Positions 1 to 64,000 of a stretch of 64,000 nucleotides of DNA are shown in pieces (within the stretch, counting starts at the first letter, position 1; each line of letters begins with the position of its first letter). Source of the stretch: a bacterium. Its GTDB lineage: Bacteria; Sysuimicrobiota; Sysuimicrobiia; Sysuimicrobiales; Segetimicrobiaceae. The notes beneath the pieces are model-generated. The model was given only the letters and a program-made list of their open reading frames with translations. It had not been told where the DNA came from and did no database searches. The translations under genes and the position numbers were made by a program. The DNA lies in assembly GCA_035307765.1 (NCBI GenBank), contig DATGHU010000032.1, positions 62,001 through 126,000 on the forward strand. The letters are read 5' to 3'.

Positions 1-2
1 AC

Positions 3-917
3 AAAGGCGTCGTGGAGGCTGCGGTGGACAAACACCCGGGAGGTGCTGCTGCAGGATTGTCCCGCCCGATTGAAATTCATCGCCGTGGCCGCGGCGGAGA
101 CCGCATCCTCCACGGGGACGTCGGGAAGCACGATGATCGGATTCTTCCCGCCCAGCTCCAGCGTCACGGTCTTGAGTTCCGCACTCGCCGCCTGCATCAC
201 CGCCCGCCCGGCCTCGACGGACCCGATCAGCGCGATGCGCCGGACCTTCGGGTGCCGGACCAACGCCGCCCCCGTCGTCGGTCCGTCCCCCGTGACGATG
301 TTGACCACGCCGGGGGGGAAGAGATCGCGCAGCAGACCCGCCAGGACCAACGATGAGAGCGGGGCCTGCTCGGGGGGCTTCATCACCACGGTGTTGCCGG
401 CGGCGAGCGGGGCGGCCAACTTCTCGGCCGCGAAGCGAATCGGATGGTTGAAGGGATTGATCTTCCCGACCACCCCGAACGGCTCGCGCAGCGTGTACGA
501 AAACGCGGTTGGGCCGGTGGGGAGGGTCTCCCCCTTCAGCTCCGGGATCAGGCCGGCGAAGTACTCGAGGGAATCGGCCGCCCAGTCGACATCCTTCCGC
601 ATGCCCGAGATGACGTTTCCGGAGTTGATCGCATCGAGGCGGGCCAGCGCCTCCCGCGCCTCGCGCAGCGCCGCCGCCAGAGCGCGCAGGCGCCTTCCTC
701 GCTCCGAGCCCGGCGCGCTTGCCCACGCGGGCTGCGCCGCCGCGGCCGCGGTCACCGCCCGATCGACGTCGGCGGCGTCGGCCAGCGGCACGCTGCCGAG
801 CCCCTCCCCCGTCGCGGGGTTGACGATCGGGAACGAACGACCGGCCGCGGTCCCGACCCACTCGCCGCCGATGAACACCCGGCCCTCGGGAATCCCTTCC
901 AGGATGGAGGTCCGCAC
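3..917 (-). CDS. Aldehyde dehydrogenase, C-terminus cut by window edge
   Basis: NAD(P)-dependent aldehyde dehydrogenase superfamily enzyme, oxidising an aldehyde to an acid. About 305 codons are inside the window; the C-terminal third lies beyond the left edge. I chose GTG at 917: it lies 3 nt after the stop of the upstream gene and follows a GGGGGAAG stretch. Visible family marks are FNHPIRF and KPPEQAPLS in the cofactor domain, ELGGKNP, and the catalytic cysteine in GQSCSSTSR (Cys289, codon at 51-53). It is the last visible gene of a leftward operon with two CoA-transferase subunits and a citrate-synthase-fold protein. It may therefore oxidise a semialdehyde made or consumed by that pathway. 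The substrate is not readable from sequence. Confidence 0.9.
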   Translation of the reverse strand, partial: MRTSILEGIPEGRVFIGGEWVGTAAGRSFPIVNPATGEGLGSVPLADAADVDRAVTAAAAAQPAWASAPGSERGRRLRALAAALREAREALARLDAINSGNVISGMRKDVDWAADSLEYFAGLIPELKGETLPTGPTAFSYTLREPFGVVGKINPFNHPIRFAAEKLAAPLAAGNTVVMKPPEQAPLSSLVLAGLLRDLFPPGVVNIVTGDGPTTGAALVRHPKVRRIALIGSVEAGRAVMQAASAELKTVTLELGGKNPIIVLPDVPVEDAVSAAATAMNFNRAGQSCSSTSRVFVHRSLHDAF

Positions 918-920
918 GGG

Positions 921-1778
921 CTACGGCTTCCCCCGGCGGGCGGGGGGCAGAGGGCGATCCGGCGGGCCGTCGTAGAACTCCGGCCGCTGCAGCTCCAGAT
1001 CCAGCGGCTGGACGATCGATGCGTTCGTCGACCCCCGCCATCCCTTTTCCCGCTGGACCTCCTCGTGGGCATGCGCCACGAGCGAGACCGTCCGCGAGAG
1101 CAAGAAGACCCCCTTGATCAGCTCGGTCTCAAATCCCATGTCCAGGCAGACCGCGCCCACCGCGCCCGGCCCGTTGAGGTAGATCCGGCGCCCCCAAAAG
1201 GATTCCGTCGCCGCCTCGATGGCCCGGGCCATCGCGATATACTGCGCCGACACCCCCAGCTGGTCGGCGAGCGCCAGCAGTCGTGCGGTGCGTGGGTCCT
1301 GAATGTGCTGGGGATGGTGAAACCCCGGCAGCCGGCGCCCGTCGCGGCGGGCGTCGCCCGCCACCTGCTGCGCCGCCGCCTCCAGGCTGAGATGATCCCG
1401 CCGCATCCGGTCGACCGCGTCCTTGAAGAGTTCGGCCGGGCGGTCCGCCGTGCCGTGAAGCGAGCCGATCGCCAGCATCCCCCCCGCGACCCCGACGTGC
1501 AGCGGGACGCCCCCCGACGCCACGAACCGGGACGCCGCCGACGAAGGCGAGAAGGCGTGCTCGGCCATGCTGACCAAGACGGCATCGAGCATCCGGCCGT
1601 GGGCGGGAGGAGGCAGCTCCCCACGCCACACCAGGTAGGCCATCTCGGCAAAGCTGATATTGCCGGTGAGCTCGTTCAGATCGTACCCGCGGACGACGAT
1701 CTTCTCTTTGGTCTTGTAGGCAATCCCCGTCCGCCAGTGGAACGGCTCCCGGCCTCCCGCGACTGGCGTGGACCCCAT
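921..1778 (-). CDS. Citrate synthase-fold citryl-CoA lyase-like protein
   Basis: A 285-residue, short form of the citrate synthase fold. The citrate-synthase landmarks are present in the variant seen in citryl-CoA lyases: SLHGTAD (the GPLHGGAN position), GFHHPQHIQDPR (the GFGHRVYKxxDPR position) and a C-terminal VAHAHEE stretch. Known family members cleave citryl-CoA to oxaloacetate and acetyl-CoA or work on related 3-hydroxy-3-carboxy acyl-CoAs. The gene follows CoA-transferase beta by 4 nt and has a clean AGGAGGT ribosome site. I infer that the upstream CoA-transferase activates a tertiary hydroxy acid and this enzyme splits it. The true substrate (citrate, citramalate or another) is unknown. 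Confidence 0.8.
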   Translation of the reverse strand: MGSTPVAGGREPFHWRTGIAYKTKEKIVVRGYDLNELTGNISFAEMAYLVWRGELPPPAHGRMLDAVLVSMAEHAFSPSSAASRFVASGGVPLHVGVAGGMLAIGSLHGTADRPAELFKDAVDRMRRDHLSLEAAAQQVAGDARRDGRRLPGFHHPQHIQDPRTARLLALADQLGVSAQYIAMARAIEAATESFWGRRIYLNGPGAVGAVCLDMGFETELIKGVFLLSRTVSLVAHAHEEVQREKGWRGSTNASIVQPLDLELQRPEFYDGPPDRPLPPARRGKP

Positions 1779-1782
1779 CCCG

Positions 1783-2601
1783 CTACCTCCTCGGACCGGA
1801 CGCCGGCTCTTCTTGTTTCAGGTAGACCCGATCCGGATCCACCTCTTCCCTGAGCACGCGGAGATCCTCTGCCTCGGGCGGGGCGACTTCCCCCACGTCC
1901 GGCGACACATCGGGCCGAAACCCCGTCTCCGCCCGCACCGACTCCACCGTGACGCCCGGCATGAGCTTCACGATCCGCAGCACGCAGGTGACGGGATCGT
2001 TCTCCATCACCGCGAGATCGGTGACGACGCTGACGCCGAACTCCGGGCTCAGCCCGGCCCGCCGCCGCCCCCCCGGGCCATCCAGAAACCCGGGGCTGGT
2101 GATGTAGTCGCAGCGCTCGGGGAAGCGCCGGCGCTCGTGGTGCGTCATGATCAGCAGGCGGCGGCAGTGCGAGGCCATATCGTTCCCGCCGCCGCTCCCG
2201 GGCAACCGCCGATGCAGCGCCCCCGGGGGGCCGATTTGCGTGGAGTTGATGTTCCCGTACCGGTCGATCTGTGCGCCGCCGATGAACCCGACGTCGATGA
2301 GCCCGCGCTGCAGCAGGCATCCCAAAACGTCGCGCAGCGACCCCAACCTAACCGCCCGGTGCATCACCTTCGGGTCGGAGACCGAGATCGGGGTCGGGTG
2401 GACCAGCGGCGCGATCACGCCGCTCTCGATGACGCAGACCAAGTTGGGGGCGTGCGTCCGCAGCGCCAGCGTCGTCGCCAGCAGCGGCAATCCGGTGCCC
2501 ACGAAGATGATCTCGCCCTCGCGGACGTGGCGCGCCGCCTCGATGACCATCAGCTCTTGCCGGGAGTAGCCGGCGCGCTGGGCGCCGGGGAATGCGGGCA
2601 T
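1783..2601 (-). CDS. CoA-transferase family I, beta subunit
   Basis: Beta subunit of a heteromeric family I (glutaconate/3-oxoacid type) CoA-transferase, 272 residues. The catalytic glutamate motif is visible as CVIESGVIAP with Glu59; this argues for true transferase chemistry rather than the Glu-less IpdAB ring-opening hydrolases. A GAGGAGGG site lies just before ATG 2601. The alpha subunit gene ends 35 nt upstream and the lyase-like gene begins 4 nt downstream, so all are probably cotranscribed. Role: moves CoA from acetyl-CoA or another thioester onto a carboxylic acid. The acceptor acid is not evident. Confidence 0.85.
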   Translation of the reverse strand: MPAFPGAQRAGYSRQELMVIEAARHVREGEIIFVGTGLPLLATTLALRTHAPNLVCVIESGVIAPLVHPTPISVSDPKVMHRAVRLGSLRDVLGCLLQRGLIDVGFIGGAQIDRYGNINSTQIGPPGALHRRLPGSGGGNDMASHCRRLLIMTHHERRRFPERCDYITSPGFLDGPGGRRRAGLSPEFGVSVVTDLAVMENDPVTCVLRIVKLMPGVTVESVRAETGFRPDVSPDVGEVAPPEAEDLRVLREEVDPDRVYLKQEEPASGPRR

Positions 2602-2636
2602 ACCTCAGACCCTCCTCACCGAACCGACCTCCGGCG

Positions 2637-3581
2637 CTAGACCATCGCCAGCATGGTCTGCCTCAACGTCTCCAGTTTCTCGCGCCCGGCCGCGTGCGCG
2701 AGATGGTCATCGAACCCGCCGCGTCCCCAGACGGACGCCTGCAGGTACTCGGTCACCGCCTCGACGCCGGCGCGGGCCGCCGCCTGGTACGCCGCAACCT
2801 GCGCGGCGTCGTAATCATAGTACCGGTACGTCGACGTCGGGTAGGCGCCGAACGGCTGGACCACCACGGCGCTGACATGGAGGAACGGCACGGTGGTCTG
2901 CTCGGGGTGTGCGCGAATTTCCTCGGTCGACACGAGCTCCTCGCAGCTGGCGATCACGTGCGTCGACGCCCGCACCATCTCGGGCTCATGGGTTGAAAAA
3001 CCTTCGATCACGAGGTTCCCCATCCGATCGGCCCGCTGCACGTGCACAATGCTCACGTCCGGGCGGAGGGCGGGGACCAGCACGACCGGCTCCCCCGGGG
3101 ACCACGGGTTGTCGATGACGAGGGCTTTGCCGGGGCGTGCCCGCGGCGAGGGAGCCGAGGGAAGCGGCAGCAGGGAAGAGCCGAGGAGGCTTCGCGTCGG
3201 CATGAAGGGGACCCCCATCTCGCCGGCCAAAAACCGCGTCACCATCGCCAGGTGACTGTAATCCTCGATCTCGAGGGACCCGGCCTCGATCCCCCGCCTC
3301 CAGCAGAACGTCGTCCCGAACCGCTCCAGGTTTCCGGAGCCGCACTCGCATCGCCTGACCAGACCCGCGCCGACGAGTTGGTCCATGGCGATGGAGAGGT
3401 TACACCCGACCACGGTCAGGCCGCCGATGCGCTGGCGAATGATCTCGTGGGTGAGCGCCATGGGGCAGCGGCCGATATTCTGCCCGCCCATCCCCAGGAC
3501 GGCCCCCGGGCGGACGAACCGGGCGACCGCTTCCGACGCGGCCATGACCTTGTCGGCGTGTCGTGTCCCGTGACCGGCCAT
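2637..3581 (-). CDS. CoA-transferase family I, alpha subunit
   Basis: Alpha subunit partner of the downstream beta subunit, 314 residues, GctA/IpdA-like. The N-terminal CoA-binding region has the glycine-rich VLGMGGQNIGRCP segment, and there is a long substrate-domain insertion around residues 85-140. It is the first gene of the leftward operon (alpha, beta, lyase-like, aldehyde dehydrogenase). The ATG at 3581 has only a weak purine-rich (GGGG) site before it; an in-frame upstream GTG is possible. The gene diverges from a LysR regulator across an AT-rich promoter patch, so LysR control of the operon is likely. Confidence 0.85.
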   Translation of the reverse strand: MAGHGTRHADKVMAASEAVARFVRPGAVLGMGGQNIGRCPMALTHEIIRQRIGGLTVVGCNLSIAMDQLVGAGLVRRCECGSGNLERFGTTFCWRRGIEAGSLEIEDYSHLAMVTRFLAGEMGVPFMPTRSLLGSSLLPLPSAPSPRARPGKALVIDNPWSPGEPVVLVPALRPDVSIVHVQRADRMGNLVIEGFSTHEPEMVRASTHVIASCEELVSTEEIRAHPEQTTVPFLHVSAVVVQPFGAYPTSTYRYYDYDAAQVAAYQAAARAGVEAVTEYLQASVWGRGGFDDHLAHAAGREKLETLRQTMLAMV

Positions 3582-3632
3582 CGCGGCCCCGCACCGGCGC
3601 CGGGCGAGTCCGCTCCCCGCCCGTGCTCCTCA

Positions 3633-3661
3633 ACGGTACAAATCAGTTGGTATAATGTCAA
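3633..3661 (-). promoter_or_regulatory. Promoter of the CoA-transferase operon with LysR-type box
   Basis: On the minus strand TTGACA (3661-3656) is followed, after 17 bp, by TACCGT (3638-3633), a perfect -35 with a partial -10. On the plus strand the same patch reads TTGGTATAATGTCAA (3647-3661), a dyad of the T-N11-A kind typical of LysR-type regulators, with a TATAAT at 3651-3656 that could serve the divergent lysR gene. A regulator bound here would cover the operon's -35 and the regulator's own -10. Coordinates and motifs are seen directly; function is inferred. Confidence 0.5.
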
Positions 3662-3766
3662 ATAAGAAAATGTTAAGAATCCATAAATAATCGTTATGCG
3701 ATGAGGTGCGCGCCCGTGCCGATGGGAGCCGCAGGCCGTGGACGGAAGAAACCCCAGCGCGATCGG

Positions 3767-4717
3767 ATGCCGCTCGCCCCGCTGCAGACGTTCCATCTCG
3801 CCGCCCGCCTCCAAAGCTTCAGCGCCGCCGCCCGCCAACTCGGCCTCAGCCAGCCCGCCGTGACGCAGCAGATCCGCCGGTTGGAGCGCAGCCTCGGCCT
3901 GCGGCTCTTCGACCGCGTCGGCCGACGGATCGCGGTGACGGACGCGGGGCAGGCGCTCGACACGTACGCGCTGCGGATCTTCGACCTCCTCGACGCCGCC
4001 CGTGGGGCGATGGACAACCTGGCGGGGCTGCGGACGGGCCACCTGGAGGTCGGGGCGAGCCGGACGGCGGGCGCCTACTACGTTTCCCACCTGCTCGACC
4101 GGTTCAAGCAGCGCTATCCGGGGGTGCGGGTCAGCCTCTCCATCGGCAACTCGGAGACGATCCTGGGCGAACTGATCGACTTCAGCCTGCACATCGGGCT
4201 CGTGGCCGGGCCGTGCGACAGCCCCCACCTCGCCTCACTCCCGCTGATCCGCGACCGCCTGCTCGTCGTCCTCCCACCCCACCACCGCCTCGGCCATCGG
4301 TCGGCGATTTCGGTGCGGGACCTGCGTGGAGAACCAATGATCATGCGCGAGCCCGGATCGGCAACCCGCCGTCTCATTGAACACGCCTTCCGGTCCAGGG
4401 GCTTGGAGGTGATCCCGGCGATGGAGCTGGAGAGCAACGAAGCCATCAAGAGCGCGATCGCCGACGACATCGGCGTCGGCATCCTCGTTCGCGCCGCGGT
4501 GGCGCAGGATCTGGAAACGGGACGGCTTGTGGCCCGGCCCCTGCAGGAGCCGCTGTACCTCGATTTTTCGCTCGTCTATCACCGCGACCGGACGGTCGCG
4601 CCGGTGGTGGCCGCGTTCCTGGCGCTGCTGCCGAGGAGTTCTCGACCGCCGCTGGCGCACGATCCCCACGCCGTCGTCCGGCCCGCCGGGGGGAGGGTTC
4701 GCGCCCGGGGCCATTGA
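3767..4717 (+). CDS. LysR family transcriptional regulator
   Basis: LysR-type regulator of about 316 residues. The N-terminal winged helix-turn-helix is visible as LQTFHLAARLQSFSAAARQLGLSQPAVTQQIRRLE, which I quote in parts: FSAAARQLGLSQPAVTQQI then RRLERSLGLRLFDR. A type 2 periplasmic-binding effector domain follows (about 95-300). I prefer ATG 3767 because LysR proteins normally begin a few residues before the LxxFxxxA segment. ATG 3701 would add 22 basic, low-complexity residues; neither start has a good SD. It diverges from the CoA-transferase operon and is followed 42 nt later by the ligase gene, so both are candidate targets. Confidence 0.88.
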   Translation: MPLAPLQTFHLAARLQSFSAAARQLGLSQPAVTQQIRRLERSLGLRLFDRVGRRIAVTDAGQALDTYALRIFDLLDAARGAMDNLAGLRTGHLEVGASRTAGAYYVSHLLDRFKQRYPGVRVSLSIGNSETILGELIDFSLHIGLVAGPCDSPHLASLPLIRDRLLVVLPPHHRLGHRSAISVRDLRGEPMIMREPGSATRRLIEHAFRSRGLEVIPAMELESNEAIKSAIADDIGVGILVRAAVAQDLETGRLVARPLQEPLYLDFSLVYHRDRTVAPVVAAFLALLPRSSRPPLAHDPHAVVRPAGGRVRARGH

Positions 4718-4759
4718 ACGACCGAGACGTCTCGCCCGCGGCACAGAAGGAGGACCGGC

Positions 4760-6142
4760 ATGACCGAGCAGGCGCACGGCCGGCTGACCCTGGAGGTGCT
4801 CCGCCACCTCGTCGCCACCGGAGAGATCGACACGGTCGTGGCGGCGATGGTGGATATGCAGGGCCGGTTGGTGGGGAAGCGCGTCACCGGTCGGTTCTTC
4901 GCCGACGAGGTGGCGGGGGACGGCGCGCACGCTTGCAGCTACCTGCTCGCCGTCGACGTCGACATGGAACCCCACCCCGGCTACGCGCTGACCAGCTGGG
5001 CGACCGGGTACCACGATCTCTGGCTGCGCCCGGACCTCTCGACCCTGCGCCGCCTCCCGTGGCTCGAGCGCACGGCGCTCGTCCTCTGCGACGTCTGCGA
5101 CGAGTCCGGCCGGCCGGTCCCGGAGTCGCCCCGTCAGATCCTTCAGGGCCAGGTGGAACGCGCGCGCGAACGCGGGTACGCGGCGATGGTCGCCTCCGAG
5201 CTGGAGTTCTACATCTTCCGCGACACCTACGAGCAGGCCCGGCGGAAGCACTATCACGATCTCGACCCGTACGGGCAGTACATCGAGGACTACCACATCC
5301 TCCAGGGCACCAAAGAGGAATGGCTGGTACGCCAGATCCGGAACGGCCTCGAGGGCGCCGGCGTCCCGGTCGAGTACAGCAAGGGCGAGTGGGGCCCCGG
5401 GCAGCACGAGATCAACCTCCGCTACACGACCCCCGTGGAGATGGCCGATCGCCACACGATCTACAAGCACGCCGCCAAGGAAATCGCCGCGCTGAACCAA
5501 GTCTCGGTCACGTTCATGGCCAAGTGGCGCGCCGATCTCGCGGGGTCCTCGTTTCACCTCCACAGCAGCCTGTGGGACCGGGACGGCCAGCGTCCGCTGT
5601 TCTTCGAACAAGGGGCGACGCCGCTCGGGATGTCACCGACGTTCCGCCGCTACCTGGGAGGGCAGCTGGCGGGAGCCCGCCAGCTCGCGTATCTCTTCGC
5701 CCCCTACGTCAACTCGTACAAACGCTACGTGGCGGGGACGTTCGCTCCGATCATGGTGGTGTGGAGCCACGACAACCGAACCTGCGGGTTCCGCGTGGTG
5801 GGGGAAGGCAGGAGCCTGCGCGTGGAGAATCGCATCCCCGGCGCCGACGCGAATCCGTACCTCGCATTCGCCGCGACGATCGCCGCCGGCCTCTGGGGGA
5901 TCGAGCGGAATGTGGAGCCCCCGGCGATGTTCAGGGGGGATGCGTACAAGGCCGAGGACGCGCCCCGGGTCCCGGGGACGCTGCGCGAGGCGGTCGGCGA
6001 ATTTGAGCGCAGCGAGATTGCGCGATGGGCGTTTGGAGACCGCGTCGTCGAGCACTACCTGCACACCGCCCGGCTGGAGCAGCAGGTGTTCGATCGCGCG
6101 GTCACCTGTTGGGAACTGCACCGCAACTTCGAGCGCACCTAG
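4760..6142 (+). CDS. Glutamine synthetase-family ligase
   Basis: A 460-residue ATP-dependent ligase with the glutamine synthetase fold. Active-site signatures are present: ASELEFYIF, GPGQHEINLRY, SSFHLHSSLWD, APYVNSYKRY and VENRIPGADANPYL. The sequence departs from housekeeping GlnA (no adenylylation-loop tyrosine motif recognised) and resembles the GS-like enzymes that gamma-glutamylate amines or polyamines. A perfect AGGAGG lies before the ATG. It sits between a LysR regulator and an SDR, not near nitrogen-regulation genes. I infer a catabolic or detoxifying gamma-glutamyl ligase; the amine partner is unknown. Confidence 0.85.
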   Translation: MTEQAHGRLTLEVLRHLVATGEIDTVVAAMVDMQGRLVGKRVTGRFFADEVAGDGAHACSYLLAVDVDMEPHPGYALTSWATGYHDLWLRPDLSTLRRLPWLERTALVLCDVCDESGRPVPESPRQILQGQVERARERGYAAMVASELEFYIFRDTYEQARRKHYHDLDPYGQYIEDYHILQGTKEEWLVRQIRNGLEGAGVPVEYSKGEWGPGQHEINLRYTTPVEMADRHTIYKHAAKEIAALNQVSVTFMAKWRADLAGSSFHLHSSLWDRDGQRPLFFEQGATPLGMSPTFRRYLGGQLAGARQLAYLFAPYVNSYKRYVAGTFAPIMVVWSHDNRTCGFRVVGEGRSLRVENRIPGADANPYLAFAATIAAGLWGIERNVEPPAMFRGDAYKAEDAPRVPGTLREAVGEFERSEIARWAFGDRVVEHYLHTARLEQQVFDRAVTCWELHRNFERT

Positions 6143-6232
6143 CGCCTCGGTTTGCCGGGCGCGGGCGGCGGGCCGCTCGCGCCGCGGGGGATCCTCCGCC
6201 ACACGCCTGAGATGCTGCCCTAGGAGGCCGCG

Positions 6233-7000
6233 ATGAGACTCCGAGACAAAGTCGTGCTGATCACGGGGGGGGCGAGCGGTATGGGCCGCCTGGCTGCGCT
6301 GACTTTTGCGCGGGAGGGGGCCCGGGTCGCCGCGGTCGATGTCTCCGCGGAGGCCGGCAGGGACGTGACGACCGAGATCGCCCGGGGAGGCGGAGAGGCA
6401 CACTTCATTCAAGCGGACGTCGGCCGGGAGCAGCAGGTCCGCGCCGCCGTGCGCGAAACGGTGGATCGGTTCGGCCGCCTCAACGTCCTGTACAACAACG
6501 CCGGGATCTTCCCGGAAAAGGACGGGTCGGTCGTCGACATCGACGAAGCGGTGTGGGACCAGGTGATGACGGTGAACCTCAAGGGGATCTATCTCTGTTG
6601 CAAGCACGGGATCCCCGAACTCATCCGCGCCGGGGGCGGGGCGATCATCAACGTCGCCTCGTTCGTCGCGCTCGTGGGGTGCACGGTCCCCCAGGACGCC
6701 TACACCGCGAGCAAAGGGGGAGTGATCGCCCTCACCAAGTCCCTGGCCGTGCAGTTCGGGCCCAAGGGCATCCGCGCCAACGCGATCGCCCCCGGCCCGA
6801 TCGAAACGCCGCTGCTGATGTCGTGGCTCCTCAACAACCCGGCGGCGAAGAAACTGCGGCTGGACCGGATTCCGATGGGCCGGTTTGGTCGGCCGGAAGA
6901 CATCGTGCAGATGGCCCTGTACCTGGCGTCCGACGAGTCCACCTGGGTGAACGGCAGCGTGATGGTCGTCGACGGCGGAATCACCTCCAATTACTTTTGA
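6233..7000 (+). CDS. Short-chain dehydrogenase/reductase (SDR)
   Basis: Classical SDR of 255 residues. The cofactor motif TGGASGMG is at 11-18, NNAG at 88-91, and the catalytic Ser143, Tyr157 and Lys161 (YTASK) are in place. The C-terminal GRFGRPEDI and VDGG motifs are also typical. Asp36 after the second beta strand (AAVDVS) favours NAD(H) over NADP(H). The start ATG has an AGGAGG site 5-6 nt upstream. The gene is 90 nt downstream of the GS-like ligase and in the same direction, so a shared transcript is possible. The substrate is not identifiable. Confidence 0.9.
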   Translation: MRLRDKVVLITGGASGMGRLAALTFAREGARVAAVDVSAEAGRDVTTEIARGGGEAHFIQADVGREQQVRAAVRETVDRFGRLNVLYNNAGIFPEKDGSVVDIDEAVWDQVMTVNLKGIYLCCKHGIPELIRAGGGAIINVASFVALVGCTVPQDAYTASKGGVIALTKSLAVQFGPKGIRANAIAPGPIETPLLMSWLLNNPAAKKLRLDRIPMGRFGRPEDIVQMALYLASDESTWVNGSVMVVDGGITSNYF

Positions 7001-7122
7001 GTGGCTCCGCTCGATGCCCGCGATCCGGGGGGGTGCCCGTCCCGGGAGGCCGGCGTCGGCGTCCTATTCGGTGTCGAATGCGGCCGCTCGCCGCACCCGA
7101 GCACACACTGCCTGAGGGAGGG

Positions 7123-7617
7123 ATGATGCGCGCACGAACCGCGTCACGCGGCGACACCGCAGCCATCGCCGCGATCTACAACGAAGGGATCGAGGACCGC
7201 GTCGCGACCTTCGAGACCCGCATCCGATCCGCGGAGGACATCGGCGCCTGGTTCGACGGAGTCCATCCCATCGTCGTCGTCGAGCAGGACGACCGGGTCA
7301 TCGCGTTCGCGTCGACGTCCAGCTACCGGCCGCGGGAGTGCTACGGCGGCATCGCCGAATTCTCCGTGTACGTGGCTCGAGCGGGCCGAGGCCGCGGGGC
7401 GGGCCGGCTGGCGATGCAGGCGCTGATCGACGAGGCGGAGCGGGCCGGGTTTTGGAAGCTGGTCTCTCGGGTGTTCACGGAGAATCTCCCCAGCCTGCGG
7501 CTCCTCCGCTCGTTGGGGTTTCGAGAGGTGGGCACCTACCAGAAGCACGCCCGCCTGGATGGCGTCTGGCGGGATGTGGTGATCGTGGAACGGCTGATCC
7601 CGAAGAACCTGGTCTAG
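7123..7617 (+). CDS. GNAT acetyltransferase, ArsN1/phosphinothricin type
   Basis: GNAT-fold N-acetyltransferase of about 164 residues, of the YncA/Pat/ArsN1 group. The run YNEGIEDRVATFET at the N-terminus, the SSYRPRECYGGIAEFSVYV core, the acetyl-CoA loop RAGRGRGAGR, and FWKLVSRVFTEN followed by SLRLLRSLGFREVGTY are characteristic of enzymes that acetylate the amino group of phosphinothricin or arsinothricin. A GAGGGAGGG stretch precedes a double ATG (7123 and 7126). It is convergent with the efflux operon, with only 11 nt between stops. Resistance to a glutamate-analogue antibiotic is plausible; a GS-like gene nearby may be coincidence. Confidence 0.87.
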   Translation: MMRARTASRGDTAAIAAIYNEGIEDRVATFETRIRSAEDIGAWFDGVHPIVVVEQDDRVIAFASTSSYRPRECYGGIAEFSVYVARAGRGRGAGRLAMQALIDEAERAGFWKLVSRVFTENLPSLRLLRSLGFREVGTYQKHARLDGVWRDVVIVERLIPKNLV

Positions 7618-7628
7618 CTGGCGGCCCG

Positions 7629-9224
7629 CTATTCCGCGGCGGGCACCGGCTCGTCGGGGCGTTCGCCGCGGCGGAGCAGCAGCACCAGGGGCAGGCAGCA
7701 GAGGAAAAGGATGGCGATCATCGCAAAGGCATAATTGAACGCGACGACAGCGGCCTGGTGGGCAATCGCCTGCGCGAGCACGGCCAGCGCCTGGAGATGG
7801 GCCCGCCCCTGGTCGATCCCCTGCCCGGCAAACCCACCCTGAAACGTCTGCCACCACCGCATGAACGTAGGGTTGGACGTGGAGGCGTACCGGACGAGGT
7901 TTGCGCTGGCCGTCGTCGTCTTGTGGTCCACGAGGGTGACGACAACCGCGGTGCCGAGGCTGCCGCCGAGCTGCCGGACGAGATTGTACAACCCGGTTGC
8001 CGCCTGCATCTGGTGCCGGGGGATGGTGGAGAGGGCGGTCGTCGAGATCGAGACGAAGATGAACGCGAAGGCCAGCCCCTGCCCGAGCTGCGGGATCAGG
8101 ATCTGCACCGGCCCCGTGTCCAGCGTGAACCGCGCCATCAGGAACGTGGACGCCGCCGCCAGCAACAACCCGATCGGCGCCATGATGTAGACGCCAAGCC
8201 GGTTATAGAGCGCACCGGCGATCGGCATCATGGCCACCATCACCAGGGACCGGGGCATCAGGGCCAGCCCCGACTGCGTCGCATCGTACCCCAGTAGATT
8301 CTGCAGGAAGAGGGGCAGCAGGATTAACCCGCCGAACAGCGCCACCCCCAACACCCCGATGATCAGCGTCCCGGCGGCAAACGAGGTATCCTTGAGGATC
8401 CGCAGGTTGACCACGGGGGCGGGGATCATCAGCTCCCACACGATGAACGCCGCGAGCGTCACCGCCGCCGCCGTCGCCAGGCCGAGGATGAATGGACTGC
8501 CGAACCACCCGTCGCGTTCACCCTGCTCCAGCATCGTCAGAAGCGTGGTCAGCCCGACGACCAGCAGGCCGATCCCCACAGCGTCGACCTTCTGCAGCCC
8601 CCGGGCCCGCATATAGGAAGGATCGACGATAAACTGCGAGACCATGAACAGGGAGAGCGCCCCCACCGGCAGATTGACGAAGAAGATCCACGGCCAGGAG
8701 TAGTTGTCGACCAGGTACCCCCCCAGCGTCGGCCCCAGCGCCGGGCCCAGCAGCACGACCATGCCGAAAAACCCCATCGCCTGCGCCTGCTCCCGAAGGG
8801 GGAAGGTCTCGCGCATGATCGCCTGCGCCACCGGCTGCAGGGCTCCGCCGCCCAACCCCTGGAGCACGCGGAAGGCGATGAGCTGCCCGAGGGTACGGGA
8901 GAACCCGCACAGCGCCGACGCGCCGGTGAAGATGATCACCGAGAACATGTACATCCGCTTCCGACCGACCACGGAGGAGAGCCACGCCGTGAGCGGCATC
9001 ACGAGCGCCACGGTGATGAGGTAGGACGTGGTGACCCAGGTGACGTCCTGGATCGTCGCCCCAAACGTCGCCTGCATGTGGATGAGGGCGATGTTCACGA
9101 CGCTGGTGTCGATCGTGGCCATGATCGAGCCGAGCAGGATCGATGAGGTGACGAGCCATTTGTTGGTGCCGCGGGCGCCCTCGGCCCCGATCCCGGGAGA
9201 GGCCGCGCCGGCCCGGACGGCCAC
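7629..9224 (-). CDS. MFS multidrug transporter, DHA2/EmrB-like (14 TM)
   Basis: Drug:H+ antiporter-2 family permease of about 531 residues, expected to span the inner membrane 14 times. Family motifs include DTSVVNIAL in TM1, LSSVVGRKRMY (motif A), LGPALGPTLGGYL (motif C) and the PRSLVMVAMMPIAG region. I place the start at GTG 9224, whose first base is 3 nt beyond the TAA of the upstream fusion-protein gene (9229-9227), inside a TAAGGGTG junction. It partners with the EmrA-like protein encoded upstream and probably exports hydrophobic toxicants. No dedicated outer-membrane channel is in this operon. Confidence 0.9.
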   Translation of the reverse strand: MAVRAGAASPGIGAEGARGTNKWLVTSSILLGSIMATIDTSVVNIALIHMQATFGATIQDVTWVTTSYLITVALVMPLTAWLSSVVGRKRMYMFSVIIFTGASALCGFSRTLGQLIAFRVLQGLGGGALQPVAQAIMRETFPLREQAQAMGFFGMVVLLGPALGPTLGGYLVDNYSWPWIFFVNLPVGALSLFMVSQFIVDPSYMRARGLQKVDAVGIGLLVVGLTTLLTMLEQGERDGWFGSPFILGLATAAAVTLAAFIVWELMIPAPVVNLRILKDTSFAAGTLIIGVLGVALFGGLILLPLFLQNLLGYDATQSGLALMPRSLVMVAMMPIAGALYNRLGVYIMAPIGLLLAAASTFLMARFTLDTGPVQILIPQLGQGLAFAFIFVSISTTALSTIPRHQMQAATGLYNLVRQLGGSLGTAVVVTLVDHKTTTASANLVRYASTSNPTFMRWWQTFQGGFAGQGIDQGRAHLQALAVLAQAIAHQAAVVAFNYAFAMIAILFLCCLPLVLLLRRGERPDEPVPAAE

Positions 9225-9226
9225 CC

Positions 9227-10678
9227 TTAGCGCGCCCCCGGCCGAGTATCGATCGAAACCTCGCAGGACAGGCCGATCTGCAGTGGGGGATCGTCTTTCC
9301 CAAGCCGCAGGGCGACCCGCACCGGCACGAGTTGAACCACCTTCACGAAGTTGCCGGTGGCATTGTCCGGCGGGAGCAGCGCGGTCGTCGATCCGGTCGT
9401 GGACCCGATGCTCTCGACGGTGCCGCGGAAGGTTCGACGGCGAAAGGCGTCGATGGTGATCCGGACCGGCTCCCCGACGCGGACGGCGCCGAGTTGGGTC
9501 TCCTTGACGTTGGCGACGACCCAAAGGTGATGCGCTAGGGTCAATGACAGCAGCGGCTGGTTCGGCTGGATCACCTGGCCGATCTCCACCGTCCGGTTCG
9601 TCACCCACCCGTCCTCCGGCGCACGGATCTTGGTGCGGCCCACGTTCACCTCGGCCGCCTCGACGGCCGCGGCGGCGCTGGCCACGTTGGCCTCCGCGAC
9701 GGCGAGTTCCCGCGCCTTCTGCTGGACGAGCGCCCCGCCGGCGGCGGCCTGCTCCACCTGGGCCTGGGCCTGTGAGATCTGTCCCCGCTGCACCTCCACG
9801 TTCTGGCGGGCGACGGCGACCTGTTCCTGGGATGCTTCGGCGGACACCAGGGCGTCGCGGGCCTGACGCAGGCCGTCCAGCGCGGCCTGATAGCGCGCCT
9901 TGGAGGATTCGAAGGTCGCCGTATCGATGTCTACCTGCTGCGCGGAGATCGCGCCCTGGGCGAGCAGCGTCCGGTCTCGGTTCGCCGTTCTGCCGGCGGT
10001 GTCGAGATCGGACTTTGCGGCCTGGACGTTCGCCTGCGCCGTCGTCACCTGCGCTCGAGCCTGAGCGATCTGCGCGGGGCTCGTCTGCCCGCTCATCCGC
10101 AGTTGAGCCTGAGCCTGCGGCAGATGCGGGGTCGTGGCCTGCAGGGCGGCCCGGGCCGCGAGGACCGCCGTGCGAAACTGCTCCCCCTGCGCGGCCAGCG
10201 CCGCCCGCATCGCCTCGACCTGGGCGCGAGCCGCGGCCAGCTGTGCCTTCGCCCCGGCCAGCGCGAGATTGTCGTCGGTTGGATCGAGCTCGACGAGCAC
10301 GGCGCCCGCCTTCACGGCCGCGTTCTCCTGCACGTCCACGGCGACGACGATCCCCGAAATTCGCGCGCTGATCGGTGCGATGTCGCCGCCGGTCTGGGCG
10401 TTATCGGTCTTGACCAGCCCGGCGTTCGTCCGCCAATAGGCGACGCCCGCGCCGATCAGCACCAGCGCCACCACCGCGAGCCCGATGAACACGATGCGCT
10501 GTGTTCGCCACCGAGGCCGGAGGGATTCCAACCCGGCATCCACCATCGTGGTCTTAGCGGCGGTTCCGTCCGCACCGGCGCCGTCCCGCGCCGCGGGCCG
10601 AGCGATGGGCTGCTCCGTCCCGGGGCGCGCGCCGCGGCCGATCTCCTTGGTCTGTGCCTCCACCGGCTCGTCAGCCAT
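9227..10678 (-). CDS. HlyD/EmrA-like membrane fusion protein
   Basis: Periplasmic adaptor protein of 483 residues. A roughly 55-residue basic/Pro/Ala-rich cytosolic tail precedes a single TM (about 57-75, ending GAGVAYWRT). A biotinyl-lipoyl half (APISARISGIVVAVDVQENAAV), a long Ala/Gln-rich coiled coil (about 125-330), the second lipoyl half (KIRAPEDGWV) and a beta-barrel domain follow. It links the DHA2 permease encoded downstream to the outer envelope. ATG 10678 lies inside the end of the MerR gene (8-nt overlap), so the two are translationally coupled. Confidence 0.92.
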   Translation of the reverse strand: MADEPVEAQTKEIGRGARPGTEQPIARPAARDGAGADGTAAKTTMVDAGLESLRPRWRTQRIVFIGLAVVALVLIGAGVAYWRTNAGLVKTDNAQTGGDIAPISARISGIVVAVDVQENAAVKAGAVLVELDPTDDNLALAGAKAQLAAARAQVEAMRAALAAQGEQFRTAVLAARAALQATTPHLPQAQAQLRMSGQTSPAQIAQARAQVTTAQANVQAAKSDLDTAGRTANRDRTLLAQGAISAQQVDIDTATFESSKARYQAALDGLRQARDALVSAEASQEQVAVARQNVEVQRGQISQAQAQVEQAAAGGALVQQKARELAVAEANVASAAAAVEAAEVNVGRTKIRAPEDGWVTNRTVEIGQVIQPNQPLLSLTLAHHLWVVANVKETQLGAVRVGEPVRITIDAFRRRTFRGTVESIGSTTGSTTALLPPDNATGNFVKVVQLVPVRVALRLGKDDPPLQIGLSCEVSIDTRPGAR

Positions 10679-11195
10679 TGTGGGCTCCCGCCTGCGGGAG
10701 CCCGGTCGCCCCGGCCGATGCCGTCTCGTCCGCTGCCCCCAGCTCGGCCCGGCGCCCGCGGACGCGGCTCAACCGCTCCAGCTGTTCCTCCCGCAGCTTG
10801 GCCAGCCGCACCATACGCTCGTCGATGATCCGAATCTGCGATTGAATGAGGCCGAAGGCCTGGTCCAGCAGCGCGAGGCGCGTATTGGGATCCGAGGTCC
10901 CGAAGTACGCCTCCCGGACCTCCGCCAGCATGGAATCCACGTGCAGTGTCTGCTTGACCTCCGCGAGGGAGAAGCCGAGCAGCGTCTGCAGCTCGTTGAT
11001 CCGCATGAGGAGCGCGATGTCCCCCTCCGTGAACAGGCGGAAGCCCCCGGCGGTCCTCCCCGAGGGGTGAAGGAGTCCGAACTCCTCGTAGTACCGGATG
11101 GCCCGGGGGGTGAGCCCGGTGCGCCGGACCACCTCCTCCATCCGGCACTGCACCCCGGAGTCGGCCGGGGATCCGTCCTGAACGGGTTTGTTCAT
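10671..11195 (-). CDS. MerR family regulator of the efflux operon
   Basis: MerR-type activator/repressor of 174 residues. The winged HTH is at about 18-90 (MEEVVRRTGLTPRAIRYYEEFG then LL, GGFRLFTEGDIALLMRI), followed by a dimerisation coiled coil (LGFSLAEVKQTL and onward) and a low-complexity tail. There is no cysteine pattern typical of metal sensors, so an organic ligand is more likely. It is first in a three-gene leftward operon with the EmrA- and EmrB-like genes and overlaps the former. It probably controls its own strong promoter immediately upstream. Confidence 0.9.
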   Translation of the reverse strand: MNKPVQDGSPADSGVQCRMEEVVRRTGLTPRAIRYYEEFGLLHPSGRTAGGFRLFTEGDIALLMRINELQTLLGFSLAEVKQTLHVDSMLAEVREAYFGTSDPNTRLALLDQAFGLIQSQIRIIDERMVRLAKLREEQLERLSRVRGRRAELGAADETASAGATGLPQAGAHNG

Positions 11196-11263
11196 CTCAG
11201 TTCATCAGGCACCAAGCACGATGTCCCGCCTCCGCGCGCCCACGCCTACCCGGCCGCCATCGG

Positions 11264-11292
11264 ATCATATCGAACTCTTACGTTAATGTCAA
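11264..11292 (-). promoter_or_regulatory. Near-consensus promoter and operator of the MerR efflux operon
   Basis: Minus-strand TTGACA (11292-11287), a 17-bp spacer and TATGAT (11269-11264) form an almost perfect sigma70-type promoter. The transcript would start near 11257, about 60 nt before ATG 11195. The spacer and -35 edge contain ACGTTAATGT on the plus strand (11280-11289), a near-palindrome (one mismatched pair). This lies where MerR-type regulators bind, between -35 and -10. Because the spacer is already 17 bp, the regulator more likely represses than realigns the promoter. Confidence 0.75.
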
Positions 11293-11344
11293 TTTATGAG
11301 TGGTGGGGCCAGGAAGCCTCTGGGGAAACGGTGACGGAGGTGGG

Positions 11345-12943
11345 CTATTTGATGCCGAAAGCGACAAGCGAGGTGCCGGAGCCCAGGTAGACCCGGCCGT
11401 CGACGACCGCGGGGGTGATAAACCGGTGGGGCTGGCCGATCGCGTCAGAGTCTCCGGACCGGTACACGACGTCCCCGATGCGGGCATCCAGCGCGTAAAG
11501 AACGCGGGCCCGCGCGTCGACCACCCAGACGAGGCCGCCGTCGGGACCGGGTCCCGAGACCGACGGCGCCCCGGAATCCTGCATCGACGGGCTGCACCAC
11601 GCAACATTGAACGTCGAGCCTCGGCTCCCCTGGGCGACCCCGAGGCGAAGCGCCACCACCCCGCCGCTGCCCTGACATCCCGCGGGCTGACTTCCGTGCC
11701 CGGGGACGAAGATGAATCGACCGGCACCCCCGCCGTCCCAGTACGCGGCCGCGGAGAACACTTTGGGTTCGCCGCCGCGACAAGTTCCGAACACGCACTG
11801 GCTGTAGACTCCCTCGCCGTGGATGCCGTCTCCGCGGCTCACCCCGCCCATGTTGACCCGATTGATCAGGTACGCCACCCCCTGCTTCCCCGCCGCAAAG
11901 AGGAGTTCGGGCGTCGCGGATCCTGGCTCTTCCGGCAGCACGAGCGGGGTGCTCGACCCGAGGTCGGTGTCCGAATCATTCAGGCTCACGAAGTTACTGG
12001 GGGTGAAGAAATCGGGCGCGCGACCTGAGAATCCGAGGCTCGGCGCTGTGGTGAGGCGCACGACGCTGTTGCCCAGATCAACCGGACCCCCCGAGTCGCT
12101 GTTCCCGGTGGAGGCGTAGAGGCGACCCGCCGCGTCCGCCGCCAGCCCCGCCGTCGCCCAGATCCCTCCCTCCCGATGCGAGGGGGTGGCAAAAGCCTGC
12201 TGGCGCTGCGGCCGGGCGACCGGCAGTCCCACGACCCAGCCGTGGTAGACGCCGCAGTCCCCGAAGTATCCTCCGAAGGGGACGTAAATGGTCCCCGCCA
12301 GCAGCGTCAGCGCTCCGCGCTGCTGCTGCGGTTCGGGGTCGAACCGCAACCCGGACGCCGCGGGAGGCGCGATCGCCACCGCCCACCCCGCGCGCATCGC
12401 GCCGCTGGCCAGGTCCAGCGCCGCGACCTTGTACACCTTGGTCGCCCCCCGATCGGGGGTGGTAAGCCCCGCGACGTAGAGGGTCGACGCGGCGCGGTCG
12501 ATGACCGGGGTGCCGGTGATGCCCACGGGATCGATGTTCCCGCAGGGCAGGCTCGCCCGCGCTACCGGTGCCCCCAGGGAGACCGGGCCCCACGCTGGGC
12601 TCCCGTCGGCGGCGTTGAACGCGTAGATCAGATCGTGTTCGGTGACCACGTACACGATCGTGCGTGACGTCCCGCGCACATTCACGTTGTGCACGACGAG
12701 CGGCTCCGCGTAAATTTCGCCGGCAACCGTCGCCGCCCACAGCCGGCCGAAACCGCCGGCGCGAACGGACGCCGGCGTGAGGACGCGCTCCGCGGCGTTC
12801 CAACCGGTACGCGCCGCGTCGCCGTGGAACATCAGGAGGTCGACCCCGGGCGCCGGGGAGCCGTCGGTCGGGACCGCGGCGACAAGGGCGACGACGGCCG
12901 CAAGACAGATGAGGGTCACCGCGTTGGCGCAAGCTCGGGACAC
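11345..12943 (-). CDS. Secreted PQQ-like beta-propeller protein
   Basis: Exported protein of about 532 residues. The start is GTG 12943: it has a GGGAGG site and opens directly onto a signal peptide (hydrophobic run CANAVTLICLAAVVALVAAV). The mature part shows propeller repeats in the style of PQQ-dependent dehydrogenases: FHGDAARTGWN, YVVTEHDLIYAFNAADGSP, TPVIDRAASTLYVAGLT, GGLVWVVDARARVLYALDA, TPAVVDGRVYLGSGTSLVAF. I do not see the vicinal disulfide or the full metal/PQQ ligand set of the true dehydrogenases, so it is better called a PQQ-like repeat protein. It is convergent with nothing and stands alone; function unknown. Confidence 0.8.
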   Translation of the reverse strand: MSRACANAVTLICLAAVVALVAAVPTDGSPAPGVDLLMFHGDAARTGWNAAERVLTPASVRAGGFGRLWAATVAGEIYAEPLVVHNVNVRGTSRTIVYVVTEHDLIYAFNAADGSPAWGPVSLGAPVARASLPCGNIDPVGITGTPVIDRAASTLYVAGLTTPDRGATKVYKVAALDLASGAMRAGWAVAIAPPAASGLRFDPEPQQQRGALTLLAGTIYVPFGGYFGDCGVYHGWVVGLPVARPQRQQAFATPSHREGGIWATAGLAADAAGRLYASTGNSDSGGPVDLGNSVVRLTTAPSLGFSGRAPDFFTPSNFVSLNDSDTDLGSSTPLVLPEEPGSATPELLFAAGKQGVAYLINRVNMGGVSRGDGIHGEGVYSQCVFGTCRGGEPKVFSAAAYWDGGGAGRFIFVPGHGSQPAGCQGSGGVVALRLGVAQGSRGSTFNVAWCSPSMQDSGAPSVSGPGPDGGLVWVVDARARVLYALDARIGDVVYRSGDSDAIGQPHRFITPAVVDGRVYLGSGTSLVAFGIK

Positions 12944-13259
12944 TGCGCGCACCTCCCAGGACGCTCGGGGTCGCGGCCCGCCGCGTCCGGTCGCGCCCAT
13001 TGTAGCATCCGGCATGAACTCAAAGCCCGCCGAGCGGAGCATGAAGTTGGGGTAATATAGGGTATGGGCGACCCGGGGGCCGTGCTGGAACCATTTGGGT
13101 GAGCCCGACCGCTTGCCATTGGAGATGCGCTCGGGGGCCCGCGATACGGGTCCCCAGCCCGGCGCGTGAGCCGGGGCACGAGACGAATCGATGAAGGCCG
13201 GAGCCGGTGTGCGCGCGCGCCACCCGAGCCAGCTCGGCCCCACTGGAGGAACGCCCGGA

Positions 13260-14195
13260 ATGGACGTCAGGGAGACCGCCCCCGCGCCTCCACACACACT
13301 GGTCGGGCCGCCCACCGCCCGTCGGTTCGTCCTCAGCCTGGTGCGTGCGGTTGAGAAGTTTTGGGAACACGGCGACCTTTTCGCGGCCGCCGCCATCAGC
13401 TTCTACGCGCTCTTCTCGCTCCTGCCGCTCGTGATGCTGTTCCTCGCCGGCCTCCAGCTGTTCTTCCCCTACCAGGCGGTCCAGCGGAACCTCGGGCGGC
13501 TGTTCGGCATGACGGCAAACGACGTGGTCCTCCAGACCATTAGGAGCGCCTACGCCCAGGAAGCGACGCTGGGCTGGGTGGGAGCGATCGCGCTGATCCT
13601 CGCCGCCGGCGGGGTGTTCACCGCACTTCAGGTCGCGCTGGACCGGGTCTGGGAGTGCCGGGGCCGGTTCTTCCACGCCCGGTACTTCATCGGGGTCTTT
13701 ACGATGGCGGCCTCGCTGCTGATCTTCCTCGCGATGCTGATCGGCACGGTGTTCGTGTTCAGGCTGATCCGGACCACCGTCGTCGGGGAGTGGCTGGGGT
13801 GGCCGCGGGTACCCGGACGGGGCGCCGGGAACGCCCTGACCATCGCGACCGGGCTTGCACAGTTCGGGATCTTCTGGATCGGCTACCGGTTCCTGCCCAA
13901 TGCCCCGGTCCGGTGGCGGGACGCGCTGCCGGGCGCGGCGATCGCCGCCATCCTGTGGCATGCGATGGCCTACGTGCTCGCCTGGTACCTGGGGACGATC
14001 GCCGACTACAGCACGCTTTACCACTCACTCAGCGTCATCATCGCCCTGCTGGTCTGGATCTACGGCTTGACCGGCAGCTTCATGCTCGGCGCGGAGATCG
14101 TGGCCCAGCACACGCGCTGGCCGCAGGGACGCGGCGGGTCGCTGTGGCAGCAGCCGCTGCCGCCGCCGGGGCAGGACCCGTCCGCCGGACGGTGA
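13260..14195 (+). CDS. YihY/virulence factor BrkB family membrane protein
   Basis: UPF0761/YihY-type inner-membrane protein of 311 residues with six predicted TM segments. Family hallmarks are FAAAAISFYALFSLLPLVML near the N-terminus (quoted to 20 residues), WVGAIALILAAGGVFTAL, FRFLPNAPVRWRDALPGA-like GYRFLPNAPVRWRDALPGA, and YSTLYHSLSVIIALLVWIY. ATG 13260 is chosen because GGAGGA ends 9 nt upstream and upstream residues are low-complexity. The molecular role of the family is unresolved. The neighbouring genes give no clear context. Confidence 0.88.
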   Translation: MDVRETAPAPPHTLVGPPTARRFVLSLVRAVEKFWEHGDLFAAAAISFYALFSLLPLVMLFLAGLQLFFPYQAVQRNLGRLFGMTANDVVLQTIRSAYAQEATLGWVGAIALILAAGGVFTALQVALDRVWECRGRFFHARYFIGVFTMAASLLIFLAMLIGTVFVFRLIRTTVVGEWLGWPRVPGRGAGNALTIATGLAQFGIFWIGYRFLPNAPVRWRDALPGAAIAAILWHAMAYVLAWYLGTIADYSTLYHSLSVIIALLVWIYGLTGSFMLGAEIVAQHTRWPQGRGGSLWQQPLPPPGQDPSAGR

Positions 14196-14251
14196 GTGGC
14201 CGGAGCGCGTTCGGCAGGGACCGCATCCGAACGCCGTGAATCCGTGCCAAC

Positions 14252-15178
14252 GTGCCCGGCGACCCGTTACCCCGGGCCTCACGCCGGACGGTGGCCGCCG
14301 CCAGGGGGGCGATCGCGGACAGCCGCCGGCGGTGGCTCGGCATCATCCTCAACGCGGCGTCCGCGGTCGCCTATAGCACCTCCGGCTTCTTCACCCGTTT
14401 GCTCCATTTCGATGCCTGGCCCATCCTGTTCTGGCGAGGGCTCTTTGCGGGCGTCTTCATCGGCGGCATCATCGTCTGGCAGCAGCGCCGAAACGCGCCA
14501 GCGGCCTTCCGGGCCATCGGATGGCCCGGGGCGGCGGCGGCGTCCCTCTCCACCCTCGCCACGATCATGGTCATCAACGCGTTCCGCCGCACATCGGTCG
14601 CCGATGTGACGATCATCTCCGCGACGGCTCCGTTCATGACCGCTGCGCTCGGCTGGCTCTGGATCCGGGAGCGCGAGAGCTGGACGACCCTGCTGGCGGG
14701 CACCGTGGCCCTGGCGGGGGCGATCGCGATGGTCGGGGGCGCCGTGTCGGAGGGTCACCTCACCGGCGACCTGCTGGCCTTCGGGATGACCCTCTGCATG
14801 GCGGTCATGATGCTCATCATCCGCAAGCACCGAGCCCCCCCGATGCTGCCCGCCGCGTGTCTCTCGGCCTTTCTGTGTGCGCTCATCGTCTGGCCGGTGT
14901 CGAGCCCGGGCGCCGCGGGTCCGAGGGACATCGTCTCGCTCGCGCTCTTCGGAACCACGCAGTTTGGGCTCGGCCTGCTGTTGCTGACGCTTGGAGCCCG
15001 ACTGGTCTCCGCGACCGAATCGGCGTTAATGGGCGCCCTGGAGGCGCCGCTCGGCCCCCTCTGGGTTTGGCTCGCCTTCGGGGAAACGCCATCGCTCACC
15101 ACCTGGGTAGGCGGCACCGTCATCATGGGCGCGCTCGCCGCGCACATTCTCACCAGCAGCCGGCCGCGCACCGCCTGA
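14252..15178 (+). CDS. DMT/EamA family transporter
   Basis: Drug/metabolite transporter superfamily permease of about 308 residues with ten predicted TM helices in two EamA halves. Typical marks are ASAVAYSTSGFFTRLL at TM1, FWRGLFAGVFIG, RRTSVADVTIISATAPFMTA, and ESALMGALEAPLGPLWVWL in the second half. The GTG at 14252 lacks an SD site. A later in-frame GTG near 14290 would drop a basic N-terminal tail, so the start is uncertain. Substrate unknown; relatives export amino acids, purines or small metabolites. Confidence 0.85.
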   Translation: MPGDPLPRASRRTVAAARGAIADSRRRWLGIILNAASAVAYSTSGFFTRLLHFDAWPILFWRGLFAGVFIGGIIVWQQRRNAPAAFRAIGWPGAAAASLSTLATIMVINAFRRTSVADVTIISATAPFMTAALGWLWIRERESWTTLLAGTVALAGAIAMVGGAVSEGHLTGDLLAFGMTLCMAVMMLIIRKHRAPPMLPAACLSAFLCALIVWPVSSPGAAGPRDIVSLALFGTTQFGLGLLLLTLGARLVSATESALMGALEAPLGPLWVWLAFGETPSLTTWVGGTVIMGALAAHILTSSRPRTA

Positions 15179-15449
15179 CCCGTCGCACCTCTCCAACGGG
15201 ATGGTTCCGGTCCGGGGCGAGGTGTCGCGCGATCGGTACGATCCCGTCAGTGGCTCGCAGAACTGCGCCGCGTCCGTGGTCTGCGCCAGGCGGCGAGAGG
15301 GTGAAGATGCCGCCCCCGACCCCGTCGCAGGCGTGGGATGGTACGGAGATGCTCGTCCGGGCGCGCGAGGGGGATCGTCCCGCCGAGAATGCGATATAAT
15401 AATGCCTGCAGAAAACAGCGTTCGTGTTTGCAGAGGACGGGAGGAGATC

Positions 15450-16280
15450 ATGCGCATCGCGTTGGGACAGTTGGCCGCATCCGGGCGCAAGGAGGAAAAC
15501 CTGGAGGCGGCACGGCAGGCGGTCCAGGCCGCTCGACGCGGAGGCGCCGACCTGTTGCTCCTGCCCGAAGTGTTCATGGCCTTCCTCACGCCCCGCTCGG
15601 ACACCGTGCCGGCCGCCGTCGCGGAGCCGCTCGATGGTCCGTTCGTCTCGGCGCTGGCGGATGCGGCCCGTGCATCCCGGCTGCACATCGGGTGCGGCGT
15701 GTGGGAAACCGCCCCGGGGGAAGGCGTCCGCGCCTACAACACCGCCGTCCTGCTGGGGCCGGACGGGTCGCTGCTGCTCGCGTACCGAAAGACCCACATG
15801 TACGACGCATTTGCTTTTCGCGAGTCGGATCTGTCCGTGGCGGGCGACGCCGCACCCCGGACGGTTCGGACGCCGCTCGGCGTGCTCGGGATGCTCGTCT
15901 GCTACGAACTGCGGTTCCCCGAGCTCACGCGGATGCTGGCCCTCGATGGCGCCGAGGTGCTGTTGCTGCCCTCGGCGTGGATCGCCGGTCCGCGTAAAGA
16001 AGCGCACTGGACGACCCTCATCGGGGCCCGCGCGATCGAGAACACCATCTTTGTCGCCGCGGCCGATCAAGCGGGAGACGGGCGTGTGGGGTGCAGTGCC
16101 CTCGTCGATCCGATGGGCATCACGCTGGCCGGCGGCGGCGAAGCTCCCGGCCTGATCTTCGGGGACGTGGACCTCGGGCGGATCGGGCAGGTTCGACAGA
16201 AACTGCCGTCGCTGGGGCAGCGCCGAGAGGAGATCTACGCTCAGCGCGCTCCCGCCGAGCGCGCCGCCTCCCGGCGCTAG
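15450..16280 (+). CDS. Carbon-nitrogen hydrolase (nitrilase superfamily)
   Basis: Amidase/nitrilase-fold hydrolase of 276 residues. The Glu-Lys-Cys catalytic triad is complete: Glu40 in LLLLPE, Lys114 in YRKTHMYDA and Cys151 in LVCYELRFPEL. These surrounds fit omega-amidase/carbamoylase-like branches rather than true nitrilases. Start ATG 15450 has a GGGAGGAG site. A TATAAT at 15395-15400 upstream may be its -10, though no good -35 is visible. It ends 21 nt from the convergent aminotransferase gene. The amide substrate is not predictable. Confidence 0.9.
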   Translation: MRIALGQLAASGRKEENLEAARQAVQAARRGGADLLLLPEVFMAFLTPRSDTVPAAVAEPLDGPFVSALADAARASRLHIGCGVWETAPGEGVRAYNTAVLLGPDGSLLLAYRKTHMYDAFAFRESDLSVAGDAAPRTVRTPLGVLGMLVCYELRFPELTRMLALDGAEVLLLPSAWIAGPRKEAHWTTLIGARAIENTIFVAAADQAGDGRVGCSALVDPMGITLAGGGEAPGLIFGDVDLGRIGQVRQKLPSLGQRREEIYAQRAPAERAASRR

Positions 16281-16301
16281 GAACCGCGCCGCCGCTGCCG
16301 G

Positions 16302-17252
16302 CTACGCGGGGGTCTTCACCGTGTGGTACACCGGCGTGAGCCAGTGCCGGTACTGCGGCACCCGGCCCTCCGCCACCGAGAAGTACGTCTCCTGCAGCCG
16401 CCGGGTGATCGGGCCCGGCTGTCCCTTCCCGATCGCGTAGCGGTCGATCGACCTGACCGGAGTGACCTCCCACCCGCTGCCGCAGAAGAACGCCTCGTCG
16501 GCAATGTAGAGTTCGGTCCGGTCGATCTCGCGCTCCACGACGTGGAGCCGGAGCGCGTCCCTGGCCAGCTCGAGCACCGTGGCTCGGGTGATCGACTCGA
16601 GAATGTTGGAGGTCACCGGGGCCGTGATCAGCGCGCCGTCGCGGATCATGAAGAAACAGGCCCCCGGCCCCTCGGACACCTTTCCCCGCTCGTTGAGCAG
16701 GATCGGCTGGCCGGAGTACCCGTTGGTGCGCGCCTCCATCACCGCCAGTCGCGCGTTGTGATAGTTCGCGCCTGCCTTGACCCGGGGCGGCACCGTCGTG
16801 TCCCCGATCCGGGTCCAGCTGCTGATGCAGGAATCGATCCCCTCGCTGATCCCCTGCGAGTGCGGGGCCAGGCGGGGCAGGATGAACCCCCCGATCGGCG
16901 CCTGCTCCGGCGGCCAGACATCGTCACCCTCCCCCACGTACAGCGTGAGCCGGAACCACACCGTTCCCTCGAAGGCGTTCGCCCGGATCACCTCGATCTG
17001 CGCGCGGGTGAGTTCCTCCTTCGTCCACGGAATCCCCATCCGCATGATCTTCGAGGAGTTCCACAGCCGGACCATGTGCTCGTCGTTGCGGAAGATGAAC
17101 AGCTCGCGCTCGTCGGTGTTCCAGTAGGCGCGGACGCCCTCGAACACGTTGGCGCCGCGGAGCACCGTGGCGGTCGAGACGTGGACCTTCGCGTCGTCCC
17201 AGGGCACGACCGCGCCGTTGAACCAGACAAATTTTGGATGATTGGGGGCCAT
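16302..17252 (-). CDS. ilvE: Branched-chain amino acid aminotransferase
   Basis: Fold-type IV PLP aminotransferase of 316 residues interconverting Leu/Ile/Val and their 2-oxo acids. The PLP-binding Lys159 is in RVKAGANYHNARLA. Other marks are the GANVFEGVRAYW segment near the N-terminus, NERGKVSEGPGACFF and FFCGSGWEVTPV. The last has a residue change from the usual FxxGTAAEVTPV, replacing T-A-A with S-G-W, so side activity or altered specificity is possible. GAGAGGAG precedes the ATG. It appears monocistronic. Confidence 0.88.
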   Translation of the reverse strand: MAPNHPKFVWFNGAVVPWDDAKVHVSTATVLRGANVFEGVRAYWNTDERELFIFRNDEHMVRLWNSSKIMRMGIPWTKEELTRAQIEVIRANAFEGTVWFRLTLYVGEGDDVWPPEQAPIGGFILPRLAPHSQGISEGIDSCISSWTRIGDTTVPPRVKAGANYHNARLAVMEARTNGYSGQPILLNERGKVSEGPGACFFMIRDGALITAPVTSNILESITRATVLELARDALRLHVVEREIDRTELYIADEAFFCGSGWEVTPVRSIDRYAIGKGQPGPITRRLQETYFSVAEGRVPQYRHWLTPVYHTVKTPA

Positions 17253-17311
17253 GGATCGCTCCTCTCGTCGTGGGGGTCTGGAACGATTCTATGGGTGCGC
17301 GCAGTTCCCGG

Positions 17312-20068
17312 TCAAGAGGGCGTCTCCAGTCGCTGCGCCGCCTCCAGGATCCCCGCCCACAGGTCGCCCACGCGGTCCAGCCGGCCGAACACCGTCGAGA
17401 TCGTCCATCGCAGCGGGTCGAACCCCGCCCGCAGCTCTTCCCAGGTCACCGGGACGCTCACCGTCGCCTGCGGGACCGGTCGAAGGCTGTAGAGACTGGC
17501 GAGCGTCTTGCCGCGGACGTTTTGATTGTAGTCCACGAAAACTTTGCCGACCCGCTGAGGGACCGCCCACGCCGTCGTCAGCGCCTCCGGGTGCCGCTGC
17601 ACGAGCCACGCCGCCAGCGTCTTCGCGAACGCATGGGTCTGCGCATAGGTGTACTGCCGGACGATCGGGACGAACACGTGCAGGCCGGTCTTGCCCGAGG
17701 TCTTGGCGAATCCGCGAAGCCCGAGCCCCTCCAACGCCTCACCGAGCCAGAGCGCACCCTGCCGCGCCGCCTCAAACCCGTTGCGTGTGTAGTCCGGGTC
17801 GAACTCCCCGTGGCGCCGGGTCGGACGGGTACCCTCGGGAAACAAGAATGGATCGAGATCGAACACCACAAAATCCGGGAAGTTGAGCGTGCTCCCCTCG
17901 ATCGCCCCCTCCGATCCCGAGAAGACCCGCGTGGGGCGATCCCGACGGCGTCCCGCCACCGGCGCCGTGCGTGAGAACCACGCGTGCATCTCGATGCAGC
18001 CCATCTGTCCCAGCCAGAGGAGCGTGGCCGCGTCATCGCAGACGACCATGCGCACGTCCCGCTCTCCCTGGCCGGACCAGACGCGCTCCGTGCGCACGAA
18101 TCCAGGCGCATCGTGGACATCCTTTTGGAAGAAGTCGTTGCCGTCGATCCCATCCGGCCAGCGGCGGAGGGTGAGCGGCCGATCCCGAAGGTGCGGCAGC
18201 AGGTAGGGGGCGATCTTCCGATAGTACGCGATCACGTCGCCCTTCGTGAGCTTGAGCGCGGGAAAAAAGACCTTGTCCAAGTTGGTGAACGCCGCCGCGG
18301 GATCCGGGGGATCGACCCCGCGGGCCGACCGGCGCGCCCCCCGCGTTCGCCGCGGCGGCCGCGCCGCCGCCGACCTCGGGGCCACGTGCGTGGCCCGCGC
18401 CCCTTGGCGCGCTTCGGCAGGAAGCGGTGTGGCCTCGCCCGCCTGAGGGGCTCCCGCGGCGCGGGGCAAAAGGACCGTCCGGGGCGGAACGTCATCCCGC
18501 ATCCCGCGGAACACGGGAAACCGGAGGAAACCGTCGGGGGTCCGCTCGGCGAATTCGACCTCGACCACCACTTCCGGCCGGACCCACGTGGCCGGCTGCG
18601 GCGTGGCCGGCACCGGAGCGAACGGAGAGGCCTTGACGACGAGCGGCCCCAGCCGGGCCCGCAGCAACCGGAGGTTCGCATCCGACAGTCCGCCTCCAGT
18701 CTGACCGATGTGCACGAGCGCCCCCGTCGCCGGATCGTACTGCCCCAGGATCAACGCGCCAAACGTCCCCCGCCGGTGCCCCTTTCCCCGCGTCATGCCG
18801 CCCACGACCGCGTCCAAGGTCCGCCGCACTTTGATCTTCTGCCAGTCCCGACTCCGGGTCCCCGACCGGTACGGGCTGCCGGCCCGCTTGGCCATGATCC
18901 CCTCGAGCCCGTGCTGCTGCGCCGCCGCGAAGAGCGTCAGGCCCTCGCCGTCAACCGCGTCGCTGCGGAGCATCCCGGCGGGCAGCGCGATCGCCTCCAG
19001 CACGCCGCGGCGCTCCGAGAGCGGGCGCGCTCGCAGATCGCGCCCGCGCCAGTACAGGCAGTCGAACACCACGTAGATCACCGGCACCCGGTCCGCGGCC
19101 CGCTTCACGTCGGCCTCCGCGGTCAGGTGCAACCGCTGCTGCAGCCGCGCAAAGCTCGGCTTCCCGCGCTCGTCGGGGGCGATGATCTCGCCGTCGAACA
19201 CCGCGTCGTAGGCGAGCGCGGCGAGCGAGTCGGCGACCTCCGGAAACTGGGCGTTGACCCGGTTGAGGGTGCGGCTGTAGAGCGAGACCTCCTGGGTCGA
19301 CCCGCGGCGGCGGACGAAGCCCAGGGCCCGGGCGCCGTCCCACTTCAGCTCGAAGAACCAACCCGGACGGGTAAACGGACGGTCGGCCGTCTCCGCGAGC
19401 ATCGGAGGAAACGGCTCCGGAAACGGGTCCACGGCGCCCTCGTCCCCGCCCGGGGCCTTCTGTCCCTCCGCTGCCGCATCCCGGGCCGGACCGGTCGCCG
19501 CCGTCCAGCGGGCATCCTGGTCGGCGCGGACGGCTTCGATGGGGCGACCGGTCTTGACCGACCGCGTCCCCGACGGCGTGTACCCGGCGACGGCAAAGGC
19601 ATCCTTCCCCTTGAACAGCAGCCAGTCGCGCCCGTTGTTCCGCTTCGTGCGGACGAAGTGGAACTCGCCGCGCAGTTTCTCCCCGGCGAGGGTCAGGGTG
19701 AGCTTCCCCCGGCGAAACGCCTCCGCCGGATCGCCCTCGACACACGTGTACGTCCCGCGATCCCAGAGCATGACCGTCCCGGCGCCGTAGTTTCCCGGGG
19801 GGATCACCCCCTCAAACCCCCCGTACTCCAGCGGATGATCCTCCACCAGCACCGCGAGGCGCTTGTCGGCGGGATCGAGCGACGGCCCTTTGGGGACGGC
19901 CCACGACCGAAGGACCCCCTCCATCTCCAGACGCAGATCCCAGTGGACGCTGCGGGCGTGGTGCTCCTGCACGACAAACCTGGGCGGCCCGCCCGCGGCA
20001 CCGACCGCGCCCTGCGGCTCCGGGGTCTGCGAGAACGTGCGCTTTCGGCGGTAGTCTTCGAGGCCCAC
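17312..20068 (-). CDS. ligD: Multidomain DNA ligase D (PE-LIG-POL)
   Basis: Non-homologous end-joining ligase of 918 residues with the Pseudomonas-type domain order. A 3'-phosphoesterase lies at about 25-165 (HHARSVHWDLRLEMEG, with His42 and Asp44). An ATP-dependent ligase lies at about 215-530 (adenylated Lys242 in ELKWDGARALGF; DGEII; EGIMAKR; DWQKIKVRR). An Ala/Arg-rich linker at about 560-610 precedes an archaeo-eukaryotic primase-type polymerase (about 615-918) with the FDLDPF metal site and TSGKTGLHVFVPI. Start GTG 20068 has no SD, but a TACGAT box ends 6 nt upstream, which suggests a leaderless mRNA. No ku gene is in the window. The gene lies 31 nt after DUF72. Confidence 0.93.
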   Translation of the reverse strand: MGLEDYRRKRTFSQTPEPQGAVGAAGGPPRFVVQEHHARSVHWDLRLEMEGVLRSWAVPKGPSLDPADKRLAVLVEDHPLEYGGFEGVIPPGNYGAGTVMLWDRGTYTCVEGDPAEAFRRGKLTLTLAGEKLRGEFHFVRTKRNNGRDWLLFKGKDAFAVAGYTPSGTRSVKTGRPIEAVRADQDARWTAATGPARDAAAEGQKAPGGDEGAVDPFPEPFPPMLAETADRPFTRPGWFFELKWDGARALGFVRRRGSTQEVSLYSRTLNRVNAQFPEVADSLAALAYDAVFDGEIIAPDERGKPSFARLQQRLHLTAEADVKRAADRVPVIYVVFDCLYWRGRDLRARPLSERRGVLEAIALPAGMLRSDAVDGEGLTLFAAAQQHGLEGIMAKRAGSPYRSGTRSRDWQKIKVRRTLDAVVGGMTRGKGHRRGTFGALILGQYDPATGALVHIGQTGGGLSDANLRLLRARLGPLVVKASPFAPVPATPQPATWVRPEVVVEVEFAERTPDGFLRFPVFRGMRDDVPPRTVLLPRAAGAPQAGEATPLPAEARQGARATHVAPRSAAARPPRRTRGARRSARGVDPPDPAAAFTNLDKVFFPALKLTKGDVIAYYRKIAPYLLPHLRDRPLTLRRWPDGIDGNDFFQKDVHDAPGFVRTERVWSGQGERDVRMVVCDDAATLLWLGQMGCIEMHAWFSRTAPVAGRRRDRPTRVFSGSEGAIEGSTLNFPDFVVFDLDPFLFPEGTRPTRRHGEFDPDYTRNGFEAARQGALWLGEALEGLGLRGFAKTSGKTGLHVFVPIVRQYTYAQTHAFAKTLAAWLVQRHPEALTTAWAVPQRVGKVFVDYNQNVRGKTLASLYSLRPVPQATVSVPVTWEELRAGFDPLRWTISTVFGRLDRVGDLWAGILEAAQRLETPS

Positions 20069-20074
20069 GGGCTA

Positions 20075-20080
20075 ATCGTA
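20075..20080 (-). promoter_or_regulatory. -10 box of a probable leaderless ligD transcript
   Basis: Minus-strand TACGAT (20080-20075) is followed by TAGCCC and then the GTG start of ligD at 20068. The 6-nt gap is the usual -10 to +1 distance, so the transcript would begin at or next to the start codon. No SD is present and no convincing -35 lies upstream. Confidence 0.45.
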
Positions 20081-20099
20081 CCAAAACCGGAGCGCGGGG

Positions 20100-20870
20100 C
20101 TAGGGGGGACCCGGGCTGACAAGGTTCATCAGGGCGCGCGCATAGGCGACCGCTTCGGGACCGGTCTCGTGGGTGAAGTAGCAAAAGATCGGGCGGAGCT
20201 CGGCGGCCGCGCGGAGGTGCTCGGCCCACCCCTCCAACTGCACCGGGGTGTACTGCATCCGGTGCAGCCGATAGTAACCGAACGACGCGGTGTGCACGAG
20301 CGGCTCGCAGGACGCTTCGTCCTCGGCGATGCAGAGCGCCACGCGGTGGCGCCGCAGCAGATCGTAGGTGGCATCGGCATGCCAGGTGGCGTGGCGGAAC
20401 TCGATCGCCACGTACGGCAGAGGGCGAAGGGTGGCGAGGAAGCTCTCCAAGAGGGGCAGGTCTTGGCGGAACGAAGGGGGCAGCTGGAAGAGCACCGGGC
20501 CGAGGCGATCGCCGAGCTCGGTCACCCGCTCGCAGAGCCACCGCACGTCATCGTCCACGTCGCGAAGCCGCTTGACGTGCGTGATTCGCCGGTGCGCCTT
20601 GATCGCGAACCGGAAGGAGGCCGGCGTCTGCCCCCGCCAATCCTCGAGCATCTTGCTCGTCGGCATGCGGTAGAATGACACGTTGATTTCCACGCTGGGG
20701 AGGTGCTCGGCGTAAAAACCGAGCATACGCTCCTGCCGCAGGTCAGCGGGGTAGAACCCCCCCTTCCACTCGGCGAAGGCGAACCCCGAAGTCCCGGCGA
20801 GGATCCGCGGACCCGGGCCGGGGATCTCGGCGATCGAAGGGGGCGGCGTGCCCGCCTCGTGCGGGCTCAC
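20100..20870 (-). CDS. DUF72 (YecE-like) protein
   Basis: DUF72 TIM-barrel-like protein of 256 residues. Family motifs are GTSGFAFAEWKGGFYP, FYAEHLPSVEINVSFYRMP, FAIKAHRRITH, LGPVLFQLPPSF, AIEFRHATW and the C-terminal CYFTHET. The biochemical role of the family is unknown. Its ATG overlaps the last 4 nt of the GH31 gene (ATGA junction), so it is translationally coupled to the sugar operon even though ligD lies directly downstream. It could be a passenger of either. Confidence 0.9.
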   Translation of the reverse strand: MSPHEAGTPPPSIAEIPGPGPRILAGTSGFAFAEWKGGFYPADLRQERMLGFYAEHLPSVEINVSFYRMPTSKMLEDWRGQTPASFRFAIKAHRRITHVKRLRDVDDDVRWLCERVTELGDRLGPVLFQLPPSFRQDLPLLESFLATLRPLPYVAIEFRHATWHADATYDLLRRHRVALCIAEDEASCEPLVHTASFGYYRLHRMQYTPVQLEGWAEHLRAAAELRPIFCYFTHETGPEAVAYARALMNLVSPGPP

Positions 20871-23083
20871 TCCGCACCCCGAAAGAGCGCCTCGTCACCG
20901 CGGCGCGCGACCCGAATCGACCCCCACGCCGTGACGCGCACGTCCGGGGGCAGACCGCGAAGGCGGACCGTCCCATCGGCGGCGTCCACCGCCAGCGTGA
21001 GGCCGGGCAGTGCCATCGCCGACCTCGGACGGCCGAAGGCGAGGAGCTCCGCCGGACCATTCGATGTGAGCTCGGCGGTGTGCTGCGCCGCCGGTCCCAA
21101 CGGCAGCAGGCATCCTTCCCGCCCGTACACGGGCATCCGGTCGAGCGCCGCGATGCCGTCGATCACCCGCGGGCCCACCACCCGGCTCTGGTCGGCGAGA
21201 TCGTACCATCCTCCGGCGGGCAGGTATACCCGCACCCGGCCCCCCGGGCGCAGCACGGGGGCGACCAGGAGCGCGGGACCGAGCAGGTACTGCTCCTCGA
21301 ATGCCGCGGCAGCGGGGTCGTCGGGAAATGCCAACGGCATCGCGCGCATGACGGGCAGCCCGCTCAGGTGCGCCTCCGCGGCGCAGGCCTCGAGGTAGGG
21401 CAGCAAGCGGTAGCGCCACTCCAGCCACCACCGGACGATGCGCTCGGCCTCTTCGCCGTAGTGCCACGGCTCGCGCGGCGTCGTCCCGTGGAACCGCGTG
21501 TGCGAGCACATCGCCCCGGCCTGCGCCCAGCGGATGTAGAGCTCGGGGTCCGGCTGCGGGCCGAAGAACCCGCCGACGTCGTGGCTGTAGAAGGCTCCAC
21601 CGCTCATCCCCCAGGAGAGCGCGCCGCGCACGCTCGCGGCCAGCCCTTCCCAATCGGCCTGCGGGTCCCCCCCCCACTGCACAGGGTACCGCTGGCTCCC
21701 CGTCCACCCCGATCGCCCCCACACCACCGCCCCCGCGGCGGCGTACCGCTGCGTCGCCTCGTAGACGCAGCGGTTGAAGAGCAGGGGATAGACGTTGTGG
21801 AGGCGGGCACCGCGATCGCCGTTGTACGCGCAGGCGTCCTCGGGAATCTGCTCCCCGAAGTCCGTCTTCATCACGTCCACGCCGGCCGCGAACAACGGCC
21901 GGTGCGCGTCGCGGTACCAGGCGTAGGCGCCGGGGTGGGTGAAGTCCACGATCCCGCTCGGGGGCAATGGCGTGAGCAGCGTCCCAAACGGTGCCGGATC
22001 CCACTCGTACACGTACGGTGCATCCCCCGCGGTGCGCAGCAGAAATCCCCGCGCGGCGAGCTCCGCGAAGAGCGGGCTCCGCACCGAGACGTACGGGTAC
22101 TCCCACAGGCACAGCCGGAAGCCGAGCGCCTTGAGGTCCCGGATGAACCCTGCAGGATCGGGATACCGGTCGGGATCCCACTCGAACCCAAACCGGGTCT
22201 CCACCCGCAGCCAGGCCCGCCCGTCCAGGACGAGCACGTCGCACGGGACCCGCCGCGCTCGAAGCGTGCGCGCGACCTCGAGGGCCTCGTCGGCGGTGCG
22301 GTAATACGCGCGAGACATCCACGCCCCGAAGCTCCAGCGGGGTGGGAGGGCCGGGCGCCCGGTAAGGTGCGTGAACCGCTCCAACAGCCCGGCCGGGGTG
22401 CGCGCGGCAAAGAGGAAGAGGTCGAGGGTGGGCTCCTCCACCTGCAGGATGTAGCTGCGGTGTGACCATGCGGGGTAGCCGACCCCATGCACCACGCGGG
22501 ACGTCGTGTGGGCGTAGACCCCCCACCCTCTCGGGCTCCAGGCGAACGGAACGTTCTTATAGGAAGCCTCCGCGTTCACACCCCAGGCATCCTCGTTCCA
22601 CGAGACCACCCGCTGGCCCCGCCGGTTCAACGGACCGTACTTCTCCCCCAACCCGTACACGGCCTCGCCGCTCTCCAGGCCCAGGGCCAAGAGCCACCCC
22701 GTCGAGTCGCGCACCCCAACGGGAGGGATCCGGGGCCCGCCCCGGATGTGGCCGTCCCCCGTCGACTCCAGCACGACCTCGCCGTCCAGGAACATCCGGA
22801 TCCGCAGCGGGCGTGGGGCGATCTCGAGCGCCATCGACCCGGCGTCGATGCGGTAGGCGCCGCCGAGTTCGGTGCAGGTGGCCGCCCCCGGATCGGGAGG
22901 GGAGGCGAGCAGGCCGTAATCGGGGCCGACCGGCCCGCCCGCACGCAGGCGGAGGACGCCGGGCGCGTACGCGGCGATGTCCAGGGGGCCCGCCTCCGTC
23001 GTAAAGCGCACGCGGTCCGATGCGGCGGCCTCGAGGCGGACGGTCTCCAGCCGGCGGAACTCCTGAAACGGCTCGTACAGCAT
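20867..23083 (-). CDS. GH31 glycoside hydrolase, YicI-like alpha-xylosidase/glucosidase
   Basis: Family GH31 retaining alpha-glycosidase of 738 residues, cytosolic (no signal peptide). The nucleophile Asp408 is in VMKTDFGEQIPED and the acid/base Asp473 in VQWGGDPQADWE. FEWDPDRYPDP, GSQRYPVQW, MSGGAFYSHDVGGF and MRAMPLAFPDDP closely follow E. coli YicI. Lys406 matches the YicI lysine before TDFGE. However, YicI's Cys-Phe pair after the first barrel aspartate (DCFW) is replaced by Gly-Arg (LDGRAWL), so the sugar accepted may not be xylose. It is encoded after a PfkB kinase with a 24-nt gap. Confidence 0.88.
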   Translation of the reverse strand: MLYEPFQEFRRLETVRLEAAASDRVRFTTEAGPLDIAAYAPGVLRLRAGGPVGPDYGLLASPPDPGAATCTELGGAYRIDAGSMALEIAPRPLRIRMFLDGEVVLESTGDGHIRGGPRIPPVGVRDSTGWLLALGLESGEAVYGLGEKYGPLNRRGQRVVSWNEDAWGVNAEASYKNVPFAWSPRGWGVYAHTTSRVVHGVGYPAWSHRSYILQVEEPTLDLFLFAARTPAGLLERFTHLTGRPALPPRWSFGAWMSRAYYRTADEALEVARTLRARRVPCDVLVLDGRAWLRVETRFGFEWDPDRYPDPAGFIRDLKALGFRLCLWEYPYVSVRSPLFAELAARGFLLRTAGDAPYVYEWDPAPFGTLLTPLPPSGIVDFTHPGAYAWYRDAHRPLFAAGVDVMKTDFGEQIPEDACAYNGDRGARLHNVYPLLFNRCVYEATQRYAAAGAVVWGRSGWTGSQRYPVQWGGDPQADWEGLAASVRGALSWGMSGGAFYSHDVGGFFGPQPDPELYIRWAQAGAMCSHTRFHGTTPREPWHYGEEAERIVRWWLEWRYRLLPYLEACAAEAHLSGLPVMRAMPLAFPDDPAAAAFEEQYLLGPALLVAPVLRPGGRVRVYLPAGGWYDLADQSRVVGPRVIDGIAALDRMPVYGREGCLLPLGPAAQHTAELTSNGPAELLAFGRPRSAMALPGLTLAVDAADGTVRLRGLPPDVRVTAWGSIRVARRGDEALFRGAE

Positions 23084-23107
23084 ATCAGCCTCTGCCGCGC
23101 GCCGCGG

Positions 23108-23968
23108 TCACCCGCCCGACCCCAACAGCCGGACGACTTCTTCGCGGCGCGGCACCTCGGCGAGCGCGCACCGCTGCGCGGCGGCCGCGGATGCGAAGGT
23201 GAGCGCCGAGGCTTCGTCCATGCCCTCGCCCAGCCCGAGCGCGAACGCTCCGTGAAACACATCGCCCGCCCCGGTGGTATCCCGCGCCGATACCGCGAAC
23301 GCCGGCACGCGGCCGCCCCGATGGGCCGCCCCCTCTTCCCCCAGCGTGACGGCTCCCCAGGCGTGGAGGTCGGCCAGTCGCCCCAACACCGCGTCCACGC
23401 CGCCGCTGACCTCGGCGAGCTCGCGGTCGGCGATCACGTGGGTCGCCCGCTCCGCCAAGCCCCAGGCGTCCGATGTCTCCCGGTCCAAGTCCAGCACGAC
23501 CGGGAGCCGGCGCCGGCGCGCCGCCTCGGCGAGGCGGAGGGCGCCCTCGGGCCAGCGGGCGTCGATCATGACCGCCTGCGCCCCCTCGAGGACCTCGAGC
23601 GGCAGCCAGCCGGCATCGTCTGAGAATCCCCCGCCTGGATAGGGAAAGATGTGCCGCTCGCCGCCCGGACCGATCAACACTCCGCTCACCGGAGTGCGGG
23701 CCCCCGCGAGCACGCGGAGCCCGCGGGTGTCGACCCCCTCGGCGTCCAGCGCAGAGGCGACCCGCCGCCCGGCGTCATCGTCGCCGCATCGCCCGAGGAA
23801 CACCGCCCGGCCGAGGAGGCGGGCCACGGCAACCGCGGCAACCGCAGCGGACCCCCCAAGCGCCTCCCGGAAGACGCTGACGGGAGTCCTGGCGTGCATC
23901 GGGGGAAAGCGATCCACCCAGAATCGGTAGTCCAGGCAGGCGTACCCGAGCGCGACTACGAGGGCCAC
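23108..23968 (-). CDS. PfkB family carbohydrate kinase
   Basis: Ribokinase/PfkB-fold sugar kinase of 286 residues. Start GTG 23968 overlaps the end of the isomerase gene by 13 nt and has a GCGAGGGGAG site. Sugar-binding GGSAAVAAVAVARLL and GRCGDDDAGR are near the N-terminus, and the catalytic DTTGAGDVFHGAFA (Asp236, GAGD anion hole) is near the C-terminus. In this operon it would phosphorylate the ketose made by the isomerase-like protein. No aldolase gene follows, so the next step must be encoded elsewhere or be housekeeping. Confidence 0.88.
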   Translation of the reverse strand: MALVVALGYACLDYRFWVDRFPPMHARTPVSVFREALGGSAAVAAVAVARLLGRAVFLGRCGDDDAGRRVASALDAEGVDTRGLRVLAGARTPVSGVLIGPGGERHIFPYPGGGFSDDAGWLPLEVLEGAQAVMIDARWPEGALRLAEAARRRRLPVVLDLDRETSDAWGLAERATHVIADRELAEVSGGVDAVLGRLADLHAWGAVTLGEEGAAHRGGRVPAFAVSARDTTGAGDVFHGAFALGLGEGMDEASALTFASAAAAQRCALAEVPRREEVVRLLGSGG

Positions 23969-25290
23969 TGCGCTCCCCTCGCCTCTGGAGCCAGGGGAAG
24001 CACCTGATACCCCAACCAATCGGAGAGTTCGAGCAGGGCTTCCTCGGCCTCCCCCATCCCCCACACAAAGTGGTGGGGGAGACGGTGGTTCAGGGCACTC
24101 GCCAGGAATCCGTGAGGAGACGTCGGCTCACCGCCCCACCTCAGGTCTCCCACCCACCCGGAGACGCCGTCGAACCCGCCGGGGCGGGCGCGAATTGTTC
24201 CGGCGAAGACGGCCGCCCGCTTCTCCTCGAGGAACCGGAGGCCGCTGACCGGCCCCGGCCTGAGGCGCATGTGGCGCACCGCGGGCAGTCCCCGGTTGAA
24301 GTGCATCTCGAGCCGGGTTTGGCTGGCCGCCCACGCCCGGGGCGCGTTGCCGCAGTGCCAGAACATCAGGCCGTCGCCGTCGACGTGCGACAAATCGAGC
24401 ATCGCCGCGGGGCCACCGGTCACCGCGGCGACCGCCAGCATCGCCGCCAGCCCCCCGACGTCTCCCTCGCAGGCCAGGGGGTGACCCCGGTCCCCCAGCC
24501 AGGCAAAGGGCGCGCACGCCATCGTCCCCGCCGCCTCGGGCAGTTCGGGCCAGCAGCGCAGCGCGATCCCATCGTACCCCCGGCCCATCTCCTCGAGCGC
24601 GAGCGACAGTCGAATCGTCGGGTGAAGGGCCTCCGCGGGCACCGCCGAGGGCTCGGCGAGCTCGGCGAGGCGCGCGCTTACCGCTCCCTCTGGAATCCTC
24701 TCCAGGGCGGCAAAGACCGCCTCGAGCGGAGCCCGGTCGATCCGCACGTCCAGGTCGGGGACCCCCTCGAACCGGTAGAACCCCGGCGCCGTTCCGCCCA
24801 CCCAGAGCAGCCGCCCGTGTCTGAGCGCGCCCCACCCCCGCGCGGCGCGCACCATCAGGTCGATCCGACGGTGCAGGCTCGGGTCCTCCGGTCGGCCGTA
24901 GAGCCACAAAAGCGGCGCCCGGCGTCCGACGCGCAGGCTCATGCTGAGCATCAGCCCGCAGAGCGCGTTTTGGGGGAGCGGGCCCGTGGCGGACACTTCG
25001 GGCAGGGCCCACAGGCCGACCGGCACCGGCAGTTCGAGGAAGGGTGCTACGACGTCCCCCGTCGCGAACGTGACGTGGAGGACGAGCAGGGCATCGACCT
25101 CGGCCGCCTGGGCCTCGGCCGCTCTGGCGCGGGCCCCCTCGGCGTCGGACACCGGCTGCGCCGCGTACGCAAGGTCGACCTCGAGGCGAACGGCCAGTTC
25201 GGCAAGCGCACGCTGGCTCGCTTCCCACAATCCCATCTGCGCGCCCCGGAACAGGGGACGGACGATCGGCACGAATCCCAGACGGAGCAT
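23956..25290 (-). CDS. L-fucose/D-arabinose isomerase-like protein
   Basis: FucI/AraA-like sugar isomerase family protein (COG2407 type) of 444 residues. Recognisable pieces are ALRCWPELPEAAG, LACEGDVGGLAAMLAV and FWHCGNAPRAW, which in this family form the metal and substrate site around conserved Glu, Asp and His residues. The N-terminal domain is short compared with FucI. ATG 25290 has a GGGGAGG site. It sits between the ABC permeases and the kinase, so aldose-to-ketose isomerisation of the imported or released sugar is the natural role. The exact sugar is unknown. Confidence 0.78.
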   Translation of the reverse strand: MLRLGFVPIVRPLFRGAQMGLWEASQRALAELAVRLEVDLAYAAQPVSDAEGARARAAEAQAAEVDALLVLHVTFATGDVVAPFLELPVPVGLWALPEVSATGPLPQNALCGLMLSMSLRVGRRAPLLWLYGRPEDPSLHRRIDLMVRAARGWGALRHGRLLWVGGTAPGFYRFEGVPDLDVRIDRAPLEAVFAALERIPEGAVSARLAELAEPSAVPAEALHPTIRLSLALEEMGRGYDGIALRCWPELPEAAGTMACAPFAWLGDRGHPLACEGDVGGLAAMLAVAAVTGGPAAMLDLSHVDGDGLMFWHCGNAPRAWAASQTRLEMHFNRGLPAVRHMRLRPGPVSGLRFLEEKRAAVFAGTIRARPGGFDGVSGWVGDLRWGGEPTSPHGFLASALNHRLPHHFVWGMGEAEEALLELSDWLGYQVLPLAPEARGAQWPS

Positions 25291-25306
25291 CGGCGCCTCC
25301 CCGGGT

Positions 25307-26140
25307 CTAGCCTTTTACGGCTCCGGCGGTGAGCCCGCGGATCACCAACCGCTGCCCCGCCAGAATCACGGTGACGATCGGGACGGTAGCGAGGAGCACG
25401 GCCGCGGAGATGACCCCCCAGGGAAAGGCGAATTCGCCCCGAAAGAGCGAGATCCCCACCGTGATCGTGCGCATATCGGTGCTGCTGGTGAGGGTCAGCG
25501 CCACGAGAAACTCGTTCCAGGTGTTCACGAAGACGATGATCCCGGCGGTGACCACCCCCGGGGCGGCCAGCGGCGCGATGATCCGCCAAAGCGCCCCCAC
25601 CCGGCTGCAGCCGTCGATCGAGGCCGCCTCCTCAAGGTCTCGGGGGATCTCCCGGAAGAACGCGGTGAGGATGAAGATGGCAACGGGGAGCGACCAGGTG
25701 ATGTAGGGCCCGATCAGACCCCCGTAGGTGTTCAGCAGGCCCAGCCCGCGCACGAGGACATACAGCGGGACGATCACCGTGATCAGGGGAATCATGGCCA
25801 CCGCCAGGATCGACAGCAGCAGGACCCGGCTGCCGGGAAAGCGGAGGCGGGCGAAGGCATACGACGCGAAGGTGGCCAGGAACAGGCAGAGCACGGTCGA
25901 GGACAGGGAGACGATGCAGCTGTTCAGCAGGAACCGGCCGAACGGGTTTCCGCTGAAAACGTGGACGTAGTTGGCCAACGTCGGCCGGTGGGGAAGGTAG
26001 GTCACCGGGAACTGGTACAGCTCCCGCTCGGTCTTGAGCGAGGTGAGGAGGGTCCAGACGTACGGGCCCAGCGAGAAGGCCACCACCAGGGCGACCAGGA
26101 TCGTCAGCCCCGCGCCCGCGAGCCTCCGCCGCCCCGCCAT
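25307..26140 (-). CDS. Sugar ABC transporter permease (MalG type)
   Basis: Inner-membrane permease of 277 residues, six TM helices, CUT1 family. The EAA loop that docks the ATPase is visible in EIPRDLEEAASIDG followed by CSRVGALWRIIAPLAAPG. The start is ATG 26140, placed in a TGATATG junction 1 nt after the MalF-type gene's stop. It forms a heterodimer with that permease. The operon has no ATPase gene, so a shared MsmX/UgpC-like ATPase encoded elsewhere is likely. Confidence 0.92.
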   Translation of the reverse strand: MAGRRRLAGAGLTILVALVVAFSLGPYVWTLLTSLKTERELYQFPVTYLPHRPTLANYVHVFSGNPFGRFLLNSCIVSLSSTVLCLFLATFASYAFARLRFPGSRVLLLSILAVAMIPLITVIVPLYVLVRGLGLLNTYGGLIGPYITWSLPVAIFILTAFFREIPRDLEEAASIDGCSRVGALWRIIAPLAAPGVVTAGIIVFVNTWNEFLVALTLTSSTDMRTITVGISLFRGEFAFPWGVISAAVLLATVPIVTVILAGQRLVIRGLTAGAVKG

Positions 26141-26141
26141 A

Positions 26142-27095
26142 TCAGTCCCGCGGTGCCAGCGCCCGCGAGTAGATCCCGGCACACCCCAGGGCCAGCAGGA
26201 GGAGGATCACCGACAGCGCGGCGCCGTAGCCGAAGTTGAGGAATTGGAAGGTGTTCTCGTAGATGTAGAACGCAAAGGTTTCGGTCGCGCTGCCGGGTCC
26301 GCCCCCGGTCATCGGAAAGATGATGTCGAATGCCTGGAGCGCGCCGAGGGTCCGGAGCACCAGCGAGACCATCACCGCACCCCGGAGCAGCGGCAGGGTC
26401 ACGGTGAAGAACGCCCGGATCGGCGAGGCCCCGTCCAGGCTCGAGGCCTCGTACAACTCGTCGGGGATGCCCTGCAGCCCGGCGAGGAGGATCAGCGCCA
26501 TGTACGACGCCGCCCCCCACGACGCGGCCGTGGCGACCGCGACGAAGGCGAGGGACGGGACCCCCAGCCAGATGATCGGGCGGGCGATCAGCCCAGCGCG
26601 GCGCAGCAGATCGTTGATCACCCCGGCGGAATCGTTGAACAACCACCGCCACACCTGGCCGGCGAGGGCCGGGGCCAGCGTCCAGGGCAGCAGCGTCGCC
26701 GCCCGCACGAACCCCTTGGCGCGCACGGTGCGGTTGACGACGAGCGCGATCCCCAGTCCGAGCGCGAACTGGGCGGCGACCGTGACCGCGACGTACGCCA
26801 GCGTGACGCGGATGGCGTGCCAAGCATCCGGATCCTGTGCGGCCCGGGCAAAGTTCCCAAGGCCCACGAACGGGAACCCGGCCTGCGGCTGATCGAGCCG
26901 GAGCCGGTGCAGGCTCGTCCAGAAGGCATCGATGATCGGGTAGAAGGCGAAGATCCCCAAGAACAGCAGGCACGGGAGCAGCAGCACCACCGCCAGCTCG
27001 GTCTCGGTGAGCTGGCCGGTCCGCCACCGGCCCATCACCCACGCGGCGCCCCCCGCCCGGGCACCGGCAGGCCCTCCCCCGAGCCGCTCCGCCAC
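26142..27095 (-). CDS. Sugar ABC transporter permease (MalF type)
   Basis: CUT1-family permease of 317 residues with six TM helices. The EAA loop reads GIPDELYEASSLDGASPIRAFF. The C-terminal FPMTGGGPGSATE is typical of MalF/UgpA permeases. GTG 27095 starts 1 nt after the binding-protein stop (TAGGGTG); an internal ATG (about residue 21) is an alternative that removes a Gly/Ala-rich tail. It lies between the binding protein and MalG-type genes in the sugar operon. Confidence 0.92.
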   Translation of the reverse strand: MAERLGGGPAGARAGGAAWVMGRWRTGQLTETELAVVLLLPCLLFLGIFAFYPIIDAFWTSLHRLRLDQPQAGFPFVGLGNFARAAQDPDAWHAIRVTLAYVAVTVAAQFALGLGIALVVNRTVRAKGFVRAATLLPWTLAPALAGQVWRWLFNDSAGVINDLLRRAGLIARPIIWLGVPSLAFVAVATAASWGAASYMALILLAGLQGIPDELYEASSLDGASPIRAFFTVTLPLLRGAVMVSLVLRTLGALQAFDIIFPMTGGGPGSATETFAFYIYENTFQFLNFGYGAALSVILLLLALGCAGIYSRALAPRD

Positions 27096-27096
27096 C

Positions 27097-28365
27097 CTAT
27101 TGGGTCAGGAGCGAACGCAGCTCGCGGGCCATCTGCCGGATCGCGTCGTCGCCGGACGTCTGACTGGTCAGCGCGGCCTGCAGGTTCGACTGGATGATCG
27201 CGGACATCCGCGGGTAGTCGGGGATCCGCGGGCGGGGACTCGCCCCCAGGACGGCCCGGAGCATATCCAAGGACTGCGGGGCGTGCGCTTTCACCTCCGG
27301 GTCGCGAAACGTGTCCGTGCGGGTCGGGACGGTGCTGAGCTGCAGCGCCATACTCTTCTCGGCGATCCCGCCGGTCATGAACTCGACGAAGCGCCAGGCG
27401 GCCTCTTTGTTGCGGGAGAAGTTGCTGATCGCGAGCTGCCATCCCCCCAGGGTCGAGGCGCTGCGGCCGGCGGGGCCCTTGGGCAGCGGCGCGATGCCGA
27501 CGAGCCCCGCGACCTTTGACCCGCTGCTCTGGAACAGGTCGTAGGCATAGGTCCAATTCCGGAGGAAGACCGCCCGGCCGTCCTGAAATGCGACCCGCGT
27601 GTCGTCGGTGGTCATCGTGGCCACCCCGGGCGGCGTGACGTGGTCCTTGCGCACCAGATCGAGGATGAAGTTCATCGCCGCGGAGCCCCTCGCGCTGTCC
27701 ACGACCACCTTCCCGGTGGGATCCAGCACGTCCCCGCCGTGACTCCAGAGGACCTCGAAAAAGAAATCCGCCAAGGCCTCGATCTTCGCGCCCTGAAAGA
27801 GGAAGCCCGCCAGCTGCGGGTTGTGCTCGCCCGCGGTGACTTTTTGCGCGGTGGCGACCATCTCGTCCCACGACGCCGGGATCTTCGCCCCGTACTTGGC
27901 CAGAAGATCCTTCCGATAGTAGAGGAGGCCGGCGTCGGTGTACCACGGCACGCCGTAGATTTTCCCTCCGATGGTGTTGGCGCGGATCGCCCCCGGGAGA
28001 AACCCCTCGCGCGCCGCCGACGTGAACCACCGGTCCAGGGGCGCAAGCCAGCCGGCCGCCACCATCGGCGCGGGCCAGATGACGTCGATTGAGATCACGT
28101 CCACCGATGGGTCTTTCGCCGCGAACAGCGTCACGTACCGGTTGTACTGCTCGCCCGAAGTCCCGGGCAGCACCTGCAGCTCGACCTTGATGCCAGGGTT
28201 CTGGCGCTCAAACTCGGCCACCAGGGCGCGGTACACGTCCGACACGGCGGGGCCGCCCGTGGCCAGGGTGGACCAGGTGATGGTCACCGGACCCTGCGCC
28301 TGGACGGGGATCACCGCCATCAGCATGGCCGCGGTCGCCAAGGCCGCCAGTATGCGTGCGCTCAT
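27097..28365 (-). CDS. Sugar ABC transporter substrate-binding protein
   Basis: Family 1 extracellular solute-binding protein of 422 residues. A signal peptide (about 1-23, ending PVQAQ) has no lipobox cysteine, so it is a free periplasmic protein. Mature features are FERQNPGIKVELQVLPG, DVISIDVIWPAPM, GKIYGVPWYTDAGLLYYRKDLL and GGWQLAISNFSRNKEAAW. It is the first gene of a seven-gene leftward operon (binding protein, two permeases, isomerase, kinase, GH31, DUF72). AAGGGGG precedes the ATG. Given the GH31 enzyme, an alpha-linked oligosaccharide or glycoside is the likely cargo. Confidence 0.92.
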   Translation of the reverse strand: MSARILAALATAAMLMAVIPVQAQGPVTITWSTLATGGPAVSDVYRALVAEFERQNPGIKVELQVLPGTSGEQYNRYVTLFAAKDPSVDVISIDVIWPAPMVAAGWLAPLDRWFTSAAREGFLPGAIRANTIGGKIYGVPWYTDAGLLYYRKDLLAKYGAKIPASWDEMVATAQKVTAGEHNPQLAGFLFQGAKIEALADFFFEVLWSHGGDVLDPTGKVVVDSARGSAAMNFILDLVRKDHVTPPGVATMTTDDTRVAFQDGRAVFLRNWTYAYDLFQSSGSKVAGLVGIAPLPKGPAGRSASTLGGWQLAISNFSRNKEAAWRFVEFMTGGIAEKSMALQLSTVPTRTDTFRDPEVKAHAPQSLDMLRAVLGASPRPRIPDYPRMSAIIQSNLQAALTSQTSGDDAIRQMARELRSLLTQ

Positions 28366-28531
28366 CGTTGGCCCCCTTCTGTTCCGACGTTCCCCTCCCT
28401 ATTCGACGGCACGCCGCGGTCCCCCCGGCCGCCCACGGTGAAGCCGCTTCGGTCGGCGGCGGGTCGGGCCGGCGATCGCGGAGGGAAGGCAGGGTCGGCA
28501 CTCCCTCCGGGTCAACGATCCCCACGGCTCC

Positions 28532-29332
28532 CTACCCTTCGAACCGGAGCAGCAGCCCGCGCTCCCGCGCCACGTGCAGCACGAAGGCAAACACCGCCCC
28601 CGCCGCGACGAGCAGGACGGCGTTCTCGCCGAGCGCCCACGCCGCCCGGGCCCAACTGATCCCGCCGCCGCTCAGCACCACCCGCATTCCCTCGAAGGCG
28701 TGGGTGGTCGGCAGGACCAGGGCGATGGGCCGGAGGAGGGCGGGCAGAACGGCCACGGGATAGAACACCGCCGAGAACGGCTGAAAGAGAAAGGGAATGG
28801 CCCAGGCGAGCGTCTCGGCCCCCTGACCGAACCGCAGGATCATCGCGGTGGTAATGACGCCAATGCCCCAGGCGGAAAGGAGGAGGTTGAGCACAAACGG
28901 GATCAGCGCCAGGCCGTACTGGAAGATGTTGAAGGTGTACAGGACGAGGGCAAGGACGGAGAGGAGCAGCCCCGTGACGATCACCTTCATCACCCCGAGC
29001 AGCAGCATCGCCAAGATGAACTCCAGCGTGCTGATCGGGCTGACGAACACGTTGATCAGATTTCTCGTCCAGATGTCTTCCAGGAAGGAGACCGAGATCG
29101 CCTGCTGCGCGCGGAAGAAGATGTCCCAAAGGATCATCCCGCCGAGCAGGAAGGCGATGGCGAGCGCCCCGCCGCCGCGCAGCCGGCCGATGTAGAGGCT
29201 GACGAATCCCCAGACCAGCAGATCCATCACCGGCCAGTAGACGATTTCCAGCATGCGGATCATACTGCGCCGGTAGAGGTACAGCTGCCGAAGGAGCAGG
29301 GCGGCGACGCGCTCGGCGCTCAGCCCGCTCAC
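28532..29332 (-). CDS. ABC-2 type transporter permease
   Basis: Six-TM ABC-2 family permease of 266 residues. It resembles the polysaccharide/drug export permeases, with the amphipathic N-terminal YLYRRSMIRMLEIVYWPVMD and the C-terminal PTTHAFEGMRVVL segment. Its ATG overlaps the last 4 nt of the ATPase gene (ATGA). Together they form a simple two-gene exporter. No other gene in the neighbourhood points to a substrate. Confidence 0.88.
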   Translation of the reverse strand: MSGLSAERVAALLLRQLYLYRRSMIRMLEIVYWPVMDLLVWGFVSLYIGRLRGGGALAIAFLLGGMILWDIFFRAQQAISVSFLEDIWTRNLINVFVSPISTLEFILAMLLLGVMKVIVTGLLLSVLALVLYTFNIFQYGLALIPFVLNLLLSAWGIGVITTAMILRFGQGAETLAWAIPFLFQPFSAVFYPVAVLPALLRPIALVLPTTHAFEGMRVVLSGGGISWARAAWALGENAVLLVAAGAVFAFVLHVARERGLLLRFEG

Positions 29333-30087
29333 GGCGCCACGCCGCCTCGGGCCACGTCCAGAAACATCTCCTCCAGGGTGGTCCGGGCGAACCGCCGCAG
29401 CACCTCCCCCGGCGGACCGTCCGCGATCAACCGCCCGCGGTTGAGAAACAGGATCCGATCGCTCAGCCGCTCCACCTCCTGCATGTTGTGCGAGGTGTAG
29501 AATAGCGTCATCCGGCGCTCGGCGCAGATCCGGCGCAGGCTGTCCCGGACGCGTTCGGCGCTGTCGGGATCGAGGCTGGCCGTCGGCTCATCGAGGAAGA
29601 GGACCTCGGGGTCGTTGAGCAGCGCCTTCACGAGTCCCAGGCGCGTTCCCTCGCCCGAGGAGAGGCGCCCCGTGGCGCGCGCGCGCATTTCGGCGAGCCC
29701 GAACCGATCGAGCAGCCCCTCGATTCGCCGGCGGGCGTCGCGCACCCCGTACAATCGCGCGAACACCGTGAGGTTCTCGCTCACCGTCAGGTTCCCCGGA
29801 AGCGCGACGTAGGGCGACGTGAAGTTGACGCGCGCGAGAATCCGCCGCCGCTCCTGCGGCATCGGCAGCCCCAACACCTGCACCTGACCCGAGGTGGGCA
29901 GCAGGAGGCCGAGCAGCATCGCAAGCGTCGTCGTCTTCCCCGCCCCGTTGGGACCCAGGAACCCCACGATCTCGCCGGGGTCGACGCGGAACGAAAGATC
30001 TTCGACAACACCGACCGACGCGTACCGCTTCGTGAGATGCCGGACTGCGATCGCCGCGGCGGCGGAAGATCCGCGTGACTCCAGCAT
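29329..30087 (-). CDS. ABC-2 exporter ATP-binding protein
   Basis: ABC ATPase of about 252 residues. Walker A GPNGAGKTTT, Walker B VLFLDEPTASLDP and the switch histidine in YTSHNMQEVERL are intact. The signature motif is LSSGEGTRLGL instead of LSGGQ, still with the key Ser-Gly. I prefer ATG 30087, because the alternative ATG 30102 overlaps a TATAAT box (30099-30094) that would place the transcript start exactly at 30087. No SD is visible, consistent with a leaderless mRNA. It drives the permease encoded downstream. Confidence 0.9.
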   Translation of the reverse strand: MLESRGSSAAAAIAVRHLTKRYASVGVVEDLSFRVDPGEIVGFLGPNGAGKTTTLAMLLGLLLPTSGQVQVLGLPMPQERRRILARVNFTSPYVALPGNLTVSENLTVFARLYGVRDARRRIEGLLDRFGLAEMRARATGRLSSGEGTRLGLVKALLNDPEVLFLDEPTASLDPDSAERVRDSLRRICAERRMTLFYTSHNMQEVERLSDRILFLNRGRLIADGPPGEVLRRFARTTLEEMFLDVARGGVAP

Positions 30088-30093
30088 GGCGCC

Positions 30094-30099
30094 ATTATA
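30094..30099 (-). promoter_or_regulatory. -10 box of a probable leaderless ABC-2 transcript
   Basis: A perfect minus-strand TATAAT (30099-30094) is followed by six bases (GGCGCC) and then ATG at 30087. No SD site and no recognisable -35 are present. The spacing places +1 on the A of the ATG. Confidence 0.55.
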
Positions 30100-30154
30100 C
30101 ACTCTTGGCTGGAGCGGACTTCTTCACCGAATCATCGGGCAGGGACGGTGGCTC

Positions 30155-31183
30155 GTGGTTCACCCACTCGCGCTGGACGCGGCTCTCGCCATGGACGACG
30201 TCACCGGGATCACCGCCGCGGCCCGGGCGGCGGAGGACGCGGGGTTCGCCGCGCTGTGGACCAACGAGACGAAGCACAACCCGTTCCTCCAGCTGACCCT
30301 GGCGGCCAGCGCGACCACGCGTCCGCTGCTGGGCACCGGCGTCGCCATCGCGTTTGCCCGCAGCCCCACGGTGACGGCGCACCTCGCCTGGGACCTGGCC
30401 GCGCTCTCCGGGGGTCGCTTCATCCTCGGCCTGGGCACACAGGTCCGGGCGCATATCCAGCGGCGGTTCGGTGAGCCGTGGGATCCCCCGGTGCCGAAGC
30501 TCCGGGAGTATCTGGAGGCGGTGCGGGCGGTCTGGCGCTCGTGGCAGGACCAGGTCCCGCTGCGGACGGAGGGCCGGTTCTACCGGTTGAGCCTCATGAC
30601 CCCGTTCTTCAACCCGGGACCGATCCCGCATCCGGAGATCCCGATCTACATCGCGGGGGTCAATCCGCTGCTCTGCCGGTTGAGCGGGGAAACCGCGCAA
30701 GGATTCCACGTCCATCCGTTTCACACGGTGCCGTATCTGCAGTCGGTGGTGCTGCCGAATATTGCCCGCGGCCGCCAGGCCCGGTCCGCCCCCCACGGGG
30801 CGGTCCAGCTCTACGCCCCCGTCTTCGTCGCGCCGGGCGAGACCCCCGAGGAGGTGCGGGAGGCCGCGGAGCGTGCCCGCGGGGAGATCGCCTTCTACGC
30901 CTCCACGCCGTCGTACCGGATCGTGCTGCACACCCACGGCTGGGACGACGTCGCCGCGCGCCTCCAGCAGCTCGCGGCGCAGCGACGCTGGACCGAACTC
31001 GCCGGCCAGGTCCCCGAGGCGATGCTCGACGCCGTGCTCATTCGCGGCTCGTGGGAGGAGATCGGACACCAGCTCCGGGGCCGCTATACGGGAGTGCTGG
31101 ACCGGGTAGCCTGCTACCGGCCCTTCACCGTCGCCGAGCTCCCCGGGTGGCGGCGGCTCGCCGCGGCGTTTCACGCCCGCTGA
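30155..31183 (+). CDS. LLM class flavin-dependent oxidoreductase
   Basis: Luciferase-like (bacterial luciferase/F420 reductase fold) monooxygenase or reductase of about 342 residues. Family marks are AARAAEDAGFAALWTNET at the N-terminus, GVAIAFARSPTVTAHLAWDL, GGRFILGLGTQVRAHIQRRF, PIYIAGVNPLLCRLSGE and the C-terminal GSWEEIGHQL. It resembles the TIGR03617-type F420-dependent branch, but the cofactor (F420 or FMN) cannot be decided here. GTG 30155 is the best in-frame start near the divergent ABC gene; the AGGGAC upstream is a weak site. The start is uncertain by a few codons. Confidence 0.85.
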   Translation: MVHPLALDAALAMDDVTGITAAARAAEDAGFAALWTNETKHNPFLQLTLAASATTRPLLGTGVAIAFARSPTVTAHLAWDLAALSGGRFILGLGTQVRAHIQRRFGEPWDPPVPKLREYLEAVRAVWRSWQDQVPLRTEGRFYRLSLMTPFFNPGPIPHPEIPIYIAGVNPLLCRLSGETAQGFHVHPFHTVPYLQSVVLPNIARGRQARSAPHGAVQLYAPVFVAPGETPEEVREAAERARGEIAFYASTPSYRIVLHTHGWDDVAARLQQLAAQRRWTELAGQVPEAMLDAVLIRGSWEEIGHQLRGRYTGVLDRVACYRPFTVAELPGWRRLAAAFHAR

Positions 31184-31237
31184 TGGCGTCGGTTCCGGGG
31201 GCGGTGCGGTGAGGCACTCCCGCACGCCGGTGCGTCG

Positions 31238-32182
31238 ATGAGGTCCCGGCCCCTGCTGAGGGGGCAGGTGTACGCGCTCGCGGCGATGGCAATCTGGAGC
31301 ACGAACTTCATGATCGGCCGGCTGCTGCGGGACGCGGTCACGCCGGGGACGATCGCCGCGGTCCGCGCCCTGGTGGCCGGGGTCCCGCTGGCGGCGTGGC
31401 TGCTGGCGACCCAGGGACGTCCCCGGCCCGGACGTCCGGTGATCGGGCGCCTGATCATCCTCGGCTTCCTCGGGATCTTCATGAGCCAGTACCTGACCTA
31501 CCTCGGGCTTCACTGGAGCCTGGCCACGAACGCCATCATTCTCAACGCGGCCAGCCCGATCGTCACCGCGAGTCTGGCTATCGCCGCCGGGCTCTTCGTC
31601 TTCTCGCGCCTTCTGTTCGTGGGGCTGGTGATCTCGACGCTCGGGGCGGCACTGGTCACGTGGCTCGGGGCGTCGGCCGGAGCCGGGGCGCGGTTGGACC
31701 CCGGCGCGCTGTTCATCATCGCCAGCATGGTCAGCTGGGGATTCTACAACCTGGGGGTGCAGCGGCTGAGCGACGACCTGCCCCCGCTGTGGATCACCGC
31801 GGGGGCGATGCTCGCGGGTTTTCCGTTTCTCCTCGGGGCGATCGCCGTGGAGCACCCGCCGCACCTCGCCGCGTCGGTGCGCGCCCACCTGCCCATTTTG
31901 ATCTACCTGGCGATCGGCCCGTCGGCGATCGCCTACGCCAGCTGGAACGCGGCGGTCCGAGATCTCGGGGCCGGCTACGCGATGATGTTCAATAATCTGC
32001 TGCCGATTTTCGGGATGGCCCTCGGCAGCCTGGTGCTTCACGAGGCGGTGACCATCGTGCAGTTCCTCGCCTCTGGGCTGATCATCGCCGGCATCGTGAT
32101 CTCCTACCGCGCGCTCCCCATCCGGTCGATCCCGGACCGCGCTGACCCGTCGGCGCCCGCCACCACCGGGCGCCGAGGATGA
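31238..32182 (+). CDS. DMT/EamA family transporter
   Basis: EamA-type permease of 314 residues with ten predicted TM helices. Marks include LAAMAIWSTNFMIGRLL at TM1, RALVAGVPLAAWLL, LHWSLATNAIILNAASPIV and FNNLLPIFGMALGSLVLHEA. It follows the LLM gene by 54 nt and slightly precedes the OpuC-like operon, whose leaderless start lies just downstream. Substrate unknown. It is unrelated in sequence detail to the other DMT gene at 14.3-15.2 kb. Confidence 0.87.
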   Translation: MRSRPLLRGQVYALAAMAIWSTNFMIGRLLRDAVTPGTIAAVRALVAGVPLAAWLLATQGRPRPGRPVIGRLIILGFLGIFMSQYLTYLGLHWSLATNAIILNAASPIVTASLAIAAGLFVFSRLLFVGLVISTLGAALVTWLGASAGAGARLDPGALFIIASMVSWGFYNLGVQRLSDDLPPLWITAGAMLAGFPFLLGAIAVEHPPHLAASVRAHLPILIYLAIGPSAIAYASWNAAVRDLGAGYAMMFNNLLPIFGMALGSLVLHEAVTIVQFLASGLIIAGIVISYRALPIRSIPDRADPSAPATTGRRG

Positions 32183-32200
32183 GATCGACGATCCCCCGCG

Positions 32201-32206
32201 TATACT
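32201..32206 (+). promoter_or_regulatory. -10 box of a probable leaderless OpuC-like operon transcript
   Basis: TATACT at 32201-32206 lies 8 nt before ATG 32215, inside the distal end of the upstream gene's coding region and stop. There is no SD before this ATG. The geometry fits a transcript starting within two bases of the start codon. Confidence 0.45.
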
Positions 32207-32214
32207 CTGACGAC

Positions 32215-33252
32215 ATGTCCACCATCACTTTTCAGGCAGTGACGAAGCGGTACCCGGGCGCGGAGCGGGCGGCCGTCGACTCGGTGACGTTCGAGATCCC
32301 GGAGGGCACCGTCTGCATGCTCCTGGGGGCCTCCGGCTCGGGGAAAACGACGCTGCTGCGCATGGTCAACCGCCTGATCGAACCATCTTCCGGCACGATC
32401 CATGTCGACGGGCGCAACATCCTTGCGGAGAACCCGATTGCCCTGCGGCGCCGGATCGGCTACGTCATCCAGCAGGTCGGCTTGTTTCCGCACATGACCG
32501 TCGCGGAAAACGTCCGCATCACCGCGGAGATCGCCGGGTGGTCCCGGGAGCGGATGGCCGGCCGGGTGGACGAACTTCTTCACCTCGTCGGCCTCAACCC
32601 CCCCGAATACCGCACCAGGTTTCCCCGCCACCTCTCCGGAGGCGAGCAGCAGCGGGTGGGGTTGGCCCGAGCCCTGGCGACCGACCCGGGGATCCTGCTG
32701 ATGGATGAGCCCTTCGGGGCCCTGGATGCGATCACCCGGACGCGGATGCAGGAGGAGTTGCGCCACATCCAGCGCGGCGTGCGCAAGACGATCCTCTTCG
32801 TGACCCACGACGTCGAGGAGGCGTTCCGGCTCGGCGAGCAGATCGCCGTGATGGCGGAGGGACGGCTCGTGCAGTTGGGGACGCCGATCGAGCTCCTGGC
32901 CCGCCCCGCCAACGACTTCGTGCGCCGCCTCGTCGGCGCGGACAGCATTCTGCGCCAACTACAGTACCTGCCGGTGACCATGGCCCTCGAATCCGGCGGG
33001 GATCCGCCATCCGGGGCCCCCGAACTCGAGGGGGAGCGCTTCCCCGCCGACGCGACCCTGCTTCAGGCGCTGCTCGCGCTGCTCAAGACCGAGGCGGCGG
33101 CGATCAGCATCTACGATGGCCGGGCCGGCCGGCGGCTCGGGCGCGTGACCTTGTCGAGCATCACCCGCGAGATCGCCCGGGCCCGGATCGATGCCGCCTC
33201 CCCCGGGACACCGCCCGCGGCGACGCCGCGACGCTTCGGCGCGTCCGCCTGA
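32215..33252 (+). CDS. opuCA: Osmoprotectant (glycine betaine/choline type) ABC ATPase
   Basis: ABC ATPase of 345 residues, OpuCA/ProV type. Walker A GASGSGKTT, the Q-loop in YVIQQVGLFPHMT, signature LSGGEQQRVGLARAL, Walker B LLMDEPFGALD and switch FVTHDVEEAFRLGEQ are all present. The C-terminal tail (about 265-345) is only a remnant of the CBS pair found in OpuCA. ATG 32215 is chosen because the family alignment begins at STITFQAVTKRY. It is first of four genes (ATPase, two permeases, binding protein) that import compatible solutes. Confidence 0.88.
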   Translation: MSTITFQAVTKRYPGAERAAVDSVTFEIPEGTVCMLLGASGSGKTTLLRMVNRLIEPSSGTIHVDGRNILAENPIALRRRIGYVIQQVGLFPHMTVAENVRITAEIAGWSRERMAGRVDELLHLVGLNPPEYRTRFPRHLSGGEQQRVGLARALATDPGILLMDEPFGALDAITRTRMQEELRHIQRGVRKTILFVTHDVEEAFRLGEQIAVMAEGRLVQLGTPIELLARPANDFVRRLVGADSILRQLQYLPVTMALESGGDPPSGAPELEGERFPADATLLQALLALLKTEAAAISIYDGRAGRRLGRVTLSSITREIARARIDAASPGTPPAATPRRFGASA

Positions 33253-33260
33253 GCCCGACG

Positions 33261-33917
33261 ATGCACTTTCTGCTCGATCCGCACAGCTACGATCCGACCG
33301 ACACCGGGAGCATCCCGACCCTCCTGATCCAGCACCTGGTCATCGTGGGCATGAGCATGGGGATCGCCATGGTGATCGCGCTGCCGTTGGGGGTGCTGAT
33401 CGCCCGCCGCCGGCGGCTATATCTGCCGGTGATCACCATCGCCGGGTTTCTCTATACCATCCCCGGACTGGCCCTGCTCGCCTTCCTCGTCCCCCTCACC
33501 GGCCTCACGACGACGACGATCATCGTCCCGCTCGTGCTCTACGCGCAACTGGTCTTGATCCGCAACACCGTCACCGCGGTGAACAGCGTCGATCCCGTCC
33601 TGCTGGAGATCGGGCGGGCCATGGGGATGAACCGGGCGCAGGTGTTCTGGCGAATCACGCTGCCCCTCGCCTTGCCGATCGTGGTGGCGGGCATCCGCGT
33701 GGCCACGGTGACCACGATCGGCATCGCCTCGCTCGCCGCCCTCGTCGGAGCCGGCGGTCTGGGCGACATCATCTTCTCCAGCATCCAGAACACCAACTAC
33801 GACCAGGTGCTCGGCGGAGGTCTCGTGATCGGCGCGGTCGCCGTGCTGGCCGACCTGGCCCTGCTCGGCCTGCAGACCGCCCTCAACCGGGGGCGGGGGC
33901 CGATCGCGACGGCCTGA
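33261..33917 (+). CDS. Osmoprotectant ABC transporter permease 1
   Basis: OpuCB/OpuCD-type inner-membrane permease of 218 residues with five to six TM helices. The sequence IPGLALLAFLVPLTGL and the ATPase-docking region EIGRAMGMNRAQVFWRITLP, then GAGGLGDIIFSSI, match binding-protein-dependent betaine/choline transporters. It lies 8 nt after the ATPase gene and 10 nt before the second permease gene, so the three are clearly cotranscribed. Confidence 0.9.
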   Translation: MHFLLDPHSYDPTDTGSIPTLLIQHLVIVGMSMGIAMVIALPLGVLIARRRRLYLPVITIAGFLYTIPGLALLAFLVPLTGLTTTTIIVPLVLYAQLVLIRNTVTAVNSVDPVLLEIGRAMGMNRAQVFWRITLPLALPIVVAGIRVATVTTIGIASLAALVGAGGLGDIIFSSIQNTNYDQVLGGGLVIGAVAVLADLALLGLQTALNRGRGPIATA

Positions 33918-33927
33918 GGAGGGGTTC

Positions 33928-34593
33928 ATGGCACAGCGCCTGCTCGCGTTCGTCGCCGCTCCCGAGAACGGCTTCCTCGCTCACACCCTCGCCTATCTCG
34001 AGCTCTGCACCGTCGCCGTCGTGCTCGCGACGCTGATCGGCGTGACGCTCGGCGTCGCCGTGGCCCGCCGCCCCCTGCTGGCGTTCCTCGCGGTCAACCT
34101 GAGCGGCCTGATGCGGGCCGTGCCGGTCATCGTCTTCCTGACGCTCGCGCTTCCGTACTTGGGGCTGGGCTTTGCCCCGGCGCTTGTCGCGCTCACCGTT
34201 CTCGGGATCCCGCCGATTCTCCTCAACACCTACACCGGCATCCGCGGGATCGATCCGGTGATCGTCGATGCGGCGCGCGGGGTGGGGATGACCCCGGGAC
34301 AGATCGTCGCACGGATTCAGACCCCCCTCGTCCTCCCGGTGCTCGCGGCGGGGGTGCGAACGGCCGCGGTCCAGGTCGTCGCCACGGCGACGCTCGCCGC
34401 GATCATCGGCGCCGGCGGATACGGCGACTACATTCTGGCGGGGCTCTACCAGGTGGACATGGTCCAGATCCTGGCCGGCGCAATCCCGGTTGCCGTCCTG
34501 GCGCTCATGTTAGAATTGGGCCTGGGGTGGGTGCAGTACGCGGCCACCCCCGCGGGCCTGCGCGCGCTCTCAGGCGCAGACGTCACACCCTGA
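33928..34593 (+). CDS. Osmoprotectant ABC transporter permease 2
   Basis: Second OpuC-type permease, 221 residues. TM segments are evident, with MRAVPVIVFLTLALPYLGLG, the docking loop VDAARGVGMTPGQIVARIQTP and IIGAGGYGDYILAGL. It forms a heterodimer with the permease encoded just upstream. A GAGGAGGGG site lies in the 10-nt intergenic gap. Confidence 0.9.
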   Translation: MAQRLLAFVAAPENGFLAHTLAYLELCTVAVVLATLIGVTLGVAVARRPLLAFLAVNLSGLMRAVPVIVFLTLALPYLGLGFAPALVALTVLGIPPILLNTYTGIRGIDPVIVDAARGVGMTPGQIVARIQTPLVLPVLAAGVRTAAVQVVATATLAAIIGAGGYGDYILAGLYQVDMVQILAGAIPVAVLALMLELGLGWVQYAATPAGLRALSGADVTP

Positions 34594-34658
34594 AAGGAGT
34601 CGGGAGGCAGTCCGCAGCAGCGCGGTGCTCAGATCACAGCCAGAGGGGGTAATCGGCA

Positions 34659-35579
34659 ATGCGCACACGAGAAGAGCTCTCCTGGGTGAAATTCGTCTCC
34701 CTATGCGTCGTCAGCCTCATGATCGTCCTGGCGGCGGGGGGGATCGGCTCCGGGGCCAGCCCCGCCGGCAACGGCAAGATCCACCTCACGGTCGGCGGCA
34801 AGCTCGACACCGAAGCCCAGCTGCTCACCAAAATCTACGTCCTGCTCCTCCGACACACCGGCTTCACGGTCACGGAGAAGGCGCGGCTGGGAACAAACGA
34901 TATCGTGCACAACGCCCTCGTCAGCGGGCAGATCGACCTCTACCCCGAGTTCACCGCCACAGGCCTCGCCCGGTTGAAGCTCAAGACGACCCGCGATGCC
35001 GACAAGGACTACCAGCTGGTGAAAGCGGGGTACGAGAAGCAGTTCCACGTCACCTGGCTCGACAAAGCTCCGCTCGACGACACCTACGGAGTCTGCACCA
35101 CACAGAAGAAAGCCGACGAGCTGCACGTGACGAAGATCTCGCAGCTCGCCCCCGTGGCCCCGAAGGCCACCGTGGCCACGCCACCCGACGGGACCAGCGA
35201 CCCGAACGTCCTCCCGGGCATGAAGCCGACCTACGGCTTCACGTTCGGCCAGGTTGAGGTGCTGCAGGAACCGCTGACGTTCGAGGCGGTGATGCGCGGC
35301 AAGGCCGACTTCAACATCTGCTACACCACGATCGCCTTGATTGCGAAGGACCATTTCGTCCTCCTCGCCGACGACAAGAACCTCTTCCCCATTTACCTCC
35401 CGGCCCCCATCGTACGCGACGACGCACTCGCCAAGGCCCCGGACATCGCCGCGGCGTTGAATCGGGTCGCCCCCAAGCTGACCACCGAGGTCAGCCAGCA
35501 GCTCCAGCTGCAGGTGGTGAACGGGAAGTCAGTGACGGAAGTCGCGACGGGATGGCTGAAAGGCCAGGGGTTACTGTAA
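34659..35579 (+). CDS. Osmoprotectant ABC substrate-binding protein (OsmF/OpuCC type)
   Basis: Periplasmic binding protein of 306 residues. A hydrophobic N-terminal export signal (about 10-30, VKFVSLCVVSLMIVLAAGG) precedes a type 2 binding fold. The family signature LGTNDIVHNALVSGQIDLYP followed by EFTATG is clear, as is VLQEPLTFEAVMRGKADF. No convincing lipobox is present. An AGAGGGGG site precedes ATG 34659. It is the last gene of the operon and ends just before a strong hairpin. Confidence 0.9.
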   Translation: MRTREELSWVKFVSLCVVSLMIVLAAGGIGSGASPAGNGKIHLTVGGKLDTEAQLLTKIYVLLLRHTGFTVTEKARLGTNDIVHNALVSGQIDLYPEFTATGLARLKLKTTRDADKDYQLVKAGYEKQFHVTWLDKAPLDDTYGVCTTQKKADELHVTKISQLAPVAPKATVATPPDGTSDPNVLPGMKPTYGFTFGQVEVLQEPLTFEAVMRGKADFNICYTTIALIAKDHFVLLADDKNLFPIYLPAPIVRDDALAKAPDIAAALNRVAPKLTTEVSQQLQLQVVNGKSVTEVATGWLKGQGLL

Positions 35580-35604
35580 CGCGGTAAAACGCCAGAAGCA
35601 TCGA

Positions 35605-35645
35605 CCGCGGCCTTCTCCGGCGGATGCGCCGGGAGAAGGCCGCGG
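35605..35645. terminator. Strong hairpin between convergent genes
   Basis: A perfect 14-bp stem pairs 35605-35618 with 35632-35645. It continues into an inner GGCG/CGCC stem, with one bulged G, that closes on a GATG loop. It lies between the stop of the osmolyte binding protein and the stop of the convergent methyltransferase gene. Only a short T run (TGTTT) follows on the plus strand. Probably a bidirectional terminator. Confidence 0.75.
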
Positions 35646-35648
35646 TGT

Positions 35649-36422
35649 TTACGGCGGACTGCCCGCCGCCCGGCCCCGGTATCCACCGAAGATCGCGTGC
35701 CCGGCGCGCATCCAGAAGCAATCCACCACCGAAAACCCCGCGCCGCGAAGCCAGTCGAGTTGGTCGATCAGGCGCGAAGGCTGATCGACCGGATCGGGGG
35801 TGTCGAGGCGGTAGTTGTTCCATCCGCCCACCGTGAAGCGTTCGAACGCGCGCTGGCCGCCGGGTCTCCCGGCGCTCTGATCGCGCACCGCCCCATCCCA
35901 CTGGGCGGCGAACAGTCCCGCGGCTCGCGGCCCAGCCGCTTCCACCAGGTCCGCGATGAGCAGAGCGCCCCCGCCCTCAAGGCGCGCCGCCAGGTCGGTG
36001 AACAGTGCCCGCTTGCCCTCCGCGGAGAGATGGTGGACGACCAGCGCGGACACCACGCACCGAAGTGGTTGAGGCAGCGTTCGCCGCCAGTCCGCGCGCG
36101 CCAGTTCGAAGTGACGGATCTCCACGCGCGGAGCGAAGGGAGCGAGGCGAACGCGCGCCCGTTCGCGCATCGCCGCGGAGCCGTCGAGAGCCAGATAGCG
36201 GCACCGTGGAAACCGCTCGAGCACCCACGACGCGAGCGTCCCGTCGCCGGCACCCAATTCGGCCACGGTGAACTCCTCGTCCGGGCCGGCGGGGATCAGG
36301 TCGCGAATCGTCGCCAACTGCTCGCCGCGGGAGGGCACGATCACTTCCTCGAGTTCGGCGAAGTGTTCAGAGTCCGCCTCGGTCCATCTTGCGGGGTCGT
36401 TGCGCTCGCCGGCGGCGCCCAT
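35649..36422 (-). CDS. Class I SAM-dependent methyltransferase
   Basis: Rossmann-fold methyltransferase of 257 residues. Motif I is VAELGAGDGTLASWVLERFP, the acidic residue after strand 2 is in YLALDGSAAMRERAR, and motif IV/post-I SALVVHHLSAEGKRALF is typical of trans-aconitate/ubiquinone-like methyltransferases. ATG 36422 has a GAGGAGAG site. It follows the CGNR gene by 26 nt in the same direction, forming a two-gene operon. Substrate unknown. Confidence 0.88.
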   Translation of the reverse strand: MGAAGERNDPARWTEADSEHFAELEEVIVPSRGEQLATIRDLIPAGPDEEFTVAELGAGDGTLASWVLERFPRCRYLALDGSAAMRERARVRLAPFAPRVEIRHFELARADWRRTLPQPLRCVVSALVVHHLSAEGKRALFTDLAARLEGGGALLIADLVEAAGPRAAGLFAAQWDGAVRDQSAGRPGGQRAFERFTVGGWNNYRLDTPDPVDQPSRLIDQLDWLRGAGFSVVDCFWMRAGHAIFGGYRGRAAGSPP

Positions 36423-36448
36423 GCCTCTCTCCTCTGCGCGAGCCCCGC

Positions 36449-37069
36449 CTACCCGCCCGCCTTCTTCCGCGCGTAATACCGTCGCGCTTTCGCGCGGTTG
36501 CCGCACCCCCGCATGTCGCACCAGCGCCGGCTGTGGTTGCGGCTGGTATCGAAGAACAGCCAGTCGCAGTTCTCTCCCCCGCACCGCCTCACGCGACTCA
36601 TCTCATCCGACACCAGCACCTCGGCGGCGGAGCGCACGACCGGCCACACCACCCGGTCGAGCGCGTCATCGGCCTGCCACTCCCACGCGTAGGCCTCCGC
36701 CCGCGGGGAGACCTGCAGATGAGCGAAGGCGCGGGCGAGGGCCGCGTTCAATCCCGCGAGGTCGGCCCGATCGGGGGCCCGCCGCTCGGTGCCGGCCGCG
36801 AAGATCCGGTAGATCGTCTCCCGCAGCGCCACGGCGTCCGCGAGGGCTTTGGCGGCGTCGGCGGGTCGACGCAGCGCGGCCTGGGTGAGGCGCCGCGCGT
36901 CCTGATCGGTCAGCACGCCCGCCTGCCTGCCCCACGCCACCACATCCCGGTAGCCCAAGAGACGCTCCGACGGACGGGCGCGAGAGCCGTTCAGCGTATT
37001 GGCAAAGTCCAGACACAGGCGGCCCCCCATGAACTCGAACTGAGTTTCCCGGCCGGCTTCCCCTTCCAT
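36449..37069 (-). CDS. CGNR zinc-finger (ABATE domain) putative regulator
   Basis: CGNR family protein of about 206 residues. An N-terminal ABATE stress-response domain (FEFMGGRLCLDFANTL onward) is followed by a C-terminal zinc finger: RVRRCGGENCDWLFFD, then RRWCDMRGCGNRAKARRYYA with the CGNR tetrad. The family is predicted to regulate transcription. ATG 37069 has a G-rich site; ATG 37126 would add 19 residues. It diverges from a CBS-domain gene across a region carrying a GGTTATAACC palindrome, which it may bind. Confidence 0.88.
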   Translation of the reverse strand: MEGEAGRETQFEFMGGRLCLDFANTLNGSRARPSERLLGYRDVVAWGRQAGVLTDQDARRLTQAALRRPADAAKALADAVALRETIYRIFAAGTERRAPDRADLAGLNAALARAFAHLQVSPRAEAYAWEWQADDALDRVVWPVVRSAAEVLVSDEMSRVRRCGGENCDWLFFDTSRNHSRRWCDMRGCGNRAKARRYYARKKAGG

Positions 37070-37113
37070 CGGCGCCCCCCGGTGCGACCCCCTCCGGGGC
37101 CGCGTCCTCTCGC

Positions 37114-37165
37114 GGTCTATAACCATCAAAAATTGCTTGACAGGTTATAACCGCTTGTGTATCAT
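37114..37165 (+). promoter_or_regulatory. Consensus promoter with GGTTATAACC operator upstream of the CBS gene
   Basis: TTGACA (37137-37142), a 17-bp spacer and TATCAT (37160-37165) form a near-consensus promoter for the rightward CBS gene. The spacer begins with the perfect palindrome GGTTATAACC (37143-37152). A related copy, GGTCTATAACC, lies at 37114-37124, next to the divergent CGNR gene's start region. A repressor bound at the spacer palindrome would block the CBS promoter. The paired sites suggest control of both directions. Confidence 0.7.
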
Positions 37166-37260
37166 TATGACTAGCAAATGCAGTATAGCAGGTTAGATGC
37201 GATCGCGCAAGCGGCCGGCCAGAAGCGCTCCGCGGCGGCCAGCTCCAGGAGGTGAGTGCA

Positions 37261-37710
37261 GTGACGGTAGATCTGAACACCGCATACGCCAGGGATTCGA
37301 TGGTCACGGAGGTGCCGCTGATCACCCCCAAAACGACGGTGGCGACGGCGCTCAAGCTGCTGCGCGAACACGGGGTCCCCGCCCTTCCGGTGATGATGGG
37401 AGAAGGACTGATCGGCCTCGTCGACGAGAAGTCCCTGCTGCGCTACACGCCATCAGAGGCCACGACCCTCGATGTCTACGAGCTGCGTGAGATCCTGGAC
37501 AGAATGACGGTGGGGCGCCTGGCCGTCCCGTCGAAGGTCACCGTCCGGCCGGATGATCCACTCGATCAGGCGGCGACGCTGATGGTGCGCGGGGACCTCG
37601 ACGTGCTCCCCGTGGTGAGCAACGGGTCTTTCGTCGGGCTGCTCACCTGGAACGGGCTTCTGGCCGCGATGATCGGCGACACGGCGGCAACCGCCGGCCC
37701 GGCGGCGTAG
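37261..37710 (+). CDS. CBS-domain pair protein
   Basis: Stand-alone CBS (Bateman) module of 149 residues. CBS1 covers about 10-65 (MVTEVPLITPKTTVATALKL) and CBS2 about 85-140 (VTVRPDDPLDQAATLMVRG, DVLPVVSNGSFVGLLTW). Such modules bind adenine nucleotides and sense energy state. The start is GTG 37261 because AGGAGG (37247-37252) sits 8 nt upstream; GTG 37252 overlaps that site. It is driven by a near-consensus promoter with an operator-like palindrome. Confidence 0.88.
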   Translation: MTVDLNTAYARDSMVTEVPLITPKTTVATALKLLREHGVPALPVMMGEGLIGLVDEKSLLRYTPSEATTLDVYELREILDRMTVGRLAVPSKVTVRPDDPLDQAATLMVRGDLDVLPVVSNGSFVGLLTWNGLLAAMIGDTAATAGPAA

Positions 37711-37744
37711 GCGCAGGTTCGACCCGAAACACGGAGGGATTGCC

Positions 37745-37981
37745 ATGTGGTGGAGCGTCGAAACGTTTCAAGTCCTCGCTCAGGACCGGATCTTTGAGCA
37801 CCTGCGCGTGGCGGCCAACGATCGCCGGGCCCGCGAGTTCGCTCCCCGAAAAGCCCGGGGCGAGACGGACGGTACCCAGCGGGGTGCCTCGGCGGGGCGT
37901 GGTTTCTTCACCGCCGTCCGCGCGCTGCTGATGAGGAGAGCCGCTGAACCGCGACGAATGACTTCGGGTCCCTGCGCGTAG
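37745..37981 (+). CDS. Small basic protein of unknown function
   Basis: An open frame of 78 residues beginning MWWSVETFQVLAQDRIFEHL, which looks like a real amphipathic helix, followed by an Arg-rich segment and a weakly structured tail. GGAGGG lies 6 nt before ATG 37745. It is 34 nt downstream of the CBS gene in the same direction and may share its transcript. I do not recognise a family. The good ribosome site and non-random N-terminal half support coding; the C-terminal half could be spurious. Confidence 0.5.
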   Translation: MWWSVETFQVLAQDRIFEHLRVAANDRRAREFAPRKARGETDGTQRGASAGRGFFTAVRALLMRRAAEPRRMTSGPCA

Positions 37982-38029
37982 CCGACGGCCGCGGTCGAGC
38001 TGGCGGACCAGGGAGAAGAGGAGCCGATA

Positions 38030-38518
38030 GTGCGAAGCGTGGTCGACCTGTTGCTGGGGTGGATGGATCATGCGTTCGAGCAGGAAGGCTGGCACGTGTC
38101 CCTGCTCGACTCGATCACGGGCCTCTCCGCCGCGCAGGCGGCGTGGGTCCCTGCGCGGGAGCGCAACTCGATCTGGAAGATCGTAGAGCACGTCGCCCTG
38201 TGGAAAGAGGAAGGCGCCCGCCGCATCGGCGCCCAGCCTCCTCGACCCGCGGGATGGGACAAGGAACACGATTGGCGCGAGATCGGCCCGGTTTCAGAGG
38301 AGCGGTGGAAAGCGACGGGACAGCGCCTGCGCCAGGCCCATGCGGAGGCCAAAGCGGCGCTGGCGAAGCGGTCCGATGCGGACCTGCAGATGCCGCCGCC
38401 GGGCTCCGCGCAGCCGATCGCTGCCACCGTCCGGGGGCTGATCCTCCACGACAGCTATCACTGCGGCCAGATTTGTTACCTCAGGGCGCTGGCAGGCAAT
38501 CCGGCGAAGATCTGGTGA
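38030..38518 (+). CDS. DinB superfamily metalloprotein
   Basis: DinB/YfiT-like four-helix-bundle protein of 162 residues. The metal-binding histidine triad is visible: His54 in WKIVEHVALWKE, and His140 and His144 in GLILHDSYHCGQI. Relatives are thiol-dependent S-transferases (bacillithiol, mycothiol) or hydrolases. GTG 38030 has a GGGAGAAGAGGAG stretch upstream. It lies downstream of the small basic protein in the same direction. Thiol partner and substrate are unknown. Confidence 0.88.
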   Translation: MRSVVDLLLGWMDHAFEQEGWHVSLLDSITGLSAAQAAWVPARERNSIWKIVEHVALWKEEGARRIGAQPPRPAGWDKEHDWREIGPVSEERWKATGQRLRQAHAEAKAALAKRSDADLQMPPPGSAQPIAATVRGLILHDSYHCGQICYLRALAGNPAKIW

Positions 38519-38738
38519 GCTGATCGCGTTTCCTCTGGTGGGGCCGTAGGGACAAAGGCCGCCGTTGGCGGACCGTTGCCTCCGGCGGCTTCGGTTCCTC
38601 CGCACGTGCCCGCCGCCTTTGTCCGATCAGTACCTTCTCCGTGACGAACATCACATTTCCGAGGTGCGGTGGGTCATGGTCCCGTTTTCGCCGGTCGCTT
38701 ATGCTGGGTCCATCCTAAAGAGAAAGGAGGGAGCGACG

Positions 38739-38957
38739 ATGCGGAATATCCTGATGGCTCTGGCTCTGGGGGTTGCGGTGCTTCTCCCGGCGGCAGCCGC
38801 GTCTGCCGAGAGCGAAGTGGCGGGCGGCGATCACGAGACCGTCCATACACCCACCGTGGCCCAAGGCGACTCGATGAACCTTGGCATGATTGCGGGTTCC
38901 GAGCAAGCCCCGCAGGCGCCCTACTTCGACCTGCGGCTGGACAACCGTGAGAACTAG
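38739..38957 (+). CDS. Small secreted acidic peptide
   Basis: A 72-residue protein with a clear signal peptide (MRNILMALALGVAVLLPAAA, cleavage probably after ASA) and a short acidic mature part containing HETVHTPTVAQG, MNLGMIAG and a C-terminal DLRLDNREN. A perfect AAAGGAGG (38723-38730) lies 8 nt upstream, which argues strongly for translation. A TATGCT near 38700 may be the -10. A hairpin follows the stop. No family recognised; the mature peptide has no cysteines. Confidence 0.7.
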   Translation: MRNILMALALGVAVLLPAAAASAESEVAGGDHETVHTPTVAQGDSMNLGMIAGSEQAPQAPYFDLRLDNREN

Positions 38958-39385
38958 CCCGTAGCGCGCTGCCGGTCGTCGCACGTGGGGCGGCTGGCAG
39001 CGCGGCTTATCTCCGCTTAATCGGGATCGGCCATGTTCGGGGTATCGGCGCCCGGTGTTCGGTCGCGTGCACCGGTTCGTGGCTGACCCGAGCCTCCTGA
39101 GAAATTCTCCCCCTTCTGCGGCTTACGGCCGGTGAGCCGTCCTCGTGGCTCCTCCGAATCGAGGCCCGTCGAGTTGCGTCCCGGCCTGCGGCCGGGGGCC
39201 GTTTTCGGTCTGCGCACCCCGAGCAGGACTTGCCTTTTGAGTATTCCTCAAGCATCATTGGGGAATGCGGGCCGAATTCGGGCCCGTGATCTGCGGCCCG
39301 ACGGATGGTCACGGCGGGACGGACGTGCCCGCAGCGGACGATGATCCGCGCCCCGCGTCACGGTTTGTCCCAAGGAGGATTCGGC
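38958..39385. other. Intergenic region with two hairpins
   Basis: About 430 bp without a convincing gene. It holds a 9-bp stem with a 22-nt loop (CGCGCTGCC 38965-38973 with GGCAGCGCG 38996-39004), probably the terminator of the small secreted peptide gene. It also holds a tight stem CCCGGCC/GGCCGGG (39180-39196, loop TGC) followed shortly by GTTTT. The rest, up to the AAGGAGG of the aminotransferase, may be its 5' leader; I recognise no riboswitch in it. Confidence 0.5.
38965..39004 (+). terminator. Hairpin after the small secreted peptide gene
   Basis: Inverted repeat CGCGCTGCC/GGCAGCGCG with a 22-nt spacer begins 8 nt after the stop codon. No long T tract follows (GCTTATCTCC). Confidence 0.45.
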
Positions 39386-40507
39386 ATGGACGACAGGCCC
39401 CTCGAACTCCTGATCCCCGGGCCGGTGCCTGTGAGCCCCGACGTGCTCGAGGCCATGGGACAGCCGGTCCGGCAGCACTACGGTCCCGAGTGGGGGCCGT
39501 TCTACGAGCAGTTCATCGCCCGTCTGCGCCGTGTCTTCGCCACGAGCGGGTCCGTCTACCCGATCCCCGCATCGGGGAGCGGCGGACTGGAGGCGATGCT
39601 GGGGACGCTGATCGGATCGGACGGATCGGTGGGCGTGATCGTGAACGGCTTCTTCGGCAACCGCGTGCTGAACATCGCCCGCTCACACACCTCCCACGTC
39701 GACGTGTTGAAGATCCCCTACGAGCGGCCGGCGGATCCGGACGAGGTGCGGGCGTGGCTTCGCGCCCACCGGGTGCCCCTGCTTGCCGTCGTGCACAGCG
39801 ACACCTCAACCGGCGTCCTCAACCCGGTGGCCGAAATCGCTGCGGTCGCGCGGGCGGAGGGGGTGCCCGTCGCCGTCGACGCGGTGTCATCGCTCGGCGG
39901 AGCCCCGGTCGAAACGGATGCCTGGGGACTGGCGGCGGTCTCGACCGCGTCGCAGAAGTGCCTTGAGAGCCCGCCGGGGGTCGCCCCGGTTGCCGTCACG
40001 CCGCTCGGCTGGAAGGTGATCGACGATCAGCCGGTGCCGTGCCGGGGTTGGTACCTCAACTTGCGCACCTGGCGCCAGTACGAGACGGAGTGGGGGCCCC
40101 ATCATCCGTACCCGGTGACGCTGCCGAGCAACAATCTAGTCGCCTTGAATCGGGCGCTCGAGCGGATCCTGGAAGAAGGGCTGGAGGCTCGGTTCGAACG
40201 CCACCGCCGCGTCGCCGCGCTACTGCGCGACGGGCTCGAGCGGCTCGGGTTCACCCTCTTTGCCGACCGGCGTTGGGCCTCGCCCACGATCACGGTTGCG
40301 TATCCTCCGCAGGGGGTCAAGCCGAGCGCGCTGATGGAGGCGTTGCGCATCCATCACCGGATCGCGGTGGCGGGCGGGTTGGAGCACCTGGCCGGCAAGG
40401 TCATCCGGATCGGCCACCTTGGGGCCCAGGCAACCCCCGAACGGATGCGGAACCTCCTCGGGGCCTTGGAGACGTGCCTGCGCGAGGGCGTGCCCTCAAC
40501 CCCATGA
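39386..40507 (+). CDS. Class V PLP aminotransferase (alanine-glyoxylate type)
   Basis: Fold-type I PLP enzyme of 373 residues from the serine-pyruvate/alanine-glyoxylate aminotransferase family. The PLP lysine is Lys191 in STASQKCLESPPG. The PGPVPVSPDVLEAMGQP start, HSDTSTGVLNP and AVDAVSSLGG are all family marks. An AAGGAGG site precedes ATG 39386. It could transaminate glyoxylate, pyruvate or a small 2-oxo acid such as that from purine breakdown; an allantoinase lies elsewhere in the window but not in this operon. Confidence 0.9.
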   Translation: MDDRPLELLIPGPVPVSPDVLEAMGQPVRQHYGPEWGPFYEQFIARLRRVFATSGSVYPIPASGSGGLEAMLGTLIGSDGSVGVIVNGFFGNRVLNIARSHTSHVDVLKIPYERPADPDEVRAWLRAHRVPLLAVVHSDTSTGVLNPVAEIAAVARAEGVPVAVDAVSSLGGAPVETDAWGLAAVSTASQKCLESPPGVAPVAVTPLGWKVIDDQPVPCRGWYLNLRTWRQYETEWGPHHPYPVTLPSNNLVALNRALERILEEGLEARFERHRRVAALLRDGLERLGFTLFADRRWASPTITVAYPPQGVKPSALMEALRIHHRIAVAGGLEHLAGKVIRIGHLGAQATPERMRNLLGALETCLREGVPSTP

Positions 40508-40528
40508 GCGGAGCCCGGGGGGCTCCGC
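40508..40528 (+). terminator. Hairpin directly after the class V aminotransferase
   Basis: A perfect 9-bp stem GCGGAGCCC/GGGCTCCGC with a GGG loop begins at the base after the stop codon. There is no T tract, so it may act as an L-shaped terminator or 3'-end stabiliser. Confidence 0.55.
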
Positions 40529-40705
40529 GATCCAGAATCCGCCGACGCGGAAGCGAAAAGTCGCGGTTAAGGTGAACATCGCAACGGACGCCACGTAGGC
40601 CAGCCCCGCGGTCAGGCGCGTCGCTTGGGACGATGGGGTCGGGAACCTCACCCGACCGCCCGACGTTTGGTTGCCCTAGCTCGGCATTCCCCTCGCCCTA
40701 TCGAG

Positions 40706-41923
40706 CTATTCGTATCTAAGCGCCACGATGGGATCCAATGCCGCCGCCCGCTGCGCCGGATAGAATCCAAAGACCACCCCGATCAGCGCGGCCGATGTGA
40801 ACCCCAGCACCATCGAAAACGGGGAGATGAGCACCGGCCAGTGCGCCAGCGTTGAAGCGCCCTGGGCGGTGGCGAGCCCCATCGCGATCCCGATCAGCCC
40901 CCCGACGGACGCCAAGGTCAGGGCCTCGACAAGAAACTGGAGGAGGATGTCGCGTCCCTTCGCCCCCACCGCCATGCGCAGTCCGATTTCGCGCGTCCGT
41001 TCGGTGACGGAGACGAGCATGATGTTCATGATGCCGATCCCCCCCACCACCAGTGAGACGACCGCGATCCCCGCGAGCAGCAGTCCCTGGGTCTGTGACG
41101 TGGCGATCCGGACCTGTTGCACGTCGGAGATGTTACGCACGGAGAAGTCGTCGGGCTGCAGCGGTGTGAGGTGATGCCGGATCCGCAGCAGCCGTTCGGT
41201 CGCGTCGATCACCCCCGCCACCGTGTCCGGGGTCGTGGCGGAGATGAGGATGTTCTGGACGTACGTCACGCCGGTCAGGCGGGCCTGCAGCGTGCTGATC
41301 GGCACCTCCACCAGGTCGTCCTGATCGCGGCCGAACCCCGACTGGCCCTTGGACGTGAGGACCCCGACCACGAGGAAGGGTACGTTCTTGATGACCACCG
41401 TGGCCCCGATCGCCCCACCGGCGGGAAAGAGGTTCTCGGCGACCGTACTGCCGAGGACGGCGACCTTCGCCGCCTGGTCCACCTCGCCGGAGGTGAAGAA
41501 CCGCCCCTGGGCCACACTCCAACTCCGCACCGTCTGCCAGGCCGGGGTGCTGCCGCCGATTGAGGTGGACCAGTTCAGACCGCCGGCGACCACCTGCCCG
41601 CTCGTCTGCGACGACGGGGCCGCCGCCGCGACCTCGGGGACCAGCCGGCCGATGGCCGTCACGTCATCGAGTTTGAGGGAGGTCCGCGTCCCCGATCCGA
41701 GGCTCACCCCCCCGCTCGTGATGGCGCCCGGAACGACGACGACCAGATTGGCACCGAGGCTCTCGATCTGTGCCAGCACGGCCGCCTGCGCGCCCGAGCC
41801 GATGGCCATCGAGGTGATGACCGCGCCCACCCCGATGATGATGCCCAACATCGTCAGAAACGAACGCGCCGCGTTGCGGCGGAGCGCCTGCCAAGCGACC
41901 CGCAGGAGCACTGAGACGTTCAT
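40706..41923 (-). CDS. macB: MacB-type ABC transporter permease
   Basis: MacB/FtsX-like permease of 405 residues, encoded without the fused ATPase. TM1 (about 20-42, with FLTMLGIIIGVGAVITSMAI) is followed by a periplasmic domain of about 220 residues and three C-terminal TMs. MNIMLVSVTERTREIGLRMA and the C-terminal PAQRAAALDPIVALRYE are diagnostic. ATG 41923 overlaps the ATPase stop by 4 nt. With the ATPase, fusion protein and TolC of the same operon it forms a tripartite efflux machine. Confidence 0.93.
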   Translation of the reverse strand: MNVSVLLRVAWQALRRNAARSFLTMLGIIIGVGAVITSMAIGSGAQAAVLAQIESLGANLVVVVPGAITSGGVSLGSGTRTSLKLDDVTAIGRLVPEVAAAAPSSQTSGQVVAGGLNWSTSIGGSTPAWQTVRSWSVAQGRFFTSGEVDQAAKVAVLGSTVAENLFPAGGAIGATVVIKNVPFLVVGVLTSKGQSGFGRDQDDLVEVPISTLQARLTGVTYVQNILISATTPDTVAGVIDATERLLRIRHHLTPLQPDDFSVRNISDVQQVRIATSQTQGLLLAGIAVVSLVVGGIGIMNIMLVSVTERTREIGLRMAVGAKGRDILLQFLVEALTLASVGGLIGIAMGLATAQGASTLAHWPVLISPFSMVLGFTSAALIGVVFGFYPAQRAAALDPIVALRYE

Positions 41924-42708
41924 GCGCGCGCCTCCCCCGCGGCGGCCACGGCCGCCGCCTTGGCCGACCCCGTGGCAACGTCCTCCGGGGATCGATCCTC
42001 CGTCACCACACCGTCCTTGAAGACCACCACGCGCTTCGACCAGGCGGCAACGGCGATATCGTGCGTCACTACGACGACGGTAATCCCGTGCTCGCCGTTG
42101 AGGCGCCGGAAGAGCTCCATGATTTCACCGCTGCTCGCGCTGTCGAGGTTACCGGTCGGCTCGTCGGCCATGAGGAGCGGGGGGTCGTTCGCGAGCGCGC
42201 GGGCGATAGCCACGCGCTGCTGCTGCCCGCCGGAGAGTTCGCTCGGGCGATGGTCCAACCGGGTCCCCAGCCCGACGCTCTCCAGCAGCGCGCGGGCGCG
42301 CCGCATCCGCTCTTCGCGCGCAATGCCGGCGTAGAGCATCGGCAGTTCGACGTTCTCCAGGGCCGTCGTGCGGGCGAGCAGGTTGAAACTCTGAAAGACG
42401 AATCCGATCCGGGTATTCCGGATGGTCGCCAGTTGGTCGCGCGACAGGCGCGAGACCTCGACGCCGGCGAGCCGGTACGACCCCGCCGTCGGGCGGTCCA
42501 GGCACCCCAGCAGGTGCATGAACGTCGACTTGCCGGAGCCCGACGGGCCCATGATCGCCACGAACTCCCCCTGCCGGATGGAGAGGCTGACGCCCCGCAG
42601 GGCCTGGACCTCCGTGGTGCCCTCCCCGTAGATCTTCGTCAGGTCTTGGACCTCGATGAGGGGATCCCCCGCCGGCGCACCGCCGCGCACTGCGGCGCCC
42701 TCCCTCAT
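41920..42708 (-). CDS. MacB/LolD-type ABC ATPase
   Basis: ABC ATPase of 262 residues. Walker A GPSGSGKSTFMHLLGCLDRP, signature LSGGQQQRVAIARALAND, Walker B LLMADEPTGNLDS and switch VVVTHDIAVAAWS are canonical for the MacB/LolD/FtsE mechanotransmission family. It powers the separate permease encoded immediately downstream, with 4-nt overlaps at both ends. Confidence 0.94.
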   Translation of the reverse strand: MREGAAVRGGAPAGDPLIEVQDLTKIYGEGTTEVQALRGVSLSIRQGEFVAIMGPSGSGKSTFMHLLGCLDRPTAGSYRLAGVEVSRLSRDQLATIRNTRIGFVFQSFNLLARTTALENVELPMLYAGIAREERMRRARALLESVGLGTRLDHRPSELSGGQQQRVAIARALANDPPLLMADEPTGNLDSASSGEIMELFRRLNGEHGITVVVVTHDIAVAAWSKRVVVFKDGVVTEDRSPEDVATGSAKAAAVAAAGEARA

Positions 42709-44186
42709 GGACCGACCCGGCCGCCACCCGACCCGCCGCCGGGGGTCTGGCCGCCCCTCGCCCCCCCGCGGACTTGGGCGATGATCACAGCATCGCCGGC
42801 GCGGAGGGTTCCCTTCGTGATCTCCACGTTCTGACCGTCGGAAAGGCCGATGACGACGGACACGGGGCTGGGCCGGCCATTGCGCAGCGCCCAGACGGTC
42901 ACCTGTGATCCGGGAGCGCCGGCGACCGGCGTCGCGGCGGGGGCGGCCCCGGACGGGGCGAACCCACCGCTGGGCGCCGCCGGGGGAGCGCCGGCCGCTC
43001 TGAGCGGACGATACAGCAGCGCGGCGAGCGGGACCGCGAGCACGTGGGTGCGCTTGGCGATATCGATCGTGATCTGCGCCGTCATCCCCGGCAACAGCCG
43101 CCCCGAGGAATCGTGCACGATCACCACCGCATCGTAGGTGACCACGTTCTGGACGACCGTGGGATTCACCCGCACCTGCTGCACGGTGCCGGCGAACACC
43201 ACGTTCGGGAACGCCGTGACGGAGATGTGCGCCGCTTCCCCATCGCGCACGTTGCCGACGTCTGCCTCGTCGACGGAGGTGTCCACCTGCATGTCCGTCA
43301 GATTGGTGGCCAGCGTGAAGAGGGTTGGGGTCTGAAAGGACGCCGCCACGGTCTGCCCCACGCTGACGTTCCGCGCCATCACCACCCCGTCGATCGGGCT
43401 GGTGATGATCGTCCGGGAAAGGTTGTACTGTGCCTGTTGCAGCTGCGCGGCTGAGGACGCGATCTGGTGCTGCGACGTCGCGGCCTGCGCCTGCGAGGTC
43501 GTCACCTGCGTCTGCGCGGTCCGCACCTGGCTCGCCGCCGCGTCGACCTGGGCCTGCGCGACGCCGACCGCGGCCTCGGCGGCACGCGTGTCTTCGGCGT
43601 TGGTCGCGGCCGCGGTGCGGTCCGTATCCATCTGGTTCTGGGGGATGAACCCCTGCTGGAGCAGCGACGCGTCGCGGCTCACGGTCAGGGCGGAGAGGGT
43701 GACCTGCGCCCGGGCCTTCGTCACGTTCGCCTGGGCGCTCCGGAGATTCGCCTGCGCTTGCCGGAGGTTCGCCGCCGCCGTCTGCACCGCGTCCCGGGCC
43801 TGCTGGATCGCGCTTTGCGTCGAGGCGGCGGTGGACTGTGCCGCCGCCAGGTTGGCGCTCGACTGCTCCATGGCCGCCTGGAATGTGGTCGGGTCGAGGG
43901 TCGCCAGTACCTCCCCCTTGGTGACCTTTGAGTTGTAGTCCACGTTGAGCGTGGCGATGGTCCCGGACACCTGGCTGCCGACCTGGACCTGCGTCACGGG
44001 GTTGACCGTGCCCGTCTCGTTGACCGTCGCCGCGATGTCCGCGTAGCCCACGGGGCGCGTGATGTAGCGCACGGTGGCGCGGCGGACGGTGAGGCGTTGG
44101 TACCCCCAGACCGCCCCGCCGATGAGCGCGATGATGACGATGGCGGTGAGGACCGCACGGCGGCCGCGTCCGGATGTGTGTGTCAT
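42705..44186 (-). CDS. MacA-like membrane fusion protein
   Basis: Periplasmic adaptor of 493 residues. An N-terminal TM (about 10-28) is followed by lipoyl halves (VNPVTQVQVGSQVSGTIATL and ITSPIDGVVMARNVSVGQTV), a long Ala/Gln coiled coil (about 100-260), a beta-barrel domain and a membrane-proximal domain. A Pro/Ala-rich insert at about 400-440 is unusual. It bridges the MacB-type permease and the TolC-type channel. Start and stop both overlap neighbours by 4 nt. Confidence 0.92.
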   Translation of the reverse strand: MTHTSGRGRRAVLTAIVIIALIGGAVWGYQRLTVRRATVRYITRPVGYADIAATVNETGTVNPVTQVQVGSQVSGTIATLNVDYNSKVTKGEVLATLDPTTFQAAMEQSSANLAAAQSTAASTQSAIQQARDAVQTAAANLRQAQANLRSAQANVTKARAQVTLSALTVSRDASLLQQGFIPQNQMDTDRTAAATNAEDTRAAEAAVGVAQAQVDAAASQVRTAQTQVTTSQAQAATSQHQIASSAAQLQQAQYNLSRTIITSPIDGVVMARNVSVGQTVAASFQTPTLFTLATNLTDMQVDTSVDEADVGNVRDGEAAHISVTAFPNVVFAGTVQQVRVNPTVVQNVVTYDAVVIVHDSSGRLLPGMTAQITIDIAKRTHVLAVPLAALLYRPLRAAGAPPAAPSGGFAPSGAAPAATPVAGAPGSQVTVWALRNGRPSPVSVVIGLSDGQNVEITKGTLRAGDAVIIAQVRGGARGGQTPGGGSGGGRVGP

Positions 44187-45547
44187 TGACTGCCTCCTAG
44201 GGTGCTGCCCTGAATCGGCATCCCCACCGCGTGCTGCAGGGTCGCCAGCGCGGTCTGGTACGTATACTGGGCGGTGACGGCATTGACGTCGGCCTGCGCC
44301 GCCGTCGCCCGCGCCGTGATCACCTCGACGATCGTCCCGACCCCTGTGCGGTAGCGGCCCTCGGCAACGCGCAGCGCCTCATCGGCCGCGTCCCGCGCCA
44401 CCTGCGTGGCCGTCACTGCCGCGCTGTCCTGCACGGCGGCCAAATACGATTGGTAGGCGTCCTGCCGGACCGACAGGCGGGCCGCGGTGAGCTGTGCCTG
44501 GGCGCTGAGCAGGGTGGCCTCCGCCCCAGCGATTTCGGCCTTGCCTTTGCCCGCGTCATACAGCGGCAGGCTCACGGTGGCCGTCACGCCGTAGGACGTC
44601 GAGTTATTGAGCACCGGGCTCGTGCTGAACGGCGTGTAGGTTGCGCCTACCCCGACGTCCACCTGGGGACCCGCGGACACGTGCGCCAGATCCAGGGCGG
44701 CTTGATTGGACGCGACGGCCGCCTGCGCCTTGGCCACCTCCGGGCGGTTCGCCTCGGCCGAAGTCATCACCGCGTCGGCCGACACCGTCACCGCCAGCGG
44801 CGGGGGCGGCGGGGGCTGCACCTCGACCGGCGTGGCCGCGTCCATGCCGATCGCCCCCTGGAGGCCGGCTTTCGAGGTGGCGATCTGGGAGCGCGCCTGC
44901 AGGAGGTTCACCTGCGCCTGCGCCACCTGCGCCTGCACCTGGATCACGTCGGACTGCGCGGCGACCCCAGCCCGGACCTGGGCCTGGGAGAGCGCGAGTT
45001 GAGCCTGCGCCTGCGCGAGCAGCGCCTCCTGGACCGTGGTGAGCTGTTCCGCCTGCAACACGCTGAAGAAGGCCGTGGCCACCGACAGCGCGGTATCTTG
45101 CGTCGTCTGGCGCAGCGCGGCTTCGGCGGAGGACAGCGCGGCGCGGGCGGTCTCCACGGCCGCCCGCGTGCGGCCGCCGTCGTACAGCGGCAGGTTGGCG
45201 GTGAGGGAGACCGACCCGGTCCCGCTGAGATTCCCCGGAGCCGACGACGACCCCGACGCAAATGTTCCCCCGGTCGCGCTCCCGTATGTCCCCGTGCCGT
45301 CCGCCGACACCGTGGGCGCAAACCCTGCCTGGGCGACCACGATGCCCTGCTGGGCCGCCGCGACCGCCTGCTGCGCCGCCGTCACCTGGGGGTTGCGCGT
45401 CAAGGCCTCCTGCAGGGCCTGCGCCAGCGTGAGCCCCGACGTTGCAGGCGAACCCGGCTGGGCGGCCAGTCCAGCCTGTGGGCCGAGCGCCAAGCACGCG
45501 CCCAACGCGACGACTCCTATGATCGATACAACGGATCGCTGGGTCAT
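44183..45547 (-). CDS. TolC-family outer-membrane efflux channel
   Basis: Outer-membrane efflux protein of 454 residues with a signal peptide (about 1-29). Two repeats of the TolC/OEP domain are visible: ALTRNPQVTAAQQAVAAAQQ and AEANRPEVAKAQAAVASNQA, plus the beta-strand SLPLYDAGKGKAEI and LPLYDGGRTRAAV regions. Its presence shows that the organism has an outer membrane. It lies between the histidine kinase and the fusion protein genes with 4-nt overlaps on both sides. Confidence 0.92.
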   Translation of the reverse strand: MTQRSVVSIIGVVALGACLALGPQAGLAAQPGSPATSGLTLAQALQEALTRNPQVTAAQQAVAAAQQGIVVAQAGFAPTVSADGTGTYGSATGGTFASGSSSAPGNLSGTGSVSLTANLPLYDGGRTRAAVETARAALSSAEAALRQTTQDTALSVATAFFSVLQAEQLTTVQEALLAQAQAQLALSQAQVRAGVAAQSDVIQVQAQVAQAQVNLLQARSQIATSKAGLQGAIGMDAATPVEVQPPPPPPLAVTVSADAVMTSAEANRPEVAKAQAAVASNQAALDLAHVSAGPQVDVGVGATYTPFSTSPVLNNSTSYGVTATVSLPLYDAGKGKAEIAGAEATLLSAQAQLTAARLSVRQDAYQSYLAAVQDSAAVTATQVARDAADEALRVAEGRYRTGVGTIVEVITARATAAQADVNAVTAQYTYQTALATLQHAVGMPIQGSTLGGSQ

Positions 45548-46698
45548 GACCCCTCCTGAGCGTGTTTGGGGAGCGTCACCGTGAAGACGCTGCCGGTCCC
45601 CGGCGCGCTCTCCACTCCGACCTGCCCGCCGTGCGCTTCGACGAGCGACTTCACGATCGCCAAACCCATCCCGGTACCCCCACTGGTTCGGGTGCGCGAT
45701 TCATCCGCCCGATAGAAGTGATCGAAGATATGCGCGAGGTCCTCGGCGCGGATCCCGCTGCCGGTGTCGGAGACCACCAGGTGAATTCCTTCCCCGTTGC
45801 CGTCCCGCAGCCCGATGCGCACCTCCCCACCCGCCGGGGTATGGCGCAGCGCGTTTTCCACCAGGTTCTGCACCACCTGCCGCAGGCGGTCGGGGTCGGC
45901 CTGGATCTCCGGCAGGGGTCCCGGCACCTCAATCCGCAGGGCGATGGTCCGCTCGTCGGCGAGCGGCGCGAGGGCTTCCACGGTTTCCCGCACCACCCCG
46001 CCGACGTCGGTCGTCCGGCGGTGCAGCTCCAGCTGGCCCGCCTGGGCCAGCGATAGATCGCGCAGATCCGTGATGAGGCGTTTGAGCAGCACCGCCTGGC
46101 TGTGCAGACCCGCGATCCGCTCGGGGGTCGGCTCGATGACATGGTCCAGCATCCCTTCGAGCGTCCCCTGAATCACCGAGAGCGGCGTGCGCAGCTCATG
46201 GGCGATCCCGGCGAAAAGGCGCCGGCGCTGTGTCTCCTGCTCGGCGAGTTGAGAGGCCATCCGGTTGAACGCATGGCCCAACTCCGCGAGCTCGTCCCGG
46301 CCGGTCACCGGCACGAGCGGCGGAACCCCGCCCCCCGCGATGACCCGGGTCGCCTGCGTCAAGATGACCACCGGCTTCACGATGCGGCTGCCCAGCCACA
46401 GCGCCACCAGGACGCCCACCCCGGAGGCCACGAGCGTGCCGCCCCAGATCGCGTTTCGGAAGCGGCTCTCGAACAGGATCTCCCGCGGCCCGAATGGCCG
46501 CCGTGGGCCCGAGGCGGGCTCCGGCGACACGGCCGCGCCTCCCGCCGCGGAGAGGCCGCGGCCGCGCTCCTGGTCCCGCTCGACGTACTGCCGGAAGATC
46601 AACCGGGCCTGGTAGCTGGCAAAGGTGGCGGTCAGCACGGTCGTGAGCAGCGCCGTTCCAATGAACGCCGCGCTGAGTCTCGCCCTCACGCTACGCAT
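45544..46698 (-). CDS. Sensor histidine kinase
   Basis: Membrane histidine kinase of 384 residues. TM1 (about 9-27) and TM2 (about 85-103) flank a short extracytoplasmic loop of about 55 residues. A HAMP domain (about 104-158), the phospho-acceptor His167 in FAGIAHELRTPL, the N box NLVENALRHTP, and G boxes SDTGSGI and GGTGMGLAI follow. It is the partner of the upstream response regulator (8-nt overlap). The short loop suggests that it senses a membrane or envelope stress rather than a large ligand. Confidence 0.94.
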   Translation of the reverse strand: MRSVRARLSAAFIGTALLTTVLTATFASYQARLIFRQYVERDQERGRGLSAAGGAAVSPEPASGPRRPFGPREILFESRFRNAIWGGTLVASGVGVLVALWLGSRIVKPVVILTQATRVIAGGGVPPLVPVTGRDELAELGHAFNRMASQLAEQETQRRRLFAGIAHELRTPLSVIQGTLEGMLDHVIEPTPERIAGLHSQAVLLKRLITDLRDLSLAQAGQLELHRRTTDVGGVVRETVEALAPLADERTIALRIEVPGPLPEIQADPDRLRQVVQNLVENALRHTPAGGEVRIGLRDGNGEGIHLVVSDTGSGIRAEDLAHIFDHFYRADESRTRTSGGTGMGLAIVKSLVEAHGGQVGVESAPGTGSVFTVTLPKHAQEGS

Positions 46699-47395
46699 GG
46701 CGATCGTTCACCATATGAAACTTGTACCCAACCCCGTACACCGTCAGGATATAGCAGGGGTTCTTGGGGTCGGGTTCCACCTTGCCCCGCAGGTTCTTAA
46801 TGTGCGCGTCCACCGTACGTTCATACCCCTCGAAGGCGTGCCCCTGGACCCGGTCGATCAGCTGCATCCGGGTGAAGACCTGGTTGGGATGGCCGGCCAG
46901 AATTTCGAGCAGCCGGAACTCCGTCGGGGTCAGGTCGACGCGCCGCCCCTCCAGGGTCACTTCGTGCGCGCGCAGGTCGATCACCAGGTCGCCGGCCCGC
47001 ACCACCTCGACCGTCTCCCGGCTGCCGCGGCGCAGTACCGCGCGCACCCGCGCAACGACCTCGCGCGGGCTGAAAGGCTTGGTGATGTAGTCGTCGGCGC
47101 CGAGCTCCAGCCCGAGGAGCTTATCGCTCTCCTCGTCGCGGGCGGTGAGCATGATGATCGGGGTCTGCCCGGTCTCGCGAAGCCGGCGGCAGACCTCCCG
47201 GCCGTCGAGCTTCGGGAGCATCAGATCCAGAACGATCAGGTCCGGCCGGAGGCGGGCACAGGCGGCCAGCGCCGCCTCGCCGTCGACCGCCTGATCGACG
47301 TCGAACCCATCCCGCTGCAGATACGAGCGCAGGAGGTCGACGATCTGTGGCTCATCATCAACGACAAGGATGCGCGGCATCGTGGCCTCAGGCAA
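46691..47395 (-). CDS. OmpR/PhoB family response regulator
   Basis: Response regulator of 234 residues. The receiver domain has Asp57 (LIVLDLMLPKLDG) as phospho-acceptor, and the ITKPFSPREV lysine is in place. A winged-helix DNA-binding domain follows (about 130-230: LTPTEFRLLEILAGHPNQ, VDAHIKNLRGKVE, VYGVGYKF). It overlaps both neighbours (SHOCT protein and kinase) by 8 nt. The direct repeats upstream of the operon are a likely binding site. Confidence 0.95.
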   Translation of the reverse strand: MPEATMPRILVVDDEPQIVDLLRSYLQRDGFDVDQAVDGEAALAACARLRPDLIVLDLMLPKLDGREVCRRLRETGQTPIIMLTARDEESDKLLGLELGADDYITKPFSPREVVARVRAVLRRGSRETVEVVRAGDLVIDLRAHEVTLEGRRVDLTPTEFRLLEILAGHPNQVFTRMQLIDRVQGHAFEGYERTVDAHIKNLRGKVEPDPKNPCYILTVYGVGYKFHMVNDRHA

Positions 47396-47702
47396 GCGTC
47401 CCCAGGCGCTTGAGGTACTCGTCCTCGGCGATCTCGCCCCGCGCGTACCGCTCGCGCAGGATCTGCCTCGCCCCGTCCGGACGCGACCACAGCGAGCGGG
47501 TCAGGAGCGCCCGCCAGACCAGCAGCAGCAGGCCGATCCCCAGCAGGCCGCGGAGCAGCAGGAACAGCCCGAACACCCCGGCGCGTGGCCCGAACGGATG
47601 CGGACCAAACGCATGCAGACGCGCCCCCTGGGCCAGCGCCGGAAGCGCGAGCCCCAAGACCAGGGCGCCCGCGAGCATCAACGGATGAAGCCGTCTACGC
47701 AT
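47388..47702 (-). CDS. Small membrane protein with C-terminal SHOCT domain
   Basis: First gene of the operon, 104 residues. A signal or TM segment (about 9-25) and a second TM (about 45-62, GVFGLFLLLRGLLGIGLLLL) precede a C-terminal SHOCT-like helix pair (ARQILRERYARGEIAEDEYL). ATG 47702 is chosen because GGAGG ends 8 nt upstream; ATG 47720 would fall upstream of the predicted transcript start. Such proteins often accompany two-component operons, possibly modulating the kinase. That role is inferred. Confidence 0.82.
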   Translation of the reverse strand: MRRRLHPLMLAGALVLGLALPALAQGARLHAFGPHPFGPRAGVFGLFLLLRGLLGIGLLLLVWRALLTRSLWSRPDGARQILRERYARGEIAEDEYLKRLGTLA

Positions 47703-47722
47703 CCCACCCACCTCCGTCATAT

Positions 47723-47728
47723 AATGTA
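47723..47728 (-). promoter_or_regulatory. -10 box of the efflux/two-component operon
   Basis: Minus-strand TACATT (47728-47723) lies 21 nt upstream of ATG 47702, leaving room for a short leader with GGAGG. The -35 position (GTAGGT) is poor, as expected for an activator-dependent promoter. TATATG (47723-47718) is an alternative. Confidence 0.45.
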
Positions 47729-47757
47729 CCCTCAGTATGGGCTCGACCTACGAAGAA

Positions 47758-47787
47758 GTTGTGAACCCGTAGTGAAGATGTGGTGAA
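47758..47787 (-). promoter_or_regulatory. Triple 11-bp-spaced repeats, likely response-regulator site
   Basis: On the plus strand GTTGTGAA (47758), GTAGTGAA (47769) and GTGGTGAA (47780) repeat at exactly 11-bp intervals; the minus-strand consensus is TTCACNAC. One-turn-spaced direct repeats are how OmpR/PhoB regulators bind, and the core TTCAC resembles the 11-bp PhoP repeat units of actinobacteria. The array lies about 30-60 bp upstream of the -10 of an operon that encodes an OmpR-type regulator. Confidence 0.7.
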
Positions 47788-47932
47788 TCGGCGGCGTCCG
47801 ACCCTCGCCCCCACTCCCACGCGGCCGAGGCGGCGCGAACCGGCAGACCGACCGCGCGGACGACCCGCGGCGCGACGGCAGGCCGGCTGGTTTCGTTGGG
47901 GGCCTGCCCCGCCGCGGACGAGCCCTCGCCCC

Positions 47933-49024
47933 TCACCGCGTCAGCGTCAACGTCGCGCGGGTCACCCGGCGCTGGTCCGAGTCCTCGAGCGCCTTGCCGA
48001 CGTCGCGGAGCGGGTACTCGGCGTCGAGGAGTGCCTCGAACGGATATCGTTCGCGGGTCGCGCCGAGAAAATCCAGGGCGCGCTTCAGGTACCACGGATG
48101 GTAGCGGATCACCGGAAGGATCTGCACGGCGCGGCGGGTGAGCGCGCCGGGGTCGAACGGCGTCATCTGGCCGGGGGAGATGTTCCCGACTTCCACCACC
48201 CGTCCGCCGGGGTGGACGAGGTGGATCGACTCGGCAAACGCCGCCGGAACGCCGGTGACTTCGACGGCCACGTCCGCCCCCGCCCCGCCGGTGAGGGCGG
48301 CAACCCGTTCCGCGCGGCGCTCGGGCGTTTCGTGCTCGCGGAGGTCGATCACCAGATCGGCCCCGAAGCGGTGGGCGAGCTCCAACCGCCTCGCCACACC
48401 GTCGATGACGATCGTATGCGCGCCGCGCGCTTTGGCGACCGCCAGCGCGCACAGCCCCAGGCCGCCCGCCCCCTGCACGACGACGTGTTCCCCGGATGTC
48501 ACCTTCGCCTGGTCGAGCGCGAACAGCAGCTCCGACAGCGCGCAGTTTGCGCTTGCGGCCGCCGCGTCGGGCACCCCGGCGGGGACGACATAAAAGTACT
48601 GGTCCGGGTGGATGTAGTAGTGCGTGCCGAAGGCCCCGTGGAAGTGCGGAGGGTCGTCGGCCGGTCGAGCCCAGTAGCGGTAGCAGTTGGTGCAGAGGTT
48701 GAACCGTCCGGCCTGACAAGCCGAACATTTGCGACAGGTGATAAAGTACGCGCAGGCCACCCGGTCGCCGGGGTGCACCGGAACCCCGGCAAAGTCCGTG
48801 TCGACCCCGCGGCCGAGCGCGAGCACGCGCCCCAGCATCTCGTGGCCCAGCACGCTGCCCATCTTGACCGTGGGATGATGCCCCCGCCAGATGTGGAGCT
48901 CAGAACCGCAGACGTTGGCGCGAGTCACCTCCAGGAGGATCTCGCCCGGGCCGGGGTCCGCGACCTCGTACTCCCGCAGTTCGGTTCGTCGTGGGGCGAC
49001 CAGGACCACCACCGTGCCGCGCAT
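47933..49024 (-). CDS. Zinc-dependent alcohol dehydrogenase (MDR family)
   Basis: Medium-chain dehydrogenase of 363 residues. The catalytic zinc cysteine is in RANVCGSELHIW with GHEMLG following. The structural zinc lobe is CRKCSACQAGRFNLC, here extended with a further Cys (TNC). The cofactor loop VVVQGAGGLGLCAL ends in an Asp-containing strand (VIDGVARR), favouring NAD. GAGGAGG precedes the ATG. It reads toward, but is separated by about 210 bp from, the efflux operon. Substrate unknown. Confidence 0.9.
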   Translation of the reverse strand: MRGTVVVLVAPRRTELREYEVADPGPGEILLEVTRANVCGSELHIWRGHHPTVKMGSVLGHEMLGRVLALGRGVDTDFAGVPVHPGDRVACAYFITCRKCSACQAGRFNLCTNCYRYWARPADDPPHFHGAFGTHYYIHPDQYFYVVPAGVPDAAAASANCALSELLFALDQAKVTSGEHVVVQGAGGLGLCALAVAKARGAHTIVIDGVARRLELAHRFGADLVIDLREHETPERRAERVAALTGGAGADVAVEVTGVPAAFAESIHLVHPGGRVVEVGNISPGQMTPFDPGALTRRAVQILPVIRYHPWYLKRALDFLGATRERYPFEALLDAEYPLRDVGKALEDSDQRRVTRATLTLTR

Positions 49025-49377
49025 CTCTCACCTCCTCGATGACGCAGATCGCTTCTCCGCTGCGGCCGCCACAGCCTCCCTCCGATCGCGTTCGGGGTGG
49101 AGGGAGAGGAGCGGATCACGGGAAATGAAACCATCGCCGGGATTCCCCCGCCGGGAGTTCGAGGCCGTGGGGGAATCGCCGGACCAAGATCGGGCACGAC
49201 CGGAAGAGGTGGACGATGCATCGGACGCGGGATCGCGGCTGGGCGGTGACGACCTCCTCCGGAGGGGTCGTGCCGACAGCGGACGCGAGCACCGGGAATG
49301 CCGACCGCAGCGATCCGGCGGGACACCGGGCCGCATCACACTCCCCTACCCGGCGCCGACCGCGCGCCGTCCCGTGG

Positions 49378-49965
49378 ATGACCGGAATCCCGTCCGGCCT
49401 GCTCGGCCTCGGCGTCGCGGCGCTGCTGGCCATGGCGGGGGCGATGACCCCAGCCCCGGCCGCGCAGGGGGATCCCGCGGCGAAAGCCGAGGTGCTCGCC
49501 GCATTTCACAAGCTGAATACGCTGTCCGGGTACCGGATGAAAGTGATCACCGCTGACGGAACGGCCCTAGAGGGAGAGATCGTCCCGCCGGACCGGGAGC
49601 ACTGGACGGGCCGGGGGGCTCAGCTGAGTGGGGAATGGATCCGCGTGGGCAGCGCTGTGCGCACGAGATTCATCATCGGCGGCGCCCCCGGCGGCTGGCA
49701 GTGCAATATCTCAGCTCCCTCGTTTCTTGCCGAGATCGACAAGCACAAGAACGAAGTCACGGCGCTGCGCAAACCCGACACCCTGATCGACGGGGTCCCC
49801 GTCCGCGTCTACACCGATGGGGCGGGGAGCACGCTCTATATCGGCGCTCAAACGGGGCTCCCCCGCCGGCTGGTTGCCGTAGACAGCCAAAGCGGCAAGG
49901 GCGACACGCTCGACTTCTTCGATTACGGGGCCAAGCTCAGCATCACCCTGCCGTCCTGCGCGTAG
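49378..49965 (+). CDS. Secreted protein, possibly LolA-like fold
   Basis: Exported protein of 195 residues. ATG 49378 opens directly onto a signal peptide (GLLGLGVAALLAMAGAM, cleavage near APAAQ). ATG 49216 has a better ribosome site (GAAGAGG) but would add 54 unstructured residues, so the start is not settled. Mature pieces such as KLNTLSGYRMKVIT, VRVYTDGAGSTLYIGAQTGL and GDTLDFFDYGAKLSITLP resemble LolA/LppX-like beta sheets, but I do not assign the family firmly. The 49025-49377 stretch otherwise shows nothing recognisable. Confidence 0.65.
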   Translation: MTGIPSGLLGLGVAALLAMAGAMTPAPAAQGDPAAKAEVLAAFHKLNTLSGYRMKVITADGTALEGEIVPPDREHWTGRGAQLSGEWIRVGSAVRTRFIIGGAPGGWQCNISAPSFLAEIDKHKNEVTALRKPDTLIDGVPVRVYTDGAGSTLYIGAQTGLPRRLVAVDSQSGKGDTLDFFDYGAKLSITLPSCA

Positions 49966-50077
49966 CCGGCGGGCCGCAGGCCCCGGGAAATCTCTCCGCA
50001 TAGCATTGTTACACGGGCATGAGATACAATAGGAAAGAGTTGGGGGATGAGATCACGCCCCAGGGGAGGCGTTCTCA

Positions 50078-50530
50078 ATGAGACTCGGAACATACCGGTT
50101 GGTCGTGTTGGCGGGGGCGGCAGCGGCGGTCGGCCTCGTGGCCGGCACCCCGTTTACCGCCCAGGCCCAGGCGATCACGTGCGCGCCAGGAACGACGGTT
50201 CTGTACCGGGCGGTTGGACCGCAGAGCGCCCCGATGCTGATCCCCGCACAGGTGCACGCCACCATCTGCTCGCAGAACGGCGCCGTGGTGTCGGTTATCC
50301 CGGGGTTCACGACCGTCGGCCCTGCCGGAGCGCCCATGATCATCCCGGTGAACATGCCGGTCAAAACCTGCGTTCCGACGACAACCGCCTCCGTGCCGGT
50401 GGTGGGCGGAGGGTTTACCGCCCCGGTCCAGCTGGTCCAGATCAGCCCCGGCGTGTTTGCGGTCAACCTGGCGACCCCCGCGGCGCCGGTCGTGGTGACG
50501 ACGTTCTCCACGGCGCTCACCTGCTTCTGA
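50078..50530 (+). CDS. Secreted Val/Pro-rich protein of unknown function
   Basis: Exported 150-residue protein with a signal peptide (about 1-31, ending TAQAQA). The mature chain is rich in Val, Pro, Thr and Ala, with few charged residues and four cysteines (first in ITCAPGTTVLY, last in the C-terminal ALTCF), probably disulfide-paired. AGGGGAGG lies before ATG 50078; a TACAAT at about 50023 could be its -10. It precedes the selenoprotein operon by 115 nt. No family recognised. Confidence 0.72.
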   Translation: MRLGTYRLVVLAGAAAAVGLVAGTPFTAQAQAITCAPGTTVLYRAVGPQSAPMLIPAQVHATICSQNGAVVSVIPGFTTVGPAGAPMIIPVNMPVKTCVPTTTASVPVVGGGFTAPVQLVQISPGVFAVNLATPAAPVVVTTFSTALTCF

Positions 50531-50645
50531 CCCCGGGAAGATCCCCGTTGGGAGGCCGGCCGCTCCCCATATTCCGGAGGCAAATTGCCGCCGCACGGCG
50601 GGCCGCCCTCCTCGCGCCACGAATGCCGAGCGGAGCACTTGGCCG

Positions 50646-51152
50646 ATGTCGACACGCGCGCATCTGATGCGCGGGCCCGCGCTCGCGATCGCGGCGGTGA
50701 CCGTGGCGGCGCTGCTCTCGGGCCCGGTCCAGGCGGGGGCCGCCCCGGCCCCCACCTTCACTCTCGAACGGCTGAACGGTCACTCGCTGAGCCTGGCCGA
50801 ATTCAAAGGCTCGCCAATCATCCTGCTGTTCTGGGCTCCCTGGTGACCCATCTGCAACGCCGACGCCCCCGGGTGGGAGCGTGTGTACGAAGCGTGGAAG
50901 CCGAGCGGCGTGAAGCTGATTGGTATCGGCCTGCTCGATAACAAGCAGGCCTGTCAGGCCTTTGCCCGACGGCACGGGTTGACCTTCCCCAACGTGTACG
51001 ATCCCGAGGGAAGGGTGGCACGATCGTTCGGATTCACGTACCAACCGTTCTGGGCGGTGATCGACAGGCACGGGGACCTGCTCAAGACCGGCTACGGGCC
51101 CCAGGACGAACGCGAGCTCGTATCGACCATCAAAGTCCTCGCCGGGAGGTAG
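50646..51152 (+). CDS. TlpA-like thioredoxin, selenoprotein (UGA = Sec67)
   Basis: Extracytoplasmic thioredoxin-fold protein of 168 residues when the in-frame TGA at 50844-50846 is read as selenocysteine. The signal peptide (about 1-32) is followed by the TlpA/ResA fold: FTLERLNGHSLSLAEFKG, then LLFWAPW-U-PIC. The UGA replaces exactly the first cysteine of the CxxC redox motif, giving Sec67-P-I-Cys70. The frame continues cleanly for 102 codons with the expected fold (KLIGIGLLD, FPNVYDPEGRVARSFGF, PFWAVIDRHG with the cis-Pro region, then a terminal helix). A SECIS-like hairpin follows the UGA. It is first in an apparent operon with ccdA and a DipZ-like redoxin. A nonsense mutation or sequencing error is the alternative, but the position makes it unlikely. 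Confidence 0.85.
50863..50882 (+). other. Bacterial SECIS-like hairpin
   Basis: Bases 50863-50870 pair with 50875-50882 (eight positions, one C-A mismatch), closing a GGGT loop at 50871-50874. The loop begins with guanines and starts 24 nt after the UGA at 50844-50846. These features match the published bacterial SECIS rules (apical loop 16-37 nt from the UGA, G among the first loop bases). Structure is by eye, not by folding software. Confidence 0.65.
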
Positions 51153-51202
51153 GACCGCGGGAGGTCGGAGGTTCCGGGCACCGCCCACGCGGTGGAGACG
51201 AG

Positions 51203-51931
51203 ATGCCCCACCTGAACCTGGCCATCGCATTTGCCGCCGGAGTGCTCGGGTTCTTCTCGCCCTGCGTCGTGCCCCTGATCCCAGGGTATCTGTCCTTCGT
51301 CTCCGGCGTTTCGCTCGCGGAGATGGACCCCGCGGAGCGGAGCAAACACATCGGCCGCGTCGTGCTGGCGACGATCACGTTCGTGCTCGGCTTTTCGGTG
51401 ATCTTCACCGGCCTCGGTGCGTCCGCGTCGCTCTTCGGGGCCTTCGTGCTGGGCAACCGGCTCCTGCTCACCCGGATCGGGGGCGCGATCGTTATCGTCC
51501 TCGGCCTCTCGATGCTTGGGGTGATCAGGCTTCCCGGGCTGGCGCGCGAGCGTCGAGTACGGATCACCCGCCGTCCGGCGACCATCCTCGGCGCGTTCCC
51601 GGTCGGGATGGCGTTCGGGTTCGCCTGGACGCCGTGCGTGGGACCGGTGCTGGGCGCGGTGCTGACGATGGCGGCGACCACCCCACGCGCCGTCGACGGC
51701 GGGGTGCTCCTGTTTGCCTACTCGCTTGGACTCGGACTGCCGTTTCTCGCCACCGCCGCCCTCCTCACGACCGCATTCAACGCGCTGCACGCGCTGGGCC
51801 GGTACGGCCGGGCGATCGAGACGATCAGCGGCGTCTTCCTCGTCGCCATGGGCGGGGCGCTGCTCTTCGACCTCATATTCCGGTTCAACGCCTGGATCCT
51901 CGAGGTGTTCCCCTTCCGGCCGGGATTGTAG
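51203..51931 (+). CDS. ccdA: CcdA-type transmembrane thiol:disulfide transporter
   Basis: CcdA/DsbD-beta-like membrane protein of 242 residues with six TM helices. The two membrane redox cysteines are Cys21 (FFSPCVVPLIPGYLSF) and Cys145 (FAWTPCVGPVLGAVL), in the classic arrangement. It carries electrons from cytosolic thioredoxin across the membrane to extracytoplasmic thioredoxin-like proteins. It lies 50 nt downstream of the selenoprotein gene and 82 nt before the DipZ-like redoxin. GGTGGAGACGAG precedes the ATG. Its partners are therefore probably these two. Confidence 0.92.
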   Translation: MPHLNLAIAFAAGVLGFFSPCVVPLIPGYLSFVSGVSLAEMDPAERSKHIGRVVLATITFVLGFSVIFTGLGASASLFGAFVLGNRLLLTRIGGAIVIVLGLSMLGVIRLPGLARERRVRITRRPATILGAFPVGMAFGFAWTPCVGPVLGAVLTMAATTPRAVDGGVLLFAYSLGLGLPFLATAALLTTAFNALHALGRYGRAIETISGVFLVAMGGALLFDLIFRFNAWILEVFPFRPGL

Positions 51932-52013
51932 CCTGGCCCGCGCGGCTTTATCATATCCACACAGTGACCGGCTAGCCTGGGCGATGGGCAGGATTCGAAG
52001 GGGGTGATCTCCG

Positions 52014-52532
52014 GTGCGATCCCTGTTCTGTGTGCTGGTGGTGGCCGCGGCGGTGGGACTCGCCGCGCTTCCGGGAGGAGCGGTGGGCACGTCGAAGGCC
52101 CCCGACTTCATCGGCGGAGGCCCCTGGTTCAACACCGAGGCACCGTTGACGCTGGCCGGCCTCCGCGGGAAGGTCGTCGCGGTGGAAATGTGGGCCGCCG
52201 GGTGCATCAACTGCATCAACACCTTCCCCTACGTGAAGCGCTGGGACGCGGCATACCGATCGAAAGGACTCGTGATCGTCGGGGTGCACTCGCCCGAATT
52301 CCAGCACGAACACGCGGTGGGCTACGTGAAGGCGGCAATCGCCCGTGAGGGGATCACGTATCCGGTCGTGATGGATAACGACTTTCGAATCTGGAATGCC
52401 TACAAGAACGAATACTGGCCGACCCTCTACCTCATCGACAAGAGGGGCACCATTCGATACACGCACATCGGCGAGGGCGAGTACGACGCGACGGAGCGGA
52501 TGATCGCCAAGCTCCTGGCCGAGCACAGCTGA
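52014..52532 (+). CDS. DipZ-like extracytoplasmic redoxin
   Basis: Thioredoxin-fold protein of 172 residues with a signal peptide (about 1-25). The redox motif is Cys64-Ile-Asn-Cys67 in EMWAAGCINCINTFPYVKRW, the form seen in the redoxin domain of mycobacterial DipZ. VIVGVHSPEFQHEH, YPVVMDNDFRIWNAY, WPTLYLIDKRG and a C-terminal GEGEYDATE complete the fold. GTG 52014 has a GGGGGTGAT site. Being next to ccdA, it is probably reduced by CcdA. DipZ itself is a fused CcdA-redoxin; here the parts are separate genes. Confidence 0.9.
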   Translation: MRSLFCVLVVAAAVGLAALPGGAVGTSKAPDFIGGGPWFNTEAPLTLAGLRGKVVAVEMWAAGCINCINTFPYVKRWDAAYRSKGLVIVGVHSPEFQHEHAVGYVKAAIAREGITYPVVMDNDFRIWNAYKNEYWPTLYLIDKRGTIRYTHIGEGEYDATERMIAKLLAEHS

Positions 52533-52588
52533 GCGCGACGGCCGGCGCGCCGTGCCGCGTTGGCAACGGCCGGGAGAACAGTCCCCCC

Positions 52589-55500
52589 TTAGGCCACGGG
52601 CTGAAGGTGGCTGCGCACCGCCCCGAGCGGCCCGGAGGCCAGCGGCAGCCCGTCGCGGTACACGATCAGGTGGCCTGAAACCGCGGGCACGCGCGCGCCC
52701 GGCGTAAGGATCCCGGAGAGGTTGAGCGGGTCGGCCGCGGACACCAGCACGGTTTCCTCCGCGGGGGCCTGACGCCGAACCGCGCGGAGGGCTTCCACCG
52801 CCTCGGGCAGTGCATACTGCTCGCCGACGACCCCATCGACGAACCGGCCGCCGCGAATCTCCCCCGCGCTCTCCCACCGCCGATAGACGGCGAGCAAACT
52901 CCGCCAGGGCGGCAGCTGCGGCTCTCGGGCGAGGACCTCCCGAAAGACGACACCGTAGCGGCGCAGGGACTGACGGGCGAGCACCTCCAGCCGCTTTTCC
53001 GGGGGCGGCGACTCCGGGAGGTCTCGCCGCCACAGAGACCATCGCCCCGACGGCGCATCGCCGGCCCGGTGCTCACCTCGCTTCCGCCGCCGCCCCGGCG
53101 CCCGTCGCAGAAGAAATCGCAGCCCGGCGACGCCGTCGCCGGCAACGAGGCCGCAGGCCACCAGTTCCCACAGCGCGGCCTCAACCTGTGCGGGGAGTAG
53201 GCGCAGCGAGCGCGCGAGATCGCCGAGGAATGACGCCCCGCGCCGCTCCAGCACGGCGAATACCTCGGCGGAGACCCGTCCGAGCCCCGCGGGTGGGTCG
53301 CCGCCATCTTGGGGGGCGACGAAGATCGGAAGGTCCTCGCGCAGGACGAAGGCGAGAGGGGCCTGGCGCGTGACGGTCTGTCGGCGGCGGCGGTCCGGAG
53401 ACGCGACCTCCGCTCGGGTCCCCCCGGTCGGATACAACCGTCCCCAGGCGATCCGTCCCGACAGGCAGAGGTGCTCGAGATCCGCGGGGTTGTACGACCG
53501 CAGGCGTCCGGCCAGCACCTGATCCTCCCACGCCGTGGCCGGGAGTTCGAGCCCCTGGAGCTGCGAGATCACCTCGACCAGCCCGGGCCGGCCGTGCAGT
53601 TGGGTCCCGGGCTGGAGGTGCTGCCACCTGAAGAGGAACCGCATGTACGTCGCGGGGGCGACGGGCTCGATCTCCCGACGCAGCCGCCCCAGGGTCAGCC
53701 GGTGGATTCGAGCCAGCAGGTTCCTGGCGCACCATTCGACACCCTCGACCGCGGCGCCGGGGGTGAACCGCCCCTGGAGAACCATGCCCTCGTGCTCCAG
53801 CGAGAACAGCGCGGCGTCGACGGTTCTCTGCGCGAGGCCGAGCCGAGCGGACAGGGCGGCCGCGGTCACCGGTCCGAGACAATCCATCCAACCCTGCACC
53901 ACGCGCTGCCCCGCGGCCTCCTCGCCGATTTCGGTGTCGACGCCGGGGGGAACGGCCACCGCGGGCACGATCCCCGCATCCGGCCGCAGCGCCCGCAGCC
54001 AGGGCACCCGCTCGGCCGCCACGTAAGCCGAGACATCCCGCCCGTCGAGACCCCACGTGGCGACCGCGGCGCGGTGCCCCGCCACCAACGCCTCGGCCAT
54101 GCCCGACCACGGGCTGGCGTCGGCCACCGGAAGCACGCCGATGGAGAGGAGAAGATCGTGGAGCTCGTCGGGGGTGCGGAGATCGGGCCAGGCCTGGGCG
54201 CGTACCTCCGCGATCGCGGCCGGATCCAGCCGGCCGAGCGTTCCCGCAAGCTCCGGCGCGGTGCGCCGCAGGGAGACCGCGCGCGCCCGCCGCTCCTCCA
54301 GCGGGGCGTCGTCCAGGAAGGCGTACGGGTTCGCGTTGAGAATCTCGTGGGACATCGGTGAGGGCGCCGTCGTCTCCACCGACACCGCCTGGATCTCGCC
54401 TCGGTCAAGCGCGTCCAACACCTCGCGGAGGCCGTCGAGATCCATGGCTTCCCGCAGGCAGTTCTGTATCGTCTCGTTGACGAGCGGATGGTCCGGCGGG
54501 ACGATCGGCCCGGCGTGGTTGTCCCCACAGGCCACCTGCGCCGGGAACACCGCCGCGAGCAGATCCTCCGCCCGCATGCGCTGCAGGGCGATCGGCACGC
54601 GGCGCCCGCCCTGCTGCCGCAGGACCGCCAGCGAGCGGGTCACGTTCCACCGCCAGCGGTTCGCAAACATCGGTGAGGCCAGCAACGCCTGGATGAGGTC
54701 CTCCTCCAGGGTCTGCCGCCGGGTCATCTCGAACACGCTCTCCAGCGGAAACGAGTGCTGCTCCCCCAGAGACAACACCAGGCCGTCGTCGGTCGCGGCC
54801 GCCTGCAGCTCGAAGTCGAAGGTCAGACAAAAGCGCTTGCGGAGGGCAAACCCCCAGGCCCGCGTGATCCGGCCGCCAAACGGCGCGTGGATTACGAGCT
54901 GCATGCCGCCGCTCTCGTCGAAAAACCGCTCGGCGATGACGGTGCGGTCGGTCGGCACGGCGCCGAGCGCTGCCTGGGCCGCCGCGACGTAGGCCACGGC
55001 CTGGCGCGCTCCGGCATCGTCGCACCCCGCTTCGTCGATGAGCCACCGGGCCGCGGCTTCCGGGTCGGCGAGTCGTTCCGCGACGCCCGCACGCAGCGAG
55101 GAGACCGCGGCCGAGAGCTCTCGGGTGCGGGCCGGCGCTTCGCCCAGCCAGAACGGCGAGCTGGGCGGTAGCCCGTGGGCGTTCTCGACGAGCACGCGCC
55201 CGGCCTCGACCCGCCGGATCTTCCAGGACATGTTCCCGAGGAGGAAGATGTCGCCCCGCTGGCTCTCGACGGCGAAGTCTTCGTTGACGCGGCCGACGAA
55301 GGTGCCGGGCGCCTCCTCGATCACGTCGTAGTCCCCGGTGTCGGGGATCGCGCCCCCGGAGGTGATCGCGGCGAGGCGGGCCCCGCGCCGCGGGCGCAGC
55401 CGTCCGTGGACACGGTCGCGGTGCAGGTAGGCGCCGCGGCGCCCCCGCCGGTCCGCCACGCCCTCGCAGAGGATCTCCAGCACCCCGTCGAACTCGGCGC

Positions 55501-56890
55501 GCGTGAGCTGGCGGTACGGCCAGGCGCGGCGCACGAGATCCCACAGGTCCTCTTCCGCCATTTCGGCCGCCGCGATCGCCGCCACCATCTGCTGCGCGAG
55601 CACGTCGAGGGGCTTCACGGGCAGCCGGGTACGGTCGAGCGCGCCCGCACGGACGGCCCGGACCGCGGCGGCGCACTGCAGGAGATCGTCGCGGGTCAAC
55701 GGGAGCAGCACGCCCTTGGGCGTCGCCCCCAACCAGTGCCCCGACCGGCCGACCCGCTGCAGCAGCGTCGCCAGCGCGCGGGGGGCGCCGATGTGGCAGA
55801 CCAGGTCGACATGCCCGATATCGATCCCGAGCTCCAACGACGCGGTGGCCACGACGACCGGGACCGCGCCGGACTTGAGCCGCTGCTCGGCCGCCAGGCG
55901 GACCGGACGGCTGAGGCTGCCGTGGTGCGCCGCCACCCGGTCCTCGCCGAGGCGGAGGGAGAGCGCGTGGGCAACGCGTTCGACTTGCCTGCGCGTGTTC
56001 ACGAACACCAGGGTCGCCCGGTGCCGGCCGACGTGGACGGCGATCCGGTCGTAGAGCTCCTCCCACAGCTCGTGGGTGGTGATCGGCCCGAGCTCCCGGT
56101 CCGGGACTTCTATGCGGAGGTCGAGCGGGCGTTGATGCCCCACGTCCACGATGGCGCAGCCGGCCGCACCGCCGGCCTCCGGAGGGGTGCCGACCAGGAG
56201 GCGGGCGATCTCCTCGATCGGCTTCTGGGTGGCGCTCAGGCCGATCCGCTGCAGGCGCCGGCCGCAGAGAGCGTCGAGCCGCTCGAGGGAGAGGGCCAGA
56301 TGCGCGCCGCGCTTGTCCCCGGCCACCGCGTGGATCTCGTCGACGATCACGGTCCCGGCGGTGGCAAGCGCGCGACGGCCGCCTTCCGCGGTGAGGAGAA
56401 TGTAGAGGGACTCGGGGGTGGTGATCAGGATGTGGGGGGGGCGGCGAAGCATTCGCGTGCGGTCGCGGGCCGGCGTGTCACCGGACCGCACGGCAACGCG
56501 GATCTCCGGCAGCGGAGCGCCTTCTGCGTCGGCAAGCCGCCCGATGCCGCCGAGAGGCTCCCGGAGGTTCTTTTCGATGTCGTTCCCGAGCGCTTTGAGC
56601 GGAGAGACGTACACCACATCGATGCGGTCATCGAGCGTGCCCGCCGCCGACCTGAGGACGAGGCGGTTGAGCGCCCAGAGAAACGCCGCCAGCGTCTTGC
56701 CGGATCCGGTCGGCGCGGCGATCACCACGTCGCGCCCGGTGGCGATCTCGGCCCACCCGGCCACCTGCGGGGCGGTGGGGGCGGCGAACCGCTCGGCGAA
56801 CCACCGCCGCACCAGCGGGTGGAATCCCAAGAGCGTTCCGTCCTCTGGCATTCGAGAAGCGTCGTGTGCGTCGGTCATGCGGGGCCTCAC
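52589..56890 (-). CDS. lhr: Large helicase-related protein Lhr
   Basis: ATP-dependent superfamily 2 helicase of 1433 residues, close to the usual Lhr size of about 1500. RecA-like domain 1 has VVIAAPTGSGKT (Walker A) and VIVDEIHAVAGDKRGAHLAL (DEIH box). Domain 2 has TLVFVNTRRQVERVA, VVVATASLELGIDIGHVDLV and QRVGRSGHWLG. A winged-helix and Lhr-specific C-terminal domain follow, with MLHAPFGGRI-like VIHAPFGGRITRAWGFAL. It acts in DNA repair (3'-5' translocation on ssDNA). ATG 56878 is an equally likely start. The strand opposite holds long open frames with no family content. Confidence 0.95.
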   Translation of the reverse strand: MRPRMTDAHDASRMPEDGTLLGFHPLVRRWFAERFAAPTAPQVAGWAEIATGRDVVIAAPTGSGKTLAAFLWALNRLVLRSAAGTLDDRIDVVYVSPLKALGNDIEKNLREPLGGIGRLADAEGAPLPEIRVAVRSGDTPARDRTRMLRRPPHILITTPESLYILLTAEGGRRALATAGTVIVDEIHAVAGDKRGAHLALSLERLDALCGRRLQRIGLSATQKPIEEIARLLVGTPPEAGGAAGCAIVDVGHQRPLDLRIEVPDRELGPITTHELWEELYDRIAVHVGRHRATLVFVNTRRQVERVAHALSLRLGEDRVAAHHGSLSRPVRLAAEQRLKSGAVPVVVATASLELGIDIGHVDLVCHIGAPRALATLLQRVGRSGHWLGATPKGVLLPLTRDDLLQCAAAVRAVRAGALDRTRLPVKPLDVLAQQMVAAIAAAEMAEEDLWDLVRRAWPYRQLTRAEFDGVLEILCEGVADRRGRRGAYLHRDRVHGRLRPRRGARLAAITSGGAIPDTGDYDVIEEAPGTFVGRVNEDFAVESQRGDIFLLGNMSWKIRRVEAGRVLVENAHGLPPSSPFWLGEAPARTRELSAAVSSLRAGVAERLADPEAAARWLIDEAGCDDAGARQAVAYVAAAQAALGAVPTDRTVIAERFFDESGGMQLVIHAPFGGRITRAWGFALRKRFCLTFDFELQAAATDDGLVLSLGEQHSFPLESVFEMTRRQTLEEDLIQALLASPMFANRWRWNVTRSLAVLRQQGGRRVPIALQRMRAEDLLAAVFPAQVACGDNHAGPIVPPDHPLVNETIQNCLREAMDLDGLREVLDALDRGEIQAVSVETTAPSPMSHEILNANPYAFLDDAPLEERRARAVSLRRTAPELAGTLGRLDPAAIAEVRAQAWPDLRTPDELHDLLLSIGVLPVADASPWSGMAEALVAGHRAAVATWGLDGRDVSAYVAAERVPWLRALRPDAGIVPAVAVPPGVDTEIGEEAAGQRVVQGWMDCLGPVTAAALSARLGLAQRTVDAALFSLEHEGMVLQGRFTPGAAVEGVEWCARNLLARIHRLTLGRLRREIEPVAPATYMRFLFRWQHLQPGTQLHGRPGLVEVISQLQGLELPATAWEDQVLAGRLRSYNPADLEHLCLSGRIAWGRLYPTGGTRAEVASPDRRRRQTVTRQAPLAFVLREDLPIFVAPQDGGDPPAGLGRVSAEVFAVLERRGASFLGDLARSLRLLPAQVEAALWELVACGLVAGDGVAGLRFLLRRAPGRRRKRGEHRAGDAPSGRWSLWRRDLPESPPPEKRLEVLARQSLRRYGVVFREVLAREPQLPPWRSLLAVYRRWESAGEIRGGRFVDGVVGEQYALPEAVEALRAVRRQAPAEETVLVSAADPLNLSGILTPGARVPAVSGHLIVYRDGLPLASGPLGAVRSHLQPVA

Positions 56891-56959
56891 CCGTACGATA
56901 CCACGAGCGCCGTTCCCTCGCCAGCGGGACCCGGCACGGGTCAGCGAAGGGGCTCCGCC

Positions 56960-58315
56960 TCAGCCCGGGCGGATCAGGCGGCCCGACCCCGGCGGGGACA
57001 TGACCTCTCCCTCTGCGAACACGAGGCGCCCCCGCACCAGCACCTTGTCGACGGCCCCGACGATCCGCCATCCCAGATAGGGCGTCCATGGGTGACGGTA
57101 CAGCAGCCGGTCTGCCGAGATCGTCCACTCTCGATGATAGTCAAAGAGGACGACGTCGGCATCGGCCCCCGGAAGAAGGCTCCCTTTCCGGGGAAAGAGC
57201 CCGAAGATGCGGGCCGCGTTCGTCGATGTCAGCGCCACGAGCCGCTCAAGCGGGAGGCCCCGCCGACGAACCCCCTCCCACACCAGGAGCGGCAGCAGGG
57301 TCTGGACACCGGTGATCCCCCCCCACGCCGCCCAGATGTCGTCGGCCCCTCGCGTCTTTTCCTCGAGGGGACAGGGCGAGTGGTCGGAGGCGATGCAGTC
57401 GATCGTCCCATCGGCCACCTCCCGCCACAACCCGTCCACCGCCGCCCGCGGTCGAAGCGGCGGCGCACACTTGGCGACAGGCCCGAGCCGGGCCGCGGCC
57501 TCTTCGTCGAGGAGCAGATAGTGCGGGCAGGTCTCGACGGTGACGTTCTGTCGCGCCCGCGCGGAGGCGATGCGGGCGGCGCCCTGCGGGATGCTCAGGT
57601 GCACGATGTGCAGCCGGCATCCGGCGGATCCGGCCAGGAGCAACGCCCGCTGAATCGCCCCGAGCTCCACCTCCGGCGGGCGCGACTCCCCCCAGGCGCG
57701 GGAGTCCCTGCGCCCGGCCCCCTCCAAGCGCGCGCGGAGGGAGAGGGCGAGCTCGTTGCTCTCCGCGTGGACACCGACCACCCCGCCCCACACGGCGATG
57801 CGCTTCATGCCCTCCCAGAGCACGCCGTCGTCCGCCCGCGCGAACTCGGTCCCCGAGTCCGCCATGAACGCTTTGTAGCCCGCGACCCCCGCCTCCCGCA
57901 GCCCCTCCAGGGCATCGACGTTGCCGGGGACCAGGCCCCCCCACAAGGCGCAGTCCACCACGGCGCTCTGCGTGACCGCGGCGGCCTTGAGGGCGAATGC
58001 GGCGGCATCGGTCGTCGGCGGCACGGCGTTGAGCGGCATCTCGATGACGGTCGTCACCCCGCCGGCCGCCGCGCTCCGGGTGCCGGCCCCGAACCCCTCC
58101 CAGTGCGTGCGCCCGGGTTCGTTGAAGTGCACATGCGGATCCACGCACCCCGGCAGGACCAATCTGCCGGTGGCGTCGATCACCTCCTCCGCGTCCGGCC
58201 GCTCCCCGGGATCGAGGAGAGCGGCAATCCGTCCCCCGGCGATCATCACGGTGGCGGGGAACACCGCCGTGTGCGTCGCCACCATACCGCCGACGATCGC
58301 CGTCTCCGCCTTCAT
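56960..58315 (-). CDS. allB: Allantoinase
   Basis: Amidohydrolase of about 451 residues that opens allantoin to allantoate. Metal ligands are His61 and His63 (DPHVHFNEPGR), the carbamylated Lys148 (AGYKAFMADSG), further His in VHAESNELALS and LHIVHLS, and Asp in IASDHSPCPLEEK. The HWEGFGAGTRSAAAGGVTTV and IEMPLNAVPPTTD segments are characteristic of AllB rather than dihydroorotase or dihydropyrimidinase. An upstream GTG (58366) would add 17 residues. It lies 70 nt before lhr on the same strand. No other purine-catabolism genes are adjacent. Confidence 0.9.
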   Translation of the reverse strand: MKAETAIVGGMVATHTAVFPATVMIAGGRIAALLDPGERPDAEEVIDATGRLVLPGCVDPHVHFNEPGRTHWEGFGAGTRSAAAGGVTTVIEMPLNAVPPTTDAAAFALKAAAVTQSAVVDCALWGGLVPGNVDALEGLREAGVAGYKAFMADSGTEFARADDGVLWEGMKRIAVWGGVVGVHAESNELALSLRARLEGAGRRDSRAWGESRPPEVELGAIQRALLLAGSAGCRLHIVHLSIPQGAARIASARARQNVTVETCPHYLLLDEEAAARLGPVAKCAPPLRPRAAVDGLWREVADGTIDCIASDHSPCPLEEKTRGADDIWAAWGGITGVQTLLPLLVWEGVRRRGLPLERLVALTSTNAARIFGLFPRKGSLLPGADADVVLFDYHREWTISADRLLYRHPWTPYLGWRIVGAVDKVLVRGRLVFAEGEVMSPPGSGRLIRPG

Positions 58316-58627
58316 GCCCGCGTCCGCCCCAATCGGGGGACCCCGACGCGGCGGGGCCGCCGGCACGACGCGCTCACCCCGCTCCGTCGGGGCCGCCCCT
58401 CGCTCGAGGCACCCTCGGGACGAGTCCGATCGCGCTCAGCCTCGCCGCGCCGCCGCATGCGGTTCCCCTCCTCCGAAATTGGCGTTGTGATTCACGCTCG
58501 ATCGGCGCTTCCCTGCCGCGGCTTCGCGGCATCGTCCGCACGGTGTGAACCGGTTCATCGCCCCCGCGGCGCGGTTCGGCTACGCTGTGTGGGCAGCGGA
58601 CACGACGCCCATCGAGGAGGACCGCGA
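58316..58627. other. Intergenic region upstream of the respiratory module
   Basis: About 310 bp between allB and the rightward small membrane protein gene. The allB-proximal half shows no recognisable feature beyond a probable allB promoter. The right half carries the TGAACCGGTTCA palindrome and a TACGCT box, listed separately. Confidence 0.4.
58546..58586 (+). promoter_or_regulatory. Palindromic operator and -10 of the molybdoenzyme module
   Basis: A perfect 12-bp palindrome TGAACCGGTTCA (58546-58557) is followed by TACGCT (58581-58586). If that is the -10, the palindrome is centred near -41, the class II position for CRP/FNR-type activators. Its left arm, TGTGA (58544-58548), matches the CRP half-site; the right arm, TCATC, only partly. 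Redox or oxygen control is therefore plausible but unproven. Confidence 0.5.
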
Positions 58628-58870
58628 ATGATGCCGCCAAACCTGTTCGGGCCGGGAGGGGGATGGGTGGTGCCCTCGGCGCTCGGCCTCCTCGCCTTCT
58701 CCGCGATGATCCTCCTCGCCCTGGATGACCTAGCGGCCGCCAGGGAGCGGTTGGAGAGCGCGGAGGCGGCCGAACTCGGTCTGCTTCTTCGCCCAAGCCG
58801 CGCTCCGGCGGATCGAACGCGCCCCCCAGAACACACCCCCGCCGGCGGTGCGCGCCGTTTGGGTCCCTGA
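58628..58870 (+). CDS. Small single-pass membrane protein
   Basis: An 80-residue protein with one clear TM helix (about 13-32, VVPSALGLLAFSAMILLALD) and a charged helix after it (AARERLESAEAAELG). The last 25 residues are Pro/Arg-rich and may be disordered. GAGGAGGA precedes a double ATG (58628 and 58631). It is the first gene after the palindromic operator and 137 nt before the ferredoxin/NrfD gene. It could be an accessory subunit of that complex. No family recognised. Confidence 0.55.
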   Translation: MMPPNLFGPGGGWVVPSALGLLAFSAMILLALDDLAAARERLESAEAAELGLLLRPSRAPADRTRPPEHTPAGGARRLGP

Positions 58871-59007
58871 GCCACCCCGCGCCCGAGGCATCGCCCCGCC
58901 CGAATCCCCGGCATCGCGTGATCCGGCTCTCTTGCGTGCGCATTCGTTGCGGTTCGGGTGCCCCTCGGAGCAGGAATCCGGTTTAGACGCGCTGTAGGGG
59001 AACACTC

Positions 59008-60606
59008 ATGAATCCCAGCTCGCAGATCGCCGGAGCGGCACGCCCAGCTCCGCCCGCCCGTCCGCTGCGGTGGGCCAAGGTGATCGACCACACCCGCTGC
59101 GTCGGCTGTCACGCCTGCACGACCGCGTGCAAGTCTGAGAACGAGGTCCCGCTCTCCGTCACCCGGACCTACGTCAAGTCCGTCGACGTCGGAACGTTTC
59201 CCCAGACTCGACGGGCGTTCCAGGTCACGCGCTGCAACCAGTGTGCCGACGCGCCCTGTGTTGATGCCTGCCCGACCACGGCGATGTACAAACGCCCGGA
59301 CGGGATCGTCGATTTCAACAAAGCGATCTGCATCGGCTGCAAGGCTTGCATCGCCGCCTGCCCCTACGATGCGATCTTCATTAACCCCAACGACCTTTCG
59401 GCGGAGAAGTGTAATCTCTGCGCGCACCGCCTCGACGTCGGGCTGGAGCCGGCCTGCGTCGTCGTCTGCCCGACCGAGGCGATCCTCGTGGGCGACCTGA
59501 ACGATCCCACCTCCAGGGTCGCGCAGATCGTGGGTCGCGAGCCGGTCGCCGTCCGCCGGCCCGAAAAAGGGACCCGACCGACGTTGTTCTACAAGGGCGC
59601 ACACCAGGCGACCCTGGACCCGATCGCGGCGCGCCGGCCCGAAGGCGGCCTGTTCATGTGGAGCGAACAGGGGCGGTTCCCCGACCAGGTCACCTCGGGC
59701 CACCCGCACGGGTGGGCCAACTCCTCAGCCGCGGCACTGCTGAGCTACGACGTGCCGCACCTGGCGCCGTGGACGTGGCGGGTCAGCCTGTATACGTGGA
59801 CGAAAGGGATCGCCGCGGGCGCGTACCTCGTCCCGCTCCTGCTGATCCTGGGGGGATGGCTCTCCTGGACGAGCGGGCTGTGGCTGTGGGCGGCACCGAT
59901 CGTGGCCGGGGCCTTCCTCGCCGCGACCGGGGGGCTGCTGATCGCCGACCTCAAGCATCCAGAGCGCTTCTACCTCATTTTCACGCGACCGCAGTGGTCG
60001 AGCTGGCTGGTGCGGGGGGCCTTCATCATTGCGGCCTACTCCGCGGTGCTCGCGCTGCACGTCTTGGCCACCCTCCTCGGTGGGGATCGCCTGCAGCGGG
60101 CCCTCGCCGTCCCCGGCCTCCCGCTCGCCGCACTGAGCGCGGTCTACACCGCCTACCTGTTTGCGCAGGCGAAGGCGCGCGACCTTTGGCAGAACCCCCT
60201 GCTGCCGCCGCACTTCCTTCTGCAGGCCGGGCTTGCCGGATCCGCGGCGATGCTGCCGTTCGCGGCCTGGTTGGAACCCGATCTGATCCGGCCCCTCGTC
60301 GCGACGTTGGGTGGGGCCAGCCTCCTGCACCTGCTGTGCGTCTGGGGGGAGGCAACCTTACCCCACGCCACGGCGCACGCCCAGCTGGCGGCGCACGAGA
60401 TGACCGCCGGCCGGTACCGCGGATTCTTCCGGATGGGGAGCGCACTGGGGGCTGCGGGACTGCTCGCCTCCGCGATCGGCCTCGCCGCCGCCTCCCCCCT
60501 GCTGACCGCGGGAGCAGGGGTGGCCGCCGCGGCGGCGGCACTGACCGGCCTCCTCCTCTACGAGCACGCCTACGTCCAGGCAGGGCAGGCGGTCCCTCTG
60601 GCGTAG
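59008..60606 (+). CDS. Fused four-cluster ferredoxin / NrfD (PsrB-PsrC-like) membrane subunit
   Basis: A 532-residue fusion of an electron-transfer subunit and a quinone-binding membrane subunit. Residues 22-165 carry 16 cysteines in four 4Fe-4S sites (Cys31/34/37/41, 76/79/84/88, 108/111/114/118, 135/138/150/154), as in DmsB/PsrB. Residues about 255-525 form an eight-helix NrfD/PsrC domain (WTKGIAAGAYLVPLLLILGG, LLIADLKHPERFYLIFTRPQ). These are normally two genes. No Tat signal is present. It would shuttle electrons between quinone and the molybdoenzyme encoded downstream (56 nt). Confidence 0.9.
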   Translation: MNPSSQIAGAARPAPPARPLRWAKVIDHTRCVGCHACTTACKSENEVPLSVTRTYVKSVDVGTFPQTRRAFQVTRCNQCADAPCVDACPTTAMYKRPDGIVDFNKAICIGCKACIAACPYDAIFINPNDLSAEKCNLCAHRLDVGLEPACVVVCPTEAILVGDLNDPTSRVAQIVGREPVAVRRPEKGTRPTLFYKGAHQATLDPIAARRPEGGLFMWSEQGRFPDQVTSGHPHGWANSSAAALLSYDVPHLAPWTWRVSLYTWTKGIAAGAYLVPLLLILGGWLSWTSGLWLWAAPIVAGAFLAATGGLLIADLKHPERFYLIFTRPQWSSWLVRGAFIIAAYSAVLALHVLATLLGGDRLQRALAVPGLPLAALSAVYTAYLFAQAKARDLWQNPLLPPHFLLQAGLAGSAAMLPFAAWLEPDLIRPLVATLGGASLLHLLCVWGEATLPHATAHAQLAAHEMTAGRYRGFFRMGSALGAAGLLASAIGLAAASPLLTAGAGVAAAAAALTGLLLYEHAYVQAGQAVPLA

Positions 60607-60661
60607 GTGCGGCCGGCCCCGGGATTCCTTTTGATGATTCGCAGTGGACAGGAGGCTACGC

Positions 60662-63586
60662 GTGGATCTCGAGAAACTCAATAAACTGGTGAGCGCGGCC
60701 CGCGCATCTGCAGAAGCCAGGGGCGAGACGTTCTACCCAGGGCCGAGCCGCATCCACCTTGCCGCGTTCCCCCCCAAGGAACGCTGGAGCGATTGGGTCG
60801 AGCTCGACTCGGCGGCGTGGCCGGCGCGGGCGGAGAAGCGCTACATGCTCGTCCCCACCACCTGCTTCAACTGCGAGTCGGCGTGCGGGCTCCTCGCCTA
60901 CGTCAATCGGGACTCCCTCCAGGTCAGGAAGTTTGAGGGCAACCCGGAACACCCGGGGTCGCGCGGGCGCAACTGCGCGAAGGGACCGGCCACGCTCAAC
61001 CAGATCACGGATCCCGACCGCATCCTCTTCCCGCTCAAACGCGGGGGACGCCGGGGAGAGGGCAAGTGGGTGCGGGTGGCCTGGGACGAGGCGCTCGACG
61101 AGATCGCCGCGAGAATCCGCCGGGCGATCACCGAGGGACGGCCCAACGAGGTAATGTACCACGTCGGCCGTCCCGGGGAGGACGGGTATACGGAGCGCGT
61201 CCTGGCAGCCTGGGGGGTGGACGGACACAACACGCACACCAACGTCTGCTCCAGCGGGGGGCGGGCCGGCTACCATTACTGGATGGGCCTGGACCGGCCG
61301 AGCCCCGACCACGCCAATGCGCGGGTGATCCTGCTGGTCAGCAGCCATCTCGAGGCGGGCCACTACTTCAACCCTCACGCGCAGCGCGTGATCGAGGCGA
61401 AGCAGAACGGCGCGAAGCTCATCGTGTTTGACACGCGGCTGTCGAACACCGCGACCCACGCCGACCACTGGGTGTCGCCCTATCCCGGCTCGGAGGCGGC
61501 GATCCTCCTCGCGATCGCCAATGACATGATCCAGAACGGCCGGTACGACCGAGAGTTCGTGCGCCGCTGGTGGAACTGGCAGGAATACCTCGCGGAGGAG
61601 CATCCCGGGGCGGCGGCGACCTTCGAGGCCTTCGAGGAGATCCTCAAGACCCTCTACGCCGACTTCACCTTCGAGTTCGCGGCGGCGGAGTCGGGCGTCG
61701 GCATCGAGGTGCTCCGGGAAGTCTCCCGCATCGTCGCCGCCGCCGGCACGCGGCTCGCCACACACACCTGGCGCAGCGCCGCGGCGGGGAATCTGGGCGG
61801 CTGGCAGGTACCGCGCACGCTCTTCCTCCTCAACGCCCTGCTGGGGGCGGTCGCGACCGAGGGGGGGACCTTTCCGAACGCGTGGAACAAGTTCGTGCCG
61901 CGTCCGATCTATCTGCCGCCGCATCCGCCAGGGTGGAACGAGCTCACCTGGCCCCGCGAGTACCCGGTGGCGATCAACGAGCTCTCGTTCCTCCTCCCGC
62001 ACCTGCTGAAGGACGGGCGGGGGAAGATCGACGTCTACTTCACCCGCGTCTACAACCCGGTCTGGACCAACCCGGACGGGTTCTCGTGGATCGAGGTGCT
62101 GACCGACGAGCGCCTGGTGGGCCTGCACCTCGCGCTCACGCCCACCTGGAACGAGACGGCGTTCTTCGCCGACTATATCCTGCCGATGGGACACGCCTCC
62201 GAACGGCACGACCTGCATTCCTACGAGCAGTACAACGGCCAGTGGGTTGCGTTCCGACAGCCGGTGCTCCGCGCGGCGCGCGAGCGGCTGGGCGAGCGCA
62301 TCACCGACACGCGGCAGGTCAATCCCGGCGAGGTCTGGGAGGAAAACGAGTTCTGGATCGAGTTGTCCTGGCGGGTCGACCCCGACGGCCGGCTCGGGAT
62401 CCGGAAGTTCTTCGAGTCCGCGCAGCACCCCGGGCAGAAGCTGACCGTCGACGAGTACTACGGGTACATCTTCGACCACTCCGTCCCCGGCCTGCCGGAA
62501 CGGGCCGCGGCCGAGGGGATTACCCCCCTCGAGTACATGCGCCGGTACGGAGCGTTTGAGGTCGCCGCCCAAATCGGCCCCGTCCACGAACAGCGGGTCC
62601 CCGCGCAAGAACTCGAGGACGTCCGCGTGGACCGGTTCGGGCGGGTCTACACCAGAGCGGCCGCCCCCGCCAACCCGAACATCGTTCCCACGGGAAGCCC
62701 GGAGCCCGACGCGGAGGGGCGCCGGCCCGTGGGGGTGCGGGTCGACGACGAGATCGTCCGCGGCTTTCCCACCCCCTCCGGGCGCCTCGAATTCTACTCC
62801 CACACCCTGGCCGCGTGGGGGTGGCGGGAGAGCGCCATCCCTTCCTATATAAAGAGCCACGTGCACCGCGACCAGCTCGCCCCGGACCAGATGGTCCTCA
62901 TCTCCACCTTCCGCCTCCCGGTTCAGGTCCACACCCGCAGCGCGAACGCCAAATGGCTCGACGAGATTGCCCACACCAACCCGCTGTGGATCCATCCCGC
63001 CGACGCCGAGCGTCTCGGCGTTCGGACCGGGGATCTCGTTCGGGTGGAGACCGAGATCGGCGCCTTCGTCGTCAAGGCCTGGATCACGGAGGGCATCCGC
63101 CCCCAGGTCGTGGCGTGCAGCCATCACATGGGCCGGTGGAAGGTCCGGGAGGCCGGGCAGCGCCAGATGATGGCCACCGTCTCGCTGGAACAGAACCGCG
63201 ACCGCTGGGCGATGCGGCAGCAGGAAGGGGCGCGACCGTATGCCTCCGCGGACGCCGACACGCTCAGGATCTGGTGGACGGACGTCGGCGTCCATCAAAA
63301 CCTCACCTTTCCCGTGCATCCCGATCCGATCTCCGGGCAGCACTGCTGGCATCAGGCCGTGCGGGTCCGCAGGGCCGGGCCGGACGACCGGTACGGCGAC
63401 ATCACCGTCGACACCGCGCGGGCGGCGGACGTCTACCGCAAGTGGCTGGCGCTCACCCGGGGAGCGGACCGGCACTCGCCGGACGCCACCCGCAGGCCCT
63501 ATTGGTTGATGCGGCCGCTGCGCCCGTCACGGGAGGCGTACCGTCTGCCGGACCGCCCGCTCCCGGCCGGCGTCGCCGGAGACTGA
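60662..63586 (+). CDS. Molybdopterin oxidoreductase (Mo-bisPGD, PsrA/PhsA-like), cytosolic
   Basis: Catalytic subunit of 974 residues, DMSO-reductase superfamily. A 4Fe-4S site Cys68-x2-Cys71-x3-Cys75-x29-Cys105 is followed by the Mo/W-bisPGD domains. The likely metal ligand is Cys196 in THTNVCSSGGRAGY, a Cys-type site as in polysulfide, thiosulfate, tetrathionate and arsenate reductases and some formate dehydrogenases. The C-terminal cofactor-binding domain (about 750-940) includes FRLPVQVHTRSANAKWLDEI. GTG 60662 is chosen because AGGAGG ends 6 nt upstream. There is no twin-arginine signal, so it should work in the cytosol. Substrate not determined. Confidence 0.9.
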   Translation: MDLEKLNKLVSAARASAEARGETFYPGPSRIHLAAFPPKERWSDWVELDSAAWPARAEKRYMLVPTTCFNCESACGLLAYVNRDSLQVRKFEGNPEHPGSRGRNCAKGPATLNQITDPDRILFPLKRGGRRGEGKWVRVAWDEALDEIAARIRRAITEGRPNEVMYHVGRPGEDGYTERVLAAWGVDGHNTHTNVCSSGGRAGYHYWMGLDRPSPDHANARVILLVSSHLEAGHYFNPHAQRVIEAKQNGAKLIVFDTRLSNTATHADHWVSPYPGSEAAILLAIANDMIQNGRYDREFVRRWWNWQEYLAEEHPGAAATFEAFEEILKTLYADFTFEFAAAESGVGIEVLREVSRIVAAAGTRLATHTWRSAAAGNLGGWQVPRTLFLLNALLGAVATEGGTFPNAWNKFVPRPIYLPPHPPGWNELTWPREYPVAINELSFLLPHLLKDGRGKIDVYFTRVYNPVWTNPDGFSWIEVLTDERLVGLHLALTPTWNETAFFADYILPMGHASERHDLHSYEQYNGQWVAFRQPVLRAARERLGERITDTRQVNPGEVWEENEFWIELSWRVDPDGRLGIRKFFESAQHPGQKLTVDEYYGYIFDHSVPGLPERAAAEGITPLEYMRRYGAFEVAAQIGPVHEQRVPAQELEDVRVDRFGRVYTRAAAPANPNIVPTGSPEPDAEGRRPVGVRVDDEIVRGFPTPSGRLEFYSHTLAAWGWRESAIPSYIKSHVHRDQLAPDQMVLISTFRLPVQVHTRSANAKWLDEIAHTNPLWIHPADAERLGVRTGDLVRVETEIGAFVVKAWITEGIRPQVVACSHHMGRWKVREAGQRQMMATVSLEQNRDRWAMRQQEGARPYASADADTLRIWWTDVGVHQNLTFPVHPDPISGQHCWHQAVRVRRAGPDDRYGDITVDTARAADVYRKWLALTRGADRHSPDATRRPYWLMRPLRPSREAYRLPDRPLPAGVAGD

Positions 63587-64000
63587 TGGAGCTCTTCCGG
63601 GCCCTGGCCAGCCTGGCCGAGCCCCCCGGACCCGCGCAGATCCGCATCGGCGATCTCCTGGGTCTGCCCGAGCCCCCGGACGCGGCGCAGTACACCGAGG
63701 TGTTCGTCCTGCAGCTGTACCCGTATGCTTCGGCGTACGTCGGGGCCGACGGCATGCTGGGAGGGGAAGCGCAGGATCGCGTCGCCGGATTTTGGCGGGC
63801 CCTGAACCGAGTCCCGCCTGCGGAACCGGATCACCTCACGCCGCTGCTCGCCTTGTACGCCTCGCTGGCCGAAGGCGAAATGGGCGAACCCGACCGCGCG
63901 CGGAAGCTCCTCTGGGGCCGCAGCCGGAAGGCGCTGCTCTGGGAGCACCTGGCCTGCTGGCTGTTGCCGTATCTTGACAGGATGCGGGACGTCGCCCCCC
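63586..64000 (+). CDS. TorD/DmsD-like molybdoenzyme chaperone, cut by window edge
   Basis: Partial helical protein, 138 residues visible and open to the right edge. ATG 63586 shares its first base with the TGA of the molybdoenzyme gene (TGATG), so the two are coupled. The pattern LQLYPYASAYVGADGMLGG, LTPLLALYASLAEGEMG and RKALLWEHLACWLLPYLDRM fits the TorD family, which helps load the Mo cofactor. Normally such chaperones also guard Tat signals, but the partner here has none, so a cofactor-insertion role is more likely. Confidence 0.8.
   Translation, partial: MELFRALASLAEPPGPAQIRIGDLLGLPEPPDAAQYTEVFVLQLYPYASAYVGADGMLGGEAQDRVAGFWRALNRVPPAEPDHLTPLLALYASLAEGEMGEPDRARKLLWGRSRKALLWEHLACWLLPYLDRMRDVAP

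Follow-up and report, generated by a model that had tools for sequence, protein, structure and literature searches.

A trio of short repeats upstream of an efflux operon was analysed in a stretch of DNA of 64 kb (the window) from a member of the Segetimicrobiaceae, phylum Sysuimicrobiota, and compared across draft genomes. The repeats are a conserved predicted docking site that recurs before the same response regulator and before other cell-envelope genes across Sysuimicrobiota. The box adds a new member to a familiar type of genetic switch. With high probability it is the putative binding site of the response regulator that gene two of the operon encodes; the phosphorylated form of this regulator would bind head to tail and activate its own efflux operon.

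The repeat array and its promoter

Three copies of GTNGTGAA stand at an 11-bp pitch and have seven of eight bases in common (Table 1), and the positions and spacing given in a preliminary description of this DNA were confirmed in the sequence. Read on the minus strand, in the direction of the operon, the array becomes TTCACCACATC-TTCACTACGGG-TTCACAACTTC-TTCGTAGGTCG, with all units at 11 bp; the degenerate fourth unit (TTCG, 47754-47744) and a conserved -10 hexamer are additions to that description. Unit 3 is the best conserved, being retained in genus g3 and in minimal boxes. A repeat-finding program applied to the short region gave no hits under the settings used, since the units are too short and diverged and their spacers vary.

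Table 1. Features of the array, its promoter and operon, and predicted targets elsewhere in the genome.
Feature	Location	Strand	Remarks
GTTGTGAA	47758-47765		repeat copy
GTAGTGAA	47769-47776		repeat copy
GTGGTGAA	47780-47787		repeat copy
Unit 1, TTCACCACATC	47777..47787	-	about -60 to -50; TTCA invariant in 8/8 family promoters
Unit 2, TTCACTACGGG	47766..47776	-	about -49 to -39; TTCA invariant in 8/8; absent from genus g3
Unit 3, TTCACAACTTC	47755..47765	-	about -38 to -28; extends over the site expected for a -35
Unit 4, degenerate, TTCGTAGGTCG	47744..47754	-	TTCGAA in most relatives
-10 hexamer CATACT, conserved	47734..47739	-	starts 26 bp after the start of unit 3
Small membrane/exported protein, C-terminal SHOCT motif, 104 aa	47388..47702	-	SHOCT E 1.5e-5; orthologues
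OmpR/PhoB-type response regulator, presumed box ligand	46691..47380	-	Response_reg 1.6e-32, Trans_reg_C 6.1e-27
HAMP-HisKA-HATPase sensor kinase, BaeS-like	45544..46698	-	8-bp overlap with regulator gene
TolC-type outer-membrane efflux protein	44183..45547	-
MacA-like periplasmic adaptor (HlyD/MacA-like)	42705..44186	-
MacB-like ABC ATPase	41920..42708	-
MacB-like permease	40706..41923	-	end gene of conserved operon
22-residue membrane peptide	C30		predicted target, E 5e-10
123-residue exported protein	C6		predicted target
Homologous exported proteins, no Pfam match	C40, C35		predicted targets
Two YceI-like proteins	C21, C22		predicted targets; C21 matches PF04264 at 1e-15
Paralogous OmpR-type regulator	C34 (L214, 120138-120169)		predicted target; in-register minimal box before its own gene

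No sigma-70 -35/-10 pair was found in 47600-47950. The promoter had previously been credited with a poor -35 box; in fact it has no recognisable -35, and the array overlaps that region. On this ground the promoter probably needs an activator, and the position of the array fits activation. In all eight family promoters, bases 2, 4 and 6 of the -10 (A, A, T) are invariant. Counted from the first T of unit 3, the -10-like hexamer of each relative (CATACT, GATACT, TACACT, TACATT) begins 26 bp downstream. More distant boxes hold the same distance with TAGCGT, TAGGCT and TACCCT. Conservation does not extend to the other AT-rich stretch, at 47720-47725, which is closer to the gene. With the hexamer assumed to start at -12, which fixes the promoter numbering, transcription would begin at about 47727. 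We interpret units 3 and 4 (about -38 and -27) as a replacement for the -35 box, with units 1 and 2 (about -60 and -49) as a second pair.

The operon and its proposed regulation

The operon encodes, in order, a SHOCT small protein, an OmpR/PhoB-type regulator, a BaeS-like kinase, TolC, a MacA-like adaptor, a MacB-like ATPase and a permease. All seven genes, in unchanged order, are shared with seven related genomes, of which two belong to genus g3, and the upstream neighbours vary; in two more, G008 and G010, the contig breaks within the regulator gene. Both the receiver and the winged-helix Trans_reg_C domain of the regulator score far over the Pfam cut-offs, which establishes the OmpR/PhoB-type membership previously proposed. 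The SHOCT match of the first protein, at 25 bits, is slightly below the Pfam cut-off of 27. Its gene most likely starts at 47702, with GGAGG 8 nt upstream and as in the orthologues, and not at 47720, the start of the longest ORF.

In the proposed mechanism, the co-encoded kinase would phosphorylate the response regulator, molecules of which would dock head to tail, one per 11-bp unit, with the core pair on units 3 and 4 and the second pair on units 1 and 2. From units placed on one DNA face and overlapping the missing -35, the bound regulator would recruit RNA polymerase to the -10 box, and positive feedback, that is, activation and not repression, would switch on the SHOCT-regulator-kinase-TolC-MacAB operon. 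The same system would also turn on a few further genes for exported or envelope proteins. Were the array instead a repression operator, the regulator would block RNA polymerase at its own promoter in negative autoregulation. The span of the array, about -60 to -17 of the promoter, is compatible with such occlusion, but a promoter without a recognisable -35 probably needs an activator and the activator-like -10 distance is constant at all boxes, which together make repression improbable.

Recurrence of the box in the genome, the family and the phylum

Within the 64-kb window, TTCACNAC-N3-TTCACNAC with at most two mismatches was found only at the two overlapping places in the array, and shuffled sequences contained a mean of 0.09 such matches, with none of 100 reaching two. 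Three TTCA(C) units at an 11-bp pitch occur at two places only in the 3.8-Mb genome, namely in the window and at C30:17018-17054. The backwards-read triple-array pattern had no match in the whole genome, a control that is only rough because TTCAC pairs are commoner there than their mirror (138 vs 39). Among the matches listed (100 of the 138), ten TTCAC pairs, including those of the window and C30, were spaced at exactly 11 bp; other spacings averaged 3.1, so that pairs at 11 bp are over-represented (Poisson P = 0.0014).

Within the family, the TTCA/TTC columns are invariant in promoters from eight species (15 of 15), compared with 6 of 24 other array columns; outside the array, the invariant columns amount to 1 of 78 upstream and 0 of 78 beyond the -10. 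Genus g3 has lost units 2 and 4 but retains units 1 and 3, with TACATT still at the 26-bp distance. Lack of conservation before orthologous operons had been named beforehand as evidence that would count against a regulatory role, and the box proved to be conserved there in eight species. It is also present on VBAO01000097.1 of Candidatus Segetimicrobium genomatis. A scan of all genomes with the exact pattern TTCAN7TTCACAACTTCTTCG, which is too strict for diverged boxes, returned three contigs only.

A wider search was made with a profile (R1) built from sequence only on ten seeds. Across 43 genomes of the order it matched 62 sites at E<=0.1; half of these, 31, fell below 0.005, the ten seeds included. 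The mirror-image profile gave one match in the same genomes, at 0.097. In 18 genomes outside the order, R1 gave eight matches, none below E=0.009. The seeds were picked by their repeat pattern, and the independent evidence consists only of the non-seed matches, the contrast between spacers and units, and the -10 register. The initial filter of the search passes over some sites, and the box of G015 came only from a local scan.

Across four families of Sysuimicrobiota, most regulators of a single clade have the box in front of their operons. In other families it accompanies the same regulator-kinase pair with different partner genes, and the -10 stays in unchanged register. Some of these box-headed operons carry a Met/Gly-rich exported protein and a SHOCT protein (G012, G033, G021, G041, G037, G029, G039), and others a YceI-like and a second exported protein, named from likeness only (G030, G038). 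The presence of Met/Gly-rich exported proteins hints at a metal signal; assignment of these proteins as PepSY was dropped, with no Pfam match. Operons combining an MMGPGMMG-type Met/Gly-rich exported protein with SHOCT, regulator and kinase genes were observed in other families at L116, L117, L118, L119, L122, L064 and L065.

The regulator tree contains one clade (support 0.946) with a full or minimal box in 25 of its 32 members; of nine regulators outside it, only one has a minimal box. The box labels were assigned by hand from PWM scores and register and are weakest for G020 (15 bits), G027 and G040. Of the other seven clade members, six belong to family f4 and one is ambiguous. No TTCAC box was found in about 3.4 kb scanned upstream of the f4 regulator homologues (L165-L167, L170-L172), which share 59-70% identity with the regulator in the DNA-binding part and a nearly identical recognition-helix core; the operator of f4 may have changed. 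A strict split by recognition helix was rejected, the ERT[VI]DAH[IV]KNLR core occurring also in homologues without an obvious full box, several of which turned out to have minimal boxes. That the box is co-inherited with the regulator and not with the transporter genes is the chief argument for this regulator as its reader. Autoregulation predicts a box before same-clade operons whose other genes differ, and this pattern is seen. The autoregulation suggested earlier is therefore supported, at the level of sequence, both by the box before orthologous operons and by same-clade operons with other partners.

A genome-wide search for the repeats, suggested earlier as a way to find the regulon, yielded the second triple array at C30 and a small predicted regulon (Table 1). 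The further boxes precede exported or envelope genes, and all are in register with a -10. Their scores run from E 5e-10 (C30) to 0.3 (C21), the weakest being candidates only, and the sites at C22 and C34 were taken from an IUPAC pattern. On C30, a 22-codon ORF, MLIGLLLLAGLFMWATGHMVLR, with a ribosome site (L004:5855-5923, minus strand) is preceded by a TTCAC box of four units and followed by a GC-rich stem-loop; its product is possibly a stress-induced membrane peptide. The C40 and C35 proteins (L127, L128; VQGTIQAVDCQ...) have tyrosine/proline-rich segments and in-register boxes, and a relative exists in G009 (L101) too. In the window itself, 50078-50530 encodes an exported Cys-containing protein with no Pfam match, homologues of which in G001 and G004 have an upstream TTCAC box (L107, L092); the window copy shows none.

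The in-register minimal box of the C34 paralogue, TTCATCAAACC-TTCACACGAGG with TAAACT, lies at the promoter of a regulator of the same family, and more than one regulator may read the box. That such a regulator, for example this paralogue, binds the array of the window, or that both do, is nevertheless unlikely: across families the box tracks the clade of the window regulator, other paralogues are without a box, and the recognition helix of the paralogue is DRTIDVHIGKLREK as against ERTVDAHIKNLRGK in the window regulator. A functionless chance cluster, conceivable in that five-base cores are short, is refuted to near certainty by invariance in eight species, in-register recurrence throughout the phylum and clean controls.

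With the window regulator as the favoured ligand, the data lean, if only slightly, towards an undescribed regulon for envelope stress or metals that spans Sysuimicrobiota and is controlled by this regulator clade through a fixed-register box. If so, the regulon box would have units at about -38 and -27 standing in for the -35 and, optionally, further ones at -49 and -60; MacAB-TolC efflux, Met/Gly-rich exported proteins, YceI-like proteins and the 22-residue membrane peptide would be among the targets. Genes whose function is unknown, namely those of SHOCT small proteins, Met/Gly-rich exported proteins and this peptide, would be tied to one envelope/efflux response. A concrete operator, a promoter register and a candidate regulon are offered for a two-component system of a phylum in which hardly any genetics has been done, and operator variants of two to four units at constant -10 distance provide a clean natural series.

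Comparison with known systems

The Pho box of E. coli PhoB stands in for the -35, and the window array consists of tandem 11-bp units near -35, sharing the direct-repeat operator form of PhoB/PhoP. Pho boxes are built of direct 11-nt units with seven conserved and four less conserved positions (PMC4415409). The PhoP of M. tuberculosis, a related regulator, docks on TCACAGC-N4-TCACAGC as a head-to-tail tandem dimer, for which the 4-bp gap between the 7-bp units is strict, and its binding is tighter on three and four units (PMC4832192). In the array, TTCACAAC closely resembles the PhoP units GTTCACC of Streptomyces coelicolor and TCACAGC of M. tuberculosis (PMC4415409, PMC4832192). The resemblance of TTCAC to actinobacterial PhoP units, noted in the preliminary description, stands for the DNA. 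It does not mark the regulator as a PhoP, since the regulator scores 235.5 bits against the PhoB cut-off of 296.2 and is linked to an efflux operon instead of phosphate uptake or phosphatase genes. In our own alignment, anchored on the conserved Leu-Arg, the base-reading residues Asn212, Val213, Glu215, Ser216, Tyr217 and Tyr220 of PhoP (PMC4832192) would correspond to R, T, D, A, H and N in the window regulator. Since these recognition-helix residues differ, the likeness of the DNA units is not explained by shared contacts.

The full-length solved structures closest to the regulator are those of MtrA, RegX3 and BaeR. MtrA is its best sequence match in PDB and NCBIfam, yet at 247.1 bits it falls below the cut-off of 300, and the MtrAB operon of actinobacteria differs from that of the window. 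A literature search for a described TTCAC box of this regulator found nothing usable. In the BaeSR system, which governs envelope stress and efflux in enterobacteria, the regulator binds upstream of the mdtABCD operon, in which a pump and the regulator-kinase pair occur together (PMC7657598). The window operon also joins such a pair to a tripartite pump, for which control by the operon's own regulator is predicted; the pump is MacAB-TolC-like and of the ABC type, whereas that of mdtABCD is RND. BaeS_SmeS is the best match of the window kinase, yet reaches 238.6 of the 500 bits required, and the regulator scores 232.1 against the BaeR cut-off of 380. The BaeR recognition helix is DRTIDSHIKNLRRK, compared with ERTVDAHIKNLRGK here, and the BaeR consensus TTTTTCTCCATDATTGGC (PMC3799227) differs from the window box by inspection. 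Altogether, and by analogy, the system is predicted to act like a PhoB-type activator with an operon logic like that of BaeSR-mdtABCD; it is filed as neither, because the curated cut-offs for PhoB and BaeR/BaeS, like that for MtrA, are missed.
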